DNA from: Rippkaea orientalis PCC 8801
GTDB lineage: Bacteria; Cyanobacteriota; Cyanobacteriia; Cyanobacteriales; Microcystaceae
Length of the DNA: 64,000 bases
Assembly (NCBI RefSeq): GCF_000021805.1
Contig: NC_011726.1
Location: forward strand, 868,001-932,000
Reading direction: 5' to 3'
Shown piece by piece: positions 1 to 64,000 of the stretch (position 1 is its first letter; each line of letters starts with the position of its first letter). The notes under the pieces are model-generated. The model searched no databases. It was not told where the DNA came from and worked only from the letters and a program-made list of their open reading frames with translations. The translations under genes and the position numbers were made by a program.

Positions 1-1
1 A

Positions 2-373
2 GCCACACTTTCTTTGGCAGATTATGTGAACCAGTTAATTGACACTACCGATCGTTTCTTTACTGACAACCCCAGCTACTATGCTATTTTCATGGAGGTT
101 CAAGGAAAGATACGCGAATTGGAAGAAATCGATGAGGCAACCGATGCCAAGTTGATTCAGCATTTAGCGGGTTCCTTAGCCAGCCGTAATGCAAGATTAG
201 AACCTGTTGATTGTGAGGCGATCGCCTTTGTGCTGGTTAAAGCGATCGGCACGTTACTGTGGCTTGCCCTTGGTCAAGAAAAACCGTTTCGGCAGCGTCT
301 AGTGGTAGAAACGAAACGACTCGCTTTTGAGTACCTACAAAGCTATTTCTCGTTCCTCCCTAATCCTAGCTAA
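2..373 (+). CDS. TetR-family regulator, C-terminal part (5' end outside the window)
   Basis: The open frame runs in from the left edge of the window and ends at 373, so only the C-terminal 123 residues are visible. They form an all-helical ligand-binding type region, with a DNPSYYAIFMEV stretch and a later hydrophobic helix with a KAIGTLLWLAL core, which resembles the C-terminal domain of TetR/AcrR regulators. The DNA-binding helix-turn-helix would lie upstream of the window, so the family call rests on the C-terminal part only. A TTG at 14 is in frame but is probably internal, because the frame stays open to the edge. Its target genes cannot be inferred here. Confidence 0.55.
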   Translation, partial: ATLSLADYVNQLIDTTDRFFTDNPSYYAIFMEVQGKIRELEEIDEATDAKLIQHLAGSLASRNARLEPVDCEAIAFVLVKAIGTLLWLALGQEKPFRQRLVVETKRLAFEYLQSYFSFLPNPS

Positions 374-452
374 CAACCCGCATCAAATTGAACTCAATTA
401 TAGCTGATTTTGACTGAGATACTCGAAAAACTAAGTGCGATCACCGATCTTC

Positions 453-553
453 TAGTGGAGGGTTTCAGCTAAAATAGGGCAATAGATTTCAGCCTAAATA
501 CTTTTCTGACAAGCTTTATAATCTTTTTCTAAATTAGCTGAAACAGTCCACTA
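453..553. repeat. 101-bp MITE-like inverted repeat
   Basis: The left end (TAGTGGAGGGTTTCAGCTAA, from 453) and the right end (ending CTGAAACAGTCCACTA at 553) are inverted copies about 22 bp long with a few mismatches. The outermost bases are TA on both sides, as expected for IS630/Tc1-type insertions that duplicate TA. There is no coding capacity. A related end, TTAGCTGAAACAATTCACTA, lies at 16540-16559, so this is a dispersed family. The intergenic stretch 374-594 holds nothing else that is recognised. Confidence 0.55.
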
Positions 554-594
554 CAGCTTTATCTCTTGATCACTGTTAACGATTCACTATTGAC

Positions 595-915
595 TTAACG
601 ATACTTCTCAAAAACTGTCATTAAAGTTGCTTTTGGATTGTCAATACAATAGTCAGTAATTTTATCAGTGGCTTGTTCTAATTGAGTCCTATCGATAACC
701 ATTTGATTCTTTTTAGCCGTAACTAATCCATGGTAAAAGACTAAGATCAAATCTTTATCTTCGGCTGATGCTTTAAAAAGTTCTCGACAAGTTACTTCCA
801 TTAAATTGACAGTCATTTCTCCTGAATTTTCTTGTGCTTGACTAGAACTTGTTCCTACTCCGCTAATAACTGTTGTTAGTACCAAGATAGATAATAATGC
901 TTTAATGCGTTTCAT
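595..915 (-). CDS. Exported HdeA/HdeB-like small protein
   Basis: This encodes a 106-residue protein with an N-terminal signal peptide (basic MKRIK, then a hydrophobic stretch to about residue 20 and an SSSQAQ-type cleavage region). The mature part has two cysteines, in a VTCREL and a DYCIDNP context, around a helical core with FYHGLVTAKK. This is the pattern of the HdeA/HdeB family, whose E. coli members are periplasmic acid-stress chaperones; the paired cysteines would form the family's disulfide. A chaperone role in acid is known for the enterobacterial proteins only, so here it is inference. It lies 46 bp downstream of a second small exported protein gene in the same orientation, and the two may be co-transcribed. 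Confidence 0.6.
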   Translation of the reverse strand: MKRIKALLSILVLTTVISGVGTSSSQAQENSGEMTVNLMEVTCRELFKASAEDKDLILVFYHGLVTAKKNQMVIDRTQLEQATDKITDYCIDNPKATLMTVFEKYR

Positions 916-961
916 GTTAGAACCTCAAATTTTTAGGAAAATAAATTCAATAAATTAATCC

Positions 962-1330
962 TTATCTAAGCGGTGCGCCCCTCATGCAGTCATCAAAAGC
1001 CTGGTTAAAAAGCCTATCATAATCTGTGCCTCGCTTGATACTTCCCCCAAGAATGCCGACGACAGAACCAATAGCTGCACCCGTTCCGGCTCCTCTACCA
1101 CCATCAACAATCGCTCCAATCGCCGCCCCACTAGCCGCGCCTCTAGCTCCTCCCTGCAAAAAACCGCCTCTAGCACGACGATCAGCAAATTCTCTGGCAT
1201 AGTCTTCACAATAAGATCTCGAACGATAACGAGACTGAGCAACGGTGACAGAAGGAAACAATAACATAATATCAGCCGCGACAATTAGGCTAATCGCTAA
1301 TATCGGTTGAAACGGTTTTAACATTGACAT
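962..1330 (-). CDS. Glycine-zipper exported protein
   Basis: This is a 122-residue protein with an N-terminal hydrophobic signal or anchor (about residues 8-30). Two closely spaced glycine-zipper segments rich in GxxxG/AxxxG follow (GAASGAAIGAIVDGG and GAGTGAAIGSVVG), then a charged tail with the second of two cysteines (DDCMRG). Glycine-zipper proteins of this size (YMGG and RcnB-neighbour types) are usually envelope-associated and can oligomerise in membranes. No more specific function can be read from the sequence. ATG at 1330 or 1324 could each be the start. It is upstream of the HdeA-like gene on the same strand. Confidence 0.55.
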   Translation of the reverse strand: MSMLKPFQPILAISLIVAADIMLLFPSVTVAQSRYRSRSYCEDYAREFADRRARGGFLQGGARGAASGAAIGAIVDGGRGAGTGAAIGSVVGILGGSIKRGTDYDRLFNQAFDDCMRGAPLR

Positions 1331-1515
1331 GGCTTGTTGAGGGACAAAAAAATTTTACATCATCTTAATGGCAATAGATTAATTTTTCCCAAAAAAACTC
1401 TCAAAAATCGGGTTTTCTTCCCCCTTAAAAATCTTTAGCTTAGTTCTTGCGAGAAATTGCTACAATTGAGGGATACACTACAATCTAATCCTCCCAAGTT
1501 AGTGCGAATTGAGCT

Positions 1516-3126
1516 ATGAGTAATCAACCTGATCGGATCATCATTTTCGATACCACCCTAAGAGACGGGGAACAGTCCCCCGGCGCAAGTTTAACGGTTG
1601 AAGAAAAACTGACCATCGCTCGCTCCCTTGCACGACTGGGAGTTGATATCATTGAAGCGGGTTTTCCCTACGCTAGTCCGGGGGACTTTGAAGCTGTCCA
1701 AAAAATCGCCCAAACCGTCGGCACTGAAGATGGACCGAGAATCTGCGGCTTAGCTAGGGCAACCCAAAAAGACATTCAAACCGCAGCAGAAGCGGTTAAA
1801 CCCGCAGCGAAAGGACGCATTCACACCTTTTTGGCCACTTCTGACATCCATTTACAGTACAAACTCAAGAAAACCCGTCAAGAAGTCTTAGCCATAGTCC
1901 CTGATATGGTGGCCTATGCGAAAAGCTTAGTGGATGATGTGGAATTTTCTCCCGAAGATGCCGGACGCAGTGACCCCGAATTTTTGTACCAAGTTCTTGA
2001 AAGGGCGATCGCGGCTGGTGCAACCACCATTAATATCCCCGATACTGTCGGTTATACCACCCCTAGCGAATTTGGCGCATTAATCGGCGGGATTAAGCAA
2101 AACGTCCCCAATATTGACCAAGCGATCATCTCTGTCCATGGTCACAATGACCTAGGGTTAGCCGTCGCTAATTTCCTCGAAGCGGTCAAAAACGGAGCCC
2201 GACAACTCGAATGTACCATCAATGGCATCGGAGAACGGGCAGGTAATGCAGCCTTAGAAGAATTGGTCATGGCCTTGCACGTTCGCCGTCAATATTTTAA
2301 CCCCTTCCTCGGTCGTCCGCCCGAATCCACGGAACCCCTAACGAATATCAATACCAAGGAAATTTATCGCACCTCCCGTCTAGTCTCCCAACTAACCGGG
2401 ATGATGGTACAACCCAATAAAGCCATTGTGGGTAAAAATGCCTTTGCCCATGAGTCCGGCATTCACCAAGATGGGGTACTCAAAAATAAGTTAACCTACG
2501 AGATTATGGACGCAGAATCCATCGGATTAACCCATAATCAGATTGTTTTGGGTAAACTTTCAGGACGTAACGCTTTTCGGACTCGGTTGAAGGAATTGGG
2601 CTTTGAATTGTCCGATACGGAGATTAATAACGCTTTCTTGCGGTTTAAAGAAGTCGCTGACAAAAAGAAAGAAATCACCGACTGGGACTTAGCAGCCATT
2701 GTGAACGACGAAATGCAGCAAGCCCCCGAATTATTCCGTTTAGAATTAGTCCAGGTATCCTGTGGTGATCACGCCTGTCCTACTGCTACCGTTACCTTGA
2801 GAACGCCTGATGGTCAAGAATTAACCGATGCAGCCATTGGAACCGGTCCGGTGGATGCAGTTTACAAAGCCATCAACCGCGTGGTTCAGGTTCCTAACGA
2901 GTTAATTGAATTTTCGGTGAAGTCTGTTACGGCCGGCATTGATGCCATGGGAGAAGTGACTATTCGTCTACGCTATGAAGACAAAATTTACTCAGGCTAT
3001 GCAGCGAATACCGATATTATCACGGCTTCAGCACGGGCTTATATTAGTGCGTTGAATCGTCTGTATGGATCAATTCAAGACCAGTCAGCAACAGAAGTTA
3101 CTAAGTCAGAAGTCGCGGCTATTTAG
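1516..3126 (+). CDS. leuA: 2-isopropylmalate synthase
   Basis: The enzyme condenses acetyl-CoA with 2-ketoisovalerate to 2-isopropylmalate, the first committed step of leucine synthesis. The 536 residues match full-length bacterial LeuA. The N-terminal TIM barrel (about residues 8-275) carries the signature [13 protein letters not shown] near the start and the metal-binding [10 protein letters not shown] near residue 208. A linker domain contains [15 protein letters not shown], and a C-terminal regulatory LeuA-dimer domain (about 390-520) has the CPTATV stretch. The regulatory domain implies leucine feedback control, as known for the family. It stands alone on the plus strand, and a hairpin follows 14 bp after the stop. 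Expected start ATG at 1516. Confidence 0.97.
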
Positions 3127-3578
3127 GTTAAATGGGGATAGTGGGTTTAATTTTATAAACTCACTACATTTTATCTTAAAATGTCGGATTGAAGACCCTC
3201 AGTTTCACCGAAGGGAGTGTCAAGATAGGAACGTAGGCGGATAAGCTCAAAAGCTATTTCCATCCTTGGCTAAAACACCCATTATGTCACTAAAAATAAT
3301 CCAATTCCCAACTCCTACCCCCGTACTCAGGTTAGGTAAGCAAAAATACTCTTAAAAACTGTTGGTTTAGCTTAACATTTTTTAACACAAAGTCCTCTAT
3401 TAAAGGGGGTAATGATCTGAAATTTAAAGTTATACAAAGATTTCTTACAACTTCTCAGTTTAGTTATCTAGATAACAAGTTTTTTAGAAGGGTAATGTTA
3501 CCGTGTAAGAAACAAGCTTTAATAATGTGATCCAGTAACTCTTCCTTCACACTGTTGCTTATTCCAACCCCTCACTAG
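3127..3578. other. 452-bp intergenic region with a terminator-like hairpin
   Basis: A stem (AGTGGGTTTA at 3140-3149 pairing with TAAACTCACT at 3156-3165, one G-T wobble) follows leuA and could end its transcript, though no long T-run follows it. The rest is AT-rich near 3340-3540. No tRNA, known small RNA or short gene was recognised, but the length leaves room for a promoter or an sRNA. Confidence 0.35.
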
Positions 3579-3827
3579 GTGAATCTTATGATGCTCCCTA
3601 TTTTTCCTTTATTGCTTTTAGTTACATCCATTGGGAGTATTTTATGGTATCAACGGACAGATAATGATATTTTTGGCGTTTTAGCTGTGGCTAGTGCTTT
3701 AGCGGGGGTCATTTGGGGACTGGTGATTGCTCATTGGTCAATTCATCTCATTAGCTTGCTGGTTTTACTGAAATTTAGATCCCCTATTTTTAGTGCGATT
3801 CAAGTGAAAGTTGATGGTGGCAAATAA
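3579..3827 (+). CDS. Small two-helix membrane protein, unknown
   Basis: This encodes an 82-residue protein that is almost entirely membrane segments. The first hydrophobic helix covers about residues 5-22. A short polar loop follows (WYQRTDNDIFG), then a long hydrophobic region (about 33-65) with one or two helices and a basic C-terminal tail. The frame opens at a GTG (3579); the paired ATG codons at 3588/3591 are equally good starts. I do not recognise a named family. The size and hydrophobicity resemble the many short cyanobacterial thylakoid or plasma membrane proteins, but no photosystem or NDH subunit signature is visible. Confidence 0.5.
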   Translation: MNLMMLPIFPLLLLVTSIGSILWYQRTDNDIFGVLAVASALAGVIWGLVIAHWSIHLISLLVLLKFRSPIFSAIQVKVDGGK

Positions 3828-3950
3828 ATAAAGGCATTCAGGAAAATCCACAGAGGATCTAAGGCAAGCTAACAGTAGTTGTATTTTATCAATTACTGTT
3901 AGCTTGTCAAGCATAAATGATACTTCTATTCTTCAATCGATAAAATAAGA

Positions 3951-4886
3951 TTAAGATTGTGTTTTGATGGGGTTTGTTTCCAATTCTGTTGATGGGGTTT
4001 TTACGGTAGAATGCTCCGCAATCTGATCGCATTTTTGTTTAAATTGTTCTAAACATTCAATCACTTTTGTTGCTAATTGAGTATCCCCATTTTTCCAACC
4101 CAAAGGGGCTAAATGTCCACGATTAGGTAACTCAATACATTGAATTAAACGATCCGATAAATTAGCCTTGATCCAAGTTACGGTATCCTTGGCAATATTA
4201 TCTTTAGCAAGGGCTATCAAACTAAATAAATTAAATAAGCGACTGCGTAAAATCAAACAATGGGTTTGTTCGACATTGGGTTTAACATCTAACCCTAATT
4301 TTTTCATCAAGTCAGCGATAGCTTTAACAGGAATTGCTGCCTCAATTCCCGTAATAGCCGGGGCTAATAAGAGAATAGCTTGGTTTTTCAAAGAAATGGA
4401 TTCTAAATCAACATCTTGCAAGTCTTGCTTAATTTCAGTTTGTTGATCTTCACCAACACAGTCTCCTAAAACATCTTCAATCGCTTTAAATTCTAACTCA
4501 GTTAATAATTCCAGCAACGCAATATACTTCGATCCTAAACTATGTCCTAACCAATAATAGTTACCTTTGGGATCAGTCGGTTTTTCTTGATAGATTTGAT
4601 ACTCATAACCCCGTCGTTTTGCCTCCTCTAACATCATAATTCGTAGGTTTACTAAATCTCGAACTAACCCAATAGAAACAGACCAATGACGAAAAGTAAA
4701 TCGATAGGGAATCGCTACAATTGTATAACCTTGATTAAAGATTTGTTGACAAAGATAGCGATAGAAAATTGTCGGAAATGTCCCAAAAAAAGCCCCCCCA
4801 ATCACTTGAACGACACCAATCGGCTGAGGATGTAAGGCCACCCAACTAAAATCGAGCGGAATAAACTTAAAGTTAGCTTCCATCAA
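3951..4886 (-). CDS. DUF1350 family alpha/beta-hydrolase-like protein
   Basis: This is a 311-residue protein of the DUF1350 type found in cyanobacteria and plastid-bearing plants. The N-terminal part reads like an alpha/beta hydrolase core, with VVQVIGGAFFGTFPTIFYR followed by a nucleophile-elbow-like YYWLGHSLGSK near residue 115, where Ser would be the nucleophile. A late NRGHLAPLG supplies a candidate histidine. The middle (about 130-165) is a charged insertion rich in Asp/Glu. There is no signal peptide. The substrate of this family is not established, and hydrolase activity is inferred from motif layout only. The gene stands alone between convergent and divergent neighbours. Confidence 0.75.
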   Translation of the reverse strand: MMEANFKFIPLDFSWVALHPQPIGVVQVIGGAFFGTFPTIFYRYLCQQIFNQGYTIVAIPYRFTFRHWSVSIGLVRDLVNLRIMMLEEAKRRGYEYQIYQEKPTDPKGNYYWLGHSLGSKYIALLELLTELEFKAIEDVLGDCVGEDQQTEIKQDLQDVDLESISLKNQAILLLAPAITGIEAAIPVKAIADLMKKLGLDVKPNVEQTHCLILRSRLFNLFSLIALAKDNIAKDTVTWIKANLSDRLIQCIELPNRGHLAPLGWKNGDTQLATKVIECLEQFKQKCDQIAEHSTVKTPSTELETNPIKTQS

Positions 4887-5191
4887 TTTAGCTCCTATTA
4901 TTTTAGTGAATTAGTGAAAAGGTTAGGGAGTCAAAAATACTTTTATAAAATAAGATAATTTGAATTATATCTAATAATTTTCTTCCTCAACTTAAGATTT
5001 TATAAAAATTTACAAAAATAAAGATTCCTAAAGACTCATCAAGAGATTAAAAAGTTTCTGAAAAATCTAGAAAGAATCTTAAATATAGGTAAGTTTCTGG
5101 AAATTTTTCTTAAACTCAAAGAATAATTTGATTCAAGCTTAACTGTTACGTTGTTTTTCTTGAAACTCCTTAACACATAACTCAATAAACG

Positions 5192-7282
5192 ATGAAAAAA
5201 AATAATCAGGATAACCCTCAACAATTGAGGGGGTTTTGCCCTGGAAAAGACAACAAAATCAACAGACTAAAAAGGGTTATCGCCACGTTATCCCTCAGTT
5301 TTTTCTGTGGAGAATCAATCCTATTAACCCTACCTGGAATGGCTGCTACCCCCCGTCAAACCGATGAAACCATCAGTTGTGATGTATTAATTGTTGGGGC
5401 AGGAATGGCCGGATCAGCCGCCGCTTACGAATCGTTATTAGCGGGACGAACTGTCTGTTTAACCGACATTTCCGACTGGGTAGGGGGACAAATTTCCTCT
5501 CAGGGAAACTCCGCTCTCGATGAAGGCAACAAACAGCGATCGCTACAACTGTTTCCTAGGGGCTATCAACTGCTACGCGATCGCATCACCCGCGCTTACG
5601 GAACCCTCAACCCTGGAGACTGTTGGGTCAGTGATAGCTGCTTTCTGCCGAACCATGCCCATCAACTCCTCTATCGGCAGTTAAAAGATGCAGAACTGAC
5701 GGGAAGAGGACAACTGAGATGGTTGCCCAATACGGTGATTAAAGAACTACAATTGAGCAAAGACGGCAAACAGATCCAAGGAGCGATCGCCATTCAACAC
5801 AGCAACAAAGTGGGAACCCCTCCCCTGAACAGCGAGCCCCTATCTGCCACCATTGACGATGCCTACAATTACCAAAATTCCCAACGATTCAATAAAAAAA
5901 TTATTCAGTTGAGTCCTAAATCTCAGCAAAAATCCCAAAAAGCCAATTGGTTTGTCATTGAAGCCACAGAAACTGGCGAACTTGTTGCCTTAGCCGATAT
6001 TCCCTATCGCCTGGGTTTAGATCCCCGTTCCCATTGGAACCCCTCCTCCCCGACTGAGAAAGGCGATCCTTACTGTACTCAAGGATTTACCTATACCTTT
6101 GCGATGCAACAGACAGAGGAAGCTCAACCCCAATATAAACCATCTTTTTATGATCAGTATGCCCCCTATTACGGTTACGATCCTGATCGCAGATTTGCCC
6201 ATTTTGAGCTCGTTTTCACTTACCGACGGATCTGGAGTCCCAAAAAAGGAAAACCCCTTCGGGCGGGACGCATGACCGTTAACCGACCGACTCCTGGGGA
6301 CATTTCCATGCAAAATTGGCTGTGGGGCAACGACTATCGCCCTGGAACCTCCCAAGATAATCTGGTTTATACCCGCGATCAATTGCAACAAACCGGCCAA
6401 CTCAAACCGGGTGGATGGAAGGGAGGGTTACGGCAAGAAACCCTACGCAAAGGGGAAGAATTAGCCCACGGATTTTATTATTGGTTAGTAGCCGGAAGCA
6501 GCGACTCACGCTTAGGATATGGGATCAAAAAACTCCATCCTAACAATCGATTTTTGCGCGGGTTAGATTCCCCCATGGGAACGGTTCACGGGTTATCGAA
6601 GTATCCCTACATTCGCGAAGGACGACGCATTATTGGACGACCTTCCTACGATCATCCCGAAGGGTTTGCTATCAATGAAATTGATATTTCTGCTAAAGAT
6701 TATTGGAACGATTTGTCTCGTACCGATGTATCCCGTTCTCTCTATGAAAATGTTAGGAATACTATCATCCGTTTAGAAGCAAAAAAAGTCAATGTGAGCA
6801 ACCGTCCTGCCTATTTGATGACTCGACGTACCCACGCCACCGTTTATGATGATTCTGTCGGGGTTGCTAACTACATGATTGATTTTCATCCCTGTATGGT
6901 GTTGTCCCCTCCCGAAAAGCCGGGGAACCGCGAACGCTTAGAGGTACGAGTCGCCCACGGCGGATCTCATCCTGCCCAAATCCCCCTACGCGCGCTAATT
7001 CCCCAAAAAATCGATAATATGATCGTAGCGGGGAAAAGTATCGCCACTAGCCATATTGCTGCCGCGAGTTATCGAGTTCATGGGTTTGAGTGGTCTGTGG
7101 GGGCTGCTGCTGGAAATTTAGCGACTTTAGCCCTAGAACGCAATACCTTACCCTATGAGTTCGTGGATAATTTACCGAACCATGAACCTTTGTTACAGGA
7201 ACTGCGTCAACGCTTAGAAATGGCGGGCAATCCGACGATATTTCCTGAGACAATTCTATCGCGTTTGTCTAGCGATCGCTAA
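5192..7282 (+). CDS. Exported FAD-dependent oxidoreductase
   Basis: The 696-residue protein starts with an unusually long leader. A polar stretch of about 25 residues is followed by a hydrophobic signal segment (about 30-50) ending near GMAAT. A dinucleotide-binding Rossmann fold follows, with GAGMAG in a CDVLIVGAGMAGSAAA context near residue 67. The C-terminal part contains the second FAD-contacting region (NMIVAGKSIATSHIAAASYRVH) typical of the FAD_oxidored family, whose members are often secreted. The substrate is unknown. The leader implies export to the periplasm or thylakoid lumen with cofactor loaded first, which would fit Tat export, although no clear twin-arginine motif is seen. A later start at an internal codon is possible. 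Confidence 0.8.
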   Translation: MKKNNQDNPQQLRGFCPGKDNKINRLKRVIATLSLSFFCGESILLTLPGMAATPRQTDETISCDVLIVGAGMAGSAAAYESLLAGRTVCLTDISDWVGGQISSQGNSALDEGNKQRSLQLFPRGYQLLRDRITRAYGTLNPGDCWVSDSCFLPNHAHQLLYRQLKDAELTGRGQLRWLPNTVIKELQLSKDGKQIQGAIAIQHSNKVGTPPLNSEPLSATIDDAYNYQNSQRFNKKIIQLSPKSQQKSQKANWFVIEATETGELVALADIPYRLGLDPRSHWNPSSPTEKGDPYCTQGFTYTFAMQQTEEAQPQYKPSFYDQYAPYYGYDPDRRFAHFELVFTYRRIWSPKKGKPLRAGRMTVNRPTPGDISMQNWLWGNDYRPGTSQDNLVYTRDQLQQTGQLKPGGWKGGLRQETLRKGEELAHGFYYWLVAGSSDSRLGYGIKKLHPNNRFLRGLDSPMGTVHGLSKYPYIREGRRIIGRPSYDHPEGFAINEIDISAKDYWNDLSRTDVSRSLYENVRNTIIRLEAKKVNVSNRPAYLMTRRTHATVYDDSVGVANYMIDFHPCMVLSPPEKPGNRERLEVRVAHGGSHPAQIPLRALIPQKIDNMIVAGKSIATSHIAAASYRVHGFEWSVGAAAGNLATLALERNTLPYEFVDNLPNHEPLLQELRQRLEMAGNPTIFPETILSRLSSDR

Positions 7283-7301
7283 CACTTATTTAAGTCTAAT
7301 T

Positions 7302-7413
7302 GTAGGGTGTATTAGCGTAGCGTAATACACCCAAACCCCTGATTTTGGTCTACTACGGCATGAAAAAAAATTGTAGTTTATCGAAAAATTGGCTTTTGCC
7401 TAACGCACCCTAC
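7302..7413. repeat. GTAGGGTG/CACCCTAC dispersed palindromic repeat
   Basis: GTAGGGTG at 7302-7309 is mirrored by CACCCTAC at 7406-7413. Inside lies a perfect 10-bp hairpin, GGGTGTATTA (7305-7314) with TAATACACCC (7323-7332), loop GCGTAGCG. Elements with the same ends occur at 38955-38978 and 60838-60904. It separates the FAD oxidoreductase gene from the convergent Roco pseudogene and could act as a bidirectional terminator. Confidence 0.6.
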
Positions 7414-7438
7414 TTAATTTTTTGTTGACAAACAGTCT

Positions 7439-9714
7439 TTAATTATTAGTCGAGGTTGAGGGTTGAGAGGGTTCGAGTTTCTCAAATTTAATTGAGGGTA
7501 TACCAAAAGTAGTAATTATTCCAATAATAATACCAATCAAAGCCACAATACTACCAATAATAACCCATGTTGTGTTAAAGTTAAGAGCCTTAGTATTATC
7601 TTTTGTTGGTTGCGTATCGCTAAATGATGAAGGATTAATATTTAGACTGGTTTTATCATGTCCAATATTATCACCTGAACCCGAATGAGATTGATTAATA
7701 TTGTTGTTTGACATAGTATTATGTTGATTTTGATGTATATTAATATGAATGTCTTTATATAATTCTGATTGGCGTTTTTGTCTACGAGATTCTGATTCAA
7801 AACCATTGAGTAAGTTACTGACGTTAACATCTTGGTCATAACCTTCAGGTAAAAAGGTTTCTTTTCCAGCTTGTTCTAATTGTAGCAAATATCTGTAAGA
7901 GATGGGTTTTGTTTCATCTTGAGGTAAAGCAATATATTCTTTGATTTCGGGTTCTAATCCAGGTAAAGATTTATGAATAACTTCAAATTCTGAACGAATA
8001 ATGCTTAAAAAACTGCGTTTGGTGTTTTCATTTCCTTTAACCTTAATAAATATTGTCTTGTCTTCTCTATCTGCTTTGATTAATGCTTTATTACCTTCTT
8101 TATTTTGTAAAACGACTCCTGTCCTCCAATAAGTGTTTTTAGCGATATAATCTTTACTTCTGACAATAAAACGAGAAATAATACTATTAATATAAACAGG
8201 ATAATGATATTGAAAACATAAGCTATTGTCCCATTCTCCAGTTTCGGGTTCTTCTTTGGGAATAATATCAGGAATTAAATACTTTTTATCAGAATCCATC
8301 TCAAAGCAAAGCTCAAATTTTTCCATCATGTCAATGATAAATAAATGCTTCTGACAGGGATAGCGTTGACGGTTAAGTATATCGGTTAATTTGTTTAAGG
8401 ATAACACTCCTTTATCTTCAATAATTAAGTCCCGATTATTGATGATTTTGTAAACAGCATTTGTCACCCATTCGGGGTTTAAAACATTATTAGAATTTAA
8501 TCTAGGGTCATCTTGAAAATTAAGAATAACTCCCAGATGATGCAATAAATAAATCAGTAATTTCTGTTCTTTGTCTTCAGTAATAGTCTCTAATCGACAA
8601 ATCTTTGTATACTCACTATATTCGGTATAATCTAATCCTTGTTTTTTTAATGTTTCTAATTTTGCTTTGACGTTAAACCAAGTTAAAGGCAGCAAATCAT
8701 AAACATGGTTTAGGTTATCATTAATAACCTTAATAATTGTTTTTTTGACCTGATCAATTCCTTGGTTATTTTGACAAGAAGTTTCTAGAAAAGTTATAAT
8801 CTTAGGATATTTATCTTTTAACCCTTTCCGATCAATATCAAGGGTATGTTGATCAATTTTATTACCAATAACAATAACAGGAGAACTGTTACTGTGACTA
8901 TTAATAATTTTTAGCCAATATTCCAGACGGTTTTCTTCTTCCCCTAATCTAGCATCTAAAACCAAAAGATAAAGACTCCGTTCCGTCAGGAAAAATTGAT
9001 GGGTTGCGTCCATAATTTCCTGTCCCCCAAAGTCCCAAACATTAACTTTAATGGTTTGGTCATTGATCTCTAGTTTCCAATCCCGAATATTAATCTCTTC
9101 GGTTTGGTTTTCTTGGGGGTTATAGTGGTTATCTAACAGACGCTTCATTAGAGAAGTCTTACCGACACTTCCTTGTCCGACTAACAGCATTTTAACTTCA
9201 TTGAGAGGCTTTTTCTTCTCTGCAAAATAGTAGTTAAGAATAGTAGCAGGTTCATATATTTTCTCTAAAATTTCAGGGGGAATAGGCAAAGAATTACCCC
9301 GTAAATCGAGTATGTTTAGTTTAGTCAGTTGTCTAATTTCGGGGGGGAGTTCTCTCAGTTGGTTGGACTGGAGGTAAAGGTAGCTGAGGTTGGTCAGTTG
9401 TCCGATTTCGGGGGGGAGTTCACTCAATTGGTTAGAGTTGATATCAAGGTAGCTGAGGTTGGTCAGTTGTCCGATTTCGGGGGGAAGTTAACTCAGTTGG
9501 TTGGAGTTAAAGAAAAGGTAGCTGAGGTTGGTCAGTTGTCTAATTTCGGGGGAAGTTCACTCAGTTGGTTGGAGTGGAGGGAAAGGTAGCTGAGGTTGGT
9601 CAGTTGTCCGATTTCGGGGGGGAGTTCACGCAGTTGCTTAGAGGAGAGGTAAAGGGTTGTTGAGTTGTTGGCTTTTGCTTGTTGGATGAGTTCAAAAATG
9701 TCAGTCATTGTCAT
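7439..9714 (-). pseudogene. LRR-Roc-COR (Roco) protein gene, broken in its LRR region
   Basis: The gene should start at 9714 (MTMTDIFELIQQAKANN), run through leucine-rich repeats of 23 residues (LPPEIGQLTNLSYL type), then a Roc GTPase and COR domain, and end at 7439. Two lesions break it. The G-run at 9548-9552 is one base short, which shifts the frame and ends the first part at 9532. A GAA-to-TAA change gives a stop at 9488-9490. An intact 662-residue part remains from a TTG at 9427. It has about two LRRs, the Roc P-loop GQGSVGKTS, DFGGQE and GNKID, a COR region, a low-complexity stretch with GSGDNIGHDK, and a single membrane helix near residues 618-640. The remaining part might still be made from an internal start. 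A membrane-anchored signalling or conflict role is inference. Confidence 0.8.
9326..9669. repeat. 69-bp tandem repeats encoding LRR units
   Basis: Copies start at 9326, 9395, 9464, 9533 and 9601, each beginning CAGTTGTCYRATTTCGG on the plus strand. Spacing is 69, 69, 69 and then 68 bp. The 68-bp unit (9533-9600) holds the one-base G-run deletion, and the unit from 9464 holds the TAA stop. The copies are nearly identical in DNA as well as protein, pointing to recent expansion or gene conversion. Confidence 0.9.
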
Positions 9715-9729
9715 TTAATTTATGGATTT

Positions 9730-10206
9730 TTACCGCTTAATTTCCCTCGGAAAATCAGGGACTAATAGGGATTGATCTAATTGACCCTGTTCATTATAAA
9801 ATTGAATTTGACCTTGTTCATTGCATAACCAAACTTCCACAGCTTGAGCTTCTAAATATAATTGTTTTTTAAATTCTATTTCATCTAAAGTATTACCCAT
9901 TGATTTGACCTCAATACAAATTTCTGGGGCAATAGAAGCAGAAACTTCATCTTCAATTTGATTAAATCGTTCCTCTGAACACCAAACAACATCAGCGACT
10001 TTAACCCCATCGGATGTATTAATAGCACATTCTGGCATTATTTCTCCTGTTTGTAACAAAGATTCTAATAAACGTTGGATTCTTCCTTGATAAAAAGAGT
10101 GTTTAATTTTGACAGGACTCATAACAATTTGTCCCCATTTATTTAATTCAATCTTGAAGGGTAAATTTTGTAACTGTTTATTATCACAAACTTCTTCCCA
10201 TTTCAT
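9730..10206 (-). CDS. Uma2 (DUF820) family putative endonuclease
   Basis: This 158-residue protein has the PD-(D/E)xK-like layout of the Uma2 family, which is greatly expanded in cyanobacteria. VKVADVVWCS (Asp) near residue 70 and PEICIEVKSMGNT (Glu and Lys of the ExK pair) near residue 95 form the putative active site. It is shorter than the usual 180-210 residues, and its N-terminus (KIELNKWGQIVMSP) matches the family's G-x-x-xMSP start. It lies 16 bp upstream of the Roco gene start and 52 bp downstream of hicB on the same strand, within a block of toxin-antitoxin-like genes. Nuclease activity for Uma2 proteins is mainly a fold-based prediction. Confidence 0.75.
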   Translation of the reverse strand: MKWEEVCDNKQLQNLPFKIELNKWGQIVMSPVKIKHSFYQGRIQRLLESLLQTGEIMPECAINTSDGVKVADVVWCSEERFNQIEDEVSASIAPEICIEVKSMGNTLDEIEFKKQLYLEAQAVEVWLCNEQGQIQFYNEQGQLDQSLLVPDFPREIKR

Positions 10207-10257
10207 CGTTAGTCACCTCTTTTTCTTAAATCTAAACTATAAAACATTGACCCTCTA

Positions 10258-10473
10258 TTAAACTTGATAAATTGTCGGACGGTAGGTAGGATTAGGAATA
10301 GGTTTTCCTTGTTCTTTGGCTACTTCTAACCAGGTTTTTTTAGCAATTTGAACTTCTTTGACTGCTTCTTCTGGAGTTTCACCAAAAGCAGAACAATAGG
10401 CAAGGTCTGGAATATCGGCAATATATCCCCCATCTTCTTCACTGTAAAATACATTAATATGAGAATCTTTCAT
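10258..10473 (-). CDS. hicB: HicB-like antitoxin
   Basis: The 71-residue protein has the degraded RNase-H fold of HicB antitoxins: FYSEEDGGYIADIPDLAYCSAFG, then GETPEEAVKEVQIAKKTWLEVAKEQGKPIP. The short version lacks the C-terminal DNA-binding domain of longer HicB proteins. It starts 2 bp after the stop of a HicA-like frame (GATTAAACATG), the usual hicA-hicB coupling. The HicA partner has no normal start codon, so the antitoxin may be an orphan. A second hicBA pair lies at 24729-25123. Confidence 0.8.
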   Translation of the reverse strand: MKDSHINVFYSEEDGGYIADIPDLAYCSAFGETPEEAVKEVQIAKKTWLEVAKEQGKPIPNPTYRPTIYQV

Positions 10474-10475
10474 GT

Positions 10476-10721
10476 TTAATCCTCATCTAAAGTTAAATTA
10501 TAGCGATTAATTAAAGACAGTGCTTGTCGTACTTGATAGGTTGTAACTTCTCCTTTTCTATTCTGAATATTAATCAATTCTGGTATATTGGGATGAATAT
10601 AAATGTGATGACTTCCATTAATTCTCGCTAACTCAAACCCAAAAAGACAAACTAGAATATAACTAATAATATCAATCCCAGGATTAGTAGTTCCAATGGT
10701 TAAGAGCGATGAATTGGTTAA
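10476..10721 (-). pseudogene. hicA: HicA-like toxin remnant without a normal start codon
   Basis: The minus-strand frame 10721-10476 ends in a protein tail typical of cyanobacterial HicA mRNA interferases: GFELARINGSHHIYIHP with the catalytic His in GSHH, then a segment ending YQVRQALSLINRYNLTLDED. The frame is open for 81 codons, but no ATG, GTG or TTG occurs before the catalytic motif. The first part (ending IDIISYILVCLFGFEL) only weakly matches the family N-terminus. It overlaps the end of the DUF5615 gene (stop at 10684-10686). It is either decayed or uses an ATT start. The frame is shorter than the 246 nt suggest if an internal ATT is used. Confidence 0.6.
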
Positions 10722-10857
10722 CTAAGGGAATATCGGCAGCTTTTAGGTTGGAGATCGCTTTGACAACGTAAATCGCGGGTGTCCCCAATCTCAGCGATAG
10801 CGGATTGGGGCGGGATAGCGAGGTGATGGAGGGGTTCAACACCCCGAACATTGCCAA

Positions 10858-11271
10858 TTAATCCCTTGGTTGATCCTGATTCTTGATATATTCCTTTAGT
10901 TTTTCAATCGGTGCGCCACCAGTTGAAGCAACGTAGTAGGAGCCAGACCAAAAAGACTGAGTTCTGTACCATTTCTTGACTTCATCGGGAAATTCTTTTT
11001 TTAGCATTCGACTGGTAGCTGACTTAAGACAGCCAGCTACGGCAGAAATGGATTGCTTGGGGTGAAAATCTACGAGAAGGTGAACATGGTCTGCTTCACC
11101 AGAACATTCCAATAATTCGCAATCCATTGTTGAACAGACCTGAGTGAACATCTCTTTTAGCCTCTCGAGCATAGGAGAAGTAATTGCTTTGCGTCTGTAA
11201 TGGGTTACGAAGACGAAGTGCAGCCTCACGCTAAAAACACTATGCGAACCTTTTCTATGCTTGGTTGCCAT
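10858..11271 (-). CDS. tnpA: IS200/IS605 transposase TnpA (Y1 HUH enzyme)
   Basis: About 137 residues, the normal length of TnpA_REP/Y1 transposases. The HUH metal site is visible as HVHLLVDF near residue 82. The catalytic tyrosine is in LKEYIKNQ near the C-terminus, with the supporting YxxxQ spacing. The N-terminal strand FSVRLHFVFVTHYRRK is typical. The enzyme cuts and joins single-stranded ends at the hairpins. ATG at 11271 is preferred over the adjacent GTG at 11274. All key residues are present, so the element may still be mobile. tnpB starts 29 bp away in the opposite direction. Confidence 0.93.
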   Translation of the reverse strand: MATKHRKGSHSVFSVRLHFVFVTHYRRKAITSPMLERLKEMFTQVCSTMDCELLECSGEADHVHLLVDFHPKQSISAVAGCLKSATSRMLKKEFPDEVKKWYRTQSFWSGSYYVASTGGAPIEKLKEYIKNQDQPRD

Positions 11272-11300
11272 CACCTACACCTTTAGGTTAGAATGAGTCC

Positions 11301-12575
11301 ATGATTACACGCAGAGTTACGTTTCGGCTATATCCTTCCAAGTCTCAATCGGCAAAACTGTTTGAGGCCAGAAGACTCCATGCCTATCTGTATAACGCCT
11401 GTGTGGAAGACCGTAAAACCAGTTATCAGAAATTCGGAAAGTCTGTAAGCTATTTTGACCAACAGGCCGCTCTCGTCCCCTTTAAAGGATGTTGGCCTGA
11501 ATATAAATCATTGAATCACGGCTCATTGCAAGCAACTGTTAAGCGAGTCGATTTTGCGTTTCAACGTTTCTTTAAGGGATTGGGTGGCTATCCTAAATTT
11601 CGTTCGATTCGCCAATACTCAGGCTGGACTTATCCCGATGCCCGTCAAGGGTTTCGAGTTCATAGTATCGGTGAAAACGGGTACCTAGAGCTTCGAGACT
11701 TGGGTATTCAGGTTCAAATGCGAGGGAAAGCACGTCAATGGGGAACTCCTAGTACCTGCACGATTGTTTATCGTCACGGGAATTGGTATGCCTCCATCAC
11801 TGTTAAATGCGAAGAGATCCTTCGTCAAACAGGAACAGGAGCCATTGGAATAGATTTTGGAACCCTCGCTGCTATTGCGTTAAGTGACGGGACAAAAATA
11901 GAGAATCCTCGCTTTCTTGCCAATGCTAAGGAGAAAATTAAAAGGGCTTCTAAGCAGAAAAGACGCAAAAAAGCCCCTGACCATAAAAAACGGGTTAGAG
12001 GCTCTAACCGATGGAAGAAAGCGTCCAAAAAGGTTGCGAAACTGCAAACAAAAGTAGCTAGTCAACGTCAAGATTGGGCGCATAAGGTGTCAACACAAAT
12101 TGTTAGCTGTAATAGCATGGTTGCCACTGAAAAATTGAATATCAAAGGAATGACCCGCAAGGCTAAAAAAGGAAAGCGGAAACGCCAGAAATCTGGATTG
12201 AACCGCTCTATTTTAGACGTGGGATGGGGAATGACCCGTGACATGATTGAGTATAAACTCTCGGAATGTAACGGAGTTTTTGTTGAGGTTCCCACTCAAA
12301 AAGTAAAACCTTCTCAAACCTGTCCTAAATGCGGTCATCAAGAGAAAAAGACCTTGGAGCAACGCATTCACGAATGCAAGCAATGTGGTTACACCAATGA
12401 CAGGGATGTAGCTAGTGCCGAGGTTATGCTGTCATGGGCGTTAGGAACTAGCGTCCCTAATCGTGGAGGGGAAAGCTCTACTGAGAAACCCACAGTTAAA
12501 TCCTGTGGAGGTTTTCAGCAACTTGCCTCCGTGAAGCGACAGAAACTCCAATCTCAGCGTAGCGGATTGGAGTAG
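11301..12575 (+). CDS. tnpB: TnpB RNA-guided nuclease of the IS605 element
   Basis: The 424-residue protein has the helix-turn-helix/WED N-terminus (MITRRVTFRLYPSKSQ) and a RuvC-like core with all three acidic residues: GIDFG near residue 182, ATEKLNIKG near 276 and DRDVASAEV near 365. The four-Cys zinc finger is CPKCG then CKQCG. TnpB proteins cut DNA next to the element's target motif, guided by an RNA from the right end. Here the 3' end of the gene overlaps the right-end hairpin, so the guide would be the flank from 12576 onwards. It looks intact. Its C-terminus is rich in basic residues. Confidence 0.93.
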   Translation: MITRRVTFRLYPSKSQSAKLFEARRLHAYLYNACVEDRKTSYQKFGKSVSYFDQQAALVPFKGCWPEYKSLNHGSLQATVKRVDFAFQRFFKGLGGYPKFRSIRQYSGWTYPDARQGFRVHSIGENGYLELRDLGIQVQMRGKARQWGTPSTCTIVYRHGNWYASITVKCEEILRQTGTGAIGIDFGTLAAIALSDGTKIENPRFLANAKEKIKRASKQKRRKKAPDHKKRVRGSNRWKKASKKVAKLQTKVASQRQDWAHKVSTQIVSCNSMVATEKLNIKGMTRKAKKGKRKRQKSGLNRSILDVGWGMTRDMIEYKLSECNGVFVEVPTQKVKPSQTCPKCGHQEKKTLEQRIHECKQCGYTNDRDVASAEVMLSWALGTSVPNRGGESSTEKPTVKSCGGFQQLASVKRQKLQSQRSGLE

Positions 12576-12831
12576 TTCATTAGCTTTAAGACTCATATCT
12601 TTTGAGCGAATAGCTTCGTGATAAACTGCCAAGATTCCAGGGTGATTAGGATTAATATTATGCAAATACTCAAAATCGTGGCAATTTTGAGTTAATAAGA
12701 CGCGATTAGTCTGTCTAGCGTAATCAAGAACCACAGGATCTAGTTCACCCGTTAAGTTGACATCGTTGATGGTTAGAATGTCGTGGCCAGCTTTTTTGAG
12801 GAGAGTTACTAGAAATTTGGCTTGAATGTCT

Positions 12832-13218
12832 TCATCGAGGAGTAATCTTAGGCTCAAGGGTGATTCCTCGCTCTTCTAGATGACGACGTTCGATTTCGGC
12901 TTCTTGCTTTAATAAGTCCTGATGGGTTTCACAGTATTCGATGGACTCTCGTACAGCTTCTAGGGGTACATCCCAATTGTCAGCGACTTCTTCTGGGGTC
13001 ATCTCATTAGCCATCATATTTGCCCAAAGGTCAAAGGCCTTCAGTCGTCTTCCTTTGAGATAAAGCTGTTTACGCCAAGGATGAGGGCGTTTTTCTAGAT
13101 ATTTCCATTGAGTTTGTGTAAATTGTGCTGAAAGGGAGTCAATAAAATCTAAGACCTCCTGCTGTTTAGGAGGGGGTAAAGTCCGCCATTTGTCGAGTAA
13201 ACGTTGTTCAGTGTTCAT
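12832..13218 (-). CDS. DUF433-type antitoxin (partner of DUF5615)
   Basis: The 128-residue protein begins with a DUF2281-like helix (LDKWRTLPPPKQQEVLDFIDSL), as in many cyanobacterial antitoxins. It ends with a DUF433 winged-helix-like region with the family's MTPEEVADNWDVPLEAVRESIEYC motif near residue 73, followed by a charged helical tail. DUF433 genes commonly precede DUF5615 genes, and here the two overlap by 26 bp, which signals translational coupling. The antitoxin is intact while its toxin is split by IS605, so the gene may now be free of selection. The toxin-antitoxin role is inferred from family pairing. Confidence 0.75.
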   Translation of the reverse strand: MNTEQRLLDKWRTLPPPKQQEVLDFIDSLSAQFTQTQWKYLEKRPHPWRKQLYLKGRRLKAFDLWANMMANEMTPEEVADNWDVPLEAVRESIEYCETHQDLLKQEAEIERRHLEERGITLEPKITPR

Positions 13219-13230
13219 TTTCTTTGATCA

Positions 13231-13341
13231 CTTGAGAGGTTGAATATAGATGAGGAAATTCTGATCGAGTGTCTTCCCATCGTTACGCAAGAGTGGGATG
13301 ATAAAGACAAACCTTGGGGCAGCCTACAGCTAGAAGGTTAG
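13231..13341 (+). pseudogene. Possible 3' remnant of a coding region
   Basis: The plus-strand frame from 13231 to a TAG at 13339-13341 reads like protein: ...NIDEEILIECLPIVTQEWDDKDKPWGS, ending LQLEG. It has no clear start and a stop lies just before it. It resembles the end of a small toxin-antitoxin component. This may be chance, and the confidence is low. Confidence 0.2.
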
Positions 13342-13390
13342 TAATTCCTGACCCATTGTTGTCTTATCGTAGTTTATTCCAAGAAAAATT

Positions 13391-15403
13391 ATGGTCGTTG
13401 CTACCCAGTCACTCGAAGAACTGTGCATTAATTCTATCCGTTTTTTAGCCATTGACGCTGTAGAAAAGGCAAAATCTGGACACCCAGGGCTGCCCATGGG
13501 GGCTGCTCCGATGGCCTTTGTCCTCTGGGATAAATTCATGAGATTTAATCCCAAAAATCCTAAATGGTTTAATCGCGATCGCTTTATCCTATCGGCTGGT
13601 CACGGCTGTATGTTACAATACGCCCTGCTCTACCTGACCGGTTACGATAGTGTCACCATCGAAGATATTAAACAATTCCGTCAGTGGGGGTCAAAAACCC
13701 CTGGACACCCCGAAAATTTTGAAACCGAAGGGGTAGAAGTCACCACCGGACCTTTAGGACAAGGGATCGCCAATGGGGTCGGTTTAGCCCTCGCTGAAGC
13801 CCACTTAGCGGCTAAATTCAACAAATCCGATGCTACTATCGTTGATCACTACACCTACGTTATCCTTGGTGACGGATGCAACATGGAAGGGGTGGCCGGT
13901 GAAGCTTGCTCCATTGCCGGACATTGGGGTTTAGGAAAATTAATCGCCCTCTATGATGATAACCACATCTCCATCGATGGGTCTACCGATGTGGCTTTTA
14001 CCGAAGATGTGTCAAAGCGTTTTGAAGCCTACGGTTGGCACGTTCTCCACGTCGAAAATGGTAACACCGATTTAGCAGCCATTGCTAAGGCTATTGAAGA
14101 AGCCAAAGCCGTTACCGATAAGCCTTCGATGATTAAAGTGACCACCACCATCGGTTATGGTTCCCCTAATAAACAAAATACCGCCGGAGTTCACGGGGCA
14201 GCTTTAGGAGCCGATGAAGTCGCTTTAACCCGTCATAATTTGGGTTGGCAACACGAACCCTTCGATATCCCTCAAGATGTCCTAGGACACATGAATAAAG
14301 CCATCGATCGCGGTTCGAGTTATGAGGCAGAGTGGAATCAAGCTTTTGCGGCTTACAAGGCTAAATACCCCGCAGAAGCGGCTGAGTTTGAACGCTATCT
14401 GAGTAATAAACTCCCCGACGGTTGGGACAAGGTACTTCCCACCTTTACCCCCGAAGATAAAGGTATTCCCACCCGTAAGCATTCTGAAGTCTGTCTGAAC
14501 AAATTAGCTCCCATTTTACCCGAATTAATTGGGGGTTCAGCCGATTTAACCCACTCTAACCTCACCGAAATCAAAATTTCTGGTGATTTCCAAAAAGGAC
14601 ATTATGAAAACCGTAATGTTCACTTTGGGGTACGCGAGCACGCCATGGGAGCTATCTGTAATGGGATGGCGTTGCATGGTTCAGGGTTAATTCCCTACGG
14701 TGCAACCTTCTTAATCTTCACCGATTATATGCGCGCAGCCATCCGTCTGTCTGCCTTATCTCAAGCGGGGTCTATTTGGGTGATGACTCACGACTCCATC
14801 GGACAAGGGGAAGATGGACCGACGCACCAACCCATTGAAACCTTGGCTTCTTTGCGGGCAATTCCCGATTTAACCGTTATTCGTCCTGCTGATGGTAACG
14901 AGTGTTCTGGAGCCTATAAAGTGGCAATTGAGAAGGCAAAACAACACGCCCCTACTCTCTTGGCGTTTACCCGTCAAAATGTGCCTAATTTAGCCGGAAC
15001 TTCCATCGAAGGGGTGGCTAAGGGTGCTTATGCGATCGTTGATTGTCAGGGAACTCCTGATATCATTCTCATTGGTACAGGGTCAGAAGTGAGTCTTTGT
15101 GTTGAGGCTGCTGCTAAACTCACCAGCGAAGGCAAGAAAGTTCGTGTCGTTTCCATGCCTTCTTGGGAGCTATTTGAAGCTCAAGATGCTGCCTACAAAG
15201 AGTCTGTTCTCCCCAAAGCGGTGACTAAGCGGTTATCTGTTGAAGCAGGTAGTAGCTTTGGTTGGGCTAAATATGTCGGTTTTGGTGGCGATAGCGTCAG
15301 TATTGACCGCTTTGGTGCTTCTGCTCCGGGTGGAACCTGTATGGAGAAATTTGGCTTTAGTGTTGATAATGTCCTAGCTAAAGCTAAGGCTCTTTTAGGC
15401 TAA
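13391..15403 (+). CDS. tkt: Transketolase
   Basis: A full-length 670-residue thiamine-diphosphate enzyme that moves two-carbon ketol units in the Calvin cycle and pentose phosphate pathway. The N-terminal cofactor domain has [13 protein letters not shown], the ThDP motif [20 protein letters not shown] near residue 157, and [17 protein letters not shown]. The central pyrimidine-binding domain contains the [15 protein letters not shown] segment with the catalytic Glu. The C-terminal domain ends with [17 protein letters not shown]. The ATG at 13391 fits family N-termini. A strong terminator follows. It is divergent from the toxin-antitoxin block and is a monocistronic unit. Confidence 0.98.
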
Positions 15404-15444
15404 TTTCTCCGACAATTCTTAATCGAATCTAATTAAGATTAGTT

Positions 15445-15476
15445 AAGCCCTCTAATTTTTTAGGGGGCTTTTTTAT
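15445..15476 (+). terminator. Rho-independent terminator of tkt
   Basis: AAGCCCTCTAA pairs with TTAGGGGGCTT across a short T-rich loop, followed directly by TTTTATT. It lies 41 bp after the tkt stop. Confidence 0.85.
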
Positions 15477-15483
15477 TCGAGAC

Positions 15484-15595
15484 TAAGTAGGTTGGTATAA
15501 ATAAAGGTAGGGGCGTGGAAACCATGCCCGTCAACCATCTAGGTGTTAAGTTTACCTCATCAAAGTAAGAAATGCTATATATGCCGACCTACTTA
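15484..15595. repeat. 112-bp inverted-repeat element overlapping a gene end
   Basis: TAAGTAGGTTGG (15484-15495) is mirrored by CCGACCTACTTA (15584-15595) with one mismatch. The right end covers the stop codon (15589-15591) and last Lys codon of the minus-strand gene 15589-16359. The same AGTAGGTTGGTAT end is seen at 38937-38949, so it belongs to a dispersed family. Confidence 0.5.
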
Positions 15596-16359
15596 TATCG
15601 AGATAAGGTTAACTGATATCGATAGAGTGCGACTGGATGATTGATTGTTCGGAAATAATTGGGATCTTGAGGAGATAAATAAATCGCTGTCACTTGTTCT
15701 GCTACAATGCTATCTGCTGTTTGTAAATGATAGTCCGTCGTGGTTTCTACCTGATTAAGATAAAATTGATTATTACTTTGAAAAATTTGTTGAGTTATTT
15801 CACTGGTCAGAAATTCATCAGCATTAGGAGATTCTTGAGTCCGTCCAGTCACACGACTAATTAATTGATTATTTTCAGGTAAAAAGGTAATTTGATAATT
15901 GGGATTTTGGGGATTAATTTTTATCCCTAAAATCCCCTCTTTTCCCAAATAAGCTTGAGCAATATTTAAAGCATTAAATTCTCGATCAGCGACAATCGGT
16001 TGAGAAGTCGCCTTGAGAAAATCCATTGATAATAGTTGAGGGATTGGGAAAGATTGAGGTTTAAAACGAACGTTAAAATCAATAGGTTGATTCAAGTAAC
16101 GTTTGTTACTTTCAAATCCAGGGGTCACAATGTCGGGAGAAAAAGGAGCTAGTTGATCGACTAAGATACTGGTAACTTTCCACCTTCCTACCATCCAATC
16201 AGGATAAAATAAATCCTGAGATCTTTGATTAATATTAGACGGAAAATTCCACAGAGGATAGTTAGCAAATCTGTCAGTAATTTCTCCTGAATAAGCAGGA
16301 ATTGCATTTCCTAAAAATAGAATTAATACTAAATTTAAGATAATTAAAATGAATTTCAT
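15589..16359 (-). CDS. Exported cyanobacterial protein, probably DUF6816 type
   Basis: The 256-residue protein has a clear signal peptide (MKFILIILNLVLILFLGNAIPAYSG type, cleaved near residue 24). The mature part starts with a conserved-looking YPLWNFPSNINQRSQDLFYPDWMVGRW segment and continues as a beta-rich domain with LISRVTGRTQESPN and a C-terminal RYQLTLSRY. This arrangement, with an early FYPxWxxGxW motif, matches a family shared by cyanobacteria and plant thylakoid-lumen proteins (DUF6816, from memory). The biochemical role is unknown. The lumen or periplasm is the likely location. The last two codons come from a dispersed repeat, so the original C-terminus may have differed. Confidence 0.6.
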   Translation of the reverse strand: MKFILIILNLVLILFLGNAIPAYSGEITDRFANYPLWNFPSNINQRSQDLFYPDWMVGRWKVTSILVDQLAPFSPDIVTPGFESNKRYLNQPIDFNVRFKPQSFPIPQLLSMDFLKATSQPIVADREFNALNIAQAYLGKEGILGIKINPQNPNYQITFLPENNQLISRVTGRTQESPNADEFLTSEITQQIFQSNNQFYLNQVETTTDYHLQTADSIVAEQVTAIYLSPQDPNYFRTINHPVALYRYQLTLSRYK

Positions 16360-16463
16360 TGTCTCACGATTTGATCTAACTTGGTGTGTTACGACGTATC
16401 GTTAAATCCTAGTCATAGCCAAGATTATAGCCGTCTGAACGCATCCTACCCTAATGCAGCACT

Positions 16464-16560
16464 AGGTTTGTAGTGAGGGCTTTATCCCTATAATAAGCTC
16501 TAAAGAGCTTACTACAAACCTAAATTCTTAAGCAACATTTTAGCTGAAACAATTCACTAC
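16464..16560. repeat. Palindromic repeat cluster
   Basis: AGGTTTGTAGTGAG (16464-16477) is mirrored by CTTACTACAAACCT (16508-16521) with one mismatch. An inner hairpin (TAAGCTCT with AGAGCTTA, 16494-16511) lies inside. The following TTAGCTGAAACAATTCACTA (16540-16559) matches the ends of the MITE at 453-553. The cluster fills the space between two minus-strand genes. Confidence 0.5.
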
Positions 16561-16585
16561 TCTAATGGACTCAGACAATTGACGA

Positions 16586-18076
16586 TTAAATTGCAGAAGG
16601 AACCCGAATTTTGTCATAAACTTTCACATATTCTTGGGCAGGATCTTTCCAAGAATAATCATATCTCATCCCTTGTTTAGCAAGTTCAACAAAGTCTTCG
16701 GGGTTGTTGTACCATAAATCGATCGCCCGTCCTAAAGCCGAATCAAGAGCACTATGATCGGTCTGATAGAAAACGTAACCATTACGTTTTTCAGGGGCAA
16801 TACTTTCATCATAATCGACATCAAATACTGTATTTTTTAACCCACCTACCCCCCGTACAATGGGAACCGTTCCATACCTCAAGGAAATCATCTGAGTTAA
16901 CCCACAGGGTTCGTAATTACTGGGAACAATCATCATATCTGCTCCCGCATAGACTAGGTGAGATAATTCCTCATTAAAAGTCAATTCTAAATGAACATCA
17001 GGATTATTATTAAAGTGATTTTTCTTACCTCCAAATAATCGGCCAAGTTCATTTCCGGTCGGCGATCCCAAGAGAACAAATTGAGCACTTCTAAACAGGG
17101 CATAATCGATAGCATGGAGCACTAAATCTACGCCTTTTTGGGCATCCAAACGACCAATATAGGCAACAATGGGTCTGGGGGTTGGTTTATCGGGATCTCG
17201 TAGCCATAACCGTTCCCGTAGGGCTTTTTTATTGCGGGCTTTTAATTCAAAATCGGCAATGCCGTAATTCGTCGGAAGATACTTATCTACCTTGGGATTC
17301 CAAAATTTATCATCAATTCCATTGAGAATGCCGCTAAATTTTTCGTGATGAACCCCTAATGTGGAACCCAACCCATAGCCTTCACTACTAAACCGCGCTT
17401 CCCAAGCGTGATGAGGAGAAACCGTCGTGACATGATTGGCGTAAACAATGCCCCCTTTCATAAAATTAATGGCATCATGACGACCATTATCCTTGAGGCG
17501 ATCATCGGTGAAGAGGTGATCCCCTAACCCGGCAGCCCCTAAAACATTGCGTAACGCCACACTCTGATGTTTGAAGTTATGGATGGTATAACAAACCCGT
17601 TGATTGCCCATTCCCTGATGTTGGTAGATTTCGTAGAGTAGCACAGGAATTAAGCCAGTTTGCCCATCATGGCAATGAATAATATCAGGGCGTTTACCAC
17701 TTTTTAACAAAAATTCTAGGGACGCTTTGCTAAAAAACGCAAAACGTAGGGGATCATCCCAGTCCCCGTAAATTTTGTTGCGGTTGAAGAAATTCTCATT
17801 GGAATGGGATTCGATAAAAAAGCATTTTTGTCCATATATCTCAGCATACAGGACAGTACAGTGAATTGAGCCGTTATTCCAGGGAACCCACAAGTCCTGA
17901 TAGGCTTCACTCATCTCTCCAATCTGGTCATAGCGCATACAATCATACTTGGGAAGAATTATTTCAACGTTGTGACCCTGGTTGCTCAGTCCGCGACTGA
18001 GGCCGTAAACAACATCCCCTAATCCACCCGCTTTGATGGCGGGGGCGCATTCTGAGGCAATTTGGACAATGTACAT
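16586..18076 (-). CDS. glgA: Glycogen synthase (ADP-glucose, GT5)
   Basis: The 496-residue GT5 enzyme transfers glucose from ADP-glucose to glycogen chain ends. The N-terminal Rossmann domain carries the ADP-glucose-binding KAGGLGDVVYGL motif at residue 16. HCHDGQTGLIPVLLYE follows near 135, and the C-terminal domain has IGRLDAQKGVD and the catalytic SNYEPCGLTQMISLRYGT region near 385. Length and motifs match cyanobacterial GlgA. Many cyanobacteria carry two GlgA isoforms; which one this is cannot be told without a tree. It is monocistronic, with the start ATG at 18076, and lies about 160 bp from topA. Confidence 0.95.
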   Translation of the reverse strand: MYIVQIASECAPAIKAGGLGDVVYGLSRGLSNQGHNVEIILPKYDCMRYDQIGEMSEAYQDLWVPWNNGSIHCTVLYAEIYGQKCFFIESHSNENFFNRNKIYGDWDDPLRFAFFSKASLEFLLKSGKRPDIIHCHDGQTGLIPVLLYEIYQHQGMGNQRVCYTIHNFKHQSVALRNVLGAAGLGDHLFTDDRLKDNGRHDAINFMKGGIVYANHVTTVSPHHAWEARFSSEGYGLGSTLGVHHEKFSGILNGIDDKFWNPKVDKYLPTNYGIADFELKARNKKALRERLWLRDPDKPTPRPIVAYIGRLDAQKGVDLVLHAIDYALFRSAQFVLLGSPTGNELGRLFGGKKNHFNNNPDVHLELTFNEELSHLVYAGADMMIVPSNYEPCGLTQMISLRYGTVPIVRGVGGLKNTVFDVDYDESIAPEKRNGYVFYQTDHSALDSALGRAIDLWYNNPEDFVELAKQGMRYDYSWKDPAQEYVKVYDKIRVPSAI

Positions 18077-18233
18077 AGTGGTTCCCTATCTAATCCCCTG
18101 GTATTATTAGCGACTATTTTATCAATTCTTAATATTTATGGGTATTTCTGTCAAGTCAGTTTGCCTCAGTTGATCTCAGTGGAGTCAACCCCTCCATTTT
18201 TTCCTGACTTAACTAATACTTAGAACGGCTTTT

Positions 18234-20867
18234 TTAACCCTTTGATTGGGTCGTTTTGCTAGTCCGTTTACGAGTGGTTGTGCTTTTAGTTGTGGTCGAT
18301 TTGCGAGTCGTTTTTGTCTTAGTTGCTGCTTTAGCTGCTAACAATTCTAAGGCGGTTTCTAGGGTTAAGGTTTCTGCCGTTTCCCCTTCAGGAAGACCCG
18401 CATTAACTTTACCATGTTTAACGTAAATTCCATAGGGTCCCTCATAAATATTGACGGGTTCTTTATCATCGGGATGAGCACCCAATTCCCGTAAGGGTTT
18501 TTTGGCAGTGCGACCTCCTCCGCGTGTCTTTTTCGGTTGGGCTAACAATTCTAAGGCTCGTTCTAGGCTCACAGTTAGAATATCATCTTCTGCTTTCAAC
18601 GAACGATAATCTTTTCCGTCTTTGCCTTGATCATGAACCACATAGGGACCAAAACGTCCTAAACTCGCTTTAATTTTCGCCCCGGTTTCGGGATGGGTTC
18701 CCAATAAACGGGGAAGGGATAACAACCCAACGGCTATCTCTAGGGTGACATCTTCAGGTTTAACTCCCTTGGGTAAAGAAGCGCGTTTAGGTTTAGGATT
18801 TTCGTCGCTAACTTCTCCGAGTTGAACGTAGGGTCCATAGGTTCCTGTTAGGATAAAAATCCCTTCTCCGGTTTCAGGGTGTAACCCTAATTTATCGGGT
18901 CCTTCGATTTTTTGTTTAAGGATGGTCGCTATCTGTTCAGGATTGAGATCAGCCGGAGTTAAATCCGCCGGAATCGAAGCAGTTACGACTTCTTCTCCTT
19001 GATTGACCTCAATATAGGGTCCAAATTTCCCAATTTTGACTGTTGCTGCTAAATTCTCTAGGGTAACGGCTTTAGCAACCCCTGGATCGATTTGTTCGGT
19101 CTTGACCTTAACCTGAGTATCTAACCCCTTGTCTCCCAGATAAAAATTCTTGAGATAGGGTAGCCATTGTGCCTCCCCGGTGGCAATTTCATCGAGGGTT
19201 TGTTCCATTTTCGAGGTGAATTTGGTATCCACCAAGTCAGGAAAATGTCCCTCTAACAGACTAACCACGGCAAACGCAGTAAACGTCGGGACTAAAGCTT
19301 TACTCCGCATTTGGGCATAGCCGCGATCGATAATTGTCCCAATAATACTAGCGTAGGTACTCGGACGACCTACCCCTTCACTTTCGAGGGTTTTAACCAG
19401 GGAAGCTTCGGTATACCGCGCCGGAGGTTGGGTTTCGTGTCCTAATACGTCCAATTGTTGACAGTTGGGATGATCTCCCTCTTGTAACGGGGGTAGGATC
19501 ACCTCTTGGTTTTCTAAGGCTGCTTCAGGATCATCTGATCCTTCGACGTAGGCGCGGAAAAACCCTGGAAAATCAATCCGTTTGCCTGAAGACCGAAATC
19601 CAGCATCTTCTACCAGTAAATTAACAATAATTTGGGTTAGACGGGCATCAGCCATCTGACAAGCCACCGTCCGCTTCCAAATCAGGTCATAGAGGGCAAA
19701 TTCTTGACCCCCTAACCCCGTTTCTTGGGGGGTACGGAACTGATTGCCAGCCGGACGGATAGCTTCGTGTGCCTCCTGGGCGCCTTTGCTTTTAGTGGTA
19801 TATTGACGGGGTTTGGGACTGAGGTATTCTTTGCCATACTTTTGCGTAACACAATCCCTGGCTGCTGTGATGGCTTGTTCGGATAAGTGGACAGAATCCG
19901 TCCGCATATAGGTAATATAGCCCTCTTCGTAGAGTTTTTGGGCAATACGCATGGTATCTCTAGCAGAGATTCCTAATTTTCGGTTCGATTCTTGCTGTAG
20001 CGTCGAAGTGGTAAAAGGAGGGGCAGGGCGGCGGATGGTGGGTTTTTCTTCCGTTTTTGTGACTGTCCAGGGTTTCCCGTCTAAGCGTTCTTTCAGGGCG
20101 TTGGCTTCTGATTCATTCAAAAGAACCACGTCTCGTCCTTGGGCAATTTTCCCGGTATTGGGGTCAAAATCACTTCCTTGGGCGATTTTTTTGTCTGCTA
20201 GGGTAATTAACTTGGCTTCAAAGTTACTTTTATCCTTCTCCAATAACGCTTTGAGATCCCAATATCCCCCAGATTGGAAGGCCAGGCGTTCCCGTTCCCG
20301 TTGAACTAATAAACGGACAGCTACAGATTGAACCCGTCCGGCGGAGAGACCGCGAGCAATTTTTTTCCAGAGTAAGGGAGAAACCGTATAGCCCACTAAA
20401 CGGTCTAAAATCCGTCGAGTTTCTTGGGCACGGACTAAATTTTGGTCAATATCACGACAATTTTTTAACGCCGCTTGAATGGCTTCGCGGGTAATTTCAT
20501 GAAAGACCATGCGCTTGATGGGGACTTTGGGGTTGAGTAATTCCATCAAATGCCAACTGATGCTTTCCCCTTCGCGGTCTTCATCTGTTGCTAAAATGAG
20601 TTCGTCGGTTTCCTTGAGGGCTGATTTAAGGTCTTGAACCACCTTTTTCTTGCTTTTGGGGATGACATAGAGGGGTTCAAAATCGTTTTCGACATTAATG
20701 CCTAAATTAGACCAACTTTGATCTTTATAGGCTGCCGGAACCTCATCGGCTGAGGCAGGGAGATCCCGTACATGACCCATGGATGCCTCGACGCGATACC
20801 CTTTGGGTAGATAATTTCTGATAGTACGGGCTTTAGTCGGAGATTCGACGATAACAAGCGTTGGCAT
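18234..20867 (-). CDS. topA: DNA topoisomerase I
   Basis: The 877-residue type IA topoisomerase relaxes negative supercoils. It has an N-terminal TOPRIM domain ([16 protein letters not shown], later ATDEDREGE with the metal-binding acidic residues). The catalytic tyrosine is Tyr320 in YITYMRTDS. Instead of zinc fingers, the C-terminal third has repeated DUF-like TopA tail modules: [24 protein letters not shown] and [10 protein letters not shown]. This cyanobacterial-type tail is known in the family. The extreme C-terminus is a Lys/Thr/Ser-rich tail ([17 protein letters not shown]) that probably binds DNA non-specifically. The start ATG at 20867 is clear. Confidence 0.97.
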
Positions 20868-21352
20868 GATAGTTCAAACTAATCTTGGCAAACTGTAGCA
20901 GAAAAAAGACGGTAGAAGGTAGGGACACAAAGCAACGGTCAAACGGTTGGTTATTGAATTAAGGGTAGATTTCTCAGTTTCACATACTTAATAAATATTA
21001 CCCATAATTGAGGTATGGGACAGCTACTAATCTACGATAGTAGAAATTTCTAGGGAATTGGTTCACCCGTCTGGTTGGTAATTTAGCACACAGAGACGGT
21101 TGAGGATACTGAATTTAAGCGAAATTTCGTTAACTGGTGTCCTTGAGTTGGAATCCTGTAACGTTTTTTGATCAAGGAGAAAACTGGCTGAAAATGTCTC
21201 TAGGAGACTTATTCAGCCTAACCCATTAAGTTACGGCTGACTTTGAGACAAATCAAATGTAAATAAATGTTGCAATCTCTGACAATATTCATTACAATTG
21301 ATAACAAGTTATTGACTTAACTGCAATCATCAAATATCAGGAGCCACAAGTC
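20868..21352. other. 485-bp intergenic region between topA and the hli gene
   Basis: The region is divergent and so must hold promoters for topA and for the hli gene. Apart from a possible RpaB/HLR1-like site at 21291-21308 no known element was recognised. No small gene was seen. Confidence 0.3.
21291..21308 (+). promoter_or_regulatory. Possible HLR1-like (RpaB) site before hli
   Basis: ATTACAAT-TG-ATAACAAG is two 8-base half-sites separated by 2 bases, close to the HLR1 pattern (two GTTACAAT-like direct repeats) that RpaB binds before high-light genes. Both half-sites deviate from consensus. It lies 45 bp upstream of the hli start. Confidence 0.35.
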
Positions 21353-21496
21353 ATGGAAAAGCAAGACGCTAAATTCGGGTTCACTTCCTTCGCTGAAAAC
21401 TGGAATGGTCGCCTCGCTATGCTCGGCTTTATTATCGGTATTCTCACTGAGTTAATGACCGGCAAAGGCATCTTATCTCAATTAGGCTTAATGTAA
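21353..21496 (+). CDS. hli: High-light-inducible protein (HLIP/SCP)
   Basis: This encodes a 47-residue single-helix chlorophyll-binding protein: MEKQDAKFGFTSFAENWNGR, then LAMLGFIIGILTELMTGKG and ILSQLGLM. The motif ENWNGRLAMLG is the ExxNxRxAM chlorophyll-binding signature shared with plant LHC helices. Such proteins protect photosystem II assembly intermediates and dissipate excess energy in thylakoids under stress. Short length and the N-terminal FGFTxFAExWNGRLAM are typical of cyanobacterial Hli proteins. A Shine-Dalgarno-like CAGGAG lies 11 bp upstream of the ATG. The expected control is light and stress induction. Confidence 0.93.
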   Translation: MEKQDAKFGFTSFAENWNGRLAMLGFIIGILTELMTGKGILSQLGLM

Positions 21497-21503
21497 GACC
21501 AAA

Positions 21504-21529
21504 AAGGGTGAGCCAAGTCACTCACCCTT
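21504..21529 (+). terminator. Hairpin after hli
   Basis: AAGGGTGAG (21504-21512) pairs with CTCACCCTT (21521-21529), loop of 8. It begins 7 bp after the stop and is not followed by a T-run, so it may stabilise the mRNA end rather than terminate. A second hairpin, TTGGGGAGAT with ATCTCCCCAA, lies at 21573-21600. Confidence 0.5.
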
Positions 21530-21809
21530 ACCCAGTATTGAGGCTAGGTTACTAAATTATAACGTTTGTTGTTTGGGGAGATAAATCAAAATCTCCCCAA
21601 TAATTATTGGAACAATTTTGTGCATTGGACAAAACAAAGAAAAGAAGGAAGTAGGGGTTCCACGAATAACGAACGGGGAAGGGTTAGAATCTAAACAGAA
21701 GATAAATATCTTAAGAACCCGTAAATCTACTTAAGGGAATTTACCAGTTCTTGACAATGGATATGATATTAATCAAATTGTCAACCACTATTGGCTAGAA
21801 ATTTTAGTG

Positions 21810-23546
21810 ATGAGTAACAACACTCTCCACATACTGATGGTTCAAGACTCTCCTGATGACGCACAGAGAGTCTTATGCGAACTCAAAACCCGTAGCTATA
21901 GCGCCATTTATCACCAACACGCGAAAACAGCAGCACAGATGCTCCAAGCTTTAAATATATCCCAACCGTGGGATGTGGTACTCATTGACTATGACTTACC
22001 GCAATTAGAGGTCTCTAATATTTTAGAGGTGTTACAGGAGCAAGAAACTGAACTTCCGTTTATTGTTGTTTCACAAACCCTGTCTGAACAGATAGCCTTA
22101 AAAGCTCTTAAAGCAGGGGCTCACGACTATCTAGAAAAAAGCAACTTAGATGGGCTAATCCTCGCTATTGAACAAGCCTTAAAAGAAGCGGAGTTAAAGA
22201 AACAGTATCAAAAAATCCAAGAAAAAATCAAATATTGTGCCTCCTACGACGAATCCACCGGATTACCCAACCGTAACTTTTTTATCGAACACTTAGGATC
22301 ACTGCTCGAAAATCAACAGTTATCGAATACAGAGAAGTTTGCCATTTTGTTAGTCCACCTCAATCGCTTCCAGATGGTCAAATATGGCTTAGGAGTGGAA
22401 CTGAGTGAACAATTAAGTATCGCTATGGCTGAACGCTTGAAAAAATATGTCAAATTTCCCGATATTTTGGCGCGGATGCGTAGCGATGAATTTGTGATTT
22501 TGCTTAAAGATCTTGAAGATGCCCAAGAAGCCCATGATTTAGCTGATAAACTGCAAAATGTTTTAGCTCAGCCCTTTCACCTCGATGGTTCTGTAATCTA
22601 TTCCCCAGGTAGTATTGGCATTGTCCACAGTCATAGTTGCCATCATCAGACCGATGAATATTTACGCGCGGCTGATATTGCTACCCACTATGCCCAATTA
22701 AAAAACCGTGGCGGTTCAGTTATTTATAATGACAGCATGAGAAAGCAAGTCCGCGAACGCCTAGAATTAGAAACGGACTTACAAGATGCCATTTATAACA
22801 AGCAACTCTACCTCAATTATCAACCCATTGTCTCTTTAGAAACTAATCAAATTACTGGTTTTGAAGCCTTGGTAAGATGGAAACATCCGAAACGGGGACT
22901 CCTTTCTCCGACTGAGTTTATTCCCTTAGCTGAAGAAACCGGATTAATTATTCCGTTGGGTCAATGGGCGATGATGGAAGCTTGTAGTCAATTGAGAAGT
23001 TGGCAACAAAAATTCCCTCAACTTTCGGCTATTAGTATTAATGTAAATTTGTCAGGGATTCAATTAGGAAACCCCGATTTAATTAATCAAATTGATGATT
23101 TATTGGATTCTGTTGGACTAACGGGAGAGAGTTTAAAACTAGAAATCACCGAAAGTTTCTTGATGGAAAATCTGATGGATAATAGTTCCATTGCTAACAA
23201 AATGTTAGAACAACTTAAGGAACGGAAAATCAAGCTATGTATTGATGATTTTGGCACAGGCTATTCTTCTTTGAGTTATCTACACCATCTCCCCATTGAT
23301 ATTCTCAAGATTGACCGTTCTTTTATTAATCCAAAGACTAATGGTCGCAAAAACTCTGATATTGTTAAATCAATTGTCAATTTAGCTCAAGATTTAGGCT
23401 TAGCCTTAGTCGCTGAAGGGGTAGAAACCCCTAGCCAATTAGCCATGCTCAAAGAACTTAAATGTGATTATGGTCAAGGATATCTCTTTGCTCGTCCGTT
23501 AGAAGCTTCTCAAGCGATGGAGTTTATGAGTCATCAGTTTAATTAG
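21810..23546 (+). CDS. Response regulator with degenerate GGDEF and active-looking EAL domain
   Basis: The 578-residue protein has three domains. A receiver (1-125) has the phospho-acceptor Asp in LIDYDLP and a KAGAHDYLEK segment. A GGDEF domain (about 145-305) has its signature changed to RSDEF, so it should not make c-di-GMP. The EAL domain (about 320-570) retains EALVRW, INVNLS, EITESFLMEN, IDDFGTGYSS, KIDRSF and EGVET, the full metal and catalytic set for c-di-GMP hydrolysis. It is therefore predicted to be a phosphodiesterase switched by phosphorylation. The cognate kinase is not in the window. ATG at 21810 is preferred over GTG 21807. It has its own promoter region of about 310 bp. Confidence 0.9.
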   Translation: MSNNTLHILMVQDSPDDAQRVLCELKTRSYSAIYHQHAKTAAQMLQALNISQPWDVVLIDYDLPQLEVSNILEVLQEQETELPFIVVSQTLSEQIALKALKAGAHDYLEKSNLDGLILAIEQALKEAELKKQYQKIQEKIKYCASYDESTGLPNRNFFIEHLGSLLENQQLSNTEKFAILLVHLNRFQMVKYGLGVELSEQLSIAMAERLKKYVKFPDILARMRSDEFVILLKDLEDAQEAHDLADKLQNVLAQPFHLDGSVIYSPGSIGIVHSHSCHHQTDEYLRAADIATHYAQLKNRGGSVIYNDSMRKQVRERLELETDLQDAIYNKQLYLNYQPIVSLETNQITGFEALVRWKHPKRGLLSPTEFIPLAEETGLIIPLGQWAMMEACSQLRSWQQKFPQLSAISINVNLSGIQLGNPDLINQIDDLLDSVGLTGESLKLEITESFLMENLMDNSSIANKMLEQLKERKIKLCIDDFGTGYSSLSYLHHLPIDILKIDRSFINPKTNGRKNSDIVKSIVNLAQDLGLALVAEGVETPSQLAMLKELKCDYGQGYLFARPLEASQAMEFMSHQFN

Positions 23547-23871
23547 GGTTTGCCAAAAAAGTCTTTGAGTGAGGATAGGCAAGAGGCAAAAGACAAAAGG
23601 CAACAGTTTTCGTAGTATTTCAACCCATTCATCAGGTCAAAAGTGCCAGCAGTTGGAGTTCGTACTCCTGTTAAGTTTAAAGTTTTGTAACAAGATTTGT
23701 GCTTTGTCCTTTGTCGTTGGGAGTTCACCAGAGGCGATGTTTTCAAGGAAATTGAGCAGGATATAAACTCTTAATCGTTCCAAGTTGTCCAAAAATTGGC
23801 TTAAGTTAAACTCAGGTCGGTTATGATCTTGGGGTACAATCGAGTCAATCTACTTTTAAGGAGTTTATTCC

Positions 23872-23967
23872 ATGGCTCTATCCGATACACAAATTATCGT
23901 TGCTTTGATCATTGCTTTACTTCCAGGGTTTTTGGCTTTTCGCTTAGCGACGGAACTTTATAAGTAA
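23872..23967 (+). CDS. psaM: Photosystem I reaction centre subunit XII (PsaM)
   Basis: A 31-residue single-helix protein, MALSDTQIIVALIIALLPGF then LAFRLATELYK, which matches PsaM almost end to end. PsaM sits at the trimer interface of cyanobacterial photosystem I in the thylakoid. A Shine-Dalgarno AAGGAG lies 9 bp before the ATG. It is monocistronic. The stretch upstream (23547-23871) holds no other gene; a TACAAT at 23835-23840 could be its -10 box. Confidence 0.96.
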   Translation: MALSDTQIIVALIIALLPGFLAFRLATELYK

Positions 23968-24188
23968 AGCATTCGTTTAATAAAACAAGTAGCTACTCAT
24001 CTCGATCGCAAAAGTAAGAGATATCTAACAAACAAATTAGGGATCTTTTAATTTTTTCAAGCGGGATGAGTAGACTATGATGGGAAAAACGATCCCTTAA
24101 GCCTTCCTCAGAGGGATTTTTCAGCTTTTGGGATAACCTTTTGACTATCATTATTACTTGCGATTCTTCATCACACAGTTAAATTCCT

Positions 24189-24563
24189 ATGGCAGCACTG
24201 CAATCTTTAGAAGTCCCTGTAACTCGGAAGTCACGCCCTAGCCGCCAACGCCGTCAAAGACCTAGTAGCCAACCTCGTCACCACGATCACCAATGGGTAG
24301 CTGCTGAAATTAGCGTCAAATTAGTGGTTAATGGAACTTTATCAATTATAGCAGTTCTCACTTTGTTAAAACTCCTGCCCTATCAGATGTCACAACAGGA
24401 GAAATTGCAGGAAATTCGCACCCAAGTGCAAGAAACAGAAGAAAGGGTGAGTCGGTTTAGAGCAGATTTTAGTCAGAGTTTTGATCCTCACCAAGTTAAG
24501 AAGGTGATGCAAGAAAACAGTCCCCTCATAGAACCGAATAAACGGCGGATTTTTTGGCAATAA
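24189..24563 (+). CDS. Conserved-looking cyanobacterial protein with one TM helix and coiled coil
   Basis: The 124-residue protein has a basic N-terminal cytoplasmic part rich in Arg, Ser and Pro (about residues 12-35, RKSRPSRQRRQRPSSQ). A single membrane helix follows (about 43-64, LVVNGTLSIIAVLTLLKLLP), then a coiled coil (about 67-95, QQEKLQEIRTQVQETEERVSRF) and a short tail. The layout (small, bitopic, coiled coil after the helix) recalls FtsB/FtsL-type division proteins, but no family signature proves it. The basic N-terminus could bind nucleic acid or lipid head groups. I do not assign a function. Confidence 0.6.
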   Translation: MAALQSLEVPVTRKSRPSRQRRQRPSSQPRHHDHQWVAAEISVKLVVNGTLSIIAVLTLLKLLPYQMSQQEKLQEIRTQVQETEERVSRFRADFSQSFDPHQVKKVMQENSPLIEPNKRRIFWQ

Positions 24564-24728
24564 TCATCATGAAGATTCTGATGTGTTGGGTTGCACTTCG
24601 TTTAACCCAAACTACAGGCTATGTTAATGTTTGATAGTGATTATTTGTCGATGGGGTTGAGGAATGGAAATCCAATATCGACTCTTTAAAAGCACTACTA
24701 TATTTCATTATTATCGAAGGAGACTGTC

Positions 24729-24947
24729 ATGAAAGGGGAGTTCACCGCCATCATTGAAGCAGCAACAGAAGGGGGATACTGGGCGATTTGTCCTGAAGTC
24801 CCAGGTGCAAATGGTCAAGGAGAAACCATTGAAGAAGCCAAAGAAAGCTTAAAAAGTGCTATTCAACTAATTTTTGAAGATCGGTTAGCTGATATTCGTC
24901 GAGGACTACCAAAAGAAGCGATCGAGGAAACAATTTCCCTTCCATGA
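24729..24947 (+). CDS. hicB: HicB antitoxin
   Basis: The 72-residue HicB-fold protein has FTAIIEAATEGGYWAICPEVPG, then GQGETIEEAKESLKSAIQLIFEDR, the characteristic short antitoxin form. A good AAGGAG sits 9 bp before the ATG. The stop codon overlaps the hicA start (ATGA), so the two are translationally coupled in the order hicB-hicA. The pair is complete, in contrast with the broken pair at 10258-10721. Confidence 0.88.
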   Translation: MKGEFTAIIEAATEGGYWAICPEVPGANGQGETIEEAKESLKSAIQLIFEDRLADIRRGLPKEAIEETISLP

Positions 24948-25123
24948 AACGAAAAGAATTAGAAAAAAAGTTACGGAGGGCAGGTTGTTACCTTAAACGA
25001 GAAGGATCTTCCCATTCCCTTTGGATTAATCCTCAAACGGGATTCACTGAAGCTATACCACGACATACAGAAATCAAAGAATTTTTAGCACAAAAAATTC
25101 TCAGAAACTTGAATGCCCAATAG
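24944..25123 (+). CDS. hicA: HicA toxin
   Basis: A 59-residue HicA-type mRNA interferase (MKRKELEKKLRRAGCYLKRE, then GSSHSLWINPQTG and IPRHTEIKEFLAQKILRNL). The dsRNA-binding-like fold and the active-site His in GSSHSLW are conserved. Its ATG overlaps the hicB stop. Cleavage of mRNA by free HicA and its neutralisation by HicB are known for the family. Confidence 0.87.
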   Translation: MKRKELEKKLRRAGCYLKREGSSHSLWINPQTGFTEAIPRHTEIKEFLAQKILRNLNAQ

Positions 25124-25189
25124 TGCGATAATTGTTGTAGTTTGTACTAGATAGACCTACTTTTTTCTAATAACTTGTAACAAAATCTA

Positions 25190-25230
25190 CTAAAAAACGT
25201 CATCAGAACATGGTTGATTCTGATGGCGTT
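25190..25230 (-). terminator. Rho-independent terminator of msrB
   Basis: On the minus strand AACGCCATCAGAA pairs with TTCTGATGACGTT (one G-T wobble) and is followed by TTTTTTAG. It lies 46 bp after the msrB stop, between convergent hicA and msrB. Confidence 0.85.
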
Positions 25231-25276
25231 CAAGTAGTGTAAATTTCAACAGGATTAACCCTACAGGAGATTTTCC

Positions 25277-25693
25277 TTACGCTTGTTCGGGAACAAATTT
25301 GAGGGATACACCATTCATACAGTAACGTTGTCCCGTGGGGGCGGGTCCATCGGGGAAAACATGACCCAAATGACCCCCACAGCGACTACAATGGACTTCG
25401 GTACGGGTCATGAATAAAGAACGATCGACCGAAGTTGCGATCGCCCCTTCCATGGGTGCATAAAAGCTTGGCCAACCCGTTCCGCTATTGTATTTAGTCT
25501 CAGAAGTAAACAACGGTTGTCCGCACCCCGCACAGAAATAGGTTCCTGGTTCATAGGTTTTGTCGAGGGAACTGGTAAACGCCCGTTCTGTGCCATGTTT
25601 GCGTAACACATTAAATTGTTCAGGGGTGAGAATTTCTCGCCATTCCTGGTCGGATTTGACAATTTCAAAGTTATCTTTTTGTGAAGGTTTCAT
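25277..25693 (-). CDS. msrB: Peptide-methionine (R)-S-oxide reductase
   Basis: This 138-residue enzyme reduces the R epimer of methionine sulfoxide in proteins. Structural zinc is bound by two CxxC pairs (CAGCG near residue 54, CSRCG near 102). The active site contains GWPSFY, HCSRCGGHLGHVF and the catalytic Cys in RYCMNGVSL. There is no signal peptide, so it is cytosolic. It lies next to a GST-like gene on the same strand (37 bp gap), which makes an oxidative-stress operon plausible. Confidence 0.96.
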   Translation of the reverse strand: MKPSQKDNFEIVKSDQEWREILTPEQFNVLRKHGTERAFTSSLDKTYEPGTYFCAGCGQPLFTSETKYNSGTGWPSFYAPMEGAIATSVDRSLFMTRTEVHCSRCGGHLGHVFPDGPAPTGQRYCMNGVSLKFVPEQA

Positions 25694-25729
25694 CAGTTTA
25701 TCCCAAAAAATTGTGAAAAATCGAAGGAT

Positions 25730-26521
25730 TTAATCGATCTCAATCGACGTAGGACTGCTTTCTCCTGATTGAGTTGAGTTAAGCGGTTTACGGTAGTCCA
25801 TATAAAGGCGATCGCGCCAGAGAAAAAAGTTAGCATAGGTCGTATTATCCGCTAACCCGGGGATTCCCTTTCCTTTGAGTTCATTGGGAATATTGAGATA
25901 ATCTCCGGCAGGAAATTTCAAAATCATGCTCAAACCAGCGACAGCAAAGTCGGCTAGAGTGGGCTGATCTGAGACTAGATAGGGACGATGCTGCAAAATA
26001 AGACTTAAAGCTTCTAAATCTTGTTTTAGAGCTTTTTGGGCTTCTTTAACGGCTTCTGGACCGAATCCGACCCCTGTGCCTAAAACACTCAGCAAATCTC
26101 CAGGAACTGCACCGACAAGACTTTTGAGAAAACTGGGAATCTGTTGGGGTAAAACCGAGGTACGGAAGTTGGGATTCTGATTGAGGGCTCCGATCAAGGC
26201 AGTACGCCCTTTTAATCCGATGGATTCATCAGCCCATTCTTCGATTAATAGGCATTGTCCTCTCTCTAGGGGATCGGTGGGAATAATCGGCTTATCTGGG
26301 TATTTTCGGTCTAAATAGAAGGCAATATCCGTTGAATCCGCGATGATGGTTTCACCATCCTTGAGAACGGGGACTTGTCTTTGACCGGACAGTTTAAAGA
26401 CTTCTAATTGTCCGACCCCTGGAGTTACTTCGATCTTTTTGTATTCTAATCCTTTGTAGTCGAGAATTAGACGGACTTTCTCGGAATATTGGGATAATTC
26501 AAATTGGTATAACTCCAGCAT
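25730..26521 (-). CDS. Glutathione S-transferase family protein
   Basis: The protein has about 263 residues from the ATG at 26521, which has AGAGGAG just upstream; a TTG at 26539 opens the frame earlier but is less likely. The N-terminal thioredoxin-like GST domain has MLELYQFELSQYSEKVRLILDYKGLEY, with VPVLKDG and the glutathione-binding ADSTDIAFYLDRKYP. A helical C-terminal domain (about 90-230) contains YLVSDQPTLADFAVAGLSMIL. It is longer than usual GSTs. The N-terminal Ser in the S-Q-Y-S-E-K segment is the probable catalytic residue. The substrate is unknown. It precedes msrB in the same direction. Confidence 0.88.
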   Translation of the reverse strand: MLELYQFELSQYSEKVRLILDYKGLEYKKIEVTPGVGQLEVFKLSGQRQVPVLKDGETIIADSTDIAFYLDRKYPDKPIIPTDPLERGQCLLIEEWADESIGLKGRTALIGALNQNPNFRTSVLPQQIPSFLKSLVGAVPGDLLSVLGTGVGFGPEAVKEAQKALKQDLEALSLILQHRPYLVSDQPTLADFAVAGLSMILKFPAGDYLNIPNELKGKGIPGLADNTTYANFFLWRDRLYMDYRKPLNSTQSGESSPTSIEID

Positions 26522-26567
26522 GGAGACTCCTCTAGCCAATACGTTAGAACAATTACTGTTTTAATTT

Positions 26568-27026
26568 GACACTCCCGTGCCGTAAAACGGCGGGGATTCT
26601 TGTTTCATCGGGTTTGTCTAGTTTTAAGCCATTACTAGCTAAAAACCCCGTCCAGATTCCCCTCAACAAGCATCTGCTTGGTGCGCGTTCTGGTTCCGAG
26701 GTTCCCTCGGAACCGTTCGCTCCGCTGTTTTATGTCTACTGACTGCCGACTGCCCGACAGCAGACTTAGGTATGTTTTGTTATCTGTTTAATAGCTCGAA
26801 TTAACTCACCATTAAACCTGCTATTACTGTTTATTCTGTTTAACTGGGTAGGGCTTGTCCGTCGCAGAAAACGTCTCAGAGGGAATTTACCAGCTATAGT
26901 GAGTACAGAAGCCTAAAATCTAGGCAAGAAACACCAAGAAATACCATGATTCGCATTACGGCTACTTTAGTATAGCTTAAAGTCGCCCTAAAAAGGCGAG
27001 GCTTTAACCCCAAATTTTCGGTAACG
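26568..27026 (-). mobile_element. Non-autonomous or decayed IS605-like element
   Basis: Read on the minus strand, the right end (26568-26600) contains CCGCCGTTTTACGGC and then GTCAAA, nearly the same as the right end of the tnpB element at 56286-56316. The left end (about 27026-26965) begins CGAAAATTTGGGGTTAAAGC and aligns with the left end of that element near 55004-55060. The 400 bp between carries no transposase or tnpB frame. Several stops lie in the region that would correspond to the tnpB 3' end. The ends are estimated by similarity to one other copy only. Confidence 0.55.
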
Positions 27027-27138
27027 TTTTTTGACGACATCTGGAATAGATCTAAACGGCGATCGCTTGATATCGTTAACTAGACAATAGGATTACTGTT
27101 ATAGTGTAAACGTAACTATCTCTGCCTTAATCGTAAAA

Positions 27139-27908
27139 ATGACTACAACACCAGTCAGAGAAATACCGTCTGAATCTCAATCTGAGATAAGGTTTCCCCC
27201 TGGTGATTTATACAGCGATGAACCTCCCTTGGAAAGCGATTTACACTTAAAGCAAATTATTCTTTTACTTACCTGTTTAGAATGGTTATGGAAAGGGAAA
27301 GAAGACTATTTTGCATCAGGGAATTTAACGATTTATTATAGTAGCCGACAAACCAAGTCTCAAGAATATCGAGGATCTGATTTTTTTGTGGTTTTAAACA
27401 CAACAAAAAAACGCGTAAAAGTTGGGTAGTGTGGGAAGAAGAGGGAAAATATCCCCATGTTATTGTCGAGATCCTTTCACCATCAACCGCCAAAAATGAC
27501 CGAGAAGTTAAGAAAAAAATCTATCAAGATATTTTCCGAACGCCAAATTATTTTTGGTTCGATCCTGATATTTTAGAGTTCCAAGGGTTTAAACTACTAG
27601 GGGGAGAATACGAAGCGATCGCCCCCAATGAACAAGGATGGCTATGGAGCGAACAATTAGGGCTATATTTAGGGATATATGAGGATAAATTGCGCTATTT
27701 CACTCCAGAAGGTGACTTAGTTCCCACACCCCAAGAAGCAGCGATAGAGGAACAACAACAGACTCAGAAAGCCCGACAGCGTACTCAAGAAGCGGAACAA
27801 TTAGCCGAAACTGAACGCCAACGGGCTCAGGCAGCAGAACAACGGCTACAACAACTCGAAGAAAGAATTAGAAGCTTAGGCATTAATCTTAATGAAACCG
27901 AGTTATAA
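27139..27908 (+). pseudogene. Uma2 family gene with one frameshift in an A7 run
   Basis: The first part (27139-27429) encodes the N-terminal half of a Uma2 protein, ending YRGSDFFVVLNTTKKRVKVG. The second (27429-27908) resumes with WEEEGKYPHVIVEILSPSTA, including the ExK-like VEILSPSTAKND and the FDPDILEFQGF motif. Adding one A to the run at 27405-27411 would restore a single protein (KKTRKSWVVWEEEGKY). The joined product is about 256 residues with a Gln/Glu/Arg-rich coiled coil at the C-terminus (about 205-250), common in cyanobacterial Uma2 proteins. Transcriptional slippage on A7 could still give some full-length product. Confidence 0.85.
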
Positions 27909-27909
27909 A

Positions 27910-29631
27910 TTAAACTTCTCGATCAAACCCAAATTTATCCCGTATTTCAGCATTAAAAAACTGTCCTTTTGAGGGAGCTTTTTCTAACGCTTGATAGAGA
28001 GATTTAGGCACATCATGGTATTGATAAATACTGCCATTGGTAAATTCAACCCTAAGAATTTTTTTGTCAGCATCATAGTCAAACGACTTAACAGCAACAC
28101 TCTGACTTTTTAAGAGAGGAAAGGCAATTACATCCCGAATACTTGGAGAATCAGTTAATAACATAACTAAGCGATCGATGCCAATGCCTAACCCTCCAGT
28201 CGGAGGCATTCCGTATTCCAAAGCAGTTAGAAAATCTTCATCAACTCCTTGTGCCTCTAAGTCTCCAGCGGCCTTTTGTTCGGCTTGTTTTTCTAATCTT
28301 TCCCGTTGATCGATGGGATCGGTTAATTCCGAAAAACTATTGGCTAATTCTCGGCCAACAATGTATAATTCAAAACGTTCTACTAACCCTTTTTTAGAGC
28401 GATGGGGTTTTGCTAAGGGTGAAATTTCTACGGGAAAATCTAGAATAAAAGTCGGTTGAATTAAGGTTTCTTCTACCTTTTGTTCAAAGGCTTCATTCAT
28501 TAATTTTCCGAGAGAAGGACAGTCATCAGGAACGTCTATTCCTGCTTTTTTTGCTGCTTCTTTTGCACTTTCAAAGTCAGTAAAGCTATCAAAATCTAAC
28601 CCCGTTTTTTCTTTAACAATGTCTGTCATTGTCACCCGTCGCCAAGGGGTTGATAAATCAATTTCTGTCTCTTGATAGGTAAGTTTTAATGTGCCTAAAA
28701 CGGTTTGAGCGGCATTGGTAATAAGTGCTTCAGTTAACTCCATCATATCAAAATAATCGGCGTAGGCTTGATAAACTTCGATGGAAGTAAACTCAGGATT
28801 ATGTTTAGTAGAAACTCCTTCATTACGGAAAATTCGCCCCAATTCAAACACCTTTTCAAAGCCGCCAATAATTAAGCGTTTTAGATGCAATTCGGTAGCA
28901 ATCCTCAGATATAATTCCATATCCAAGGTGTTATGATAGGTAATAAACGGACGCGCTTCTGCTCCTCCCGCTTCACTTTGTAAAACAGGAGTTTCTATTT
29001 CGATAAAGCCGTTCTCATCTAAATAACGACGAATAGAAGCGGTAATTTGAGCCCGACGGCGAAAAGTTTGACGAACTTGGGGATTAACAATTAAATCGAC
29101 GTAGCGTTGACGATAGCGTTTTTCTGTATCCGTTAACCCATGCCATTTATCGGGTAAAGGGAGTAAAGATTTCGTCAAAATCGTATAGGTTTGAACCTTC
29201 ACCGAAAGTTCTCCCTTTTCCGTTCGTTTAATGGTTCCTACAACGCCTAAAATATCCCCTGTATCGGTTAATTTTTTCAGGGTATTAAAGGCATCAGTCA
29301 CCTCAGTCATTGAGGTATCAATTTGTTGTTTATCTAAATATAATTGAATGGTTCCGGTTTCATCTTGAAGACTAAAAAAGGCCAATTTTCCGAAGACACG
29401 ACGGGCAATAATTCTTCCTGCGATCGCTACTTCTAGATCAACTTCTTCCCCATCTTTAAGAGTGGCATATTTATCTTGTAAATTGGCTGCCGTATGGGTA
29501 GATTCCCATTTATAGGCGTAGGGAACTAATCCCAATTGTTGCAACTGTTCAACTTTTTCTAAGCGTGTAGCGCGAATTTCTTCTAAACTTGAAGCAGAAT
29601 GAGGCTCTTTTGGGGGTTGATTCGGAGACAT
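27910..29631 (-). CDS. lysS: Lysyl-tRNA synthetase, class II, with KTSC tail
   Basis: The 573-residue class IIb enzyme charges tRNA-Lys. An OB-fold anticodon-binding domain occupies about residues 55-160. The catalytic core has motif 1 ([18 protein letters not shown]), motif 2 ([23 protein letters not shown]) and motif 3 ([26 protein letters not shown]). After about residue 510 a KTSC domain follows ([26 protein letters not shown]), a small module named for its presence on lysyl-tRNA synthetases. The role of the module is unknown. The gene ends 1 bp from the convergent Uma2 stop. Its start is ATG 29631. Confidence 0.97.
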
Positions 29632-29747
29632 TGGGATTAATAGTTAAAAAACTCTAAAATTCTTAGCAACAATAAGGGTTAGAATCGCTTGTTTTGGGCA
29701 TCTTAACCGAATTTTATTATAACTTGTCTCCTGAAATTTGCTAACAA

Positions 29748-31439
29748 TTACCAGAATCCTTTCTTCCCACTGGGCATCACAGTACGCCAATTCGTTTTAG
29801 CGGCTTCGAGTTGCGCCGGGGTAATCTGAGCAAAACTGAGATCGGCTCCGCACAGATTAGCCCCCGTTAAGTTGGCATATTTGAAATTAGCCCCATACAA
29901 ATTAGCTCCCCGTAAATCTGCGCCAGTTAAATCCGCATAACCAAAATAAGCCTCACTAAAATTAGCATTTTTGCCATTAAAATCCGTTAAACTGGTACGG
30001 CCAAAATCAGCACGGGATAACTCAGAGCTTTCTAGATTGACGCGACTCAGACAAGAATTATAAAAACTAATCCCCGGTAGATTGGCTTGATGGAGATCTA
30101 AATTCTCTAACTTTTGTTGGGCAAAATCCCGCCGCCCTTGTTGATAGGCTGATAGTAAGGTTTTTGTCTTCCATTTCGTGGGAGTTTCCACCGTTGTGCT
30201 TTCTGAGGTATTACCCCGGCGTTTTTTAGTCGATTGAGCCATCCCCTGTCCGCCATTGGCTGCCCAGTTTGTGGGTCCTTTAGCAGAGGCAGGGGTTGTA
30301 GCGGCAATGGAACGGGGTTGTTTAACCTCGGTGTGAATCCTTGAAATTGGGGTAGCTTCTGGGGTACGACGATGGGATTGCTTGGCAGAAATTTCGGTAT
30401 TCATGCTTACCCTAGAAATCCCTGTAGAAAACTCTCCCTGACTGCGACCTCCTGACGATAGACCGATTTTTCCACTACTGGTCGGAGAACTAAAACCCGT
30501 AATCATCGTTGTCATGCTGTGCTGCATCCCTTCTTCATAGGGAGCCATCGCTAGGGCATCTAAGACTTCTTCCGCCGACTTGTAGCGATGCTTGACCGAG
30601 ATTTCTAGCATTTTTTTCAACACTTTGGATAGGGAATCACTAATATCTACATAGGGTTCCCAGGCGATTTCTCCTGTATCGGGATCACAACCGATGTCTT
30701 TGGGACTTCTACCAGTTAACAGGTAAACGGCGGTGACTCCTACGGCGTAAATATCACTGGCATAGACGGGACGCATGGCCATTTGTTCGGGAGGCGCAAA
30801 TCCGGCGGTTCCTACGGCAAAAGCGGTAAAGGCGGTTTGGGGGGAGTTATTGCTCGCTACCATCGAATTAACTTGATTTTTGACCGCTCCGAAGTCAATA
30901 AGGACTAGCTTTTTGTCTTTTTGGCTGCGAATGAGGTTGGCAGGTTTGATGTCTCGGTGAATGACTTTTTGAGAGTGAATAAATTGCAGAATGGGTAAGA
31001 GTTCGCTCAGGAATTGTTTAACTCCGGCTTCGGTTAAGGGTCCATTTTTTTTGATTTCTTGGTGCAGGTTATGGCCTTTGATATACTCCTGAACCAGATA
31101 AAATTGCTGATCTTGCTCAAAATAATCCAGTAATTGGGGAACTTGGGGATGAACTCCAACTTGGGCTAGGGTGCTGGCCTCTCGCTCAAACAGTTCTTTA
31201 GCCATTTTGAACACATTGGGATCATCAGTGGCTGGCCGTAGTTGCTTCACGACACAGATAGGTGTACCGGGAAGGGATAGATCGGCTGCTCCAAAGGTGG
31301 CTCCAAAACCGCCTTTTCCTAGGATTCCTAGGGGTTGATAGCGATTATTTAAGCGTAGGGGAGTCCCACAACTCTGACAAACTTGGACGTTGTTAGGGTT
31401 TTTGGGTTGGGTACAGGATGGATTTACACAGTAGCTCAT
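29748..31439 (-). CDS. Ser/Thr protein kinase with zinc ribbon and pentapeptide repeats (SpkB-like)
   Basis: The 563-residue protein begins with a Cys-rich motif (CVNPSC...CQSCG), typical of cyanobacterial SpkB-type kinases. The kinase domain covers about 33-300, with GKGGFGATF, the lysine in VVKQL, catalytic HRDIKPANLI and the metal-binding DFGAVK. A low-complexity Ser/Thr linker (about 310-440) is followed by pentapeptide repeats of A(D/N)LxG type (about 465-545: YADLTGADLRGANLYGANF, then ANLCGADLSFAQ). In Synechocystis the comparable kinase SpkB is linked to oxidative stress; transfer of that role is inference. Soluble, no TM helix. Confidence 0.92.
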   Translation of the reverse strand: MSYCVNPSCTQPKNPNNVQVCQSCGTPLRLNNRYQPLGILGKGGFGATFGAADLSLPGTPICVVKQLRPATDDPNVFKMAKELFEREASTLAQVGVHPQVPQLLDYFEQDQQFYLVQEYIKGHNLHQEIKKNGPLTEAGVKQFLSELLPILQFIHSQKVIHRDIKPANLIRSQKDKKLVLIDFGAVKNQVNSMVASNNSPQTAFTAFAVGTAGFAPPEQMAMRPVYASDIYAVGVTAVYLLTGRSPKDIGCDPDTGEIAWEPYVDISDSLSKVLKKMLEISVKHRYKSAEEVLDALAMAPYEEGMQHSMTTMITGFSSPTSSGKIGLSSGGRSQGEFSTGISRVSMNTEISAKQSHRRTPEATPISRIHTEVKQPRSIAATTPASAKGPTNWAANGGQGMAQSTKKRRGNTSESTTVETPTKWKTKTLLSAYQQGRRDFAQQKLENLDLHQANLPGISFYNSCLSRVNLESSELSRADFGRTSLTDFNGKNANFSEAYFGYADLTGADLRGANLYGANFKYANLTGANLCGADLSFAQITPAQLEAAKTNWRTVMPSGKKGFW

Positions 31440-31599
31440 TAAGCCTCACCGATGTCGCGTTTTCAGACTTTGATCAATCGGATTCAAAAAGTGATCGAGA
31501 TAACTCAGACGAGTCATCTAGGTTTAATATTCCCTAGGATTGTTTAAAAGTAACAGGTTGTGGGCAAAAGTTAGAAAATTTTTCTCTGTACTTAGATGA

Positions 31600-31645
31600 A
31601 GAGGTGGGGAGGTGGGGAGATGGGGGAGATGGGGGAGATGGGGAA
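31600..31645 (+). repeat. G-rich purine tract, candidate G-quadruplex
   Basis: Five G-runs of four or five (GGTGGGGAGGTGGGG then three AGATGGGG-type units) lie in 46 bases of almost pure purine. Repeated GAGATGGGG units are tandem. It directly precedes the tnpB relic. Confidence 0.65.
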
Positions 31646-31926
31646 AATAACTATTGCTGTTGCTCCTCATTATACGTCTCAAAATTGTTCTAATTGTGGT
31701 CAAACTGTCAAAAAAACTTTGTCAACTCGTACTCATCTGTGTCAATGTGGTTGCGTATTAGACAGAGACGAAAACGCAGCAATTAATATTCTTAAACAAG
31801 GATTAAGTACGGTAGGGCATACCGGATCTAAAGCTTGGGGAGAGACTGTCCCTACTTTGATGGAAGAAATTTTATCAAAGCAAACAATCTCGGTGAACCA
31901 AGAATCCACTCGCCTTTAGGCAGTGG
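31640..31926 (+). pseudogene. tnpB C-terminal relic with right-end hairpin
   Basis: Only the end of a TnpB protein remains. It has a zinc finger in APHYTSQNCSNCGQTVKKTL and HLCQCGCVLDRDENAAINIL with the last RuvC Asp, followed by the typical variable tail that ends at 31919. The first two RuvC acidic motifs and the N-terminus are missing. The relic fuses abruptly to the G-rich purine tract. An imperfect hairpin at 31906-31926 (CCACTCGCC TTTA GGCAGTGG) is the element's right end. No tnpA or left end is seen. The open frame from 31596 starts inside the G-rich tract and is unlikely to make a functional protein. Confidence 0.8.
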
Positions 31927-32140
31927 AGTATCAATCTTTTTTATCCAGATTTATTAGTTATTAAGCTGATTAAATTCAATCTAACTGGTGTAACTTCATA
32001 GGCTTTTTATTGATTATTTTTCGCTTTTTAAAAATTAATTTTTTGTCTAAAGTTAATTGATAACTTGGAAATTTGCTAAATTCAATTTTTTTAGGTTAAA
32101 TTATATAAAGTAGGATTTTAACTGTGTGATAACCTTAACG

Positions 32141-34225
32141 ATGACCAACGCTACCGTAACGAAGAATCCCTTACTCATTGGCAGAGGACTTCCTCCTTTC
32201 AATGAAATTCAACCCGATCAAGTAGTTTCTGCCATCACTGAATTATTAGAAAATTTAGATTCCGAATTAACTAAGTTAGAAGGAACTGTTACCCCAACTT
32301 GGGAAGGGTTGGTTGACCCTCTAACGGAAATTGAAGAACGCTTAACTTGGACTTGGGGAATTGTGGGACATTTAATGTCTGTTAAAAATAGTCCTGAGTT
32401 ACGGGAAACCTACGAAACAGTACAGCCTAATGTGGTTCAATTTATCAATAAATTAAGCCAAAGTGAACCGCTATATAAAGCTTTTAAAGCCCTCCAAAAT
32501 AGCGAGGTTTGGAACACCCTAGAATCTGCTCAAAAACGTATTGTAGAAACGGCTATCCGCGAAGCCGAACTCGCTGGTGTCGGGTTAGCAGGAGAACAAC
32601 GGGAACGGTTCAATCAAATTCAATTGGAACTAGCGGAACTTTCAACTAAATTTTCTAATAATGTTTTGGATGCAACCAAAGCCTTTCAACTGAAATTAAC
32701 TACTCCAGAAGAAGTCGATGGTTTACCCGCTAGTTTACTCAGTTTAGCAGCACAAACGGCGCGATCGCAAGGAGAAGAAAATGCGACTCCAGAAGCGGGA
32801 CCTTGGGTCATTACTTTGGACTATCCTAGTTATGTACCCTTTATGAAATACAGCACGAGAAGCGATTTACGCGAACAAGTTTACAAAGCCTTTTTAACCC
32901 GTTCGTCTCAAGGAGATTTAGATAATAATCCTTTGATTGAACGGATTTTAGAACTGCGTCAAGAACAAGCTCAATTATTAGGATATAAGACCTATGCTGA
33001 GGTCAGTTTAGCGCGTAAAATGGCTCCCGACGTGGAAACCGTTGAAAAACTCCTAGAAGAATTACGTCAAGTTAGTTATGAAGCTGCTGTCAAGGACTTA
33101 GAAACCTTAAAAACCTTTGCTAAAACTGATGATTTGCAACACTGGGATATTAGTTTTTGGGCAGAAAAACAACGGGAAGCTAAGTTTAATTTTACGGCTG
33201 AAGAATTGCGGCCTTATTTTCCTTTGCCTCAAGTATTAGAAGGCTTATTTACGTTGGCTAAGCGGATTTTTGGGGTAACAATAACGTCTGCGGATGGTCA
33301 AGCCCCAGTATGGCATGAAGATGTGCGTTATTTCCAGGTTAATAATGAATTAGGAGAAGCGATCGCCTACTTTTATTTAGACCCCTACAGTCGTCCCGCA
33401 GAAAAACGGGGAGGAGCCTGGATGAATGATTGTATTGGTCGAGCAAAAATTCGCCTAGATGGAACATTTTCTACCCGTTTACCCGTTGCCTATCTTATCT
33501 GTAATCAAACCCCTCCTGTCGATGGAAAACCCAGTTTAATGACCTTTGATGAGGTGACAACGTTATTTCATGAATTTGGCCACGGACTACAACATATGTT
33601 GACTAAAGTGGACTATCCTGGGGCATCAGGAATTAATAATGTAGAATGGGATGCGGTGGAATTGCCCAGTCAATTTATGGAGAATTGGTGTTACGATCGC
33701 CAGACTTTGTTCAACTTAGCTAAACATTATGAAACAGGGGAAACCTTACCCGAACACTATTATCAAAAGTTAGTAGATGCTCGTAATTATATGAGTGGTT
33801 CGGCCATGTTGCGTCAATTACATTTTAGTTTCTTGGACTTAGAATTACACCACCGTTATCAACCCAATGGAAACGAAACCCCTAGTCAAGTCCGCGATCG
33901 CATTGCCCAGAATACCACGGTTATGAAACCCTTACCAGAGGATGCTTTTTTGTGTTCTTTTGGTCATATTTTTGCGGGAGGGTATGCCGCAGGATATTAT
34001 AGTTATAAATGGGCAGAAGTTTTAAGTGCAGATGCCTTTGCTGCTTTTGAAGAAGTCGGGTTAGAAGATGAGCACGCAGTGGCAAAAACGGGTCAACGTT
34101 TTCGGGATACAGTATTAGCTTTAGGGGGAAGTATTCACCCTATGGAGGTTTTTAAAACCTTCCGAGGACGAGAACCTAAGACTGAACCATTATTAAGACA
34201 TAGTGGTTTATTACAGGTGGCTTAA
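32141..34225 (+). CDS. prlC: M3 family oligopeptidase A (thimet-type metalloprotease)
   Basis: This is a cytosolic zinc peptidase of about 694 residues that trims short peptides and signal-peptide fragments. The active site HEFGHGLQHM (HExxH) near residue 475 is followed by the distal Glu in GINNVEWDAVELPSQFMENW. The N-terminal helical part (to about 300) is the usual lid region of M3 enzymes. The C-terminal region has FGHIFAGGYAAGYYSYKW with the substrate-binding His/Tyr. A GTG at 32126 opens the frame 5 codons earlier; ATG 32141 is preferred. A terminator lies 10 bp after the stop. It stands just before the zinc island, but no link is implied. Confidence 0.95.
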   Translation: MTNATVTKNPLLIGRGLPPFNEIQPDQVVSAITELLENLDSELTKLEGTVTPTWEGLVDPLTEIEERLTWTWGIVGHLMSVKNSPELRETYETVQPNVVQFINKLSQSEPLYKAFKALQNSEVWNTLESAQKRIVETAIREAELAGVGLAGEQRERFNQIQLELAELSTKFSNNVLDATKAFQLKLTTPEEVDGLPASLLSLAAQTARSQGEENATPEAGPWVITLDYPSYVPFMKYSTRSDLREQVYKAFLTRSSQGDLDNNPLIERILELRQEQAQLLGYKTYAEVSLARKMAPDVETVEKLLEELRQVSYEAAVKDLETLKTFAKTDDLQHWDISFWAEKQREAKFNFTAEELRPYFPLPQVLEGLFTLAKRIFGVTITSADGQAPVWHEDVRYFQVNNELGEAIAYFYLDPYSRPAEKRGGAWMNDCIGRAKIRLDGTFSTRLPVAYLICNQTPPVDGKPSLMTFDEVTTLFHEFGHGLQHMLTKVDYPGASGINNVEWDAVELPSQFMENWCYDRQTLFNLAKHYETGETLPEHYYQKLVDARNYMSGSAMLRQLHFSFLDLELHHRYQPNGNETPSQVRDRIAQNTTVMKPLPEDAFLCSFGHIFAGGYAAGYYSYKWAEVLSADAFAAFEEVGLEDEHAVAKTGQRFRDTVLALGGSIHPMEVFKTFRGREPKTEPLLRHSGLLQVA

Positions 34226-34234
34226 AGATTAATT

Positions 34235-34263
34235 AGGGATCAATGCTTCTTGATCCCTTTTTT
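34235..34263 (+). terminator. Rho-independent terminator of the M3 peptidase gene
   Basis: AGGGATCAA (34235-34243) pairs with TTGATCCCT (34250-34258), loop of 6, and is followed by TTTTT. Confidence 0.9.
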
Positions 34264-34306
34264 CAAAAGTTAGTCAAATTCCCAATTATTACCTAATTCT
34301 AAGTAT

Positions 34307-34696
34307 ATGAAAACAGATACTGACATCTCAGAGGAATCTGATGAGCTTCTAAAATGTCACCCTCATCCCCTAGAAACCGTCCCTTTAACTATTTTTCAAA
34401 ATCAAATTCTCAGCGTTGAAAAAGCGCAACGAATGGCTGAATTTTTCAGTCTAATGGGAGATACCAATCGCTTACGAATTTTATCGCTATTAGCCCATCA
34501 AGAGTTATGCGTTTGCGATTTAGCGGCTATTCTAAACATGAGTGAATCGGCTGTTTCTCATCAGTTACGCACCCTAAAAGCTATCCGTTTAGTAAGCTAT
34601 GAAAAAAGAGGACGCAAGGTGTTTTATTCCCTGCAAGATCATCATGTTTTAGAACTCTATGAATCGGTTGCAGAACACCTTGACGAAGTTGATTAA
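34307..34696 (+). CDS. smtB: SmtB/ZiaR-type zinc-sensing repressor (ArsR family)
   Basis: The 129-residue winged-helix repressor has all the zinc ligands of SmtB/ZiaR. The alpha-5 site is D111, H113, H124 and E127 (DHHVLELY and AEHLDE). The alpha-3N site is C68/D71 with an extra C70 (ELCVCDLA), assisted by the N-terminal KCHPHP. The recognition helix is MSESAVSHQLRTLK. ZiaR-like CVCDLA suggests zinc rather than arsenic. It releases DNA when zinc is bound. The gene is convergent with smtA and their stop codons overlap, unlike the divergent smtA-smtB of Synechococcus. The operator sits upstream of smtA. Confidence 0.88.
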   Translation: MKTDTDISEESDELLKCHPHPLETVPLTIFQNQILSVEKAQRMAEFFSLMGDTNRLRILSLLAHQELCVCDLAAILNMSESAVSHQLRTLKAIRLVSYEKRGRKVFYSLQDHHVLELYESVAEHLDEVD

Positions 34697-34866
34697 CTGT
34701 GGCACTCGCACCCATGATGCGAACAGCCTGCACCATCAGGATGCCCATTGGCACAAGCATCGGAACAATAATATTTTCCGTCTTTTTGGATCGCATCGCT
34801 CAGATCGACGATGCAAACACAGGAACTACAAGCGCATTTCATTTGAGTTACGGTTGCGGCTGTCAT
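34693..34866 (-). CDS. smtA: Bacterial metallothionein (SmtA)
   Basis: A 57-residue protein with nine Cys and three His residues: MKCACSSCVCIVDLSDAIQK, YYCSDACANGHPDG and GCSHHGCECHS. The spacing matches SmtA of Synechococcus, which binds four zinc ions in a Zn4Cys9His2 cluster. It buffers or sequesters zinc in the cytosol. The stop codon (34693-34695) overlaps the smtB stop (34694-34696) on the other strand. A GATATCTCC-type sequence sits before the ATG at 34866, and the SmtB operator lies 49 bp upstream, so zinc induction is expected. Confidence 0.93.
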   Translation of the reverse strand: MTAATVTQMKCACSSCVCIVDLSDAIQKDGKYYCSDACANGHPDGAGCSHHGCECHS

Positions 34867-34914
34867 GATTGATATCTCCTTGGTACTCAGAGAGCATATT
34901 ATTTATAGCTTAAC

Positions 34915-34934
34915 ATCTGAACAGGTATTCAGAT
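34915..34934 (-). promoter_or_regulatory. SmtB/ZiaR operator before smtA
   Basis: ATCTGAACAGGTATTCAGAT is an inverted repeat (ATCTGAA...TTCAGAT) that contains TGAACA-x-TATTCA, the SmtB-family 12-2-12 operator core. It lies 49 bp upstream of the smtA ATG on its promoter side. Confidence 0.8.
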
Positions 34935-34959
34935 ATTAAAATGACGTTTTATTTTTGTT

Positions 34960-35015
34960 GAGAATGATTCTTATTCTTGAAAATAGGCTAAAATAATGAG
35001 AGTGATTATCATTCT
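34960..35015 (+). promoter_or_regulatory. Two Zur/Fur-like boxes before the COG0523 gene
   Basis: GAGAATGATTCTTATTC (34960-34976) and GAGAGTGATTATCATTCT (34998-35015) resemble each other and the box before folE (GAGAACGATTATCATTTT). The core GATTATCAT matches Fur-superfamily sites. The zinc context favours Zur, but the sequence cannot separate Zur from Fur. Confidence 0.6.
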
Positions 35016-35033
35016 AGAAAAAGGATCAAAACA

Positions 35034-36005
35034 ATGGTGATGGTAAAAAGCTTAGAGACTGTTCCTGTAACGGTTTTAACGGGATATCTGGGGGCAGGCA
35101 AAACCACTCTACTCAATCGCATCTTAACCCATGAACACGGCAAAAAAGTAGCAGTTATTGTTAATGAATTTGGAGAAGTTGGCATTGACAATCAATTAGT
35201 TATTGATGCTGATGAAGAAATTTTTGAGATGAATAATGGGTGTATTTGTTGTACCGTTCGAGGAGATTTAATCCGGATTATTAGTAATTTAATGAAACGC
35301 CGTCATAAATTTGATCACTTAGTTATTGAAACAACCGGATTGGCTGATCCTGCTCCCGTCATTCAAACCTTTTTTGTCGATGAGGATATGCGAGAAAAAC
35401 TCCTATTAGATGCCGTAGTAACGGTGATTGATGCTAAGCATATTCAACAACATTGGGAAGCCGATGAAGCCCAAGAACAAATTGCGTTTGCTGATATTAT
35501 TTTACTCAACAAAATTGACTTGGTAAGCCCGGAAGAACTGGATAGGTTAGAAAAGCGACTGCGAGGGATTAATCGCATGGCAAAAATTTATCAAACTCAA
35601 AATACTGAAATTGCCATGAATTATTTATTAGGAATCAAAGCATTTGATCTGAATTATGCCTTAGAAGTTGATCCTAACTTTCTCTCAGAAGATGCTCATG
35701 AACATGATAGTTCTATTAGTTCAGTATCCCTGGTTGAATTAGGAGAACTGGACTTACAAAAAGTGAGCAATTGGATCGGTGAATTGTTAAGAACGCAAGG
35801 AACAGATATTTTTAGAATGAAAGGCATTTTGAACATCCAAGGAATGGCAGAACGCTTTGTTTTTCAAGGAGTACATATGTTAGTTGATGCCCAACCCGAT
35901 CGCCCTTGGAAACCCCAAGAAACCCGTAAAAATGAATTAGTTTTTATTGGGCGTAATTTAGACGAAATGAAGTTAAAAGAGGAGTTTAGAGCGTGTTTAA
36001 TTTAA
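35034..36005 (+). CDS. COG0523 GTPase, putative zinc metallochaperone
   Basis: This 323-residue CobW/COG0523 G3E GTPase has the P-loop [12 protein letters not shown], the metal-binding [13 protein letters not shown] (CxCC) near residue 70, [10 protein letters not shown] and NKIDL. The C-terminal CobW_C domain (about 235-320) has [11 protein letters not shown] and [16 protein letters not shown]. Family members deliver or allocate zinc and other metals to client enzymes under limitation. Two metal-repressor-like boxes lie just upstream, and it overlaps the WD40 gene by 13 bp, so the two form one operon. The His region at EDAHEHDSS is short here. Confidence 0.92.
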
Positions 36006-37069
36006 AACCCACTTTACAGACTTTATTTGAACTCCAATGGTCAAGAAAACTCGCAGACTATGTAACTGATTTAAGTTGGTCAAATAGGGATTATTTAGCT
36101 GCAAGTTCTGGGATTGGAGAGGTTTTATTATGGAATTTTAACACGGAAGAAGTTAACTTAATATTATCCCCTGAAGATACCCAAGAAAAATCCATAGATT
36201 GTTTACAATTTTCTGCTGATGGACAATTTTTGGCAGCAGCAGGACAAGAGGGAAAAGTCAGAATTTGGCAGATTCTTCCCGAACTTCAATTACTCAATCA
36301 TTGGGGAAAAGAGGGTCAATGGATTGAACAGTTAGCTTGGCATCCTACCCAGAATTTATTAGCCTTTAGTATAGGACGTTATGTACAAATTGTTGATATT
36401 TTTGCGGAGGAAATAATTGTTACTTTACCCTTTGAATCTTCTTCTGTCTTAGCTATTGCTTGGTATCCTTCAGGAGAAAGATTAGCGATCGCCGGAAATG
36501 GTGGCATAAAAATCTGGAAAAATAACTCATGGGATGAAGAACCAATAGTATTAGAAATGCCCGCCGCTTGTACCGCGATCGCCTGGTCAAATCAAGGAGA
36601 ATATTTAGCAGCAAGTTGTTTAGATAATACCGTCTTAGTCTGGCGTTTTCCTGAAGATAATCCTTGGCGAATGGTGGGATTTGAAGGGAAAATTCGTCAG
36701 TTAGCTTGGTCAACCATTCCCTCAGGAATTGCACCGTTATTAGCAGTTGCGTGTCAGAATACTATTGTGGTTTGGAAAAAACAAAAAACTGATAAAGAAG
36801 GTTGGCTTTCTAGGACATTAATTCACCATGAAGCGGTGATCAAAAATGTCGTTTTTCAACCCAATACTTTATTATTAGCCTCAGTTGGAACTGATGGATT
36901 ATTATTATTCTGGAAAAAAGCCGAACAATTAACTCAATCCTTAGAAGGAGTATCAACAGAATTTTCTCGTTTAATTTGGCATCCTTTGGGAAAAAAATTA
37001 GCCCTAGGAGGAGCAAATGGAGAATTATTGATATTAACTCAATCTACGCGCGGTAAAGGGTTTGGCTAA
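35993..37069 (+). CDS. WD40-repeat protein coupled to the COG0523 gene
   Basis: The 358-residue protein has about seven WD40 blades without other domains. Repeat hallmarks are LLWNF, VRIWQI, IKIWKN, VLVWRF, VVWKK and LLFWKK, with the preceding xxWHPxGxxLA or xxxSxDGQFLA strands. It starts at a GTG (35993) inside the end of the COG0523 gene, so translation is coupled. There is no signal peptide. A scaffold role for the GTPase or its client is inferred from coupling only. The stop at 37069 is followed by the folE promoter within 20 bp. Confidence 0.85.
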
Positions 37070-37088
37070 AAAAATCTGCTATGAAATT

Positions 37089-37136
37089 TTGACAAGGTGT
37101 ACTCCTGTGTTAAAATTTGAGAACGATTATCATTTT
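37089..37136 (+). promoter_or_regulatory. folE promoter with overlapping Zur/Fur-like box
   Basis: TTGACA (37089-37094), a 16-bp spacer and TAAAAT (37111-37116) form a sigma-70-type promoter. The box GAGAACGATTATCATTTT (37119-37136) covers the likely transcription start just after the -10, where a repressor would block. It closely matches the boxes before the COG0523 gene. Confidence 0.7.
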
Positions 37137-37166
37137 AAAAAATCTAATTACCTTCTAACCTCGTCC

Positions 37167-37811
37167 ATGACTCTATCCCAACCCAAAGAACTGAATCCTA
37201 CTTTACCCAAGCTGATCACCCAATCTCAACCCCCTGTTACCGAAGAAGAGATGCGTCAGGCCGTTAGAACCCTACTCTTGGGACTAGGGGAAGACCCTGA
37301 CCGCGAAGGGCTCAGAGATACCCCGAAACGAGTGGTTAAAGCACTGAAATTTCTCACCTCTGGGTATCACCAATCTCTGGATGAACTACTCAATGGAGCA
37401 GTATTCCACGAAAATACTGACGAAATGGTATTAGTTAGGGATATTGACCTGTTTAGTTCCTGTGAGCACCATATTCTCCCGATTTTAGGTCGAGCACACA
37501 TTGCCTATATTCCCGATGGTAAAGTGATTGGTCTGTCTAAAATTGCACGAATTTGTGAAATGTATGGACGACGGTTACAGGTGCAAGAACGACTGACCGC
37601 ACAAATTGCCGACGCATTACAGGGGTTACTACAACCCAAAGGGGTGGCCGTGGTTGTAGAAGCAACCCATATGTGTATGGTCATGCGTGGGGTGCAAAAA
37701 GCGGGCTCTTGGACAGTTACCAGTGCAGTGCGGGGACTGTTTGCAGAAGATGCCAAAACTCGTCAAGAATTTATGAGTTTAATTCGTCATTCTGCTACCT
37801 TTCATCATTAA
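37167..37811 (+). CDS. folE: GTP cyclohydrolase I, type IA
   Basis: The 214-residue enzyme converts GTP to 7,8-dihydroneopterin triphosphate, the first step of folate and pterin synthesis. The zinc ligands are in [12 protein letters not shown] and the later Cys of [29 protein letters not shown] and the [16 protein letters not shown] segment are family hallmarks. The frame is open back to 37062, but that part contains the promoter and box, so ATG 37167 is chosen. Because FolE is zinc-dependent and lies between two COG0523 genes under a Zur-like box, it probably belongs to the zinc-limitation response. Confidence 0.93.
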
Positions 37812-37826
37812 AAAATAGCGTGCCAA

Positions 37827-37860
37827 CAGAGGCGTAAATTTTAACGTCTCTGCTTTCTTT
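37827..37860 (+). terminator. Terminator-like hairpin after folE
   Basis: CAGAGGCGT (37827-37835) pairs with ACGTCTCTG (37844-37852), one G-T wobble, followed by CTTTCTTTT. Confidence 0.7.
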
Positions 37861-37880
37861 TCCTCATTCATACTCTTACT

Positions 37881-38921
37881 ATGACTCAGACATTATCTAT
37901 TCCAAAATCATCTCACTTAACCCTTCCTAAGCGCGGAATGCCTGTTACAATTATTACGGGTTTTTTAGGAAGTGGTAAAACAACCTTGCTGAACCATATT
38001 TTGACTAATAATCAACAGCTAAAAGTTGCCGTTCTAGTCAATGAATTTGGAGATATTGATATTGATAGTCAATTATTAGTCTCCGTTGACGAGAATATGG
38101 TGGCTCTGAGTAATGGCTGTATTTGTTGCACGATTAATGATAATTTAGTTGAAGCCGTTTATCAGATTCTGGAACAAGCAGACAAAATCGATTATTTAAT
38201 TTTAGAAACCACAGGTGTTGCTGATCCTCTTCCTATTGCGCTGACTTTTATTAATACCGAATTGCGCGATATGACTCGACTTGATTCTATCTTAACTGTA
38301 GTTGATGCTGAAACTTTTACCCCTGAACATTTTGAAAGTGAGGCAGCATTACGTCAGATTATTTATGGCGATATTATTCTCCTCAATAAAACTGATTTAG
38401 TGGATCAAGAAAAGCTTAAAATCTTAGAGGAAGAGCTAAATCGAATTAAATCAGGAGCTAGAATTATTCATAGTCAACATAGTCAGGTTCCTCTGCCTTT
38501 AATTCTAGATATTGATGTTAATAATCATCAAAATTATTGTACAGAACACATAACCGATCATCATCACCATGATCACCATCATGAACATGATCACCGTCAT
38601 CACCATGATCATCATCACCATGATCATGATCACTTAACAATAGATGGGTTTGTATCTATTTCTTTTGAAAGCGATCGCCCCTTTATTGTAGAGAAATTCC
38701 AAAACTTTTTAGTTGATGATGTGATGATTAATGTTTTTCGGGCTAAAGGCATTATTTGGTTTAAAGAAAGTCAATTGCGTCACATTTTTCAACTCAGTGG
38801 TAAACGTTATGATATGAACGCAGATCAATGGATAACATCTCCTCGCAATCAATTAGTGTTTATTGGACGTAACTTAGATAAGGAAATGTTGACAAAGCAA
38901 CTGAATCAATGTTTAGCATAA
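37881..38921 (+). CDS. COG0523 GTPase with long His/Asp loop
   Basis: This 346-residue G3E GTPase has the P-loop GFLGSGKTTLLNHIL, the metal-binding NGCICCTINDNL near residue 78, ETTGVADPLP and NKTDLV. A histidine/aspartate-rich loop (about residues 226-252, HHHHDHHHEHDH-type) separates the GTPase from the CobW_C domain and is typical of zinc-buffering or zinc-inserting members. It differs clearly in sequence from the paralogue at 35034, so the two probably have different clients. It lies 69 bp after folE. No separate box was seen in front of it, so it may share readthrough or have its own weak promoter. Confidence 0.92.
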   Translation: MTQTLSIPKSSHLTLPKRGMPVTIITGFLGSGKTTLLNHILTNNQQLKVAVLVNEFGDIDIDSQLLVSVDENMVALSNGCICCTINDNLVEAVYQILEQADKIDYLILETTGVADPLPIALTFINTELRDMTRLDSILTVVDAETFTPEHFESEAALRQIIYGDIILLNKTDLVDQEKLKILEEELNRIKSGARIIHSQHSQVPLPLILDIDVNNHQNYCTEHITDHHHHDHHHEHDHRHHHDHHHHDHDHLTIDGFVSISFESDRPFIVEKFQNFLVDDVMINVFRAKGIIWFKESQLRHIFQLSGKRYDMNADQWITSPRNQLVFIGRNLDKEMLTKQLNQCLA

Positions 38922-38946
38922 AGCTACTTATCAGTAGGTTGGTATC

Positions 38947-38985
38947 AATATCTGTAGGGTGGGCAATGCTCACCCTACAGATATT
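38947..38985. terminator. Long palindrome between convergent genes
   Basis: AATATCTGTAGGGTG pairs with CACCCTACAGATATT, with a GGCAATGCT centre. It lies between the convergent COG0523 and hypD genes and has the GTAGGGTG/CACCCTAC ends of the repeat at 7302-7413. It would serve as a bidirectional terminator. Confidence 0.6.
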
Positions 38986-39047
38986 GTTCGTTTAAAAATG
39001 CCGTCAAGATTGACACTTTTAGACAATTTTGAGAGAATTAATTTAAG

Positions 39048-40157
39048 TCAGTTATTAACGGTTTGGTAACTACGATAGCGATAATAAGCAGCACAGGCTC
39101 CCTCAGAAGACACCATAGGAGCACCTAACGGCTGTTCTGGTGTACATTGAGTCCCAAAGGCCGGACAATCATGGGGTTTTTTGTATCCCTGCATGATTTC
39201 GCCACTAATACACACCGAAGGAACAGCAGAAGGACTTACATAGGATAAATCAGTAGAAAAACGCTTAATGGCATCAAATAAAGCGTATTTTTGCCGTAAG
39301 CCTAAGCCACTTTCTCCAATTTCCCCAATGCCTCGCCAACGACGAGGAACCACCTCAAAGACTTCTTGAATAATCTGTTGTGCTACTACATTACCCGTTT
39401 CTTGTACTGAACGGATGTATTGATTTTCACAGTAAGCTTGTCCTGATTCTAGCTGTTGGAGACAAAGATAAATTCCTTGTAGGATATCAATAGGCTCAAA
39501 CCCCGTCACGACGATAGGAACACCATACTTTTTGGCAATGGGGTTATATTGTTCATAGCCCATCACCGTACAAACATGACCGGCTGCTAAAAAGCCCTGT
39601 ACTTGACAATTGGGCGACCCTAAAATCGCCTCCATTGCGGGTGGAACCAAGACATGAGAGACTAACAAAGAAAAGTTGTTTAATCGTTGTTGCGCAGCTT
39701 GATAAACAGCCATCGCAGTTGCAGGAGTGGTGGTTTCAAACCCCACAGCAAAGAACACTACCTGTTTTTTGGGGTTGTCTTGGGCGATTTTTAGGCAATC
39801 TAGGGGAGAATAGACGATGCGGATATCTCCTCCATTGGCTTTCACCGTTAATAAGTCTTTATCGGTTCCAGGGACGCGCAACATATCCCCAAAGGAACAA
39901 AAAATGATATCCCGTAGACTAGCAATGGCTAAAGCATAATCAATCAATTCGATGGGAGTAACACAAACGGGACATCCTGGTCCGTGAATGAGGGTAATTT
40001 CTGGGGGTAATAGAGCATCAATCCCATATTTAACAATAGAATGGGTTTGTCCGCCACAGATTTCCATAATAATCCACTTTTTTGTCGTAATCTCCGCGAT
40101 TTTTTGGGCGTATTGTTGCGCGAGGGTAGCATCACGGTATTCATCAACAAATTTCAT
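39048..40157 (-). CDS. hypD: [NiFe]-hydrogenase maturation protein HypD
   Basis: The 369-residue protein works with HypC and HypE to build the Fe(CN)2CO cofactor of [NiFe]-hydrogenases. Conserved Cys motifs are present: [13 protein letters not shown] near residue 34, [10 protein letters not shown] near 60, a [11 protein letters not shown] segment near 87, and C-terminal C-rich [26 protein letters not shown] that holds the 4Fe-4S cluster. [14 protein letters not shown] is the usual core motif. The gene stands alone; other hyp and hydrogenase genes are not in the window, which is common in cyanobacteria with scattered hyp genes. Start ATG 40157. Confidence 0.96.
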
Positions 40158-40345
40158 ACTAAATAATTATAATAGAATTGATGGCTTAATAGTAATAACA
40201 ACTCTATCTAAAGCTTTGAAAATTTAGTTTTTTTTAAGGTTATTTTTTTTACTAATTATGATAAATACTTAAAAAAATTGATAACCCATCTTGATACGAA
40301 GTAAAAATTGCTGTATCTTTTGTTTATTGCCTTAATTATTTAACT

Positions 40346-40786
40346 ATGTCAGCATCTTCAACCCCATTACCTCCTAACCTTGAGAATATTGTCCAAAAGT
40401 TCAAACGGCGCGAAGACCCCAAAAAACGCTATGAACAACTGTTATGGTATGCTAAAAAGCTAGAATCTATGCCAGAAGACGGTAAAATCCCTGAAAATAA
40501 GGTACAAGGTTGTGTTTCTCAGGTTTATATTACTGCAGCCCTCAAAGATGGTAAGGTATGGTATCAAGGCGATTCGGATGCTCAATTGGTCAAGGGATTA
40601 GTAGCGTTTTTAATTGAAGGATTAAATGGCTTAACCCCTGGGGAAATTTTACAAGTAACTCCCGATTTTATTGAAGAAACCGGATTAAAAGTTAGCCTAA
40701 CCCCTTCCCGTGCTAATGGCTTTTATAATATCTTTCAATTGATGAAAAAGAAAGCTCTGGGGTTGCAATTAGAAACCTCTGTTTAA
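40346..40786 (+). CDS. sufE: SufE-like sulfur acceptor
   Basis: The 146-residue protein accepts sulfur from the cysteine desulfurase SufS for iron-sulfur cluster assembly. The active Cys is in the loop NKVQGCVSQVYI near residue 58, followed by the DSDAQLVKGLVAFLIEGLNGLTP motif. C-terminal SRANGFYNIFQLMKKKAL is typical. The 3' end of the gene forms part of an inverted repeat (AGAAACCTCT with AGAGGTTTCT, 40770-40793), a hairpin that could stabilise the transcript end. No suf neighbours are in the window. Confidence 0.93.
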   Translation: MSASSTPLPPNLENIVQKFKRREDPKKRYEQLLWYAKKLESMPEDGKIPENKVQGCVSQVYITAALKDGKVWYQGDSDAQLVKGLVAFLIEGLNGLTPGEILQVTPDFIEETGLKVSLTPSRANGFYNIFQLMKKKALGLQLETSV

Positions 40787-40815
40787 AGAGAGGTTTCTAA
40801 AAAAGTTTGTAAGAC

Positions 40816-41517
40816 TTATCGAATGACAATTATTGTTGGATTACCTACCTCACTGTTTCCTAGTTCTTGTTCAAGAAATGCAGCAAATTTTTCTGCGTTT
40901 CTCTTAGTAGTAAAAGAAGCTACTTGAATTGACAAACTCCCATCTTGCCGTGTTATGCGGAAAGCATCTCGGCACAAGTTTTTTTTGATATAACGTAGGT
41001 CTTCTGGGGAATAATCAACAAAAACAGGATACCATCTTTGTCTACCTAATGTTGAATTAGAAGGATCTCCACACGCTGCTTTTGGATATTCATGGGTTGT
41101 CATTGCGATTTGTGGCTCTGGTTGAAGCGTAATGCGAGAGCAAACAAAGTCGTAGTAAGTTTGAGCTATTGTTCCAGGCGCAAATGCCCACGTTCCTCCT
41201 GTATTAGAATCAATAATATCATGGGAACGAACACTGCCATCAACATTATATCGAATCGATTCTATAACTCCAATCTGTCTATAATGACAATCAATACTCG
41301 ACTTGATCAAAGATTCTGTCTCTCCGTAATTGTTGACTCTCTTAACCCAAAAAGATCGACTATTACCTGTGCCTTTTAAACTGTCAAAGTCAAGGTAATA
41401 TGAATAGTTATCTTGCGAAGTTCCAAGATATACCCATTGAGTCGCTGATACAGGGTTAATAATGCCCAAAGTAACAGCTAGTACGCTAATTGCTAATCCT
41501 TTCAGAAGTCTATTCAT
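40816..41517 (-). CDS. Exported Adhesin_E-like protein with SPOR-like C-terminus
   Basis: This 233-residue protein has a signal peptide (about residues 1-25, LLKGLAISVLAVTLGIINPVSA). The N-terminal region (TQWVYLGTSQDNYSYYLDFDSL and RSFWVKRVN) resembles the surface-adhesin E type beta domain. The C-terminal part (DGSLSIQVASFTTKRNAEKFAAFLEQE) resembles a SPOR peptidoglycan-binding module. Four or more Cys residues in the mature part may form disulfides. A periplasmic or cell-wall location is likely. The function is not known. It lies on the minus strand next to an AT-rich gap. Confidence 0.5.
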   Translation of the reverse strand: MNRLLKGLAISVLAVTLGIINPVSATQWVYLGTSQDNYSYYLDFDSLKGTGNSRSFWVKRVNNYGETESLIKSSIDCHYRQIGVIESIRYNVDGSVRSHDIIDSNTGGTWAFAPGTIAQTYYDFVCSRITLQPEPQIAMTTHEYPKAACGDPSNSTLGRQRWYPVFVDYSPEDLRYIKKNLCRDAFRITRQDGSLSIQVASFTTKRNAEKFAAFLEQELGNSEVGNPTIIVIR

Positions 41518-41864
41518 CTTTCATCCTCCTTGGCTGAAATAGACTCCTCTCCTCACACTTTAACTAATAAGATTTATTGACCTTCATTTGAGGATAATTT
41601 AGTTAAAATTATTGTCATAGATCTAGCTATCTTTAATATAACTAATGATTTTGACAAAATCTTTATTTAACTACAAAAATGCAATAAAATTAAACAAAAG
41701 TATAACTTACCTTCACCTGAAAGTATTAAAACTCAATTCTTTGTCTAGTTAAGTATTTTTACCTAATTTTTTACAAATCTTAAAGTATCAATAAAGTTTT
41801 GACAATAAGTTCTTAATTAAAAAATTTTAAAGTTAGGTGAAACTATCGTCATGAGAGTAGTGCT
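41518..41864. other. 347-bp AT-rich intergenic region
   Basis: It separates two divergent genes and must hold both promoters. It is very AT-rich, and no motif was recognised apart from generic -10-like TAAAAT sequences. Confidence 0.3.
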
Positions 41865-43712
41865 ATGTCATCCTCGCTTGTTCAATGGTGGTCACTAAAA
41901 AGAGTGATTTTGTGTAGTAGTAGTTTGCTCATCAGTGGCTATGGAATTTTGGCTGTTAAATCGATTAAATTCGATCAAACTACCCAGGCGATCGCTTCAA
42001 CATCTAATCCAAATAGTAATACCTCAGATTGTCAATCTCCTACCTCAAATTTATCCTCTTCGTCTCAATGGTTGAGCGTTTCTGCGCCTAAAACCCTTAA
42101 TCAATCAAGTCCCCTTACCCCTATCGATTGTATCACGGCTGTTCTTCCCTTTGAGCAAGGTTCTACTAACCGTAAGATTATTATTTCTCCTAAGACATTT
42201 CCTGACCTTTGGAACGCTGCTAAAAATACTCTTAACCAATTGCCTAAACCTTTTCCAACGATTCATGAACAAGCCAGAATAGCTAAAGTTCCGATTTTAA
42301 TGTATCATGATATTTTACCCAAAAAAGAAGTTTTTTTTGATGTTACCCCCCAAGAACTTGAAGCCCATTTTAAATTAATTCAAGCCCAAGGAATAACCCC
42401 CATTAGTGTTGATTTGCTCCTAGAACATCTACAAAAAGGCGTTCCCTTACCCGATAAACCCGTTTTATTAACCTTTGATGATGCTTACGGGGGTCACTAT
42501 CACTATGTTTATCCCTTACTGAAAAAATACGGCTATCCTGCCGTATTTTCAGTGTATATCAAAAAAATGGACGGCAAGACCAAGCGAACCAGTTTAACGT
42601 GGGAACAACTCAAAGAAATGTCCATTGATCCCCTCGTAACCATTGCTTCCCATACTATTAGTCACCCCAGAGATTTACGACTCTTATCCGATGATCAACT
42701 ATTCCAAGAAATTATTATTTCTAAGAAAATTCTTGAAGAAAAATTAGGGATTGCTATTCGATATTTTACCTATCCAGAAGGAAAACTCGATCCTAGGGTC
42801 AAACAATGGGTAATGTCTGGGGGATATGAGATGGCTTTTTCTATGGATGATAATAAAGAAATTTTTGCCGGAGATTCCCCTGATTTATTAACTATTGGAC
42901 GCTTTGGCCAATCACAAATTCAACAAGTCATTAACCAAGCATGGGGAGGATATCCCACAGCAAAATTACCCGACGAATTTGATTTTCTCGCACCGATTCG
43001 TAAATTTGACCACCAAATCGAAGGAACCAATCTTATTATTATTAGTGGTGGTAAACCGAGTACCATCCATGCGGATAGTCGTTATCAAGTCCCCGAAATT
43101 ATCAAGGGAACTGAAGCGATCGCGGCTGTCGATGGAGCCTTTTTTTCCTTAGAATATCTTGATTCTAATGTGATGATTGGTCCAGTGATGAGTCAAGGAA
43201 AAACTTTTATTCCTGGTAACAAGAGTGAAAACCCGCTTCTTAATGGCCGACCCTTAGTTCTGATAAGTGATCAATGGGTTAGGTTTATTCCTTTTGATGC
43301 TAATCGTCATAATACCTTAAACGGAATCCAGACCGAATTTGAGGACGGAGAATTAATTACAGATGTCTTTGTGGCCGCAGCTTGGTTAGTCAAAAATTCT
43401 CAACCACAACCAAGGGAAAATTTTGGTAATTTATTTGATTTTGATGTTCCCAGACATCGAGCCTTTTGGGGGATTCATCAGTCAGGACAACCCATGATTG
43501 GGGTTTCCAAAGATCCCGTTGATTCAGTTAAATTAGGACGGATTTTACAAAAATTAGGGTTTAGAGAGGCGGTTATGTTAGATTCGGGAGCGAGTACTTC
43601 TCTTGCTTATCACGGGGAATCCTTGGTCGCTTATATTCCTCGTCCGGTTCCCCATGTAGTTACTTTGTTGCCGCAATGGGAATTATTAGTAAGTCAACAG
43701 GAAAGGGATTAG
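41865..43712 (+). CDS. Polysaccharide deacetylase fused to a phosphodiester-glycosidase-like domain
   Basis: The 615-residue protein has an N-terminal signal anchor (about 12-33). A CE4 polysaccharide deacetylase domain (about 140-330) has ILMYHDI, the metal-binding LTFDDAY and ASHTISHP. The second half (about 375-605) has IIISGGKPST, AAVDGAFFSLEY and the RPLVLISDQWVRF and MLDSGASTSLAYHGE motifs of the NAGPA/phosphodiester-glycosidase family. Each half is a recognised exported enzyme type; their fusion suggests remodelling of an N-acetylated envelope polymer. Substrate is unknown. The first domain's residues DD and HxxxH are all present. Confidence 0.85.
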   Translation: MSSSLVQWWSLKRVILCSSSLLISGYGILAVKSIKFDQTTQAIASTSNPNSNTSDCQSPTSNLSSSSQWLSVSAPKTLNQSSPLTPIDCITAVLPFEQGSTNRKIIISPKTFPDLWNAAKNTLNQLPKPFPTIHEQARIAKVPILMYHDILPKKEVFFDVTPQELEAHFKLIQAQGITPISVDLLLEHLQKGVPLPDKPVLLTFDDAYGGHYHYVYPLLKKYGYPAVFSVYIKKMDGKTKRTSLTWEQLKEMSIDPLVTIASHTISHPRDLRLLSDDQLFQEIIISKKILEEKLGIAIRYFTYPEGKLDPRVKQWVMSGGYEMAFSMDDNKEIFAGDSPDLLTIGRFGQSQIQQVINQAWGGYPTAKLPDEFDFLAPIRKFDHQIEGTNLIIISGGKPSTIHADSRYQVPEIIKGTEAIAAVDGAFFSLEYLDSNVMIGPVMSQGKTFIPGNKSENPLLNGRPLVLISDQWVRFIPFDANRHNTLNGIQTEFEDGELITDVFVAAAWLVKNSQPQPRENFGNLFDFDVPRHRAFWGIHQSGQPMIGVSKDPVDSVKLGRILQKLGFREAVMLDSGASTSLAYHGESLVAYIPRPVPHVVTLLPQWELLVSQQERD

Positions 43713-43958
43713 GTCTTGTTTAGGGGTCTAGACAGCCTAGACAAATTCAGACTCTCATTCTATGATAGTTCTGACGGCTCGAAGCGGGGTCAAAATCCCT
43801 GGCCTCCCGTCAGATCCCTAGAACCTTGATAATTAAAGAGTTGTAGCTGTTTCACCTCTGGGTTATAACTAAAATTGATGTCCCCAATCACTCAATTTTT
43901 TGAGTCCCGTCAGATTTAACCTCACAATCCTTATGGAGAGGGGTTTACAGCGATCGCA
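43713..43958 (+). other. CRISPR leader region
   Basis: A 246-bp AT-rich stretch sits between the deacetylase gene and the first repeat, on the side opposite the degenerate last repeat. CCCGTCAGAT occurs twice (43797-43806 and 43905-43914). A HIP1 site touches the first repeat. It is assigned as leader by position only. Confidence 0.5.
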
Positions 43959-45021
43959 GTTTCTTATTAATGAATCCTAGTAATGGGATTGAAACCCGTT
44001 GGTTGCTTCTTCTAAGGGATCAATGGTTAGGGGTTTCTTATTAATGAATCCTAGTAATGGGATTGAAACTCGATCATCCCCTGAATTGATTTGACGCGGT
44101 TAATTTGTTTCTTATTAATGAATCCTAGTAATGGGATTGAAACCTAAGCCAAAAAGGGACGGATTTAGAGGAATATTGGTTTCTTATTAATGAATCCTAG
44201 TAATGGGATTGAAACTCGTCGCCTGAATATCCCAGGGCTTTGATAGTTAAAGTGTTTCTTATTAATGAATCCTAGTAATGGGATTGAAACGGTTAGCTTG
44301 AAACTGAGCGGTTATTTTTAATAAGTTTCTTATTAATGAATCCTAGTAATGGGATTGAAACTTTTGTATGCTTCTGCCTTTAATCCTAGGGTTTTAAGTT
44401 GTTTCTTATTAATGAATCCTAGTAATGGGATTGAAACATCGTGACTTTTTCAGGCTTTTCATCTTTATCCTTGGTTTCTTATTAATGAATCCTAGTAATG
44501 GGATTGAAACTCCAACTTTTTAAAAAATAGCTTGACAATTTGATTGTTTCTTATTAATGAATCCTAGTAATGGGATTGAAACACTTTATGATTCCTTTAC
44601 TTTAGATCATGTTGGTATTTCGTTTCTTATTAATGAATCCTAGTAATGGGATTGAAACTCGTTCTTTCCAATGGGTCCGTAGCACTTCCCGCCGGGGTTT
44701 CTTATTAATGAATCCTAGTAATGGGATTGAAACTTGTTTTGTCTTCTCGTCGTCGTCGTCGTTCTTCCGTTTCTTATTAATGAATCCTAGTAATGGGATT
44801 GAAACTTTAAATGCTAAGCGATCGCATAGTTTTTTGTGCGTTTCTTATTAATGAATCCTAGTAATGGGATTGAAACAATTCTTGCAAACAAACAGTTAAT
44901 TTTTTTACTGTCTGTTTCTTATTAATGAATCCTAGTAATGGGATTGAAACTTTAATAAGTTTAAAACCCTATCAAGCCTTAAACGTTTCTTATTAATGAA
45001 TCCTAGTAATGGGATTGGAAT
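43959..45021 (+). CRISPR. CRISPR array, 15 repeats of 37 bp and 14 spacers
   Basis: Repeat copies begin at 43959, 44033, 44107, 44179, 44254, 44325, 44401, 44474, 44546, 44622, 44697, 44769, 44840, 44914 and 44985. The repeat begins GTTTCTTATTAATGAATCC and ends AGTAATGGGATTGAAAC. Spacers are 34-39 bp. The first fourteen copies are identical; the last ends GGATTGGAAT, so the array's trailer is at the right. ATTGAAAC at the 3' end is typical of repeats whose crRNAs keep that 8-nt tag. No cas gene occurs in the window, so type cannot be set. An open frame at 44609-44851 is a by-product of the array. Confidence 0.97.
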
Positions 45022-45088
45022 CTGGCTTTTGAAAGCAAAAAGTTTTTGGAGGAGGGCATAAATTCCGGTTACAAGACAAATTCTATAT

Positions 45089-45109
45089 GGGCTTAATAAT
45101 ATTAAGCCC
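45089..45109. repeat. Palindrome GGGCTTAATA-A-TATTAAGCCC
   Basis: Perfect 10-bp arms around a single A, followed by CCTACTGACT and GACTTC repeats. The same palindrome with the same CTGACTTCATT tail occurs at 60920-60960. It sits in the spacer after the CRISPR array. Confidence 0.6.
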
Positions 45110-45239
45110 CTACTGACTGACTTCTGACTTCTGACTTCATTAACGGAGGGTAGAAGCCTAAACTATCGTAAAAACTTGCCCCTATGCCGATTTTATTTGT
45201 GGCAAACATTTAGAAATTTTATAAATTTTCCTAACTGCT

Positions 45240-45749
45240 TCAACAAGATTCACTTTCAGAAATGGCTCGAATACAAGACCAATTACTAGGAAGAGAAGAA
45301 GGCCAACCCATGCGAATAGCTTCAGGACAAATAGTCATCACAGTTAACTGGCAGTCAATTAACTGAAACCCTTCTTTTTCGCATTGTTTTAAACTGTGTT
45401 TGAGAATAGAATCATTCTTAAATTCAATCGTTTTATTGCACTGAATACAGACCATGTGATGATGATGGTTAGGAGAAGGATGATTGAGTTCATAATGTTT
45501 ATGTCCTTCAGCGAGTTCCAACTCCCGCAAAATTCCCATACGGGACATCAATTTGACACTACGGTAAATGGTTGACAAACTAATGCCTTCTCCTCGTTCT
45601 TCGAGGAGTTCGTAAAGTTCCTCTGCACTTAAATGGTTGCCCCTAGGAAGATTTTGGAAGACATGGAGAATCTTCTCCCGTTGGGGAGTTAAACGCCAAC
45701 CTCTCGCATTCAATTCAGCTTTTAGGGATGTGGCAGTGTAAGGAGGCAT
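45240..45749 (-). CDS. fur: Fur family regulator, FurA-like
   Basis: The 169-residue protein begins TATSLKAELNARGWRLTPQR and carries the DNA-binding helix GISLSTIYRSVKLMSRMGIL. The metal sites are in the HHHHMVCIQCNKTIEF segment and a C-terminal Cys-containing tail (PSSLPSNWSC). The whole protein resembles cyanobacterial FurA rather than the shorter Zur or PerR paralogues. It therefore most likely controls iron genes and may sense redox and heme as FurA does in the group. It would not be the main repressor of the zinc island if this is right. Start ATG 45749; divergent from nothing, with a 196-bp upstream gap. Confidence 0.85.
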   Translation of the reverse strand: MPPYTATSLKAELNARGWRLTPQREKILHVFQNLPRGNHLSAEELYELLEERGEGISLSTIYRSVKLMSRMGILRELELAEGHKHYELNHPSPNHHHHMVCIQCNKTIEFKNDSILKHSLKQCEKEGFQLIDCQLTVMTICPEAIRMGWPSSLPSNWSCIRAISESESC

Positions 45750-45778
45750 GGTTAATCACTCTCAAGAAACTGTCTTTA

Positions 45779-45845
45779 ATTGATAATGATAGTGCCTCTT
45801 AATACCTATTTGCAACAAGCTTAGCTTATTGCAAATAATTTGCAA
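45779..45845 (-). promoter_or_regulatory. Putative Fur promoter region with TTGCAA repeats and Fur-like box
   Basis: Upstream of the fur start are TTGATAATGATAG (45779-45791), a Fur-box-like sequence, and ATTTGCAA (45808-45815) mirrored by TTGCAAAT (45829-45836), with a third ATTTGCAA at 45838-45845. Autoregulation is plausible. Confidence 0.4.
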
Positions 45846-45945
45846 CTAATAGATTTTCACTACACCCTACACTCTGTCTACAGTTTAACCACCTTGTCAC
45901 TCCGTCAGCAATAAAAGTCTAGGATTTCCCTAGTGCCTATTCCCG

Positions 45946-46848
45946 TTAATTACAAGGTTTAGTTCGACTAATTTGTAGAACAATTTGATCAATCGATGAC
46001 ACAAGAGCCGAACCCGATACACTGGGATTATTGGCGAGAATGCTAAAAATCACCTGGCCAAAGTAGGGATGGTTCATATACCCTGATAAAGCCCGAACCC
46101 CTCGTAATGTCCCTGTTTTAGCATAAACAGTTCCTTGAGCCGTGGTGTTCTTCATGCGATTGCGTAGGGTTCCACTGATGCCCGCCACGGGCAAAGAAGC
46201 ATAAAAAACATTATTTCCTGGGGCATAGTGCATAGAGCGTAAGGTCGTTACTAATGCCCTTGGAGTAGCGGCATTCTTACGAGATAACCCTGAACCATCG
46301 GCCAGACGAAAACTATTCGGGTCAACCCCAATTTGGGCTAAAATGGACTTAGCTACGCTCGCTCCACCAATATGTTTTAAAAGGGTATCAGCATAATAAT
46401 TATTGCTATTGATATTGGTGACATTAATCCAATTTTGGACTGATTTAGAGCCAATTTTCCCTTGAGGATTCAGCCGTTGTAAGGCAGCAGCCGTGGTAAA
46501 TAATTTGGTATTAGAAGCAGGGATAAAAAATTTATCAGGGTTATGACTATACAAAGTCGTTCCGCCTTCTAAGGTTTCGGCTAAAATTCCCCAATTATTT
46601 TGATAACGGCCAATAATTTTATTAATGGCTGGTTCAATTAAAGCAGCACAAGTTCCAGGTGCTCCCGTTTCTGGCGGTGGAACATAGATATCAATTGGTT
46701 CTTCTTGTAAATACTGGGTATCGTCTGGGATAGAGTTAATTTCATTCCCTAGAGACGGGGAAGTCCAAGCAGTCGTCGCAAGCGCAACAATCGCCAGGAT
46801 ATGAGGAAAAGAACGTAAGAATTTCATGGGTTTAATGTTTCCATTCAC
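45946..46848 (-). CDS. Short S13 D-Ala-D-Ala carboxypeptidase (DacB-like)
   Basis: The 300-residue exported protein keeps the three active-site motifs of peptidase family S13: SNTK in FIPASNTKLFT near residue 113, the DGSGLSRKN motif near 183, and KTG in VYAKTGTLRG near 244. The N-terminal signal is at about 10-30, followed by a Pro-rich linker. It lacks the large inserted domains II and III of PBP4, so it is far shorter than the usual 430-480 residues. It should trim or cross-link peptidoglycan stem peptides in the periplasm. ATG 46848 or 46827 could be the start. Confidence 0.85.
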   Translation of the reverse strand: MNGNIKPMKFLRSFPHILAIVALATTAWTSPSLGNEINSIPDDTQYLQEEPIDIYVPPPETGAPGTCAALIEPAINKIIGRYQNNWGILAETLEGGTTLYSHNPDKFFIPASNTKLFTTAAALQRLNPQGKIGSKSVQNWINVTNINSNNYYADTLLKHIGGASVAKSILAQIGVDPNSFRLADGSGLSRKNAATPRALVTTLRSMHYAPGNNVFYASLPVAGISGTLRNRMKNTTAQGTVYAKTGTLRGVRALSGYMNHPYFGQVIFSILANNPSVSGSALVSSIDQIVLQISRTKPCN

Positions 46849-47002
46849 TATTTGTCACACCAAACACATTTTAAGCAAAGCAAAAATGCCTAGGAAGATT
46901 GAGTTACAGTTGATGACAATCTAAATTACCTAGGGGTGATTAGTCAAGCTATTCGAGGCAATGGGGAACAGGGAAGGGGTCAAATGATAATAAATGTTAA
47001 TT

Positions 47003-48025
47003 TTACCAACTCAATAAAGGTCGGAACCCGTGTTTAAGGGATGCTTCACCAATTTGCTCCATTTTAGGAACGCTAATTTGATTGCGTCCCCAAGAAAAAT
47101 TCGTGTGCCAGCCTTCAAATTCTAATAAAATTCCTTCAGCAAAACAGGCAAACATCTGACGAGAGGGAATATCCATACTGACAATTTCCATGATTTTCCA
47201 GTCAATATCCAGGGAATGCTCAACAATGCCCCCTTTGAGGACATAAACATCCGGGTGTTGAACTTGGGTTCCTAAATTTTTAGGGTAGCCACCATCGATA
47301 ATTAAACAGGGTTTTTTCAAGGTTTCTGGGTTAATTTCCACCCCTTTGGGCATACTGGCCACCCAAACAATAATATCAGCTTGGGGTAGGGCTTCTTCTA
47401 GCTCCATAATTTTACCCCGTCCTAATTCTGCCTGTAATCCCTGTAATCGCTCTTGATTTCGGGCAATTAACAATAGTTCTGCCACATCGGTTTTTTGATC
47501 TAACCAACGACAGACCGCACTGCCAATGTCTCCCGTTGCCCCACAAACGGCTACAGTCGCTTGGGATAAGTCCAGTCCTAATTGAGCAGAAACTTGTTCA
47601 AGCTGACGGCAGATAATGTAGGCCGTGTGGGTATTGCCTGTGGTGAAGCGTTCAAACTCTAACTCCACGTTGCGGACTTGTTTATTCTCTTTGAGGTTAA
47701 ATTCTTCAAAAATAATCGAGGAAAAGCCCCCTAATGCCGTGATATTAAGGTCTGCTTTTTGGGCTAAGGCCATGGCATTTAAAATCTTGCGAATAGCTGC
47801 TTTAATACGGCGATTTACCAGCATTTCTGGTAAAAAACAGGATTCTACATATTTTCCCTCAATAATTTGTCCTGTCACGCTGGTGACATGAAAATGATCC
47901 ACAATTTGAGGGGGTGCCGCACACCAAAAATCCAGCCCTTGATTGGCATATTCAGGATAGCCAAGGGCTTCAGCCACTTGTTGGGCGTGTTCTAAACTGG
48001 TAAGATGACCGATCAGACCAAACAT
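47003..48025 (-). CDS. Long-chain acyl-[acyl-carrier-protein] reductase (AAR)
   Basis: The 340-residue enzyme reduces fatty acyl-ACP to fatty aldehyde, the first step of cyanobacterial alkane synthesis. It starts [15 protein letters not shown] and has [32 protein letters not shown] and the NADPH-binding [14 protein letters not shown] near residue 164. It ends [27 protein letters not shown]. Sequence and length match AAR. The usual partner, aldehyde-deformylating oxygenase, is not adjacent; instead a repeat-rich gap and an unrelated gene lie upstream. Many cyanobacteria keep the two adjacent, so the partner must be elsewhere or lost. Confidence 0.95.
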
Positions 48026-48094
48026 TGATTACTTTTTGAATGAAACTATGCTTAACAAGGCAGAAATTAGGGACAGATACTAAAAAAATATTTA

Positions 48095-48205
48095 AGACCC
48101 TTAATAATATTACAGGAAAACGCATTCAAAGCCCACCAGCGTAGCGTCCCTGACGGGGTGGGATGTGGAATGACCGCCTTTAGGCGGAGTGACAACTCCT
48201 GATTT
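48095..48205 (+). mobile_element. Possible IS605-type right-end relic
   Basis: A hairpin CCGCCTTTAGGCGG (48171-48184) followed by AGTGACAAC resembles the right end at 31911-31934 (GCCTTTAGGC then GAGTATCAA). The preceding bases show no tnpB frame. It lies upstream of AAR, where the ado gene is found in many relatives. Only the palindrome is certain. Confidence 0.3.
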
Positions 48206-48312
48206 TTTGTGCTAGGATAATTTCCGCGATCGCGTAAAATGTTTATTTTAGAATACAAGCTGAGGGCTAAAACCCACTAATATCAAGCCATAAATGAGGC
48301 AAATTGATTAAA

Positions 48313-49488
48313 TTAGACGAAGGGTTTGATGGTTTCAACAAGGGTGCTGGCAGCTTGTAGATAAGGCTCATGATCCTTCAGAGATTTAGCGGCTGTATAC
48401 AGCTTTGATTCGATTTCTGCCAAAGGTTTGCCACTTTGCAGTAGTTGTTCTAATAAATCGTCTAAGGTATAACTTCTTAACATTGACCAATCTTGTCCGC
48501 TTCTATCCCAGGGATGGAATAATAAGGAAAATAGAAGGATTTTTGCCTGTAAAGGATTAGTATATTGCACAATTTGCAGACGCAATTCAAAAATGTCATA
48601 GGTTTTCGTTTTCGGTGCAGGTGGAGGCGGCACAGATACACTGTTCCTGATTTGTTGTATCTCAGTCTTCATTTGTTCTGATGTGATATCAATCACGGAG
48701 GTGTCAAATGCTAGGTCTTGAAATTGGTTGTTTTTGCCTGATTGGTTGGGAGTATAATTAATATTATTGAGGGGAATAATTTGAGTACTGTAGCTAGATA
48801 CGATTGTCTGGTTTTTAGCGTCAATGCTTACGGATAGATCTTCATAGAAAGCCTCAAGTTTCGTTAAAATAACTTTAGAGATTGCTAAATATAAATTTCT
48901 TTTGTTGATTTTACCAATTAATTGATTAAAAGCAATTTCAAGGTCAGCGCGATTTGGATATTTTTGTAGAAGCTCTGAAATCAGATTTTTTAAGCCATGA
49001 GAATTAATTTGATCGAGGTTGTTTTCCCACTGCTCACGAGATAAAGCAAAAATTAATTTTTTAATCCTCTCGCTTTGTTCATGCTTATTCAAGCTTTCAA
49101 CAGCTTGTTCTAGAAGAAATTCTTTATTAGTAATATGGGTTGATTGAACCGGAACATCAACTTCTTCTAAAAAATCGTTATCTTGATGAGAATCTCGATA
49201 AATGTAATCAATTTGATCAAAAATTATTTTGGCAACTGGAGCATAAACTTTAGGACGATTTAAACTTTTTACTAATTTATAAAGAGATAATTTTAATTGA
49301 TCTCGATTAGGGATAATTTGGACTAATTCTAAAATTAATTCTTTAAGGGAATAACTATTAAGAATATTGGGGTCATTTTCCCAGGATTTTTTCGCAAGAC
49401 AGAAAATTAATTTTCTGATTCTTAAAGATTCTTGATGATTCTCTAAATATTGAACGCTGTTGTTAAAAACATCAGATGATAATTGCAT
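48313..49488 (-). CDS. Protein with three copies of an ~80-residue helical repeat, unknown
   Basis: The 391-residue protein has three related segments. The first (about 18-97) has LIFCLAKKSWENDPNILNSY then SLKELILELVQ. The second (about 135-215) has LIFALSREQWENNLDQINSH then GLKNLISELLQ. The third (about 311-390) has LLFSLLFHPWDRSGQDW then LRSYTLDDLLEQLLQ. Each has a Phe-x-Leu helix, a conserved Trp, a short loop and two helices ending in a Leu/Ile-rich segment. A Pro-rich linker (VPPPPAPK) precedes the third. No signal peptide or named domain was recognised. It may be a protein-protein interaction repeat; the function is unknown. Confidence 0.7.
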   Translation of the reverse strand: MQLSSDVFNNSVQYLENHQESLRIRKLIFCLAKKSWENDPNILNSYSLKELILELVQIIPNRDQLKLSLYKLVKSLNRPKVYAPVAKIIFDQIDYIYRDSHQDNDFLEEVDVPVQSTHITNKEFLLEQAVESLNKHEQSERIKKLIFALSREQWENNLDQINSHGLKNLISELLQKYPNRADLEIAFNQLIGKINKRNLYLAISKVILTKLEAFYEDLSVSIDAKNQTIVSSYSTQIIPLNNINYTPNQSGKNNQFQDLAFDTSVIDITSEQMKTEIQQIRNSVSVPPPPAPKTKTYDIFELRLQIVQYTNPLQAKILLFSLLFHPWDRSGQDWSMLRSYTLDDLLEQLLQSGKPLAEIESKLYTAAKSLKDHEPYLQAASTLVETIKPFV

Positions 49489-49833
49489 AATTACCTCTTA
49501 AACCCCAAAGGAATCAGTGGCTAAACAGAAACTAAGAATTTTTGTGTTATTGGTGGCTATAGGACAAATAGCCTAGTCTTCTAGTATTTTACTCAGAATT
49601 ATCAAAAATTCCCCCCCTAATCCCTAACCATGTTCCATCATTCGTTAGATTGACTGTTCCTTATTTACCATCCCTTGTTCTAGAATATAGTCTTTGCAAC
49701 TGTTGGTCAAAATTTCTTTTCCCAGGATGAGTCTTCCGAAAAGTTATCGAGCATATCTGATAAAACTAAAAAAAGGTCTTAATTGTTTCAGTGTTGGCTC
49801 CAATTCAGCTTAGAATAATCTAGGAACGGCTCA
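49489..49833. other. 345-bp intergenic region between divergent genes
   Basis: Apart from a small hairpin (GGCTATAGGACAAATAGCC near 49555) nothing was recognised. It must hold promoters for both neighbours. Confidence 0.3.
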
Positions 49834-50520
49834 ATGGCAACATTTAACTCCGTGATACAGTCTAACGATAAAACCATGATTCAGGTAGCGGTATTACTCA
49901 CTCGCTACGGGTTTGACCTTGGAGGACTGTCTCCTCTGGAAGTAATCGACAAGTGGTTGACCTCCTATTCAGCACACTGGATACGTTTGGCGATTGTTGA
50001 AGCTTTATATCAAGGCCGCTACAAAGCAGTCTCTATTGAACAAATTCTTCGTCTGTGGCAACGACGATCTAGGGTAACTTTTCACTTTAACCATGAATTT
50101 GAACGGTTGATTTGTCGGCATTTGCTTCTTGAGCATTCAACTCCAACAAATAATCAGCCTCAATCTTCTTTGAAAAATCTTCAACACCACATAGCGGATG
50201 AGCAAGACTCTGTTGAGACTTCTCTCATTCTAGATCATACCATCAAGACACCAGAATCCTCTCAGGTTTCTTTACCAATCCCAAGGGAAAATGCTCCTAA
50301 GATCTTTAACGACAGACATCCGTCTTCAGTCTCTCCTTTGACAAAGATTGACTCTGAACCAGACCCCTCAGACCATAAACCTTCTGTATCTTACCAAACT
50401 CCACTGATGTTAACTGATGGCAAGACTCCTTCGTCTATTCATCAATTTGTTCCCTATGCTGATGATTCTCATCTCTATACTAAACTTAGGGCAGTACTCC
50501 ATCAGAGATTAGTTGAATGA
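49834..50520 (+). CDS. Conserved-looking cyanobacterial protein, unknown
   Basis: The 228-residue protein has an ordered N-terminal region (about 14-95) with ETY-like helices: VAVLLTRYGFDLGGLSPLEVIDKWLT, then HWIRLAIVEALYQGRYKAVSIEQIL and LWQRRSRVTFHFNHEFERLICRHLL. The rest (about 100-200) is low complexity, rich in Ser, Pro, Gln and Asp, and ends with a short helix (HLYTKLRAVLHQRLVE). No signal peptide or TM. The N-terminal pattern looks like a domain found only in cyanobacteria, but I cannot name it. It is convergent with hrcA. Confidence 0.55.
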   Translation: MATFNSVIQSNDKTMIQVAVLLTRYGFDLGGLSPLEVIDKWLTSYSAHWIRLAIVEALYQGRYKAVSIEQILRLWQRRSRVTFHFNHEFERLICRHLLLEHSTPTNNQPQSSLKNLQHHIADEQDSVETSLILDHTIKTPESSQVSLPIPRENAPKIFNDRHPSSVSPLTKIDSEPDPSDHKPSVSYQTPLMLTDGKTPSSIHQFVPYADDSHLYTKLRAVLHQRLVE

Positions 50521-50549
50521 GATTTCCCTCCACCATGGCATAAACTTTT

Positions 50550-51632
50550 TTAACTTAACGCTTCTGAGAGATAATCTGCGGTTGATTCTACTAACGGAAT
50601 AATATTCTCATAAACCATCCGAGTCGGTCCAATAACCCCAACACTACCAACGGGAATATCTCTTTGTTGATAAACAGCCGAAATCAGTGAACAGGGACGC
50701 ATGGGTTCTAAAGGATTTTCTGAACCAATTCTAATAGTCACTCCTTTAGTTAGTGATTGATTCCTAGGAAGATCAAAAATCAAAGGCAAAAGTTGATCCT
50801 GTTGTTCTTCAAGAAGATGTAACAACATTTGCACCTGTTGTAATTGAGAAAATTCTGGTTGACGCAACACTTCAGATAACCCATGAATCATAATTGGGGT
50901 AGAAATAGATGACTTTAAATGTTCCTGCAATTGGAACAATAAAAGCTTTAAAAATTCAGTATATTGAACAAATTCTTGGTCGACTTTCTGCCAATTTAAT
51001 GCCATTAAATCTGATAAATTTTTACCTTTTAAATGGGTATTCAAAAAGTTAGAAATAAGTTGCAACTCTTGAGCCAATAATTCTTCGTTTTGTCCGTCTT
51101 CATTAAGAACAGATTGAGGAAGATCCATTAAAATAGATTCCGTTTGATAACTATCAGTCACAATGATCAAAATTACCTGTTTTGCAGAAGCGGGTATTAA
51201 TTGAACATGGCGTAATTGATTCGCGGAAGTTTGTGGCAGAGTAATTAAAGCAATATAGCCACTAAAATTCGCTAAAATTTGCGTTGCTCTGTGAATTAAC
51301 GTTTCAAAACTAAAACTTTCTTTGGCTAATTTTTGACTCAGATGCTGTTCGATTTTTTGTCCTATTCTATCATCAGGCGTGATTAAATTATCAACATAAA
51401 TTCGATATCCTCCATCAGAAGGAATCCGACCAGCAGAGGGATGGGGTTGATACAATAAACCCGCTTTTTCTAATTGCCCCAAAGCATTCCGAATCGTTGC
51501 TGAACTCACACTAAAATTGTACTCCTGAACCAAGGTTTTTGAGCCAACAGGTTCGGCTGTGGCAATATAGTGTTGAATGGTTGCCCGTAGAATATTTTGA
51601 TAGCGTTTAGTTAAAGGGGTTGGTATTGTCAT
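50550..51632 (-). CDS. hrcA: Heat-inducible transcription repressor HrcA
   Basis: The 360-residue repressor controls chaperone genes through CIRCE operators. The N-terminal winged helix has YQNILRATIQHYIATAEPVGSKTL and SVSSATIRNALGQLEKAGLLYQPHPSAGRIPSDGGYRIYVD, the family signature. The C-terminal GAF-like domain ends with SLISAVYQQRDIPVGSVGVIGPTRMVYENIIPLV. Length is normal. No CIRCE element (TTAGCACTC-N9-GAGTGCTAA) was found in the window, so its targets (groESL, dnaK) lie elsewhere. Start ATG 51632. Confidence 0.96.
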   Translation of the reverse strand: MTIPTPLTKRYQNILRATIQHYIATAEPVGSKTLVQEYNFSVSSATIRNALGQLEKAGLLYQPHPSAGRIPSDGGYRIYVDNLITPDDRIGQKIEQHLSQKLAKESFSFETLIHRATQILANFSGYIALITLPQTSANQLRHVQLIPASAKQVILIIVTDSYQTESILMDLPQSVLNEDGQNEELLAQELQLISNFLNTHLKGKNLSDLMALNWQKVDQEFVQYTEFLKLLLFQLQEHLKSSISTPIMIHGLSEVLRQPEFSQLQQVQMLLHLLEEQQDQLLPLIFDLPRNQSLTKGVTIRIGSENPLEPMRPCSLISAVYQQRDIPVGSVGVIGPTRMVYENIIPLVESTADYLSEALS

Positions 51633-51796
51633 AGGGGTAATTATTAATCTTTGATAAAGAAACTAGGATGATGAATTTATATCGGTTTATACTAAAAGTA
51701 GTTAAAAGCGAAAATGGACAACTGCATTGGTTAAAAAAATTCGACCATGATTGATTTTGCCCACAGCCCTAAATTATTTGTGATTAAACAAGGTTT

Positions 51797-52156
51797 TTAG
51801 TAATGGGCGATCGCGGGATCAACATGAAGAGAATAGGCATCAATGCCACCAATAATATTCTTAACATTGGTAAACCCATTATTCAGTAACCATTGACACA
51901 TCTGGGCTGAACGCATACCATGATGACAAATCACTAAGGTTTCTACATCAGGATTAAAGCGACTTTTTATGTGAACTGACCACTCAGCAAATTGACTTAA
52001 AGGAAGAACCTCAAACCCTTCAATATAGGCAATGTCTACCTCATGGGGTTCACGGACATCAATTAGTTGTATTTTACCCTCTAGGTGCTCAAGTTGATTC
52101 AAACGAGCAGCCAGTTCAGTGACTGTAATCTGGGGAAGAGATTGATATTGATACAT
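51797..52156 (-). CDS. Rhodanese-like domain protein
   Basis: The 119-residue single-domain rhodanese has IQLIDVREPHEVDIAYIEGFEVLPL and the active-site loop VICHHGMRSAQMC with the catalytic Cys. It ends with GFTNVKNIIGGIDAYSLHVDP. Single-domain rhodaneses transfer or carry sulfur, or act as a thioredoxin-like redox partner. The loop CHHGMRS is the version common in cyanobacteria. It lies 164 bp upstream of hrcA in the same direction. Confidence 0.9.
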   Translation of the reverse strand: MYQYQSLPQITVTELAARLNQLEHLEGKIQLIDVREPHEVDIAYIEGFEVLPLSQFAEWSVHIKSRFNPDVETLVICHHGMRSAQMCQWLLNNGFTNVKNIIGGIDAYSLHVDPAIAHY

Positions 52157-52332
52157 AACCTAGCCGTTAATTGTGTCGTAAACCCTAAAAGATTATTGTA
52201 TAGCTTAGCTGAAGAAGTTTGGCAACAGCATAGCCTAACCCTAAGTTTTGCTAACGGTTGACTCTTTGCTGCTTTAATCCACAAACCAGATTACAATTAT
52301 TGATAGTTATTGGTCACTAACAACAAATTACC

Positions 52333-54018
52333 GTGAAGCTGCGTTCTTTCTTCATTACCCTAGCCATCAGCGTCCTTATTCTGTTATCTTTGGCCGGTGG
52401 TAGCCTTTATTGGATTTTAGCTCAAAGTCCCCTCAATTTAGTCTCAGGAGGTGTGCTTAGGGAACCCATCACCGCAATTTTTGTCCCTAAACAAGCTCCT
52501 GTGATGATATCGTTGTTAGTTAATCCCGATCGCCTAGAAGCCTTAGCCAAGTTGATCGCTTTTCCTCAAAATAGACGGCGATCGCATCAACAATTTTTAA
52601 CCTTAGAAAAACAACTTTTAGCTCAAACTGGACTCGATTATTCTAGCCAAATTCAACCTTGGTTAGGGGAAGAAATAACCCTCGCTGTGACTTCCCTTGA
52701 TTTTGATCGTAACCCTGATAATGGGGTTCAACCTGGCTATTTATTAGCCATTACTACCAAAGATTCCCAATTAGCCAAAGAATTTCTCCAAAGTTCCTAT
52801 TCTAAAGACGCGATCGCCGGAACTTCTGATCTGATTTTTGAACCCTACAAAGGGGTGAATTTAATCTATCAAAAAAACCGTGACACTGACGTTAATCAGA
52901 CCCTATCGGCTACTGCTATTTTAAATAACGTGGTCTTGTTTGCCAATCATCCCAAAATTCTCCGGGATGCCATCAATAACGTTCAAGTTCCCGATTTAAA
53001 CCTCAAACAGTCCCCTAGCTATCAAGAAGCGTTAAAAACGATTACTGAACCGCGAATTGGACTGATTTATGCTAATTTTCCATCCTTATCCGCTTGGTTG
53101 GGCAATTTACCCCTCCCCGAACTGCCAGAAATTACCCAAACCCTAACAGTGGCTTTTTCAGTAAAATCTGAGGGATTAGTCGCCCAAACCGCCTTAATTG
53201 GGGGTTCAAAAGCCCAAGATCGCCTCCCGGTTTTATCCCAACCTGTCAGTACATTAGCTTATATTCCACCCAATAGCATCTTAACCGCCGCCGGAACCGA
53301 CTTAAATCAATTGTGGAGAGAAATCGAGACAGGACTCGCTACTGAAAGTCCTCTACAACAGGTGTTAAACCAGGCGATAACTTCCCTCCAAGAACCTTTA
53401 GGGGTAAATTTGCCTAAGGAGATTTTTCCATGGGTTGAAGGAGAATTTAGCCTAGGGTTACTACCCCATCCCCATAGTGGTGAACCTGATTGGATTTTTG
53501 TTGCGCAGAAGGTTCCAGGGGTGAATATGAGCGAGATTTTGGAAAAACTCGATGAATTAGCCCAAGAAAAAGGTTATAGCATCGGTAACTTACCCTTATT
53601 AGACACAACCGTCACGGCTTGGACGAAATTGACTACAGCAAAGGGCAATCATAACAGCAGTCTAACACAATTAGCGGCGCAAGTCAGTGGGTTATATTCA
53701 GAAACCGATCAATACGTTATTTTTGCCACATCAGTTGAAGCGATGTCTCAGGCACTTTCGACTTCAGAAAATACCATAATTCGTAGTGAGAAATTGCAGC
53801 AAGCCATTGCCGGATTGTCTGCTGAAAATGATGGTTATTTGTATATTGATTGGAGTCAAGGACAAAAATTATTAGAGCAAAAATTCCCCATTGTTAAGGT
53901 AGTTGAATTATCGATCAAACCCCTATTAAATAATTTGCGATCACTGACGATTAGTAGTCAAGGAAGTCAGAATAGTATCCGCAGGGGGACGGTTTTCTTT
54001 AATTTAGGGGTACGTTAA
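52333..54018 (+). CDS. DUF3352 family membrane-anchored protein
   Basis: The 561-residue protein starts at GTG (52333) with a membrane anchor (about residues 8-30, ITLAISVLILLSLAGGSLYWIL). The body contains APVMISLLVNPDRLEALAKL, then WLGEEITLAVTSLDFDRNPDNG and VEGEFSLGLLPHP, hallmarks of the DUF3352 family of cyanobacteria. Repeated halves with alternating beta strands suggest a duplicated domain. It is anchored to the membrane with the body outside the cytoplasm. No enzyme motif is seen. The function is unknown. Confidence 0.75.
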   Translation: MKLRSFFITLAISVLILLSLAGGSLYWILAQSPLNLVSGGVLREPITAIFVPKQAPVMISLLVNPDRLEALAKLIAFPQNRRRSHQQFLTLEKQLLAQTGLDYSSQIQPWLGEEITLAVTSLDFDRNPDNGVQPGYLLAITTKDSQLAKEFLQSSYSKDAIAGTSDLIFEPYKGVNLIYQKNRDTDVNQTLSATAILNNVVLFANHPKILRDAINNVQVPDLNLKQSPSYQEALKTITEPRIGLIYANFPSLSAWLGNLPLPELPEITQTLTVAFSVKSEGLVAQTALIGGSKAQDRLPVLSQPVSTLAYIPPNSILTAAGTDLNQLWREIETGLATESPLQQVLNQAITSLQEPLGVNLPKEIFPWVEGEFSLGLLPHPHSGEPDWIFVAQKVPGVNMSEILEKLDELAQEKGYSIGNLPLLDTTVTAWTKLTTAKGNHNSSLTQLAAQVSGLYSETDQYVIFATSVEAMSQALSTSENTIIRSEKLQQAIAGLSAENDGYLYIDWSQGQKLLEQKFPIVKVVELSIKPLLNNLRSLTISSQGSQNSIRRGTVFFNLGVR

Positions 54019-54055
54019 TTCAGTTATCAAAAGAAAAGTAGAGGTCAATTAATGT

Positions 54056-54496
54056 TTAGAAAATAGGGTCAACTTTATTGGTGAACCCAGACGCTTTAAA
54101 TTGCTTTAATTTTAGGGGAGTCGGTTGATCGGAAGGAACCGTAATTCTTAGTTCAAATTCGCTAATTCCTGGGGGAACTTCAGGAATTGATCCCAGACGA
54201 CTACGATTTTGTAATATAGGTTCATTATTCGCATCATAAACCCGTCCAAAAACATCGGCATCATAAACCATTTTTCCTGATAAATTTTGTGCCTTACCTA
54301 TTAAAATATAACAATCGGCCGGTAAACTTGACCCCCCACTGGTAACATTACCTTCTGCTAATTCAGAGGGACAATTTTTGTAATCAATATCAAGAATTTT
54401 AATAGGAGTTAAAGCTAACGCTGGAGGAGTGAACCAGGCAGTAGAGAGCCACAGTAAACCAGAAACCAGAAAAAAGGCGATCGCTCGAAATTTCAT
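54056..54496 (-). CDS. Exported small protein, FxLYD-like beta fold
   Basis: The 146-residue protein has a signal peptide (about 1-28, IAFFLVSGLLWLSTAWFTPPALA). The mature domain has two Cys (YKNCPSEL and ADCYILIG) and the alternating pattern GKAQNLSGKMVYDADVFGRVYD, IPEVPPGISEFELRITVP. That pattern (N-S/G-x-K then a later P-G-x-x-x-F) is like the FxLYD family. It is probably a periplasmic or lumenal protein of unknown function. It is convergent with the DUF3352 gene, whose stop is 37 bp away. Confidence 0.6.
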   Translation of the reverse strand: MKFRAIAFFLVSGLLWLSTAWFTPPALALTPIKILDIDYKNCPSELAEGNVTSGGSSLPADCYILIGKAQNLSGKMVYDADVFGRVYDANNEPILQNRSRLGSIPEVPPGISEFELRITVPSDQPTPLKLKQFKASGFTNKVDPIF

Positions 54497-54699
54497 AAAA
54501 GATAAAATTCCTAAAATTAATCAATTTAGATAACTATAATATCAAAATTTAGTGACCATCGATACCAATTTTTACCCCCTGATAATTCTCGAAAAACTCG
54601 CTATCATGAGGAACAGCTAGATTTATGCCACCATAGTGACGTAAATCACTATTTACTTAAGATAACTAGCACATCCCCCTAATAGTTTCAGGAAAACCT

Positions 54700-54975
54700 A
54701 TGATTGAATCATCCATGAATGGACTCGATGAAATACAGTTACCCCGCGAAGAAAGAGTGATTGAGATTAAGAATCTCATAGAAACCCTGCATATTGCCGA
54801 TGAAATCGCCAGTAAAGGGTATTTAATTACTAGCTCAGAACTAGCTGATTTAATGAATATTAACCCCAGTGCAGTTACCAGTAGAGGCAATGAATGGAAT
54901 TGGCGTAATTGGCTTGTTTCAAAGGTTAGACGAGAAGGGAATCAATATTTGTGGCAACTTGAACGAGTTGATTAA
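54700..54975 (+). CDS. Small helix-turn-helix-like protein, unknown
   Basis: The 91-residue protein has a helical N-terminus (LPREERVIEIKNLIETLHIADEI) and a short HTH-like stretch (YLITSSELADLMNINPSAVTSRGNEWNWRNW) with the feel of a MerR or phage-type winged helix, followed by VSKVRREGNQYLWQLERV. Small proteins of this kind are frequent in cyanobacterial genomes. DNA binding is inferred from the pattern. It lies directly left of the tnpB element but its reading frame looks complete. Confidence 0.55.
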   Translation: MIESSMNGLDEIQLPREERVIEIKNLIETLHIADEIASKGYLITSSELADLMNINPSAVTSRGNEWNWRNWLVSKVRREGNQYLWQLERVD

Positions 54976-55003
54976 TCAAAAACTCTAGTTAGGATAGCTG
55001 TCA

Positions 55004-56316
55004 TCGGAAAAATTGGGTTTGAAACCCCGTCCTTAAGCGACGGCTTGACTATTTAAGGATAGCATCTTCACAAAAGATATGTTAAACTGTTAGGCATGAT
55101 AGAACGTGCCTATCGATTTCGATTCTACCCAACTACCGAGCAAGAAAACCTCTTGCGACGGACAATGGGGTGTGTCCGCTTGGTGTACAACAAAGCTTTA
55201 GCGACACGCACCGAAGGGTGGTATCAAAGACAAGAACGAATAGGTTACGAACAGACATCAAGCTTGTTAACCGAATGGAAAAAGCAAGAAGATTTAGAGT
55301 TTCTTAATGATGTTAGCTGTGTTCCATTACAGCAATGTTTAAGGCATCTTCAAACAGCTTTTACTAACTTTTGGGGGCAACGAGCTAAATATCCTAACTT
55401 TAAGAAAAAACGTAATGGAGGTAGTGCCGAGTTTACCCGTTCTGCATTTAAGTGGAAAGATAGTAAGCTATTTTTGGCTAAAATTAAAGACCCTTTAAAT
55501 ATTGTTTGGAGTCGCTATATTCCTCAAGATTGTCAACCTTCTACAGTGACCATTAAACTTGACCCATCAGGGCGTTGGTTTGTCTCGATTTTAGTCAAAG
55601 ATTTAACGATTAAACCTTTGCCCAAGACAGGCAAAAAAGTAGGGATTGATGTAGGAGTGACTAGCTTAATGACTACCAGCGAAGGGGAAAAAGTAGCCAA
55701 TCCTCAACAATTTAAACGCTTGTACAAAAAGCTGAAAAGAAAGCAATCATGCTTGAGTCGGAAAACCAAAGGCTCAAATAACCGATATAAAGCTTGTCTC
55801 GAAGTGGCTAAAGTTCACGCTAAAATTAAAGATGCGCGTACCGATTTTCTTCACAAACTGACGACTAAACTTGTTCGAGAGAATGACCTAATTGCTATTG
55901 AAGATTTAGCCATTAGAAATATGGTTAAAAATCCTAAGTTAGCTCGGTCAATTAGTGACGAAAGTTGGGGAGAATTTGCCAGACAGTTAGAGTATAAATG
56001 CCAGTGGTACGACAGAGAATTAATTAGAATTGATTGCCATTTTCCCAGTAGTAAACGCTGTGGAAATTGTGGTCACATAATTAATAAATTACCGTTAAAT
56101 ATTCGGGAATGGGATTGTCCCGAATGTGGCACGCACCATGATCGAGATATTAACGCAAGTAAAAACATTTCGGCCGCAGGGCTTGCGGTGTCAGTCTGTG
56201 GAGCGGGTGTAAGACTTGAAGAGAGTAAATCTCGGAAGGCAACTGCATTGAAGCAGAAACCTAAACCGTGAGGTTTAGGAATCTCCGCCGTTTTACGGCG
56301 CGGGTGGATGTCAAAA
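55004..56316 (+). mobile_element. IS605-type element carrying only tnpB
   Basis: The left end begins near 55004 (CGGAAAAATTGGGTTTGAAA, with CCGTCCTTAAGCGACGG hairpin at 55028-55044). The right end has CGCCGTTTTACGGCG (56286-56300) and ends near GTCAAA at 56316. There is no tnpA inside, so mobility would need a transposase in trans. The decayed copy at 26568-27026 shares both ends. Boundaries are approximate. Confidence 0.7.
55096..56271 (+). CDS. tnpB: TnpB RNA-guided nuclease (element without tnpA)
   Basis: The 391-residue TnpB has the N-terminal MIERAYRFRFYPTTEQENLLRR, the three RuvC acidic motifs (GIDVGVTS near residue 195, IAIEDLAIRN near 266, HDRDINASKN near 350) and the zinc finger CGNCGHIINK and CPECG. 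It is intact. It differs in sequence from the TnpB at 11301, so the two come from different subgroups. The gene ends 15 bp before the right-end hairpin that would be the RNA scaffold; its guide would lie after about 56316. Confidence 0.93.
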   Translation: MIERAYRFRFYPTTEQENLLRRTMGCVRLVYNKALATRTEGWYQRQERIGYEQTSSLLTEWKKQEDLEFLNDVSCVPLQQCLRHLQTAFTNFWGQRAKYPNFKKKRNGGSAEFTRSAFKWKDSKLFLAKIKDPLNIVWSRYIPQDCQPSTVTIKLDPSGRWFVSILVKDLTIKPLPKTGKKVGIDVGVTSLMTTSEGEKVANPQQFKRLYKKLKRKQSCLSRKTKGSNNRYKACLEVAKVHAKIKDARTDFLHKLTTKLVRENDLIAIEDLAIRNMVKNPKLARSISDESWGEFARQLEYKCQWYDRELIRIDCHFPSSKRCGNCGHIINKLPLNIREWDCPECGTHHDRDINASKNISAAGLAVSVCGAGVRLEESKSRKATALKQKPKP

Positions 56317-56377
56317 AGGCCTGACTTTTGTTATAAATAACTAAGCACAACTGCGGAATCCCAATTCAGTAACGGTT

Positions 56378-57841
56378 ATGACTTCCTCCTCCCTCGAACT
56401 GATGCCCATTCGGGTCTTTAATTCTAATAGCGTATCAGCGATCGCCTCAGTGGGTATCCATGGCTTAGTGTTAGGTCTTGCGATTCCCAGTTTGACGCAA
56501 TTTAGCACTCCCCAAAATCCCGCCAATCAACGTAATGTAGAAGTCATCGAGTTAACTGACGCTGAGTTAGCCCGTTTGCCCGATCAGTCCTCGTCATTAG
56601 ATATGTCGGAGTTTCCCAATACTCCCTTAGAAAATATTCCCCTTGTAGACCCTTCCTCCTTGGGTTCTTCCCTTCCTAACCCAGTTAATACCTTACCTAC
56701 ACCCCCTAGTTTACCCCCCTTACCCAATCTTCCCCCCCTACCCTCCAACTATACAGCCATTCCTCGACCCATGGGGTCACTGCCCATTGCACCCCCTCCT
56801 AGAGGTCCCTTTCGGCTACCTCCGTCATTAGGGAACACCCCCGCAATGCCGCCACTTCGACTCCCTACTTCTGAGAGAACTCCCCAAAGACCCGATTTTG
56901 GTCCATTACCCGATCCCATTCCCATTGATGCCCTAATCAATCAAGGTAAAGGCAAACCCGTTCAACCTGACCAAATTGCTGCTAATTCCCCTTCTAATCA
57001 AACTCCTTCTGAAGAAGATAATCTGGCTTATAATCCAATTAATACGAGTAACGCAGATCTATATAACAATTTAGGCAATGATGCCCAGAAAACAGGCAGA
57101 GTCTTAACAAAAAACGATACCAAGCAATTAATAGCGACCTATCCTAAACAAGCTTGTTCACTACAATCAGACAAAACCGTTACTTATCGTGTTAGCACTA
57201 ATGCACAAGGCAGTGTGGTAGACAGCGCAATTATGAGAAGTTCGGGTTATCCACTGTTTGATCAACAAGCCTTAGCTCAAATCAAATCAACGGGTTTTGC
57301 GAAAAATACCCACTACTTGGTCAATGTACTCTTCCCATTTGATCCTAAAATTTGTACGGGGGTAACGACAATCCCCCAAAATCAACCAGAACCGCCAACG
57401 ACAGTGAGTCCTAAACCGACTCAACCACCCACCACAGTAACTCCTCAAGTATCCCCAACACCCACGACAGTAAGTCCTAAACCGACTCAACCACCTACCA
57501 CAGCAAGTCCTAAACCGACTCAACCACCTACCACAGTAAGTCCTAAACCGGCTCAACCACCCACCACAGTGAGTCCTAAACCCTCGGAACCGCCAACCTC
57601 AGTGAGTCCTCAACCGTCGGAACCGCCAACCTCAGTGAGTCCTCAACCCACTCAACCCCAACCCCCAATTACGCCTAAACTGCCAACCTCAGAGGCGTTG
57701 AGTCCTGCCCAACCTTCAAGCCCCCCAATCACTCCCCCTGCTGAGACAGTAACCCCGGAGCCTAAGCTTAACCCAGAGACTCCAGAAGGTTCAACCAATG
57801 GTCAATCTTTACCGGGTCCAGCCCTACCCAAGAAAAACTAG
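56378..57841 (+). CDS. TonB-like protein with proline-rich repeats
   Basis: This 487-residue protein has a short N-terminal cytoplasmic part and a membrane segment (about residues 18-40, AIASVGIHGLVLGLAIPSLT). A long Pro-rich periplasmic spacer (about 80-190) follows. A TonB C-terminal-like domain (about 235-325) has KTVTYRVSTNAQGSVVDSAIMR and DQQALAQIKSTGF. After it come many Pro/Thr repeats of a KPTQPPTTVSP type (about 340-440). TonB proteins carry proton-motive energy to outer membrane receptors; a repeat tail after the TonB domain is unusual. Its ExbBD partners are not in the window. Confidence 0.75.
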   Translation: MTSSSLELMPIRVFNSNSVSAIASVGIHGLVLGLAIPSLTQFSTPQNPANQRNVEVIELTDAELARLPDQSSSLDMSEFPNTPLENIPLVDPSSLGSSLPNPVNTLPTPPSLPPLPNLPPLPSNYTAIPRPMGSLPIAPPPRGPFRLPPSLGNTPAMPPLRLPTSERTPQRPDFGPLPDPIPIDALINQGKGKPVQPDQIAANSPSNQTPSEEDNLAYNPINTSNADLYNNLGNDAQKTGRVLTKNDTKQLIATYPKQACSLQSDKTVTYRVSTNAQGSVVDSAIMRSSGYPLFDQQALAQIKSTGFAKNTHYLVNVLFPFDPKICTGVTTIPQNQPEPPTTVSPKPTQPPTTVTPQVSPTPTTVSPKPTQPPTTASPKPTQPPTTVSPKPAQPPTTVSPKPSEPPTSVSPQPSEPPTSVSPQPTQPQPPITPKLPTSEALSPAQPSSPPITPPAETVTPEPKLNPETPEGSTNGQSLPGPALPKKN

Positions 57842-57935
57842 ATCGTTAGACTGCCCGTGATCTTTTGCCCGATGCTCAACAGAATTGGTATGATAAACAT
57901 TGCCCCTTGGCTATTACCGTTTAGCAAAATTAGTT

Positions 57936-59102
57936 ATGCAGGGTTCATTCAAACGTATCTGGCAGTGGATTCAACAATTTTTCGGACAATTTTTTGGTTT
58001 ATCAGGGCGATCGCGTGGGAGTCGTTCAACAAGTCAAGGAGAGTCTGAGCGTCCTCTGACGGATACAGACTACGAATTTTTATTTAGTCAGTTACTCGAA
58101 GGGGTTGCCCATGGGTGGCACGAAGGACGCATCCTGAAGTATTTTGAAGACTTGGGGCAACGGGGAAAACCTAAACCCTGGATCGCCTGGCTAGAACGGT
58201 TTGGGGAAAAAGCCATGGCTTCTTCAGCCCCTAACCTACAACTGGCAGCACGGATGATGCGTTTAGGGGAATTAGCCCAATCATTTCCAGCGACTGAAGC
58301 GATTGGGGAAACAGCTTACGAAATTGGGAGACAAATCTATAATAAAGAATCAGAAAGCGGTATTTGGGAATACGAAGGGCCTGACGCAGAAGCCCCCATT
58401 TCTGCTGTTAGCAACTTTAATGAGGAAATGTATCAAACCCTAGATAGTGCACCTCAATCCTTGCCAGAAGGCAGCGAAACCCTAACCCTAGAAGAATTAG
58501 GGGAACGGTTAGAGCAAGATTCAGACTTAGCTGAACAACTGGCAGCACAGTTAGGGATACCATCGAGTAATCCCCAAGAAATTATCGATGCTTTGATGGA
58601 GCAATTTCAAGCTCAAGCTGAGCAAGATCAGTCCCAAGAAACCCCCCAGACCGAACAAGAGTGGTTTAATCTGGGATTAGAACAAGCTCGTCAAGGAGAC
58701 TTAGAAGGGGCGATCGCCAGTTGGGATCGGGCGTTAGAAATTAATCCCTCTTTAGCTGAAGGATGGCATAATCGAGGTAGTGCCCTAGGGACGTTAGGGC
58801 GATTTGATGAAGCGATTAACAGTTTTGATCGGGCGATCTATCTGGATGCTCAAGACTTCCAAGCGTGGAATTTAAAAGGAAATGCCCTCTATAATCTACA
58901 ACAATGGGAAGGGGCGATTACCTGTTGGGATAAAGCCTTAGAAGTACGCCCCGAGTTCTATCAAGCTTGGTATAATCGCTCTAGTGCCTTAGAAGAATTG
59001 GGACGAACAGAAGAGGCGATCGCGGGTTATCGTAAAGCCCTAGAAATTGAACCCACCTTTGAATTAGCTTCCTCTCGACTCAAAGAACTTACCAATAATT
59101 AA
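57936..59102 (+). CDS. TPR-repeat protein
   Basis: The ORF is open from TTG 57900; ATG 57936 (388 residues) is preferred. The N-terminal half (about 30-180) is a helical region with EFLFSQLLEGVAHGWHEGRILKYFEDLGQRGKPKPW, and the C-terminal half has at least four TPR units (EWFNLGLEQARQGDLEGAI, then AEGWHNRGSALGTLGRFDEAI, QAWNLKGNALYNLQQWEGAI and QAWYNRSSALEELGRTEEAI). TPR repeats bind proteins. A basic amphipathic start (GSFKRIWQWIQQFFG) may bind a membrane. No partner is named by the sequence. The combination is common in cyanobacteria. Confidence 0.85.
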   Translation: MQGSFKRIWQWIQQFFGQFFGLSGRSRGSRSTSQGESERPLTDTDYEFLFSQLLEGVAHGWHEGRILKYFEDLGQRGKPKPWIAWLERFGEKAMASSAPNLQLAARMMRLGELAQSFPATEAIGETAYEIGRQIYNKESESGIWEYEGPDAEAPISAVSNFNEEMYQTLDSAPQSLPEGSETLTLEELGERLEQDSDLAEQLAAQLGIPSSNPQEIIDALMEQFQAQAEQDQSQETPQTEQEWFNLGLEQARQGDLEGAIASWDRALEINPSLAEGWHNRGSALGTLGRFDEAINSFDRAIYLDAQDFQAWNLKGNALYNLQQWEGAITCWDKALEVRPEFYQAWYNRSSALEELGRTEEAIAGYRKALEIEPTFELASSRLKELTNN

Positions 59103-59314
59103 CCGCACATCGATTTTGCTCCCACCACCCAATTTTCCTGATAACCCCTAATCTCCCTCATCTCCTCCACCCTTCTGTATTATTGGACATTTATAGGCCA
59201 AGGTATCCCAGTATACATTGGGTGTATAATTTAGCTGATCTTCATTGCATCCGCATCATCAGCTTAATTCTCAAAATGTCCTTGAAAGAACTTAATAAGA
59301 GGAGAACTTAATAA

Positions 59315-60775
59315 ATGGGAGAAAAGAGAGATTATCATATGTCCCCAGAGGAATTTCGTCATTGGGGATATCAAACAATTGATTGGTTGGTAGATTATAG
59401 ACAGAAAGTTGAAGAATTTCCGGTACTTTCCCAGGTAGAACCCGGAGATATCAGGGCAAAATTACCCTCGAACGCGCCCCAACAAGGAGAAAGTTTTGCC
59501 GAGATTTTAGCGGACATCGATCGCATCATTATGCCAGGAATCACCCATTGGCAGTCCCCTAACTTTTTTGGATTTTTTCCGGCAGGAGCCTCTGCACCCT
59601 CTATTTTAGGCGAATTAATGAGCTCTGGCCTAGGAGTCTTGGGCTTTTTGTGGGCGACTTCCCCTGCTTGTACTGAATTAGAAACCCACGTTCTCGACTG
59701 GTTGATCGATATGTTGGGACTGCCTGACCATTTTAAATCTTCCACAGGTGGCGGCGGTGTGCTGCAAGATACCGCTTGTAGTGCAGCTATTGTCTCTGTA
59801 ATCGCAGCCAGAGAGCAAAAAAAAGCCGATATTAATCGCTTAGTTGCTTATACGTCTACTGAAGCCCATTCCTCTCTAGAGAAAGCCGTCAGAATTAGCG
59901 GACTGCGTCCTGAAAACTTGCGGTTAATTGATATCGATCACCACTATGCTATGAGTCCTGATCGGCTAGAACAAGCTATTAAAGCCGATCTACAGGCGGG
60001 GTTGATTCCCTGTTATTTGGCCGGTACGGTGGGAACCACCTCATCTAATGCCATTGATCCCCTAACTCGTTTAGGTGCGATCGCTCAAAAATACGATCTT
60101 TGGTTTCATGTGGACGGGGCAATGAGTGGAACAGCCGCCCTCTGTCCAGAATTACGGTGGATTCACCAGGGAGTAGAATTAGCCGATAGTTACTGTTTTA
60201 ATCCCCATAAATGGATGATGACCAATTTTGACTGTAATTGCTTCTATGTGCGAGATCGGTTAAAATTAACCAATGCACTTTCAATTATGCCCGAATACTT
60301 GAAAAATGAAGCCACAGACTCCGGAAAAGTGATTGACTATCGAGATTGGCAACTTCCCCTATCACGCCGTTTCAAAAGTCTCAAACTGTGGTTTGTGATC
60401 CGTCATTATGGCATTGAAGGCTTACAACACTATGTCCGTAAGCACGTTGCCCTTGCTAAAGAATTTGCCCAGTGGGTCAAATTAGATCCCGCTTTCAAGT
60501 TGGTGGTTAATCCCCCGCTTAACCTAGTGTGTTTTCGACATCAAGGGGGCGATCTCATTAATCAAGAAATTCTTAATCGGATTAATGAGTCCGGCACAAT
60601 GTATTTAACCTCAACCAAACTCGACCAAAAACTTACTCTAAGAATGGCTATTGGACAGGCAGAAACTGAACGAGAAAATGTAAAATTAGCCTGGAAATTA
60701 ATTAGATCTGTTGCCGAAAAAATCATCAATGACAATGATTTTACTTGTCAAATATCAACCGAAAAAGCAGCCTAG
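59315..60775 (+). CDS. Group II PLP-dependent amino acid decarboxylase
   Basis: The 486-residue protein belongs to the aromatic-L-amino-acid/tyrosine decarboxylase family. The PLP lysine is K299 in FNPHKWMM; VDGAMSGTAAL gives the Asp for the pyridine nitrogen, and the pocket motif GVLQDTACSAAIVSV and HSSLEKAVRI are present. The N-terminal SPEEFRHWGYQTIDWLVDY and WQSPNFFGFFPA match. The substrate (Tyr, Trp, DOPA or Phe) cannot be told from sequence. The length fits AADC. It is soluble and stands alone, with a 212-bp upstream gap that has TATAAT at 59224-59229 as a possible -10 box. Confidence 0.88.
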   Translation: MGEKRDYHMSPEEFRHWGYQTIDWLVDYRQKVEEFPVLSQVEPGDIRAKLPSNAPQQGESFAEILADIDRIIMPGITHWQSPNFFGFFPAGASAPSILGELMSSGLGVLGFLWATSPACTELETHVLDWLIDMLGLPDHFKSSTGGGGVLQDTACSAAIVSVIAAREQKKADINRLVAYTSTEAHSSLEKAVRISGLRPENLRLIDIDHHYAMSPDRLEQAIKADLQAGLIPCYLAGTVGTTSSNAIDPLTRLGAIAQKYDLWFHVDGAMSGTAALCPELRWIHQGVELADSYCFNPHKWMMTNFDCNCFYVRDRLKLTNALSIMPEYLKNEATDSGKVIDYRDWQLPLSRRFKSLKLWFVIRHYGIEGLQHYVRKHVALAKEFAQWVKLDPAFKLVVNPPLNLVCFRHQGGDLINQEILNRINESGTMYLTSTKLDQKLTLRMAIGQAETERENVKLAWKLIRSVAEKIINDNDFTCQISTEKAA

Positions 60776-60837
60776 TTATTGTTTAATATTATTAAAAATG
60801 TAATAACTTGGTAACTTCTAACTGGGAGCTACGATTG

Positions 60838-60904
60838 GTAGGGTGGGCAAAGCATATAAATTTCTCGTTAGTTTCAAAAACTTTTCAGGTTTTGCCCACC
60901 CTAC
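60838..60904. repeat. GTAGGGTGGGCAAA inverted repeat
   Basis: GTAGGGTGGGCAAA (60838-60851) is mirrored exactly by TTTGCCCACCCTAC (60891-60904). It is the third copy of the GTAGGGTG family seen at 7302 and 38955, and the best preserved in its arms. Confidence 0.6.
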
Positions 60905-60919
60905 AGTTAACTTCTGTAC

Positions 60920-60960
60920 GGGCTTAATAATATTAAGCCCCTACTGACTTCTGACTTCAT
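60920..60960. repeat. Second copy of the GGGCTTAATA palindrome
   Basis: GGGCTTAATA-A-TATTAAGCCC (60920-60940) followed by CTACTGACTTCTGACTTCAT. Same as 45089-45142 apart from one extra GACT unit there. It lies right before the phosphatase gene. Confidence 0.6.
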
Positions 60961-60976
60961 TCAAATAGGTAATCCC

Positions 60977-62446
60977 ATGATTGACTTAAAACCCCTGACT
61001 ATCGGACCGATTTTAGGCTATGTTACTGATAGAAGTGCGCGTATTTTTGGGCGAGGAGAATATGTCCCTTCACCCCATATCCTTCCCGTGAATTTAGGCG
61101 TACAATCCTATCAATTATTCGAGTCCAGTTGGGGGGCTGCTCGCTTCCGAGAAAAAGGGAGTTCAGAATTTAATCTGCCCCAATTTTTCAAACTCAATCC
61201 TAACGCTGATATGTCAGGAGTGGTTACATTTGAAAACCTGAAACCCGACACCCATTATGAATACGAAATCGGTTGGTTTATTGGGGAAACTGAACCAGAA
61301 ATTGGAGTTAGTATCAATTGGTCAGGAGCTATTAAACAACACTTTAAATCCGGTACTAATAATGGCCAAGAGCCTCGTTCTTTTGTTTATGGTGCGTGTC
61401 GTTATATGCAACGACTCGCCCCTGGAATTTGGCGGTATGGAGAGGATGGCGATAAAACCTTTGGGACAATTCTCAAACAAATTGAAGATGGCCTGGCGAT
61501 CGATGCCTTATTAATGGTAGGCGATCAAATTTATGCTGATGATAATTTTACCGAAGTAACGGATCAAGATTTGACCGTTGAGCGATATTTTGACCGCTAC
61601 CGCAATACCTTTGGTCAACCTGCCATTCGTCAACTGATGGGACAAGTCCCCACCTACATGACCCTAGATGACCACGAAATTCTCGATAATTGGCCTAAGG
61701 ACGCAGGGGACAGACAATGGACGCTGATCTATCCCGCAGCTATTCAAGCTTACGAAACCTACCAATTAAGCCATAGTCCTCTGTTTGCTTCCCCCGACAT
61801 CGATGAAGAAGAACGCCATACTGGGGAATGGGGATATTGTCGTCTTTGGTATCAGTTTCAGGATGGTTGCTGTGACTTTTTTGCCCTAGACTGTCGCACC
61901 GAACGAGAGTTAGGGGATACGCCAGAAACTCGCGCTATGTTGGGGTCCAGGCAAATGGAAGCCCTGAAAAAATGGCTCTGTGATGGCTCAGGACGCATTA
62001 AATTTGTGATCACCTCTGTTCCGTTTTTCCCCGATAAATTGTCAGGGGGAGGACTTGATCAAGATAAATGGGGCGGTTTTTTGAAGCAACGGACGGAATT
62101 ACTCGATTTAATCTTTGAACGCGACTTAAAACGGGTGGTCTTTTTAGCGGGAGATGTGGCTTGTGGGATGAGTGCAGAGGTGTATTGTCCAGAAAAACCG
62201 GATTTTAAGGTGGTTTCCGTGATCTCATCGGGTTTATTTTGGCCGTTCACCCACCGCGCAGCCAAGCACTTTCAAATGAATGGTAAGCTGGCAACGCTGT
62301 CGTCTCATCAATATGAATTAGTTCATTGTGGTCCGGTGGTTTCGATTGATCATTTCACCCGAATTAATGCCAATCTTGATGGTTTAATCGTAGAAATGTT
62401 TTCTAGTACCGGACGACCCTGCGGAAGAAAAATTCACGAGTTTTAG
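60977..62446 (+). CDS. PhoD-like metallophosphatase
   Basis: The 489-residue protein is a PhoD/alkaline-phosphatase-D type hydrolase. Catalytic metal motifs are visible: YGACRY, MVGDQIYADDNF near residue 180, TLDDHEILDNWP near 230, and LAGDVACGMSA late. The N-terminal part (about 1-120) is a beta-rich fibronectin-like domain (GPILGYVTDRSARIFGR and SGVVTFENLKPDTHYEYEI). No signal peptide is seen at the start, unlike secreted PhoD, so it may act in the cytosol. The substrate may be a phosphodiester or monoester. Confidence 0.88.
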   Translation: MIDLKPLTIGPILGYVTDRSARIFGRGEYVPSPHILPVNLGVQSYQLFESSWGAARFREKGSSEFNLPQFFKLNPNADMSGVVTFENLKPDTHYEYEIGWFIGETEPEIGVSINWSGAIKQHFKSGTNNGQEPRSFVYGACRYMQRLAPGIWRYGEDGDKTFGTILKQIEDGLAIDALLMVGDQIYADDNFTEVTDQDLTVERYFDRYRNTFGQPAIRQLMGQVPTYMTLDDHEILDNWPKDAGDRQWTLIYPAAIQAYETYQLSHSPLFASPDIDEEERHTGEWGYCRLWYQFQDGCCDFFALDCRTERELGDTPETRAMLGSRQMEALKKWLCDGSGRIKFVITSVPFFPDKLSGGGLDQDKWGGFLKQRTELLDLIFERDLKRVVFLAGDVACGMSAEVYCPEKPDFKVVSVISSGLFWPFTHRAAKHFQMNGKLATLSSHQYELVHCGPVVSIDHFTRINANLDGLIVEMFSSTGRPCGRKIHEF

Positions 62447-62620
62447 CAGGACTCTACCGTGAAAATTTGATCAATAGGATTTAGGGTTAACGCTGTTAAC
62501 CCCCACATTCCCCAAAAATTTTTCATCTGATTAAAGATTAATATAAGATTAACGTGATACAAACATTAGATTAAGCCTTAGCTTAGTTGAGGTAATTTAT
62601 CCTAAAAATCTATAACAAGA

Positions 62621-63544
62621 ATGAACCTAAAAAATCCATCATCTACTCCTGAAATTGTCTGTTTTGGATCGTTTATTGCCATGAATCTGCTGGTACTCGA
62701 TGAATGGCCGCAACGCAATTTTGGCTGTGTTTTTAAAGAATACCGAGATAGCATTGGACAAGACGCGGCCATGATTGCGTTGATGTTACAGGACTGGAAT
62801 ATCCAAACGGCGATGATCGGTTCCGCCGTGGGAACAGACTTTCGAGGAAAATGGCTGGTGGATCAATTTAATGATCGCGGTGTTTTAGGGGAAGTGCGCG
62901 TCGATCCTAACCTTTCGACTATGTTAGCTATTTTACTGAGTGATTCCAGTGGCGATCGCACTTATTTTTGGCAACCCGATCCCCAAGTACTCGCCACTTT
63001 AGACACGGCCGATCTTTCCCTGTTACCCAGCAGCAAACTACTTTATGTAGACTGGTACGATGAAGATCATATACTGCGCCCCATGGATGAAGCGGTTAAA
63101 TTGGGCATCCCTGTTTATCTGAATTTAGAACATTTACACGAAAATCCCGATATTTTAGCCCGTTACGCGGGACGAGCGACGATTTGTCAAGCCGTTACCG
63201 ATGCAGCACAACGGGGAGAGGAGTCACCCTTAACCGTTGCCAAGCGACTCCTAGAGGTTGGGGTCGAAATTGCCGTTATTACCCTCGCAGGGGAAGGCTG
63301 TTTTGTGATGCGCGGGACGGAAATGGTACGAGTTCAGACTCCCAATATTAAAGCAGTTGATTCCTTTGGCGCGGGAGCGACCTTTTCCGCCGCTTTTATT
63401 TATGGTTATCTACAAGGGTGGAGTCTGGAAAAAATGGCTCGGTTTGCTACTGCTACAGCTTCTATTAAGTGTAGTCGAGTGGGACTCGAAACCCCCAATT
63501 TATCGGAAGCTCAAAAACTCGCCGAACAGCTTCATAGCGAATAG
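62621..63544 (+). CDS. PfkB-like protein lacking the catalytic Asp
   Basis: The 307-residue protein has the PfkB/ribokinase fold: N-terminal EIVCFGSFIAMNLLVLDEWPQ, VITLAGEGCFVM and the signature region KAVDSFGAGATFSAAFIYG. Where active kinases have GAGD, this has GAGA (Ala253), so the catalytic base is missing. The first substrate motif is also changed (IGQDAAMIAL rather than GGxxxNxA). C-terminal FATATASIKCSRVG is normal. It may be an inactive sugar-binding protein or have another reaction. It lies 59 bp before the MATE gene in the same direction. Confidence 0.85.
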   Translation: MNLKNPSSTPEIVCFGSFIAMNLLVLDEWPQRNFGCVFKEYRDSIGQDAAMIALMLQDWNIQTAMIGSAVGTDFRGKWLVDQFNDRGVLGEVRVDPNLSTMLAILLSDSSGDRTYFWQPDPQVLATLDTADLSLLPSSKLLYVDWYDEDHILRPMDEAVKLGIPVYLNLEHLHENPDILARYAGRATICQAVTDAAQRGEESPLTVAKRLLEVGVEIAVITLAGEGCFVMRGTEMVRVQTPNIKAVDSFGAGATFSAAFIYGYLQGWSLEKMARFATATASIKCSRVGLETPNLSEAQKLAEQLHSE

Positions 63545-63602
63545 TTAATAGTGAATAGTTAACGAGCAAAATTTCCTCCCAACGTTTCCCTTCAATCAAT
63601 CA

Positions 63603-64000
63603 ATGTTTTCAAGAAATAGCGATCGCTTTGGGTTTGATTTTATCAAACTAACCGTTACCAATATTCTCTCAAATATCATGATTCCTTTGGCGGGATTGGT
63701 CGATCTCGCCTTTTTGGGACATCTAACAGATATTCGTCATTTAGCTGGAGTTGCTTTGGCGACAATTTTGTTTGATTATCTCTATCGTACTTGTAAATTT
63801 TTACGGATGACGACAACAGGAACAACCGCTCAAGCAGTCGGAAGAGAGGAACCAGATACCGTCTTATTAACCCTGTTACGCCATGGGTTTTTAGCGTTAA
63901 TCGTAGCAGCAATTATCCTTTTATTACAGCATCCTTTAAGAGAATTAGGGTTTACGATTTTGACGGCTGTTCCTGATGTTAAACAGGCCGGTACAGACTA
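63603..64000 (+). CDS. MATE-family efflux transporter, N-terminal part
   Basis: The ORF starts at ATG 63603 and runs off the right edge, showing the first 132 residues. The start FIKLTVTNILSNIMIPLAGLVDLAFLGHL is the typical first MATE/DinF helix with NxxxxIMIPLxGLVDLAFLG, followed by several membrane helices (VALATILFDYLYRTCKFL, ALIVAAIILLLQ). MATE proteins export drugs or metabolites with sodium or proton gradients. The substrate is unknown. A PfkB-like gene lies upstream on the same strand. Confidence 0.85.
   Translation, partial: MFSRNSDRFGFDFIKLTVTNILSNIMIPLAGLVDLAFLGHLTDIRHLAGVALATILFDYLYRTCKFLRMTTTGTTAQAVGREEPDTVLLTLLRHGFLALIVAAIILLLQHPLRELGFTILTAVPDVKQAGTD

Follow-up and report, generated by a model that had tools for sequence, protein, structure and literature searches.

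A probable type I-D satellite CRISPR array in Rippkaea orientalis PCC 8801 and its stem-forming leader element, which recurs at type V-K arrays

A CRISPR array, here called array A, is located at 43959..45021 on the forward strand of the 64-kb window, the whole stretch of DNA that was analysed, which corresponds to C3:868001-932000 (C3 being the contig that carries it) in the 4.79-Mb genome of four contigs. The array comprises 15 repeats and 14 spacers, and the start of repeat 1 and the end of repeat 15 are both exact. The repeat, GTTTCTTATTAATGAATCCTAGTAATGGGATTGAAAC, is 37 nt long, has a predicted hairpin and is present in 14 identical copies, while the last copy (44985..45021, forward strand) has decayed, ending in GGAAT instead of GAAAC and containing two mismatches. 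This decayed copy fixes the direction of the array with the leader on the left, in agreement with the initial annotation. The spacers are, in order, 37, 37, 35, 38, 34, 39, 36, 35, 39, 38, 35, 34, 37 and 34 nt long, and this range of 34-39 nt corresponds to the type I-D spacers described in section 9 of PMC10212523 (about 35 nt, varying by 5-6). The array is flanked on the left by a gene with polysaccharide-deacetylase and NAGPA domains (41865-43712) and on the right by a fur-family gene (45240-45749). A dispersed element of about 120 bp (45019-45144) abuts the decayed last repeat, and similar copies of it are found at C3:512085-512193 and C3:2511244-2511366 in the same genome and in a congeneric genome (G005). 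A Phormidium contig of the named collection carries a repeat related to that of array A.

Cas genes were searched for around the array with PADLOC, using 30 of the 45 ORFs of at least 80 aa from 24 kb to the window end (overlapping and short ones were omitted), and none was detected in this set. The sole match to a Cas profile, at 55096-56271 (Cas12u4/Cas12f profiles), was rejected as an IS605-type OrfB/TnpB by its Pfam domains. Other PADLOC matches were a strong one to PD-T4-6 at 29748-31439 and weak ones at 27429, 35993 and 37881; the 563-aa protein encoded at 29748-31439 matches the PD-T4-6 defence profiles with an E value of 1e-121, and it may simply be a serine/threonine kinase. When we compared the eight type I-D Cas proteins and the two Cas12k proteins of the same genome with the whole window by tblastn, nothing was found below E 0.06, and the best match was a 13-aa Cas2 match at 43724-43762 (E 0.064; the query was the Cas2 encoded beside array C, described below). 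The initial annotation had stated that no cas genes lie nearby, and both searches agree with it. Since tblastn found no Cas12k in the window, array A does not have the setting of a type V-K transposon array, namely cas12k with a tracrRNA upstream. A search of 38-50 kb of the window against Rfam gave nothing at the gathering threshold. The window aligns with the congeneric genome up to 43669 and again from 45226, and the congeneric genome has only 82 bp between these two points, showing that array A is absent there.

The array is preceded by a leader at 43771..43958 on the forward strand, which ends in GCGATCGC (43950-43957) and an A before repeat 1, and a second direct copy of CCGTCAG is seen in its sequence at 43907..43913 on the same strand. 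Directly upstream, the segment 43734..43770 (forward strand) resembles the last codons and stop of cas2. It reads PRQIQTLIL-stop compared with PRQVDTLIL-stop in the cas2 beside array C, and in an ungapped comparison 32 of its 37 bases are identical to array C and 12 to array B, a further array described below. The same bases hold a promoter-like site, TAGACA (43738-43743) and TATGAT (43761-43766) separated by 17 nt, so the resemblance alone is no proof of descent from cas2. The promoter-like site alone is likewise no evidence, because a scan of 43700-45300 found three such sites where 5.1 are expected by chance.

The repeat family of array A recurs in two further arrays of the genome. Array B (C3:4328521-4331328) has 39 repeats, each with C for T at one place relative to array A, and array C (C3:514094-514711) has nine, each with T for A at another place. 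The three arrays share the leader, with 177 (A-B), 174 (A-C) and 171 (B-C) identities over 188 positions, and this homology confirms the leader to the left of array A. Beside array C lies a type I-D operon (C3:514905-524848) that is complete in its effector and adaptation genes, with profile matches over the full length of cas3', cas10d, csc2, csc1, cas6, cas4, cas1 and cas2. Array A lies 387 kb from this operon and 397 kb from array C. A cas locus with the same repeat, which the initial annotation had proposed to look for elsewhere in the genome, was thus found beside array C with one base different, and the cas genes are not accompanied by a different repeat only, as the same repeat family is present at the I-D operon. 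The term orphan used in that annotation holds only locally; array A is a satellite and not a true orphan, because a complete I-D operon with a near-identical repeat and leader exists in the genome. That annotation had also considered the spacer lengths typical of type I-D or III. The lengths and the I-D part stand, and the type III assignment was rejected, since no type III RAMP protein (PF03787) was matched in the genome at E 0.001. One Cas1 (PF01867) was detected in the genome, and it is the I-D one.

No spacer is identical between arrays A, B and C. Each array holds a single repeat variant of its own and shares no whole spacer with the others, as would be expected if the three had separated first and each had then been extended from the repeat at its leader end. 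Since array A holds the presumably older repeat form, its repeat variant does not prove that it grew after this separation. Spacer 29 of array B and spacer 7 of array C match at 32 of 35 positions in the same register, and in our reading of the two sequences this likeness may reflect uptake from related targets. Spacer 23 of array B is 52 nt long and its first 15 nt are identical to those of spacer 24, which looks like irregular uptake or a rearrangement. Array B adjoins the gene of a 505-aa Cas12u2/V-U2 protein, and the two lie within C3:4328521-4333287 (L008:521-5288). Because array B has the I-D repeat and leader, the I-D system may both supply spacers to this V-U2-linked array and make use of it.

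We then consider the targets of array A. The initial annotation had pointed to a HIP1 octamer and a CGT run in two spacers as hints at cyanobacterial-host or phage sources. Both are present, the octamer (GCGATCGC) in spacer 12 and the run in spacer 11, and as the octamer occurs 34 times in the whole 64-kb window, one copy in a spacer carries little information. The hints led to no target. The search against phages returned 29 records with a best E value of 0.3, some of them matches to the repeat, and that against plasmids returned eight records, one strong and the others at E 3. The strong record, from Gloeothece verrucosa PCC 7822 (E 5e-10, 66%), was rejected, as it spans repeats and spacers and looks like another array. 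Viral contigs were scanned with 20-nt seeds from five of the 14 spacers (1, 2, 3, 4 and 10); the sole match, to the seed of spacer 2, was taken as chance, with only those 20 of the 37 bases matching. In the own genome at E 0.001, only the arrays themselves were matched. No convincing protospacer of array A, at which a GTN PAM could be read, was found among phages, plasmids and, for the five seeds, viral contigs.

The first part of the leader of array A belongs to a conserved element of 69 nt (43768..43836, forward strand), defined with a covariance model (R1) and pair counts. In this element 43771-43777 pairs with 43807-43813 as a stem, with GAAGCGGGGTCAAAATCCC in the loop and AGAACCTTGATAATT following. 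When the leader plus repeat 1 served as a DNA query against 242 genomes of the order, 20 were matched, the own genome included, some of them via the repeat alone. In a structure-free alignment of 19 sites, 91.1% of the stem cells were paired compared with 31-63% for slid partners, and 14 cells were doubly changed compared with a shuffled mean of 5.6, a level reached in none of 500 shuffles. Two other counts from this alignment did not go beyond the shuffles, namely pairs changed on both sides (4 compared with 2.5; 69 of 500 shuffles) and further pair types (9 compared with 9.2; 447 of 500). When the structure-free alignments were made separately according to the upstream neighbour of the element, the doubly changed cells numbered 30 compared with 9.4 after cas2, 41 compared with 12.3 after cas12k and 28 compared with 12.0 after neither gene, exceeding all 500 shuffles in each group (kinship uncorrected). 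The model-fitted alignment gave 104 compared with 39.1. As judged from these aligned sequences, the leader element is a stem-forming site with compensatory changes.

The covariance model matches 71 of the 242 genomes and gives five matches in the own genome, at arrays A, B and C and at two more places. Both further loci are type V-K loci. In the first (L120:5393-12096), the element at C3:3092826-3092894 lies between cas12k (C3:3090392-3092440) and tnsB, tnsC and tniQ (C3:3093652-3097095), and in the second (L121:8271-10523), that at C3:2284270-2284339 follows another cas12k (C3:2284684-2286522, minus strand), with a MerR-family gene beside it. The arrays of these loci are short and have repeats other than that of array A, one with four full copies and a decayed one and the other with three copies. 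For a wider view we examined 80 distinct matches in fetched loci, a subset of all model matches (81 rows minus one duplicate place). Of these, 26 have cas2 directly before them, 29 have cas12k there and 25 have neither gene; for the last group often only about 1.5 kb is in view, and some of its members have V-K-type repeats. A count of a simple three-box pattern was unreliable, since 20 of the 80 rows had no box at all, and it was set aside. Cas1 above the TIGR04093 cut-off occurs in 51 of the 71 genomes with the element compared with 75 of the 171 without it (Fisher p 7e-5, kinship uncorrected), and a strict link between the element and I-D Cas1 is weakened because 20 of the 71 element genomes have no such Cas1. 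In three fetched loci (L154:1574-8712, L155:16-6965 and L156:1724-6858) the elements come in pairs that face away from each other across a region with cas genes, an arrangement that would fit two arrays diverging from a single cas operon.

The element is positioned strictly with respect to the arrays. Among the 75 elements with at least 400 bp available downstream, a repeat pair with CRISPR spacing follows in 66, and no such pair was found upstream in any of the 75. The distance from the element to the first repeat was measurable in 68 of the 80 matches (no array was found in seven, and five had too little sequence), and it was 121-125 nt in 50, 130-133 nt in 13 and 153 nt in one, so that 64 of the 68 fall within these classes; the remaining four distances are 41, 48, 67 and 245 nt. 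These classes lie about ten bases apart, which suggests that the element has to be on the same helical face as the first repeat. We tentatively propose that the leader element may act as a common docking code. Its stem would be kept in helical phase with repeat 1, and the one I-D Cas1-Cas2-Cas4 module would use it to feed five arrays (A, C, the V-U2-linked B and the two V-K arrays) and thus three effector kinds; we regard this as quite possible and no stronger than that. The element might instead work as a hairpin in the RNA, close to where the array transcript begins, and not as a DNA site for adaptation, as the compensatory changes are of several pair types with some G-U pairs, and the promoter-like site, where present, lies just upstream of the stem. 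When we counted such sites, requiring 9 or more of 12 matches within the 66 bp that surround and precede the element, they accompanied 16 of 26 elements after cas2 and 13 of 25 with neither gene, however none of the 29 after cas12k, with 1.6, 1.4 and 0.6, respectively, expected from shuffles. A transcript would also not need the locked distance to the first repeat, the predicted folding is only weakly better than that of shuffles (z-scores of -1.9, -1.9 and -0.1), and PMC10212523 describes type I-D leader motifs that promote the uptake of spacers. We thus consider the RNA hairpin somewhat unlikely.

With regard to array A itself, it is very probably an ordinary type I-D satellite array that would be filled, processed and used in trans, a reading drawn from sequence comparison. 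First, its repeat (one base off), leader and spacer lengths match those of the cas-linked array C. Second, one Cas1 was found, the I-D operon is complete, and the leader is kept together with the cas2-like segment. Third, this segment is common to arrays A and C and not B, and the repeat has its hairpin. Finally, array A is absent at the same site in the congeneric genome. The points against this reading are that no protospacer was found in the searches above, that the last repeat is decayed, and that the promoter-like site is no commoner than expected by chance, with none at the leader of array B. As to its origin, a segment of cas2 end, leader and array may have been copied to this site, or a cas operon may have been lost here. 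In our reading, the I-D array promoter overlaps the 3' end of cas2, and a copied leader-array unit would therefore carry a scrap of cas2. The leader would drive pre-crRNA, which Cas6d would cut in the repeat hairpin, and the type I-D cut would leave crRNAs with a ATTGAAAC 5' tag. Cas10d, Csc2, Csc1 and Cas3' would use these guides against DNA, and Cas1-Cas2-Cas4, acting in trans, would insert new spacers next to the leader with the help of the conserved element at its set distance from the integration site.

Three other readings of the array have to be weighed. Array A could have been left behind when a second complete I-D locus at this site lost its cas operon by deletion, instead of being a copied leader-array unit, but this is unlikely. 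The cas2-like segment directly upstream of the leader speaks for such a locus, but the window contains no other cas remnant, and the 82 bp of unalignable sequence in the congeneric genome give no sign that an operon was ever present. Still less probable is a relic, formerly fed by the I-D machinery and now neither expressed nor extended. The decayed last repeat, the 14 spacers with no recognisable target (only part of them scanned against viral contigs) and the missing array in the congeneric genome would fit a relic, however 14 of the 15 repeats are identical, the decay is at the old end only, as in living arrays, and the leader is kept as well as that of the cas-linked array C. Finally, it is highly improbable that guides from array A serve the V-U2 protein encoded beside array B, whether in place of the I-D complex or in addition to it: array B does share the repeat family and leader, but relatives of the protein at E 1e-40 occur in just 5 of 242 genomes, own included, the four other V-U2 loci (fetched stretches) have a repeat array in one and this leader in none, which leaves a general link between V-U2 and the leader unsupported, and a complete I-D operon accompanies this repeat family at array C.

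The satellite array is in itself routine, and the greater interest lies in its leader. For CRISPR-associated transposons and V-U effectors that lack cas1, the way in which spacers are acquired is not settled. Here one detected Cas1 faces five arrays, with I-D-type and V-K-type repeats and the same leader element, so the proposal of supply by I-D is directly testable. Publications already cover both the leader motifs of type I-D and the idea that its adaptation serves V-K transposons. The type I-D section of PMC10212523, citing Kieper 2019, gives leader lengths of 202-220 bp and describes three motifs (I-III) by which spacer uptake is increased, and the review PMC11406308, citing a preprint, relays the suggestion that V-K transposons may be supplied by the adaptation machinery of type I-D. 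PMC6293099 reports a cyanophage V-U2 locus that has an array, and further related literature comprises PMC9938897, PMC11656645 and PMC13383573. In the literature covered, which excluded Kieper 2019 and Hsieh and Peters 2021, we found no report of a covarying stem or helical spacing in these leaders, and newness is not claimed; the stem with compensatory changes and the spacing steps of about one turn would be concrete additions if not already published.

We finally compare array A with known systems. It is similar to the type I-D system of Synechocystis, as far as this is described in the relevant passages of PMC10212523, in the repeat end GATTGAAAC, in spacers around 35 nt, in a long leader with conserved motifs and in the presence of cas3'-cas10d-csc2-csc1-cas6-cas4-cas1-cas2 in the genome. 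It differs in lying 387 kb from the operon. Like orphan or satellite arrays served in trans, array A has no local cas genes and a cognate operon elsewhere in the genome, and unlike them it keeps a cas2-like segment upstream of the leader. The two type V-K transposon arrays of the genome have the leader element of array A, and in them it is equally far from repeat 1. They differ in their repeats, in an adjacent cas12k (in one case with tnsB, tnsC and tniQ) and in having no promoter-like site before the element.
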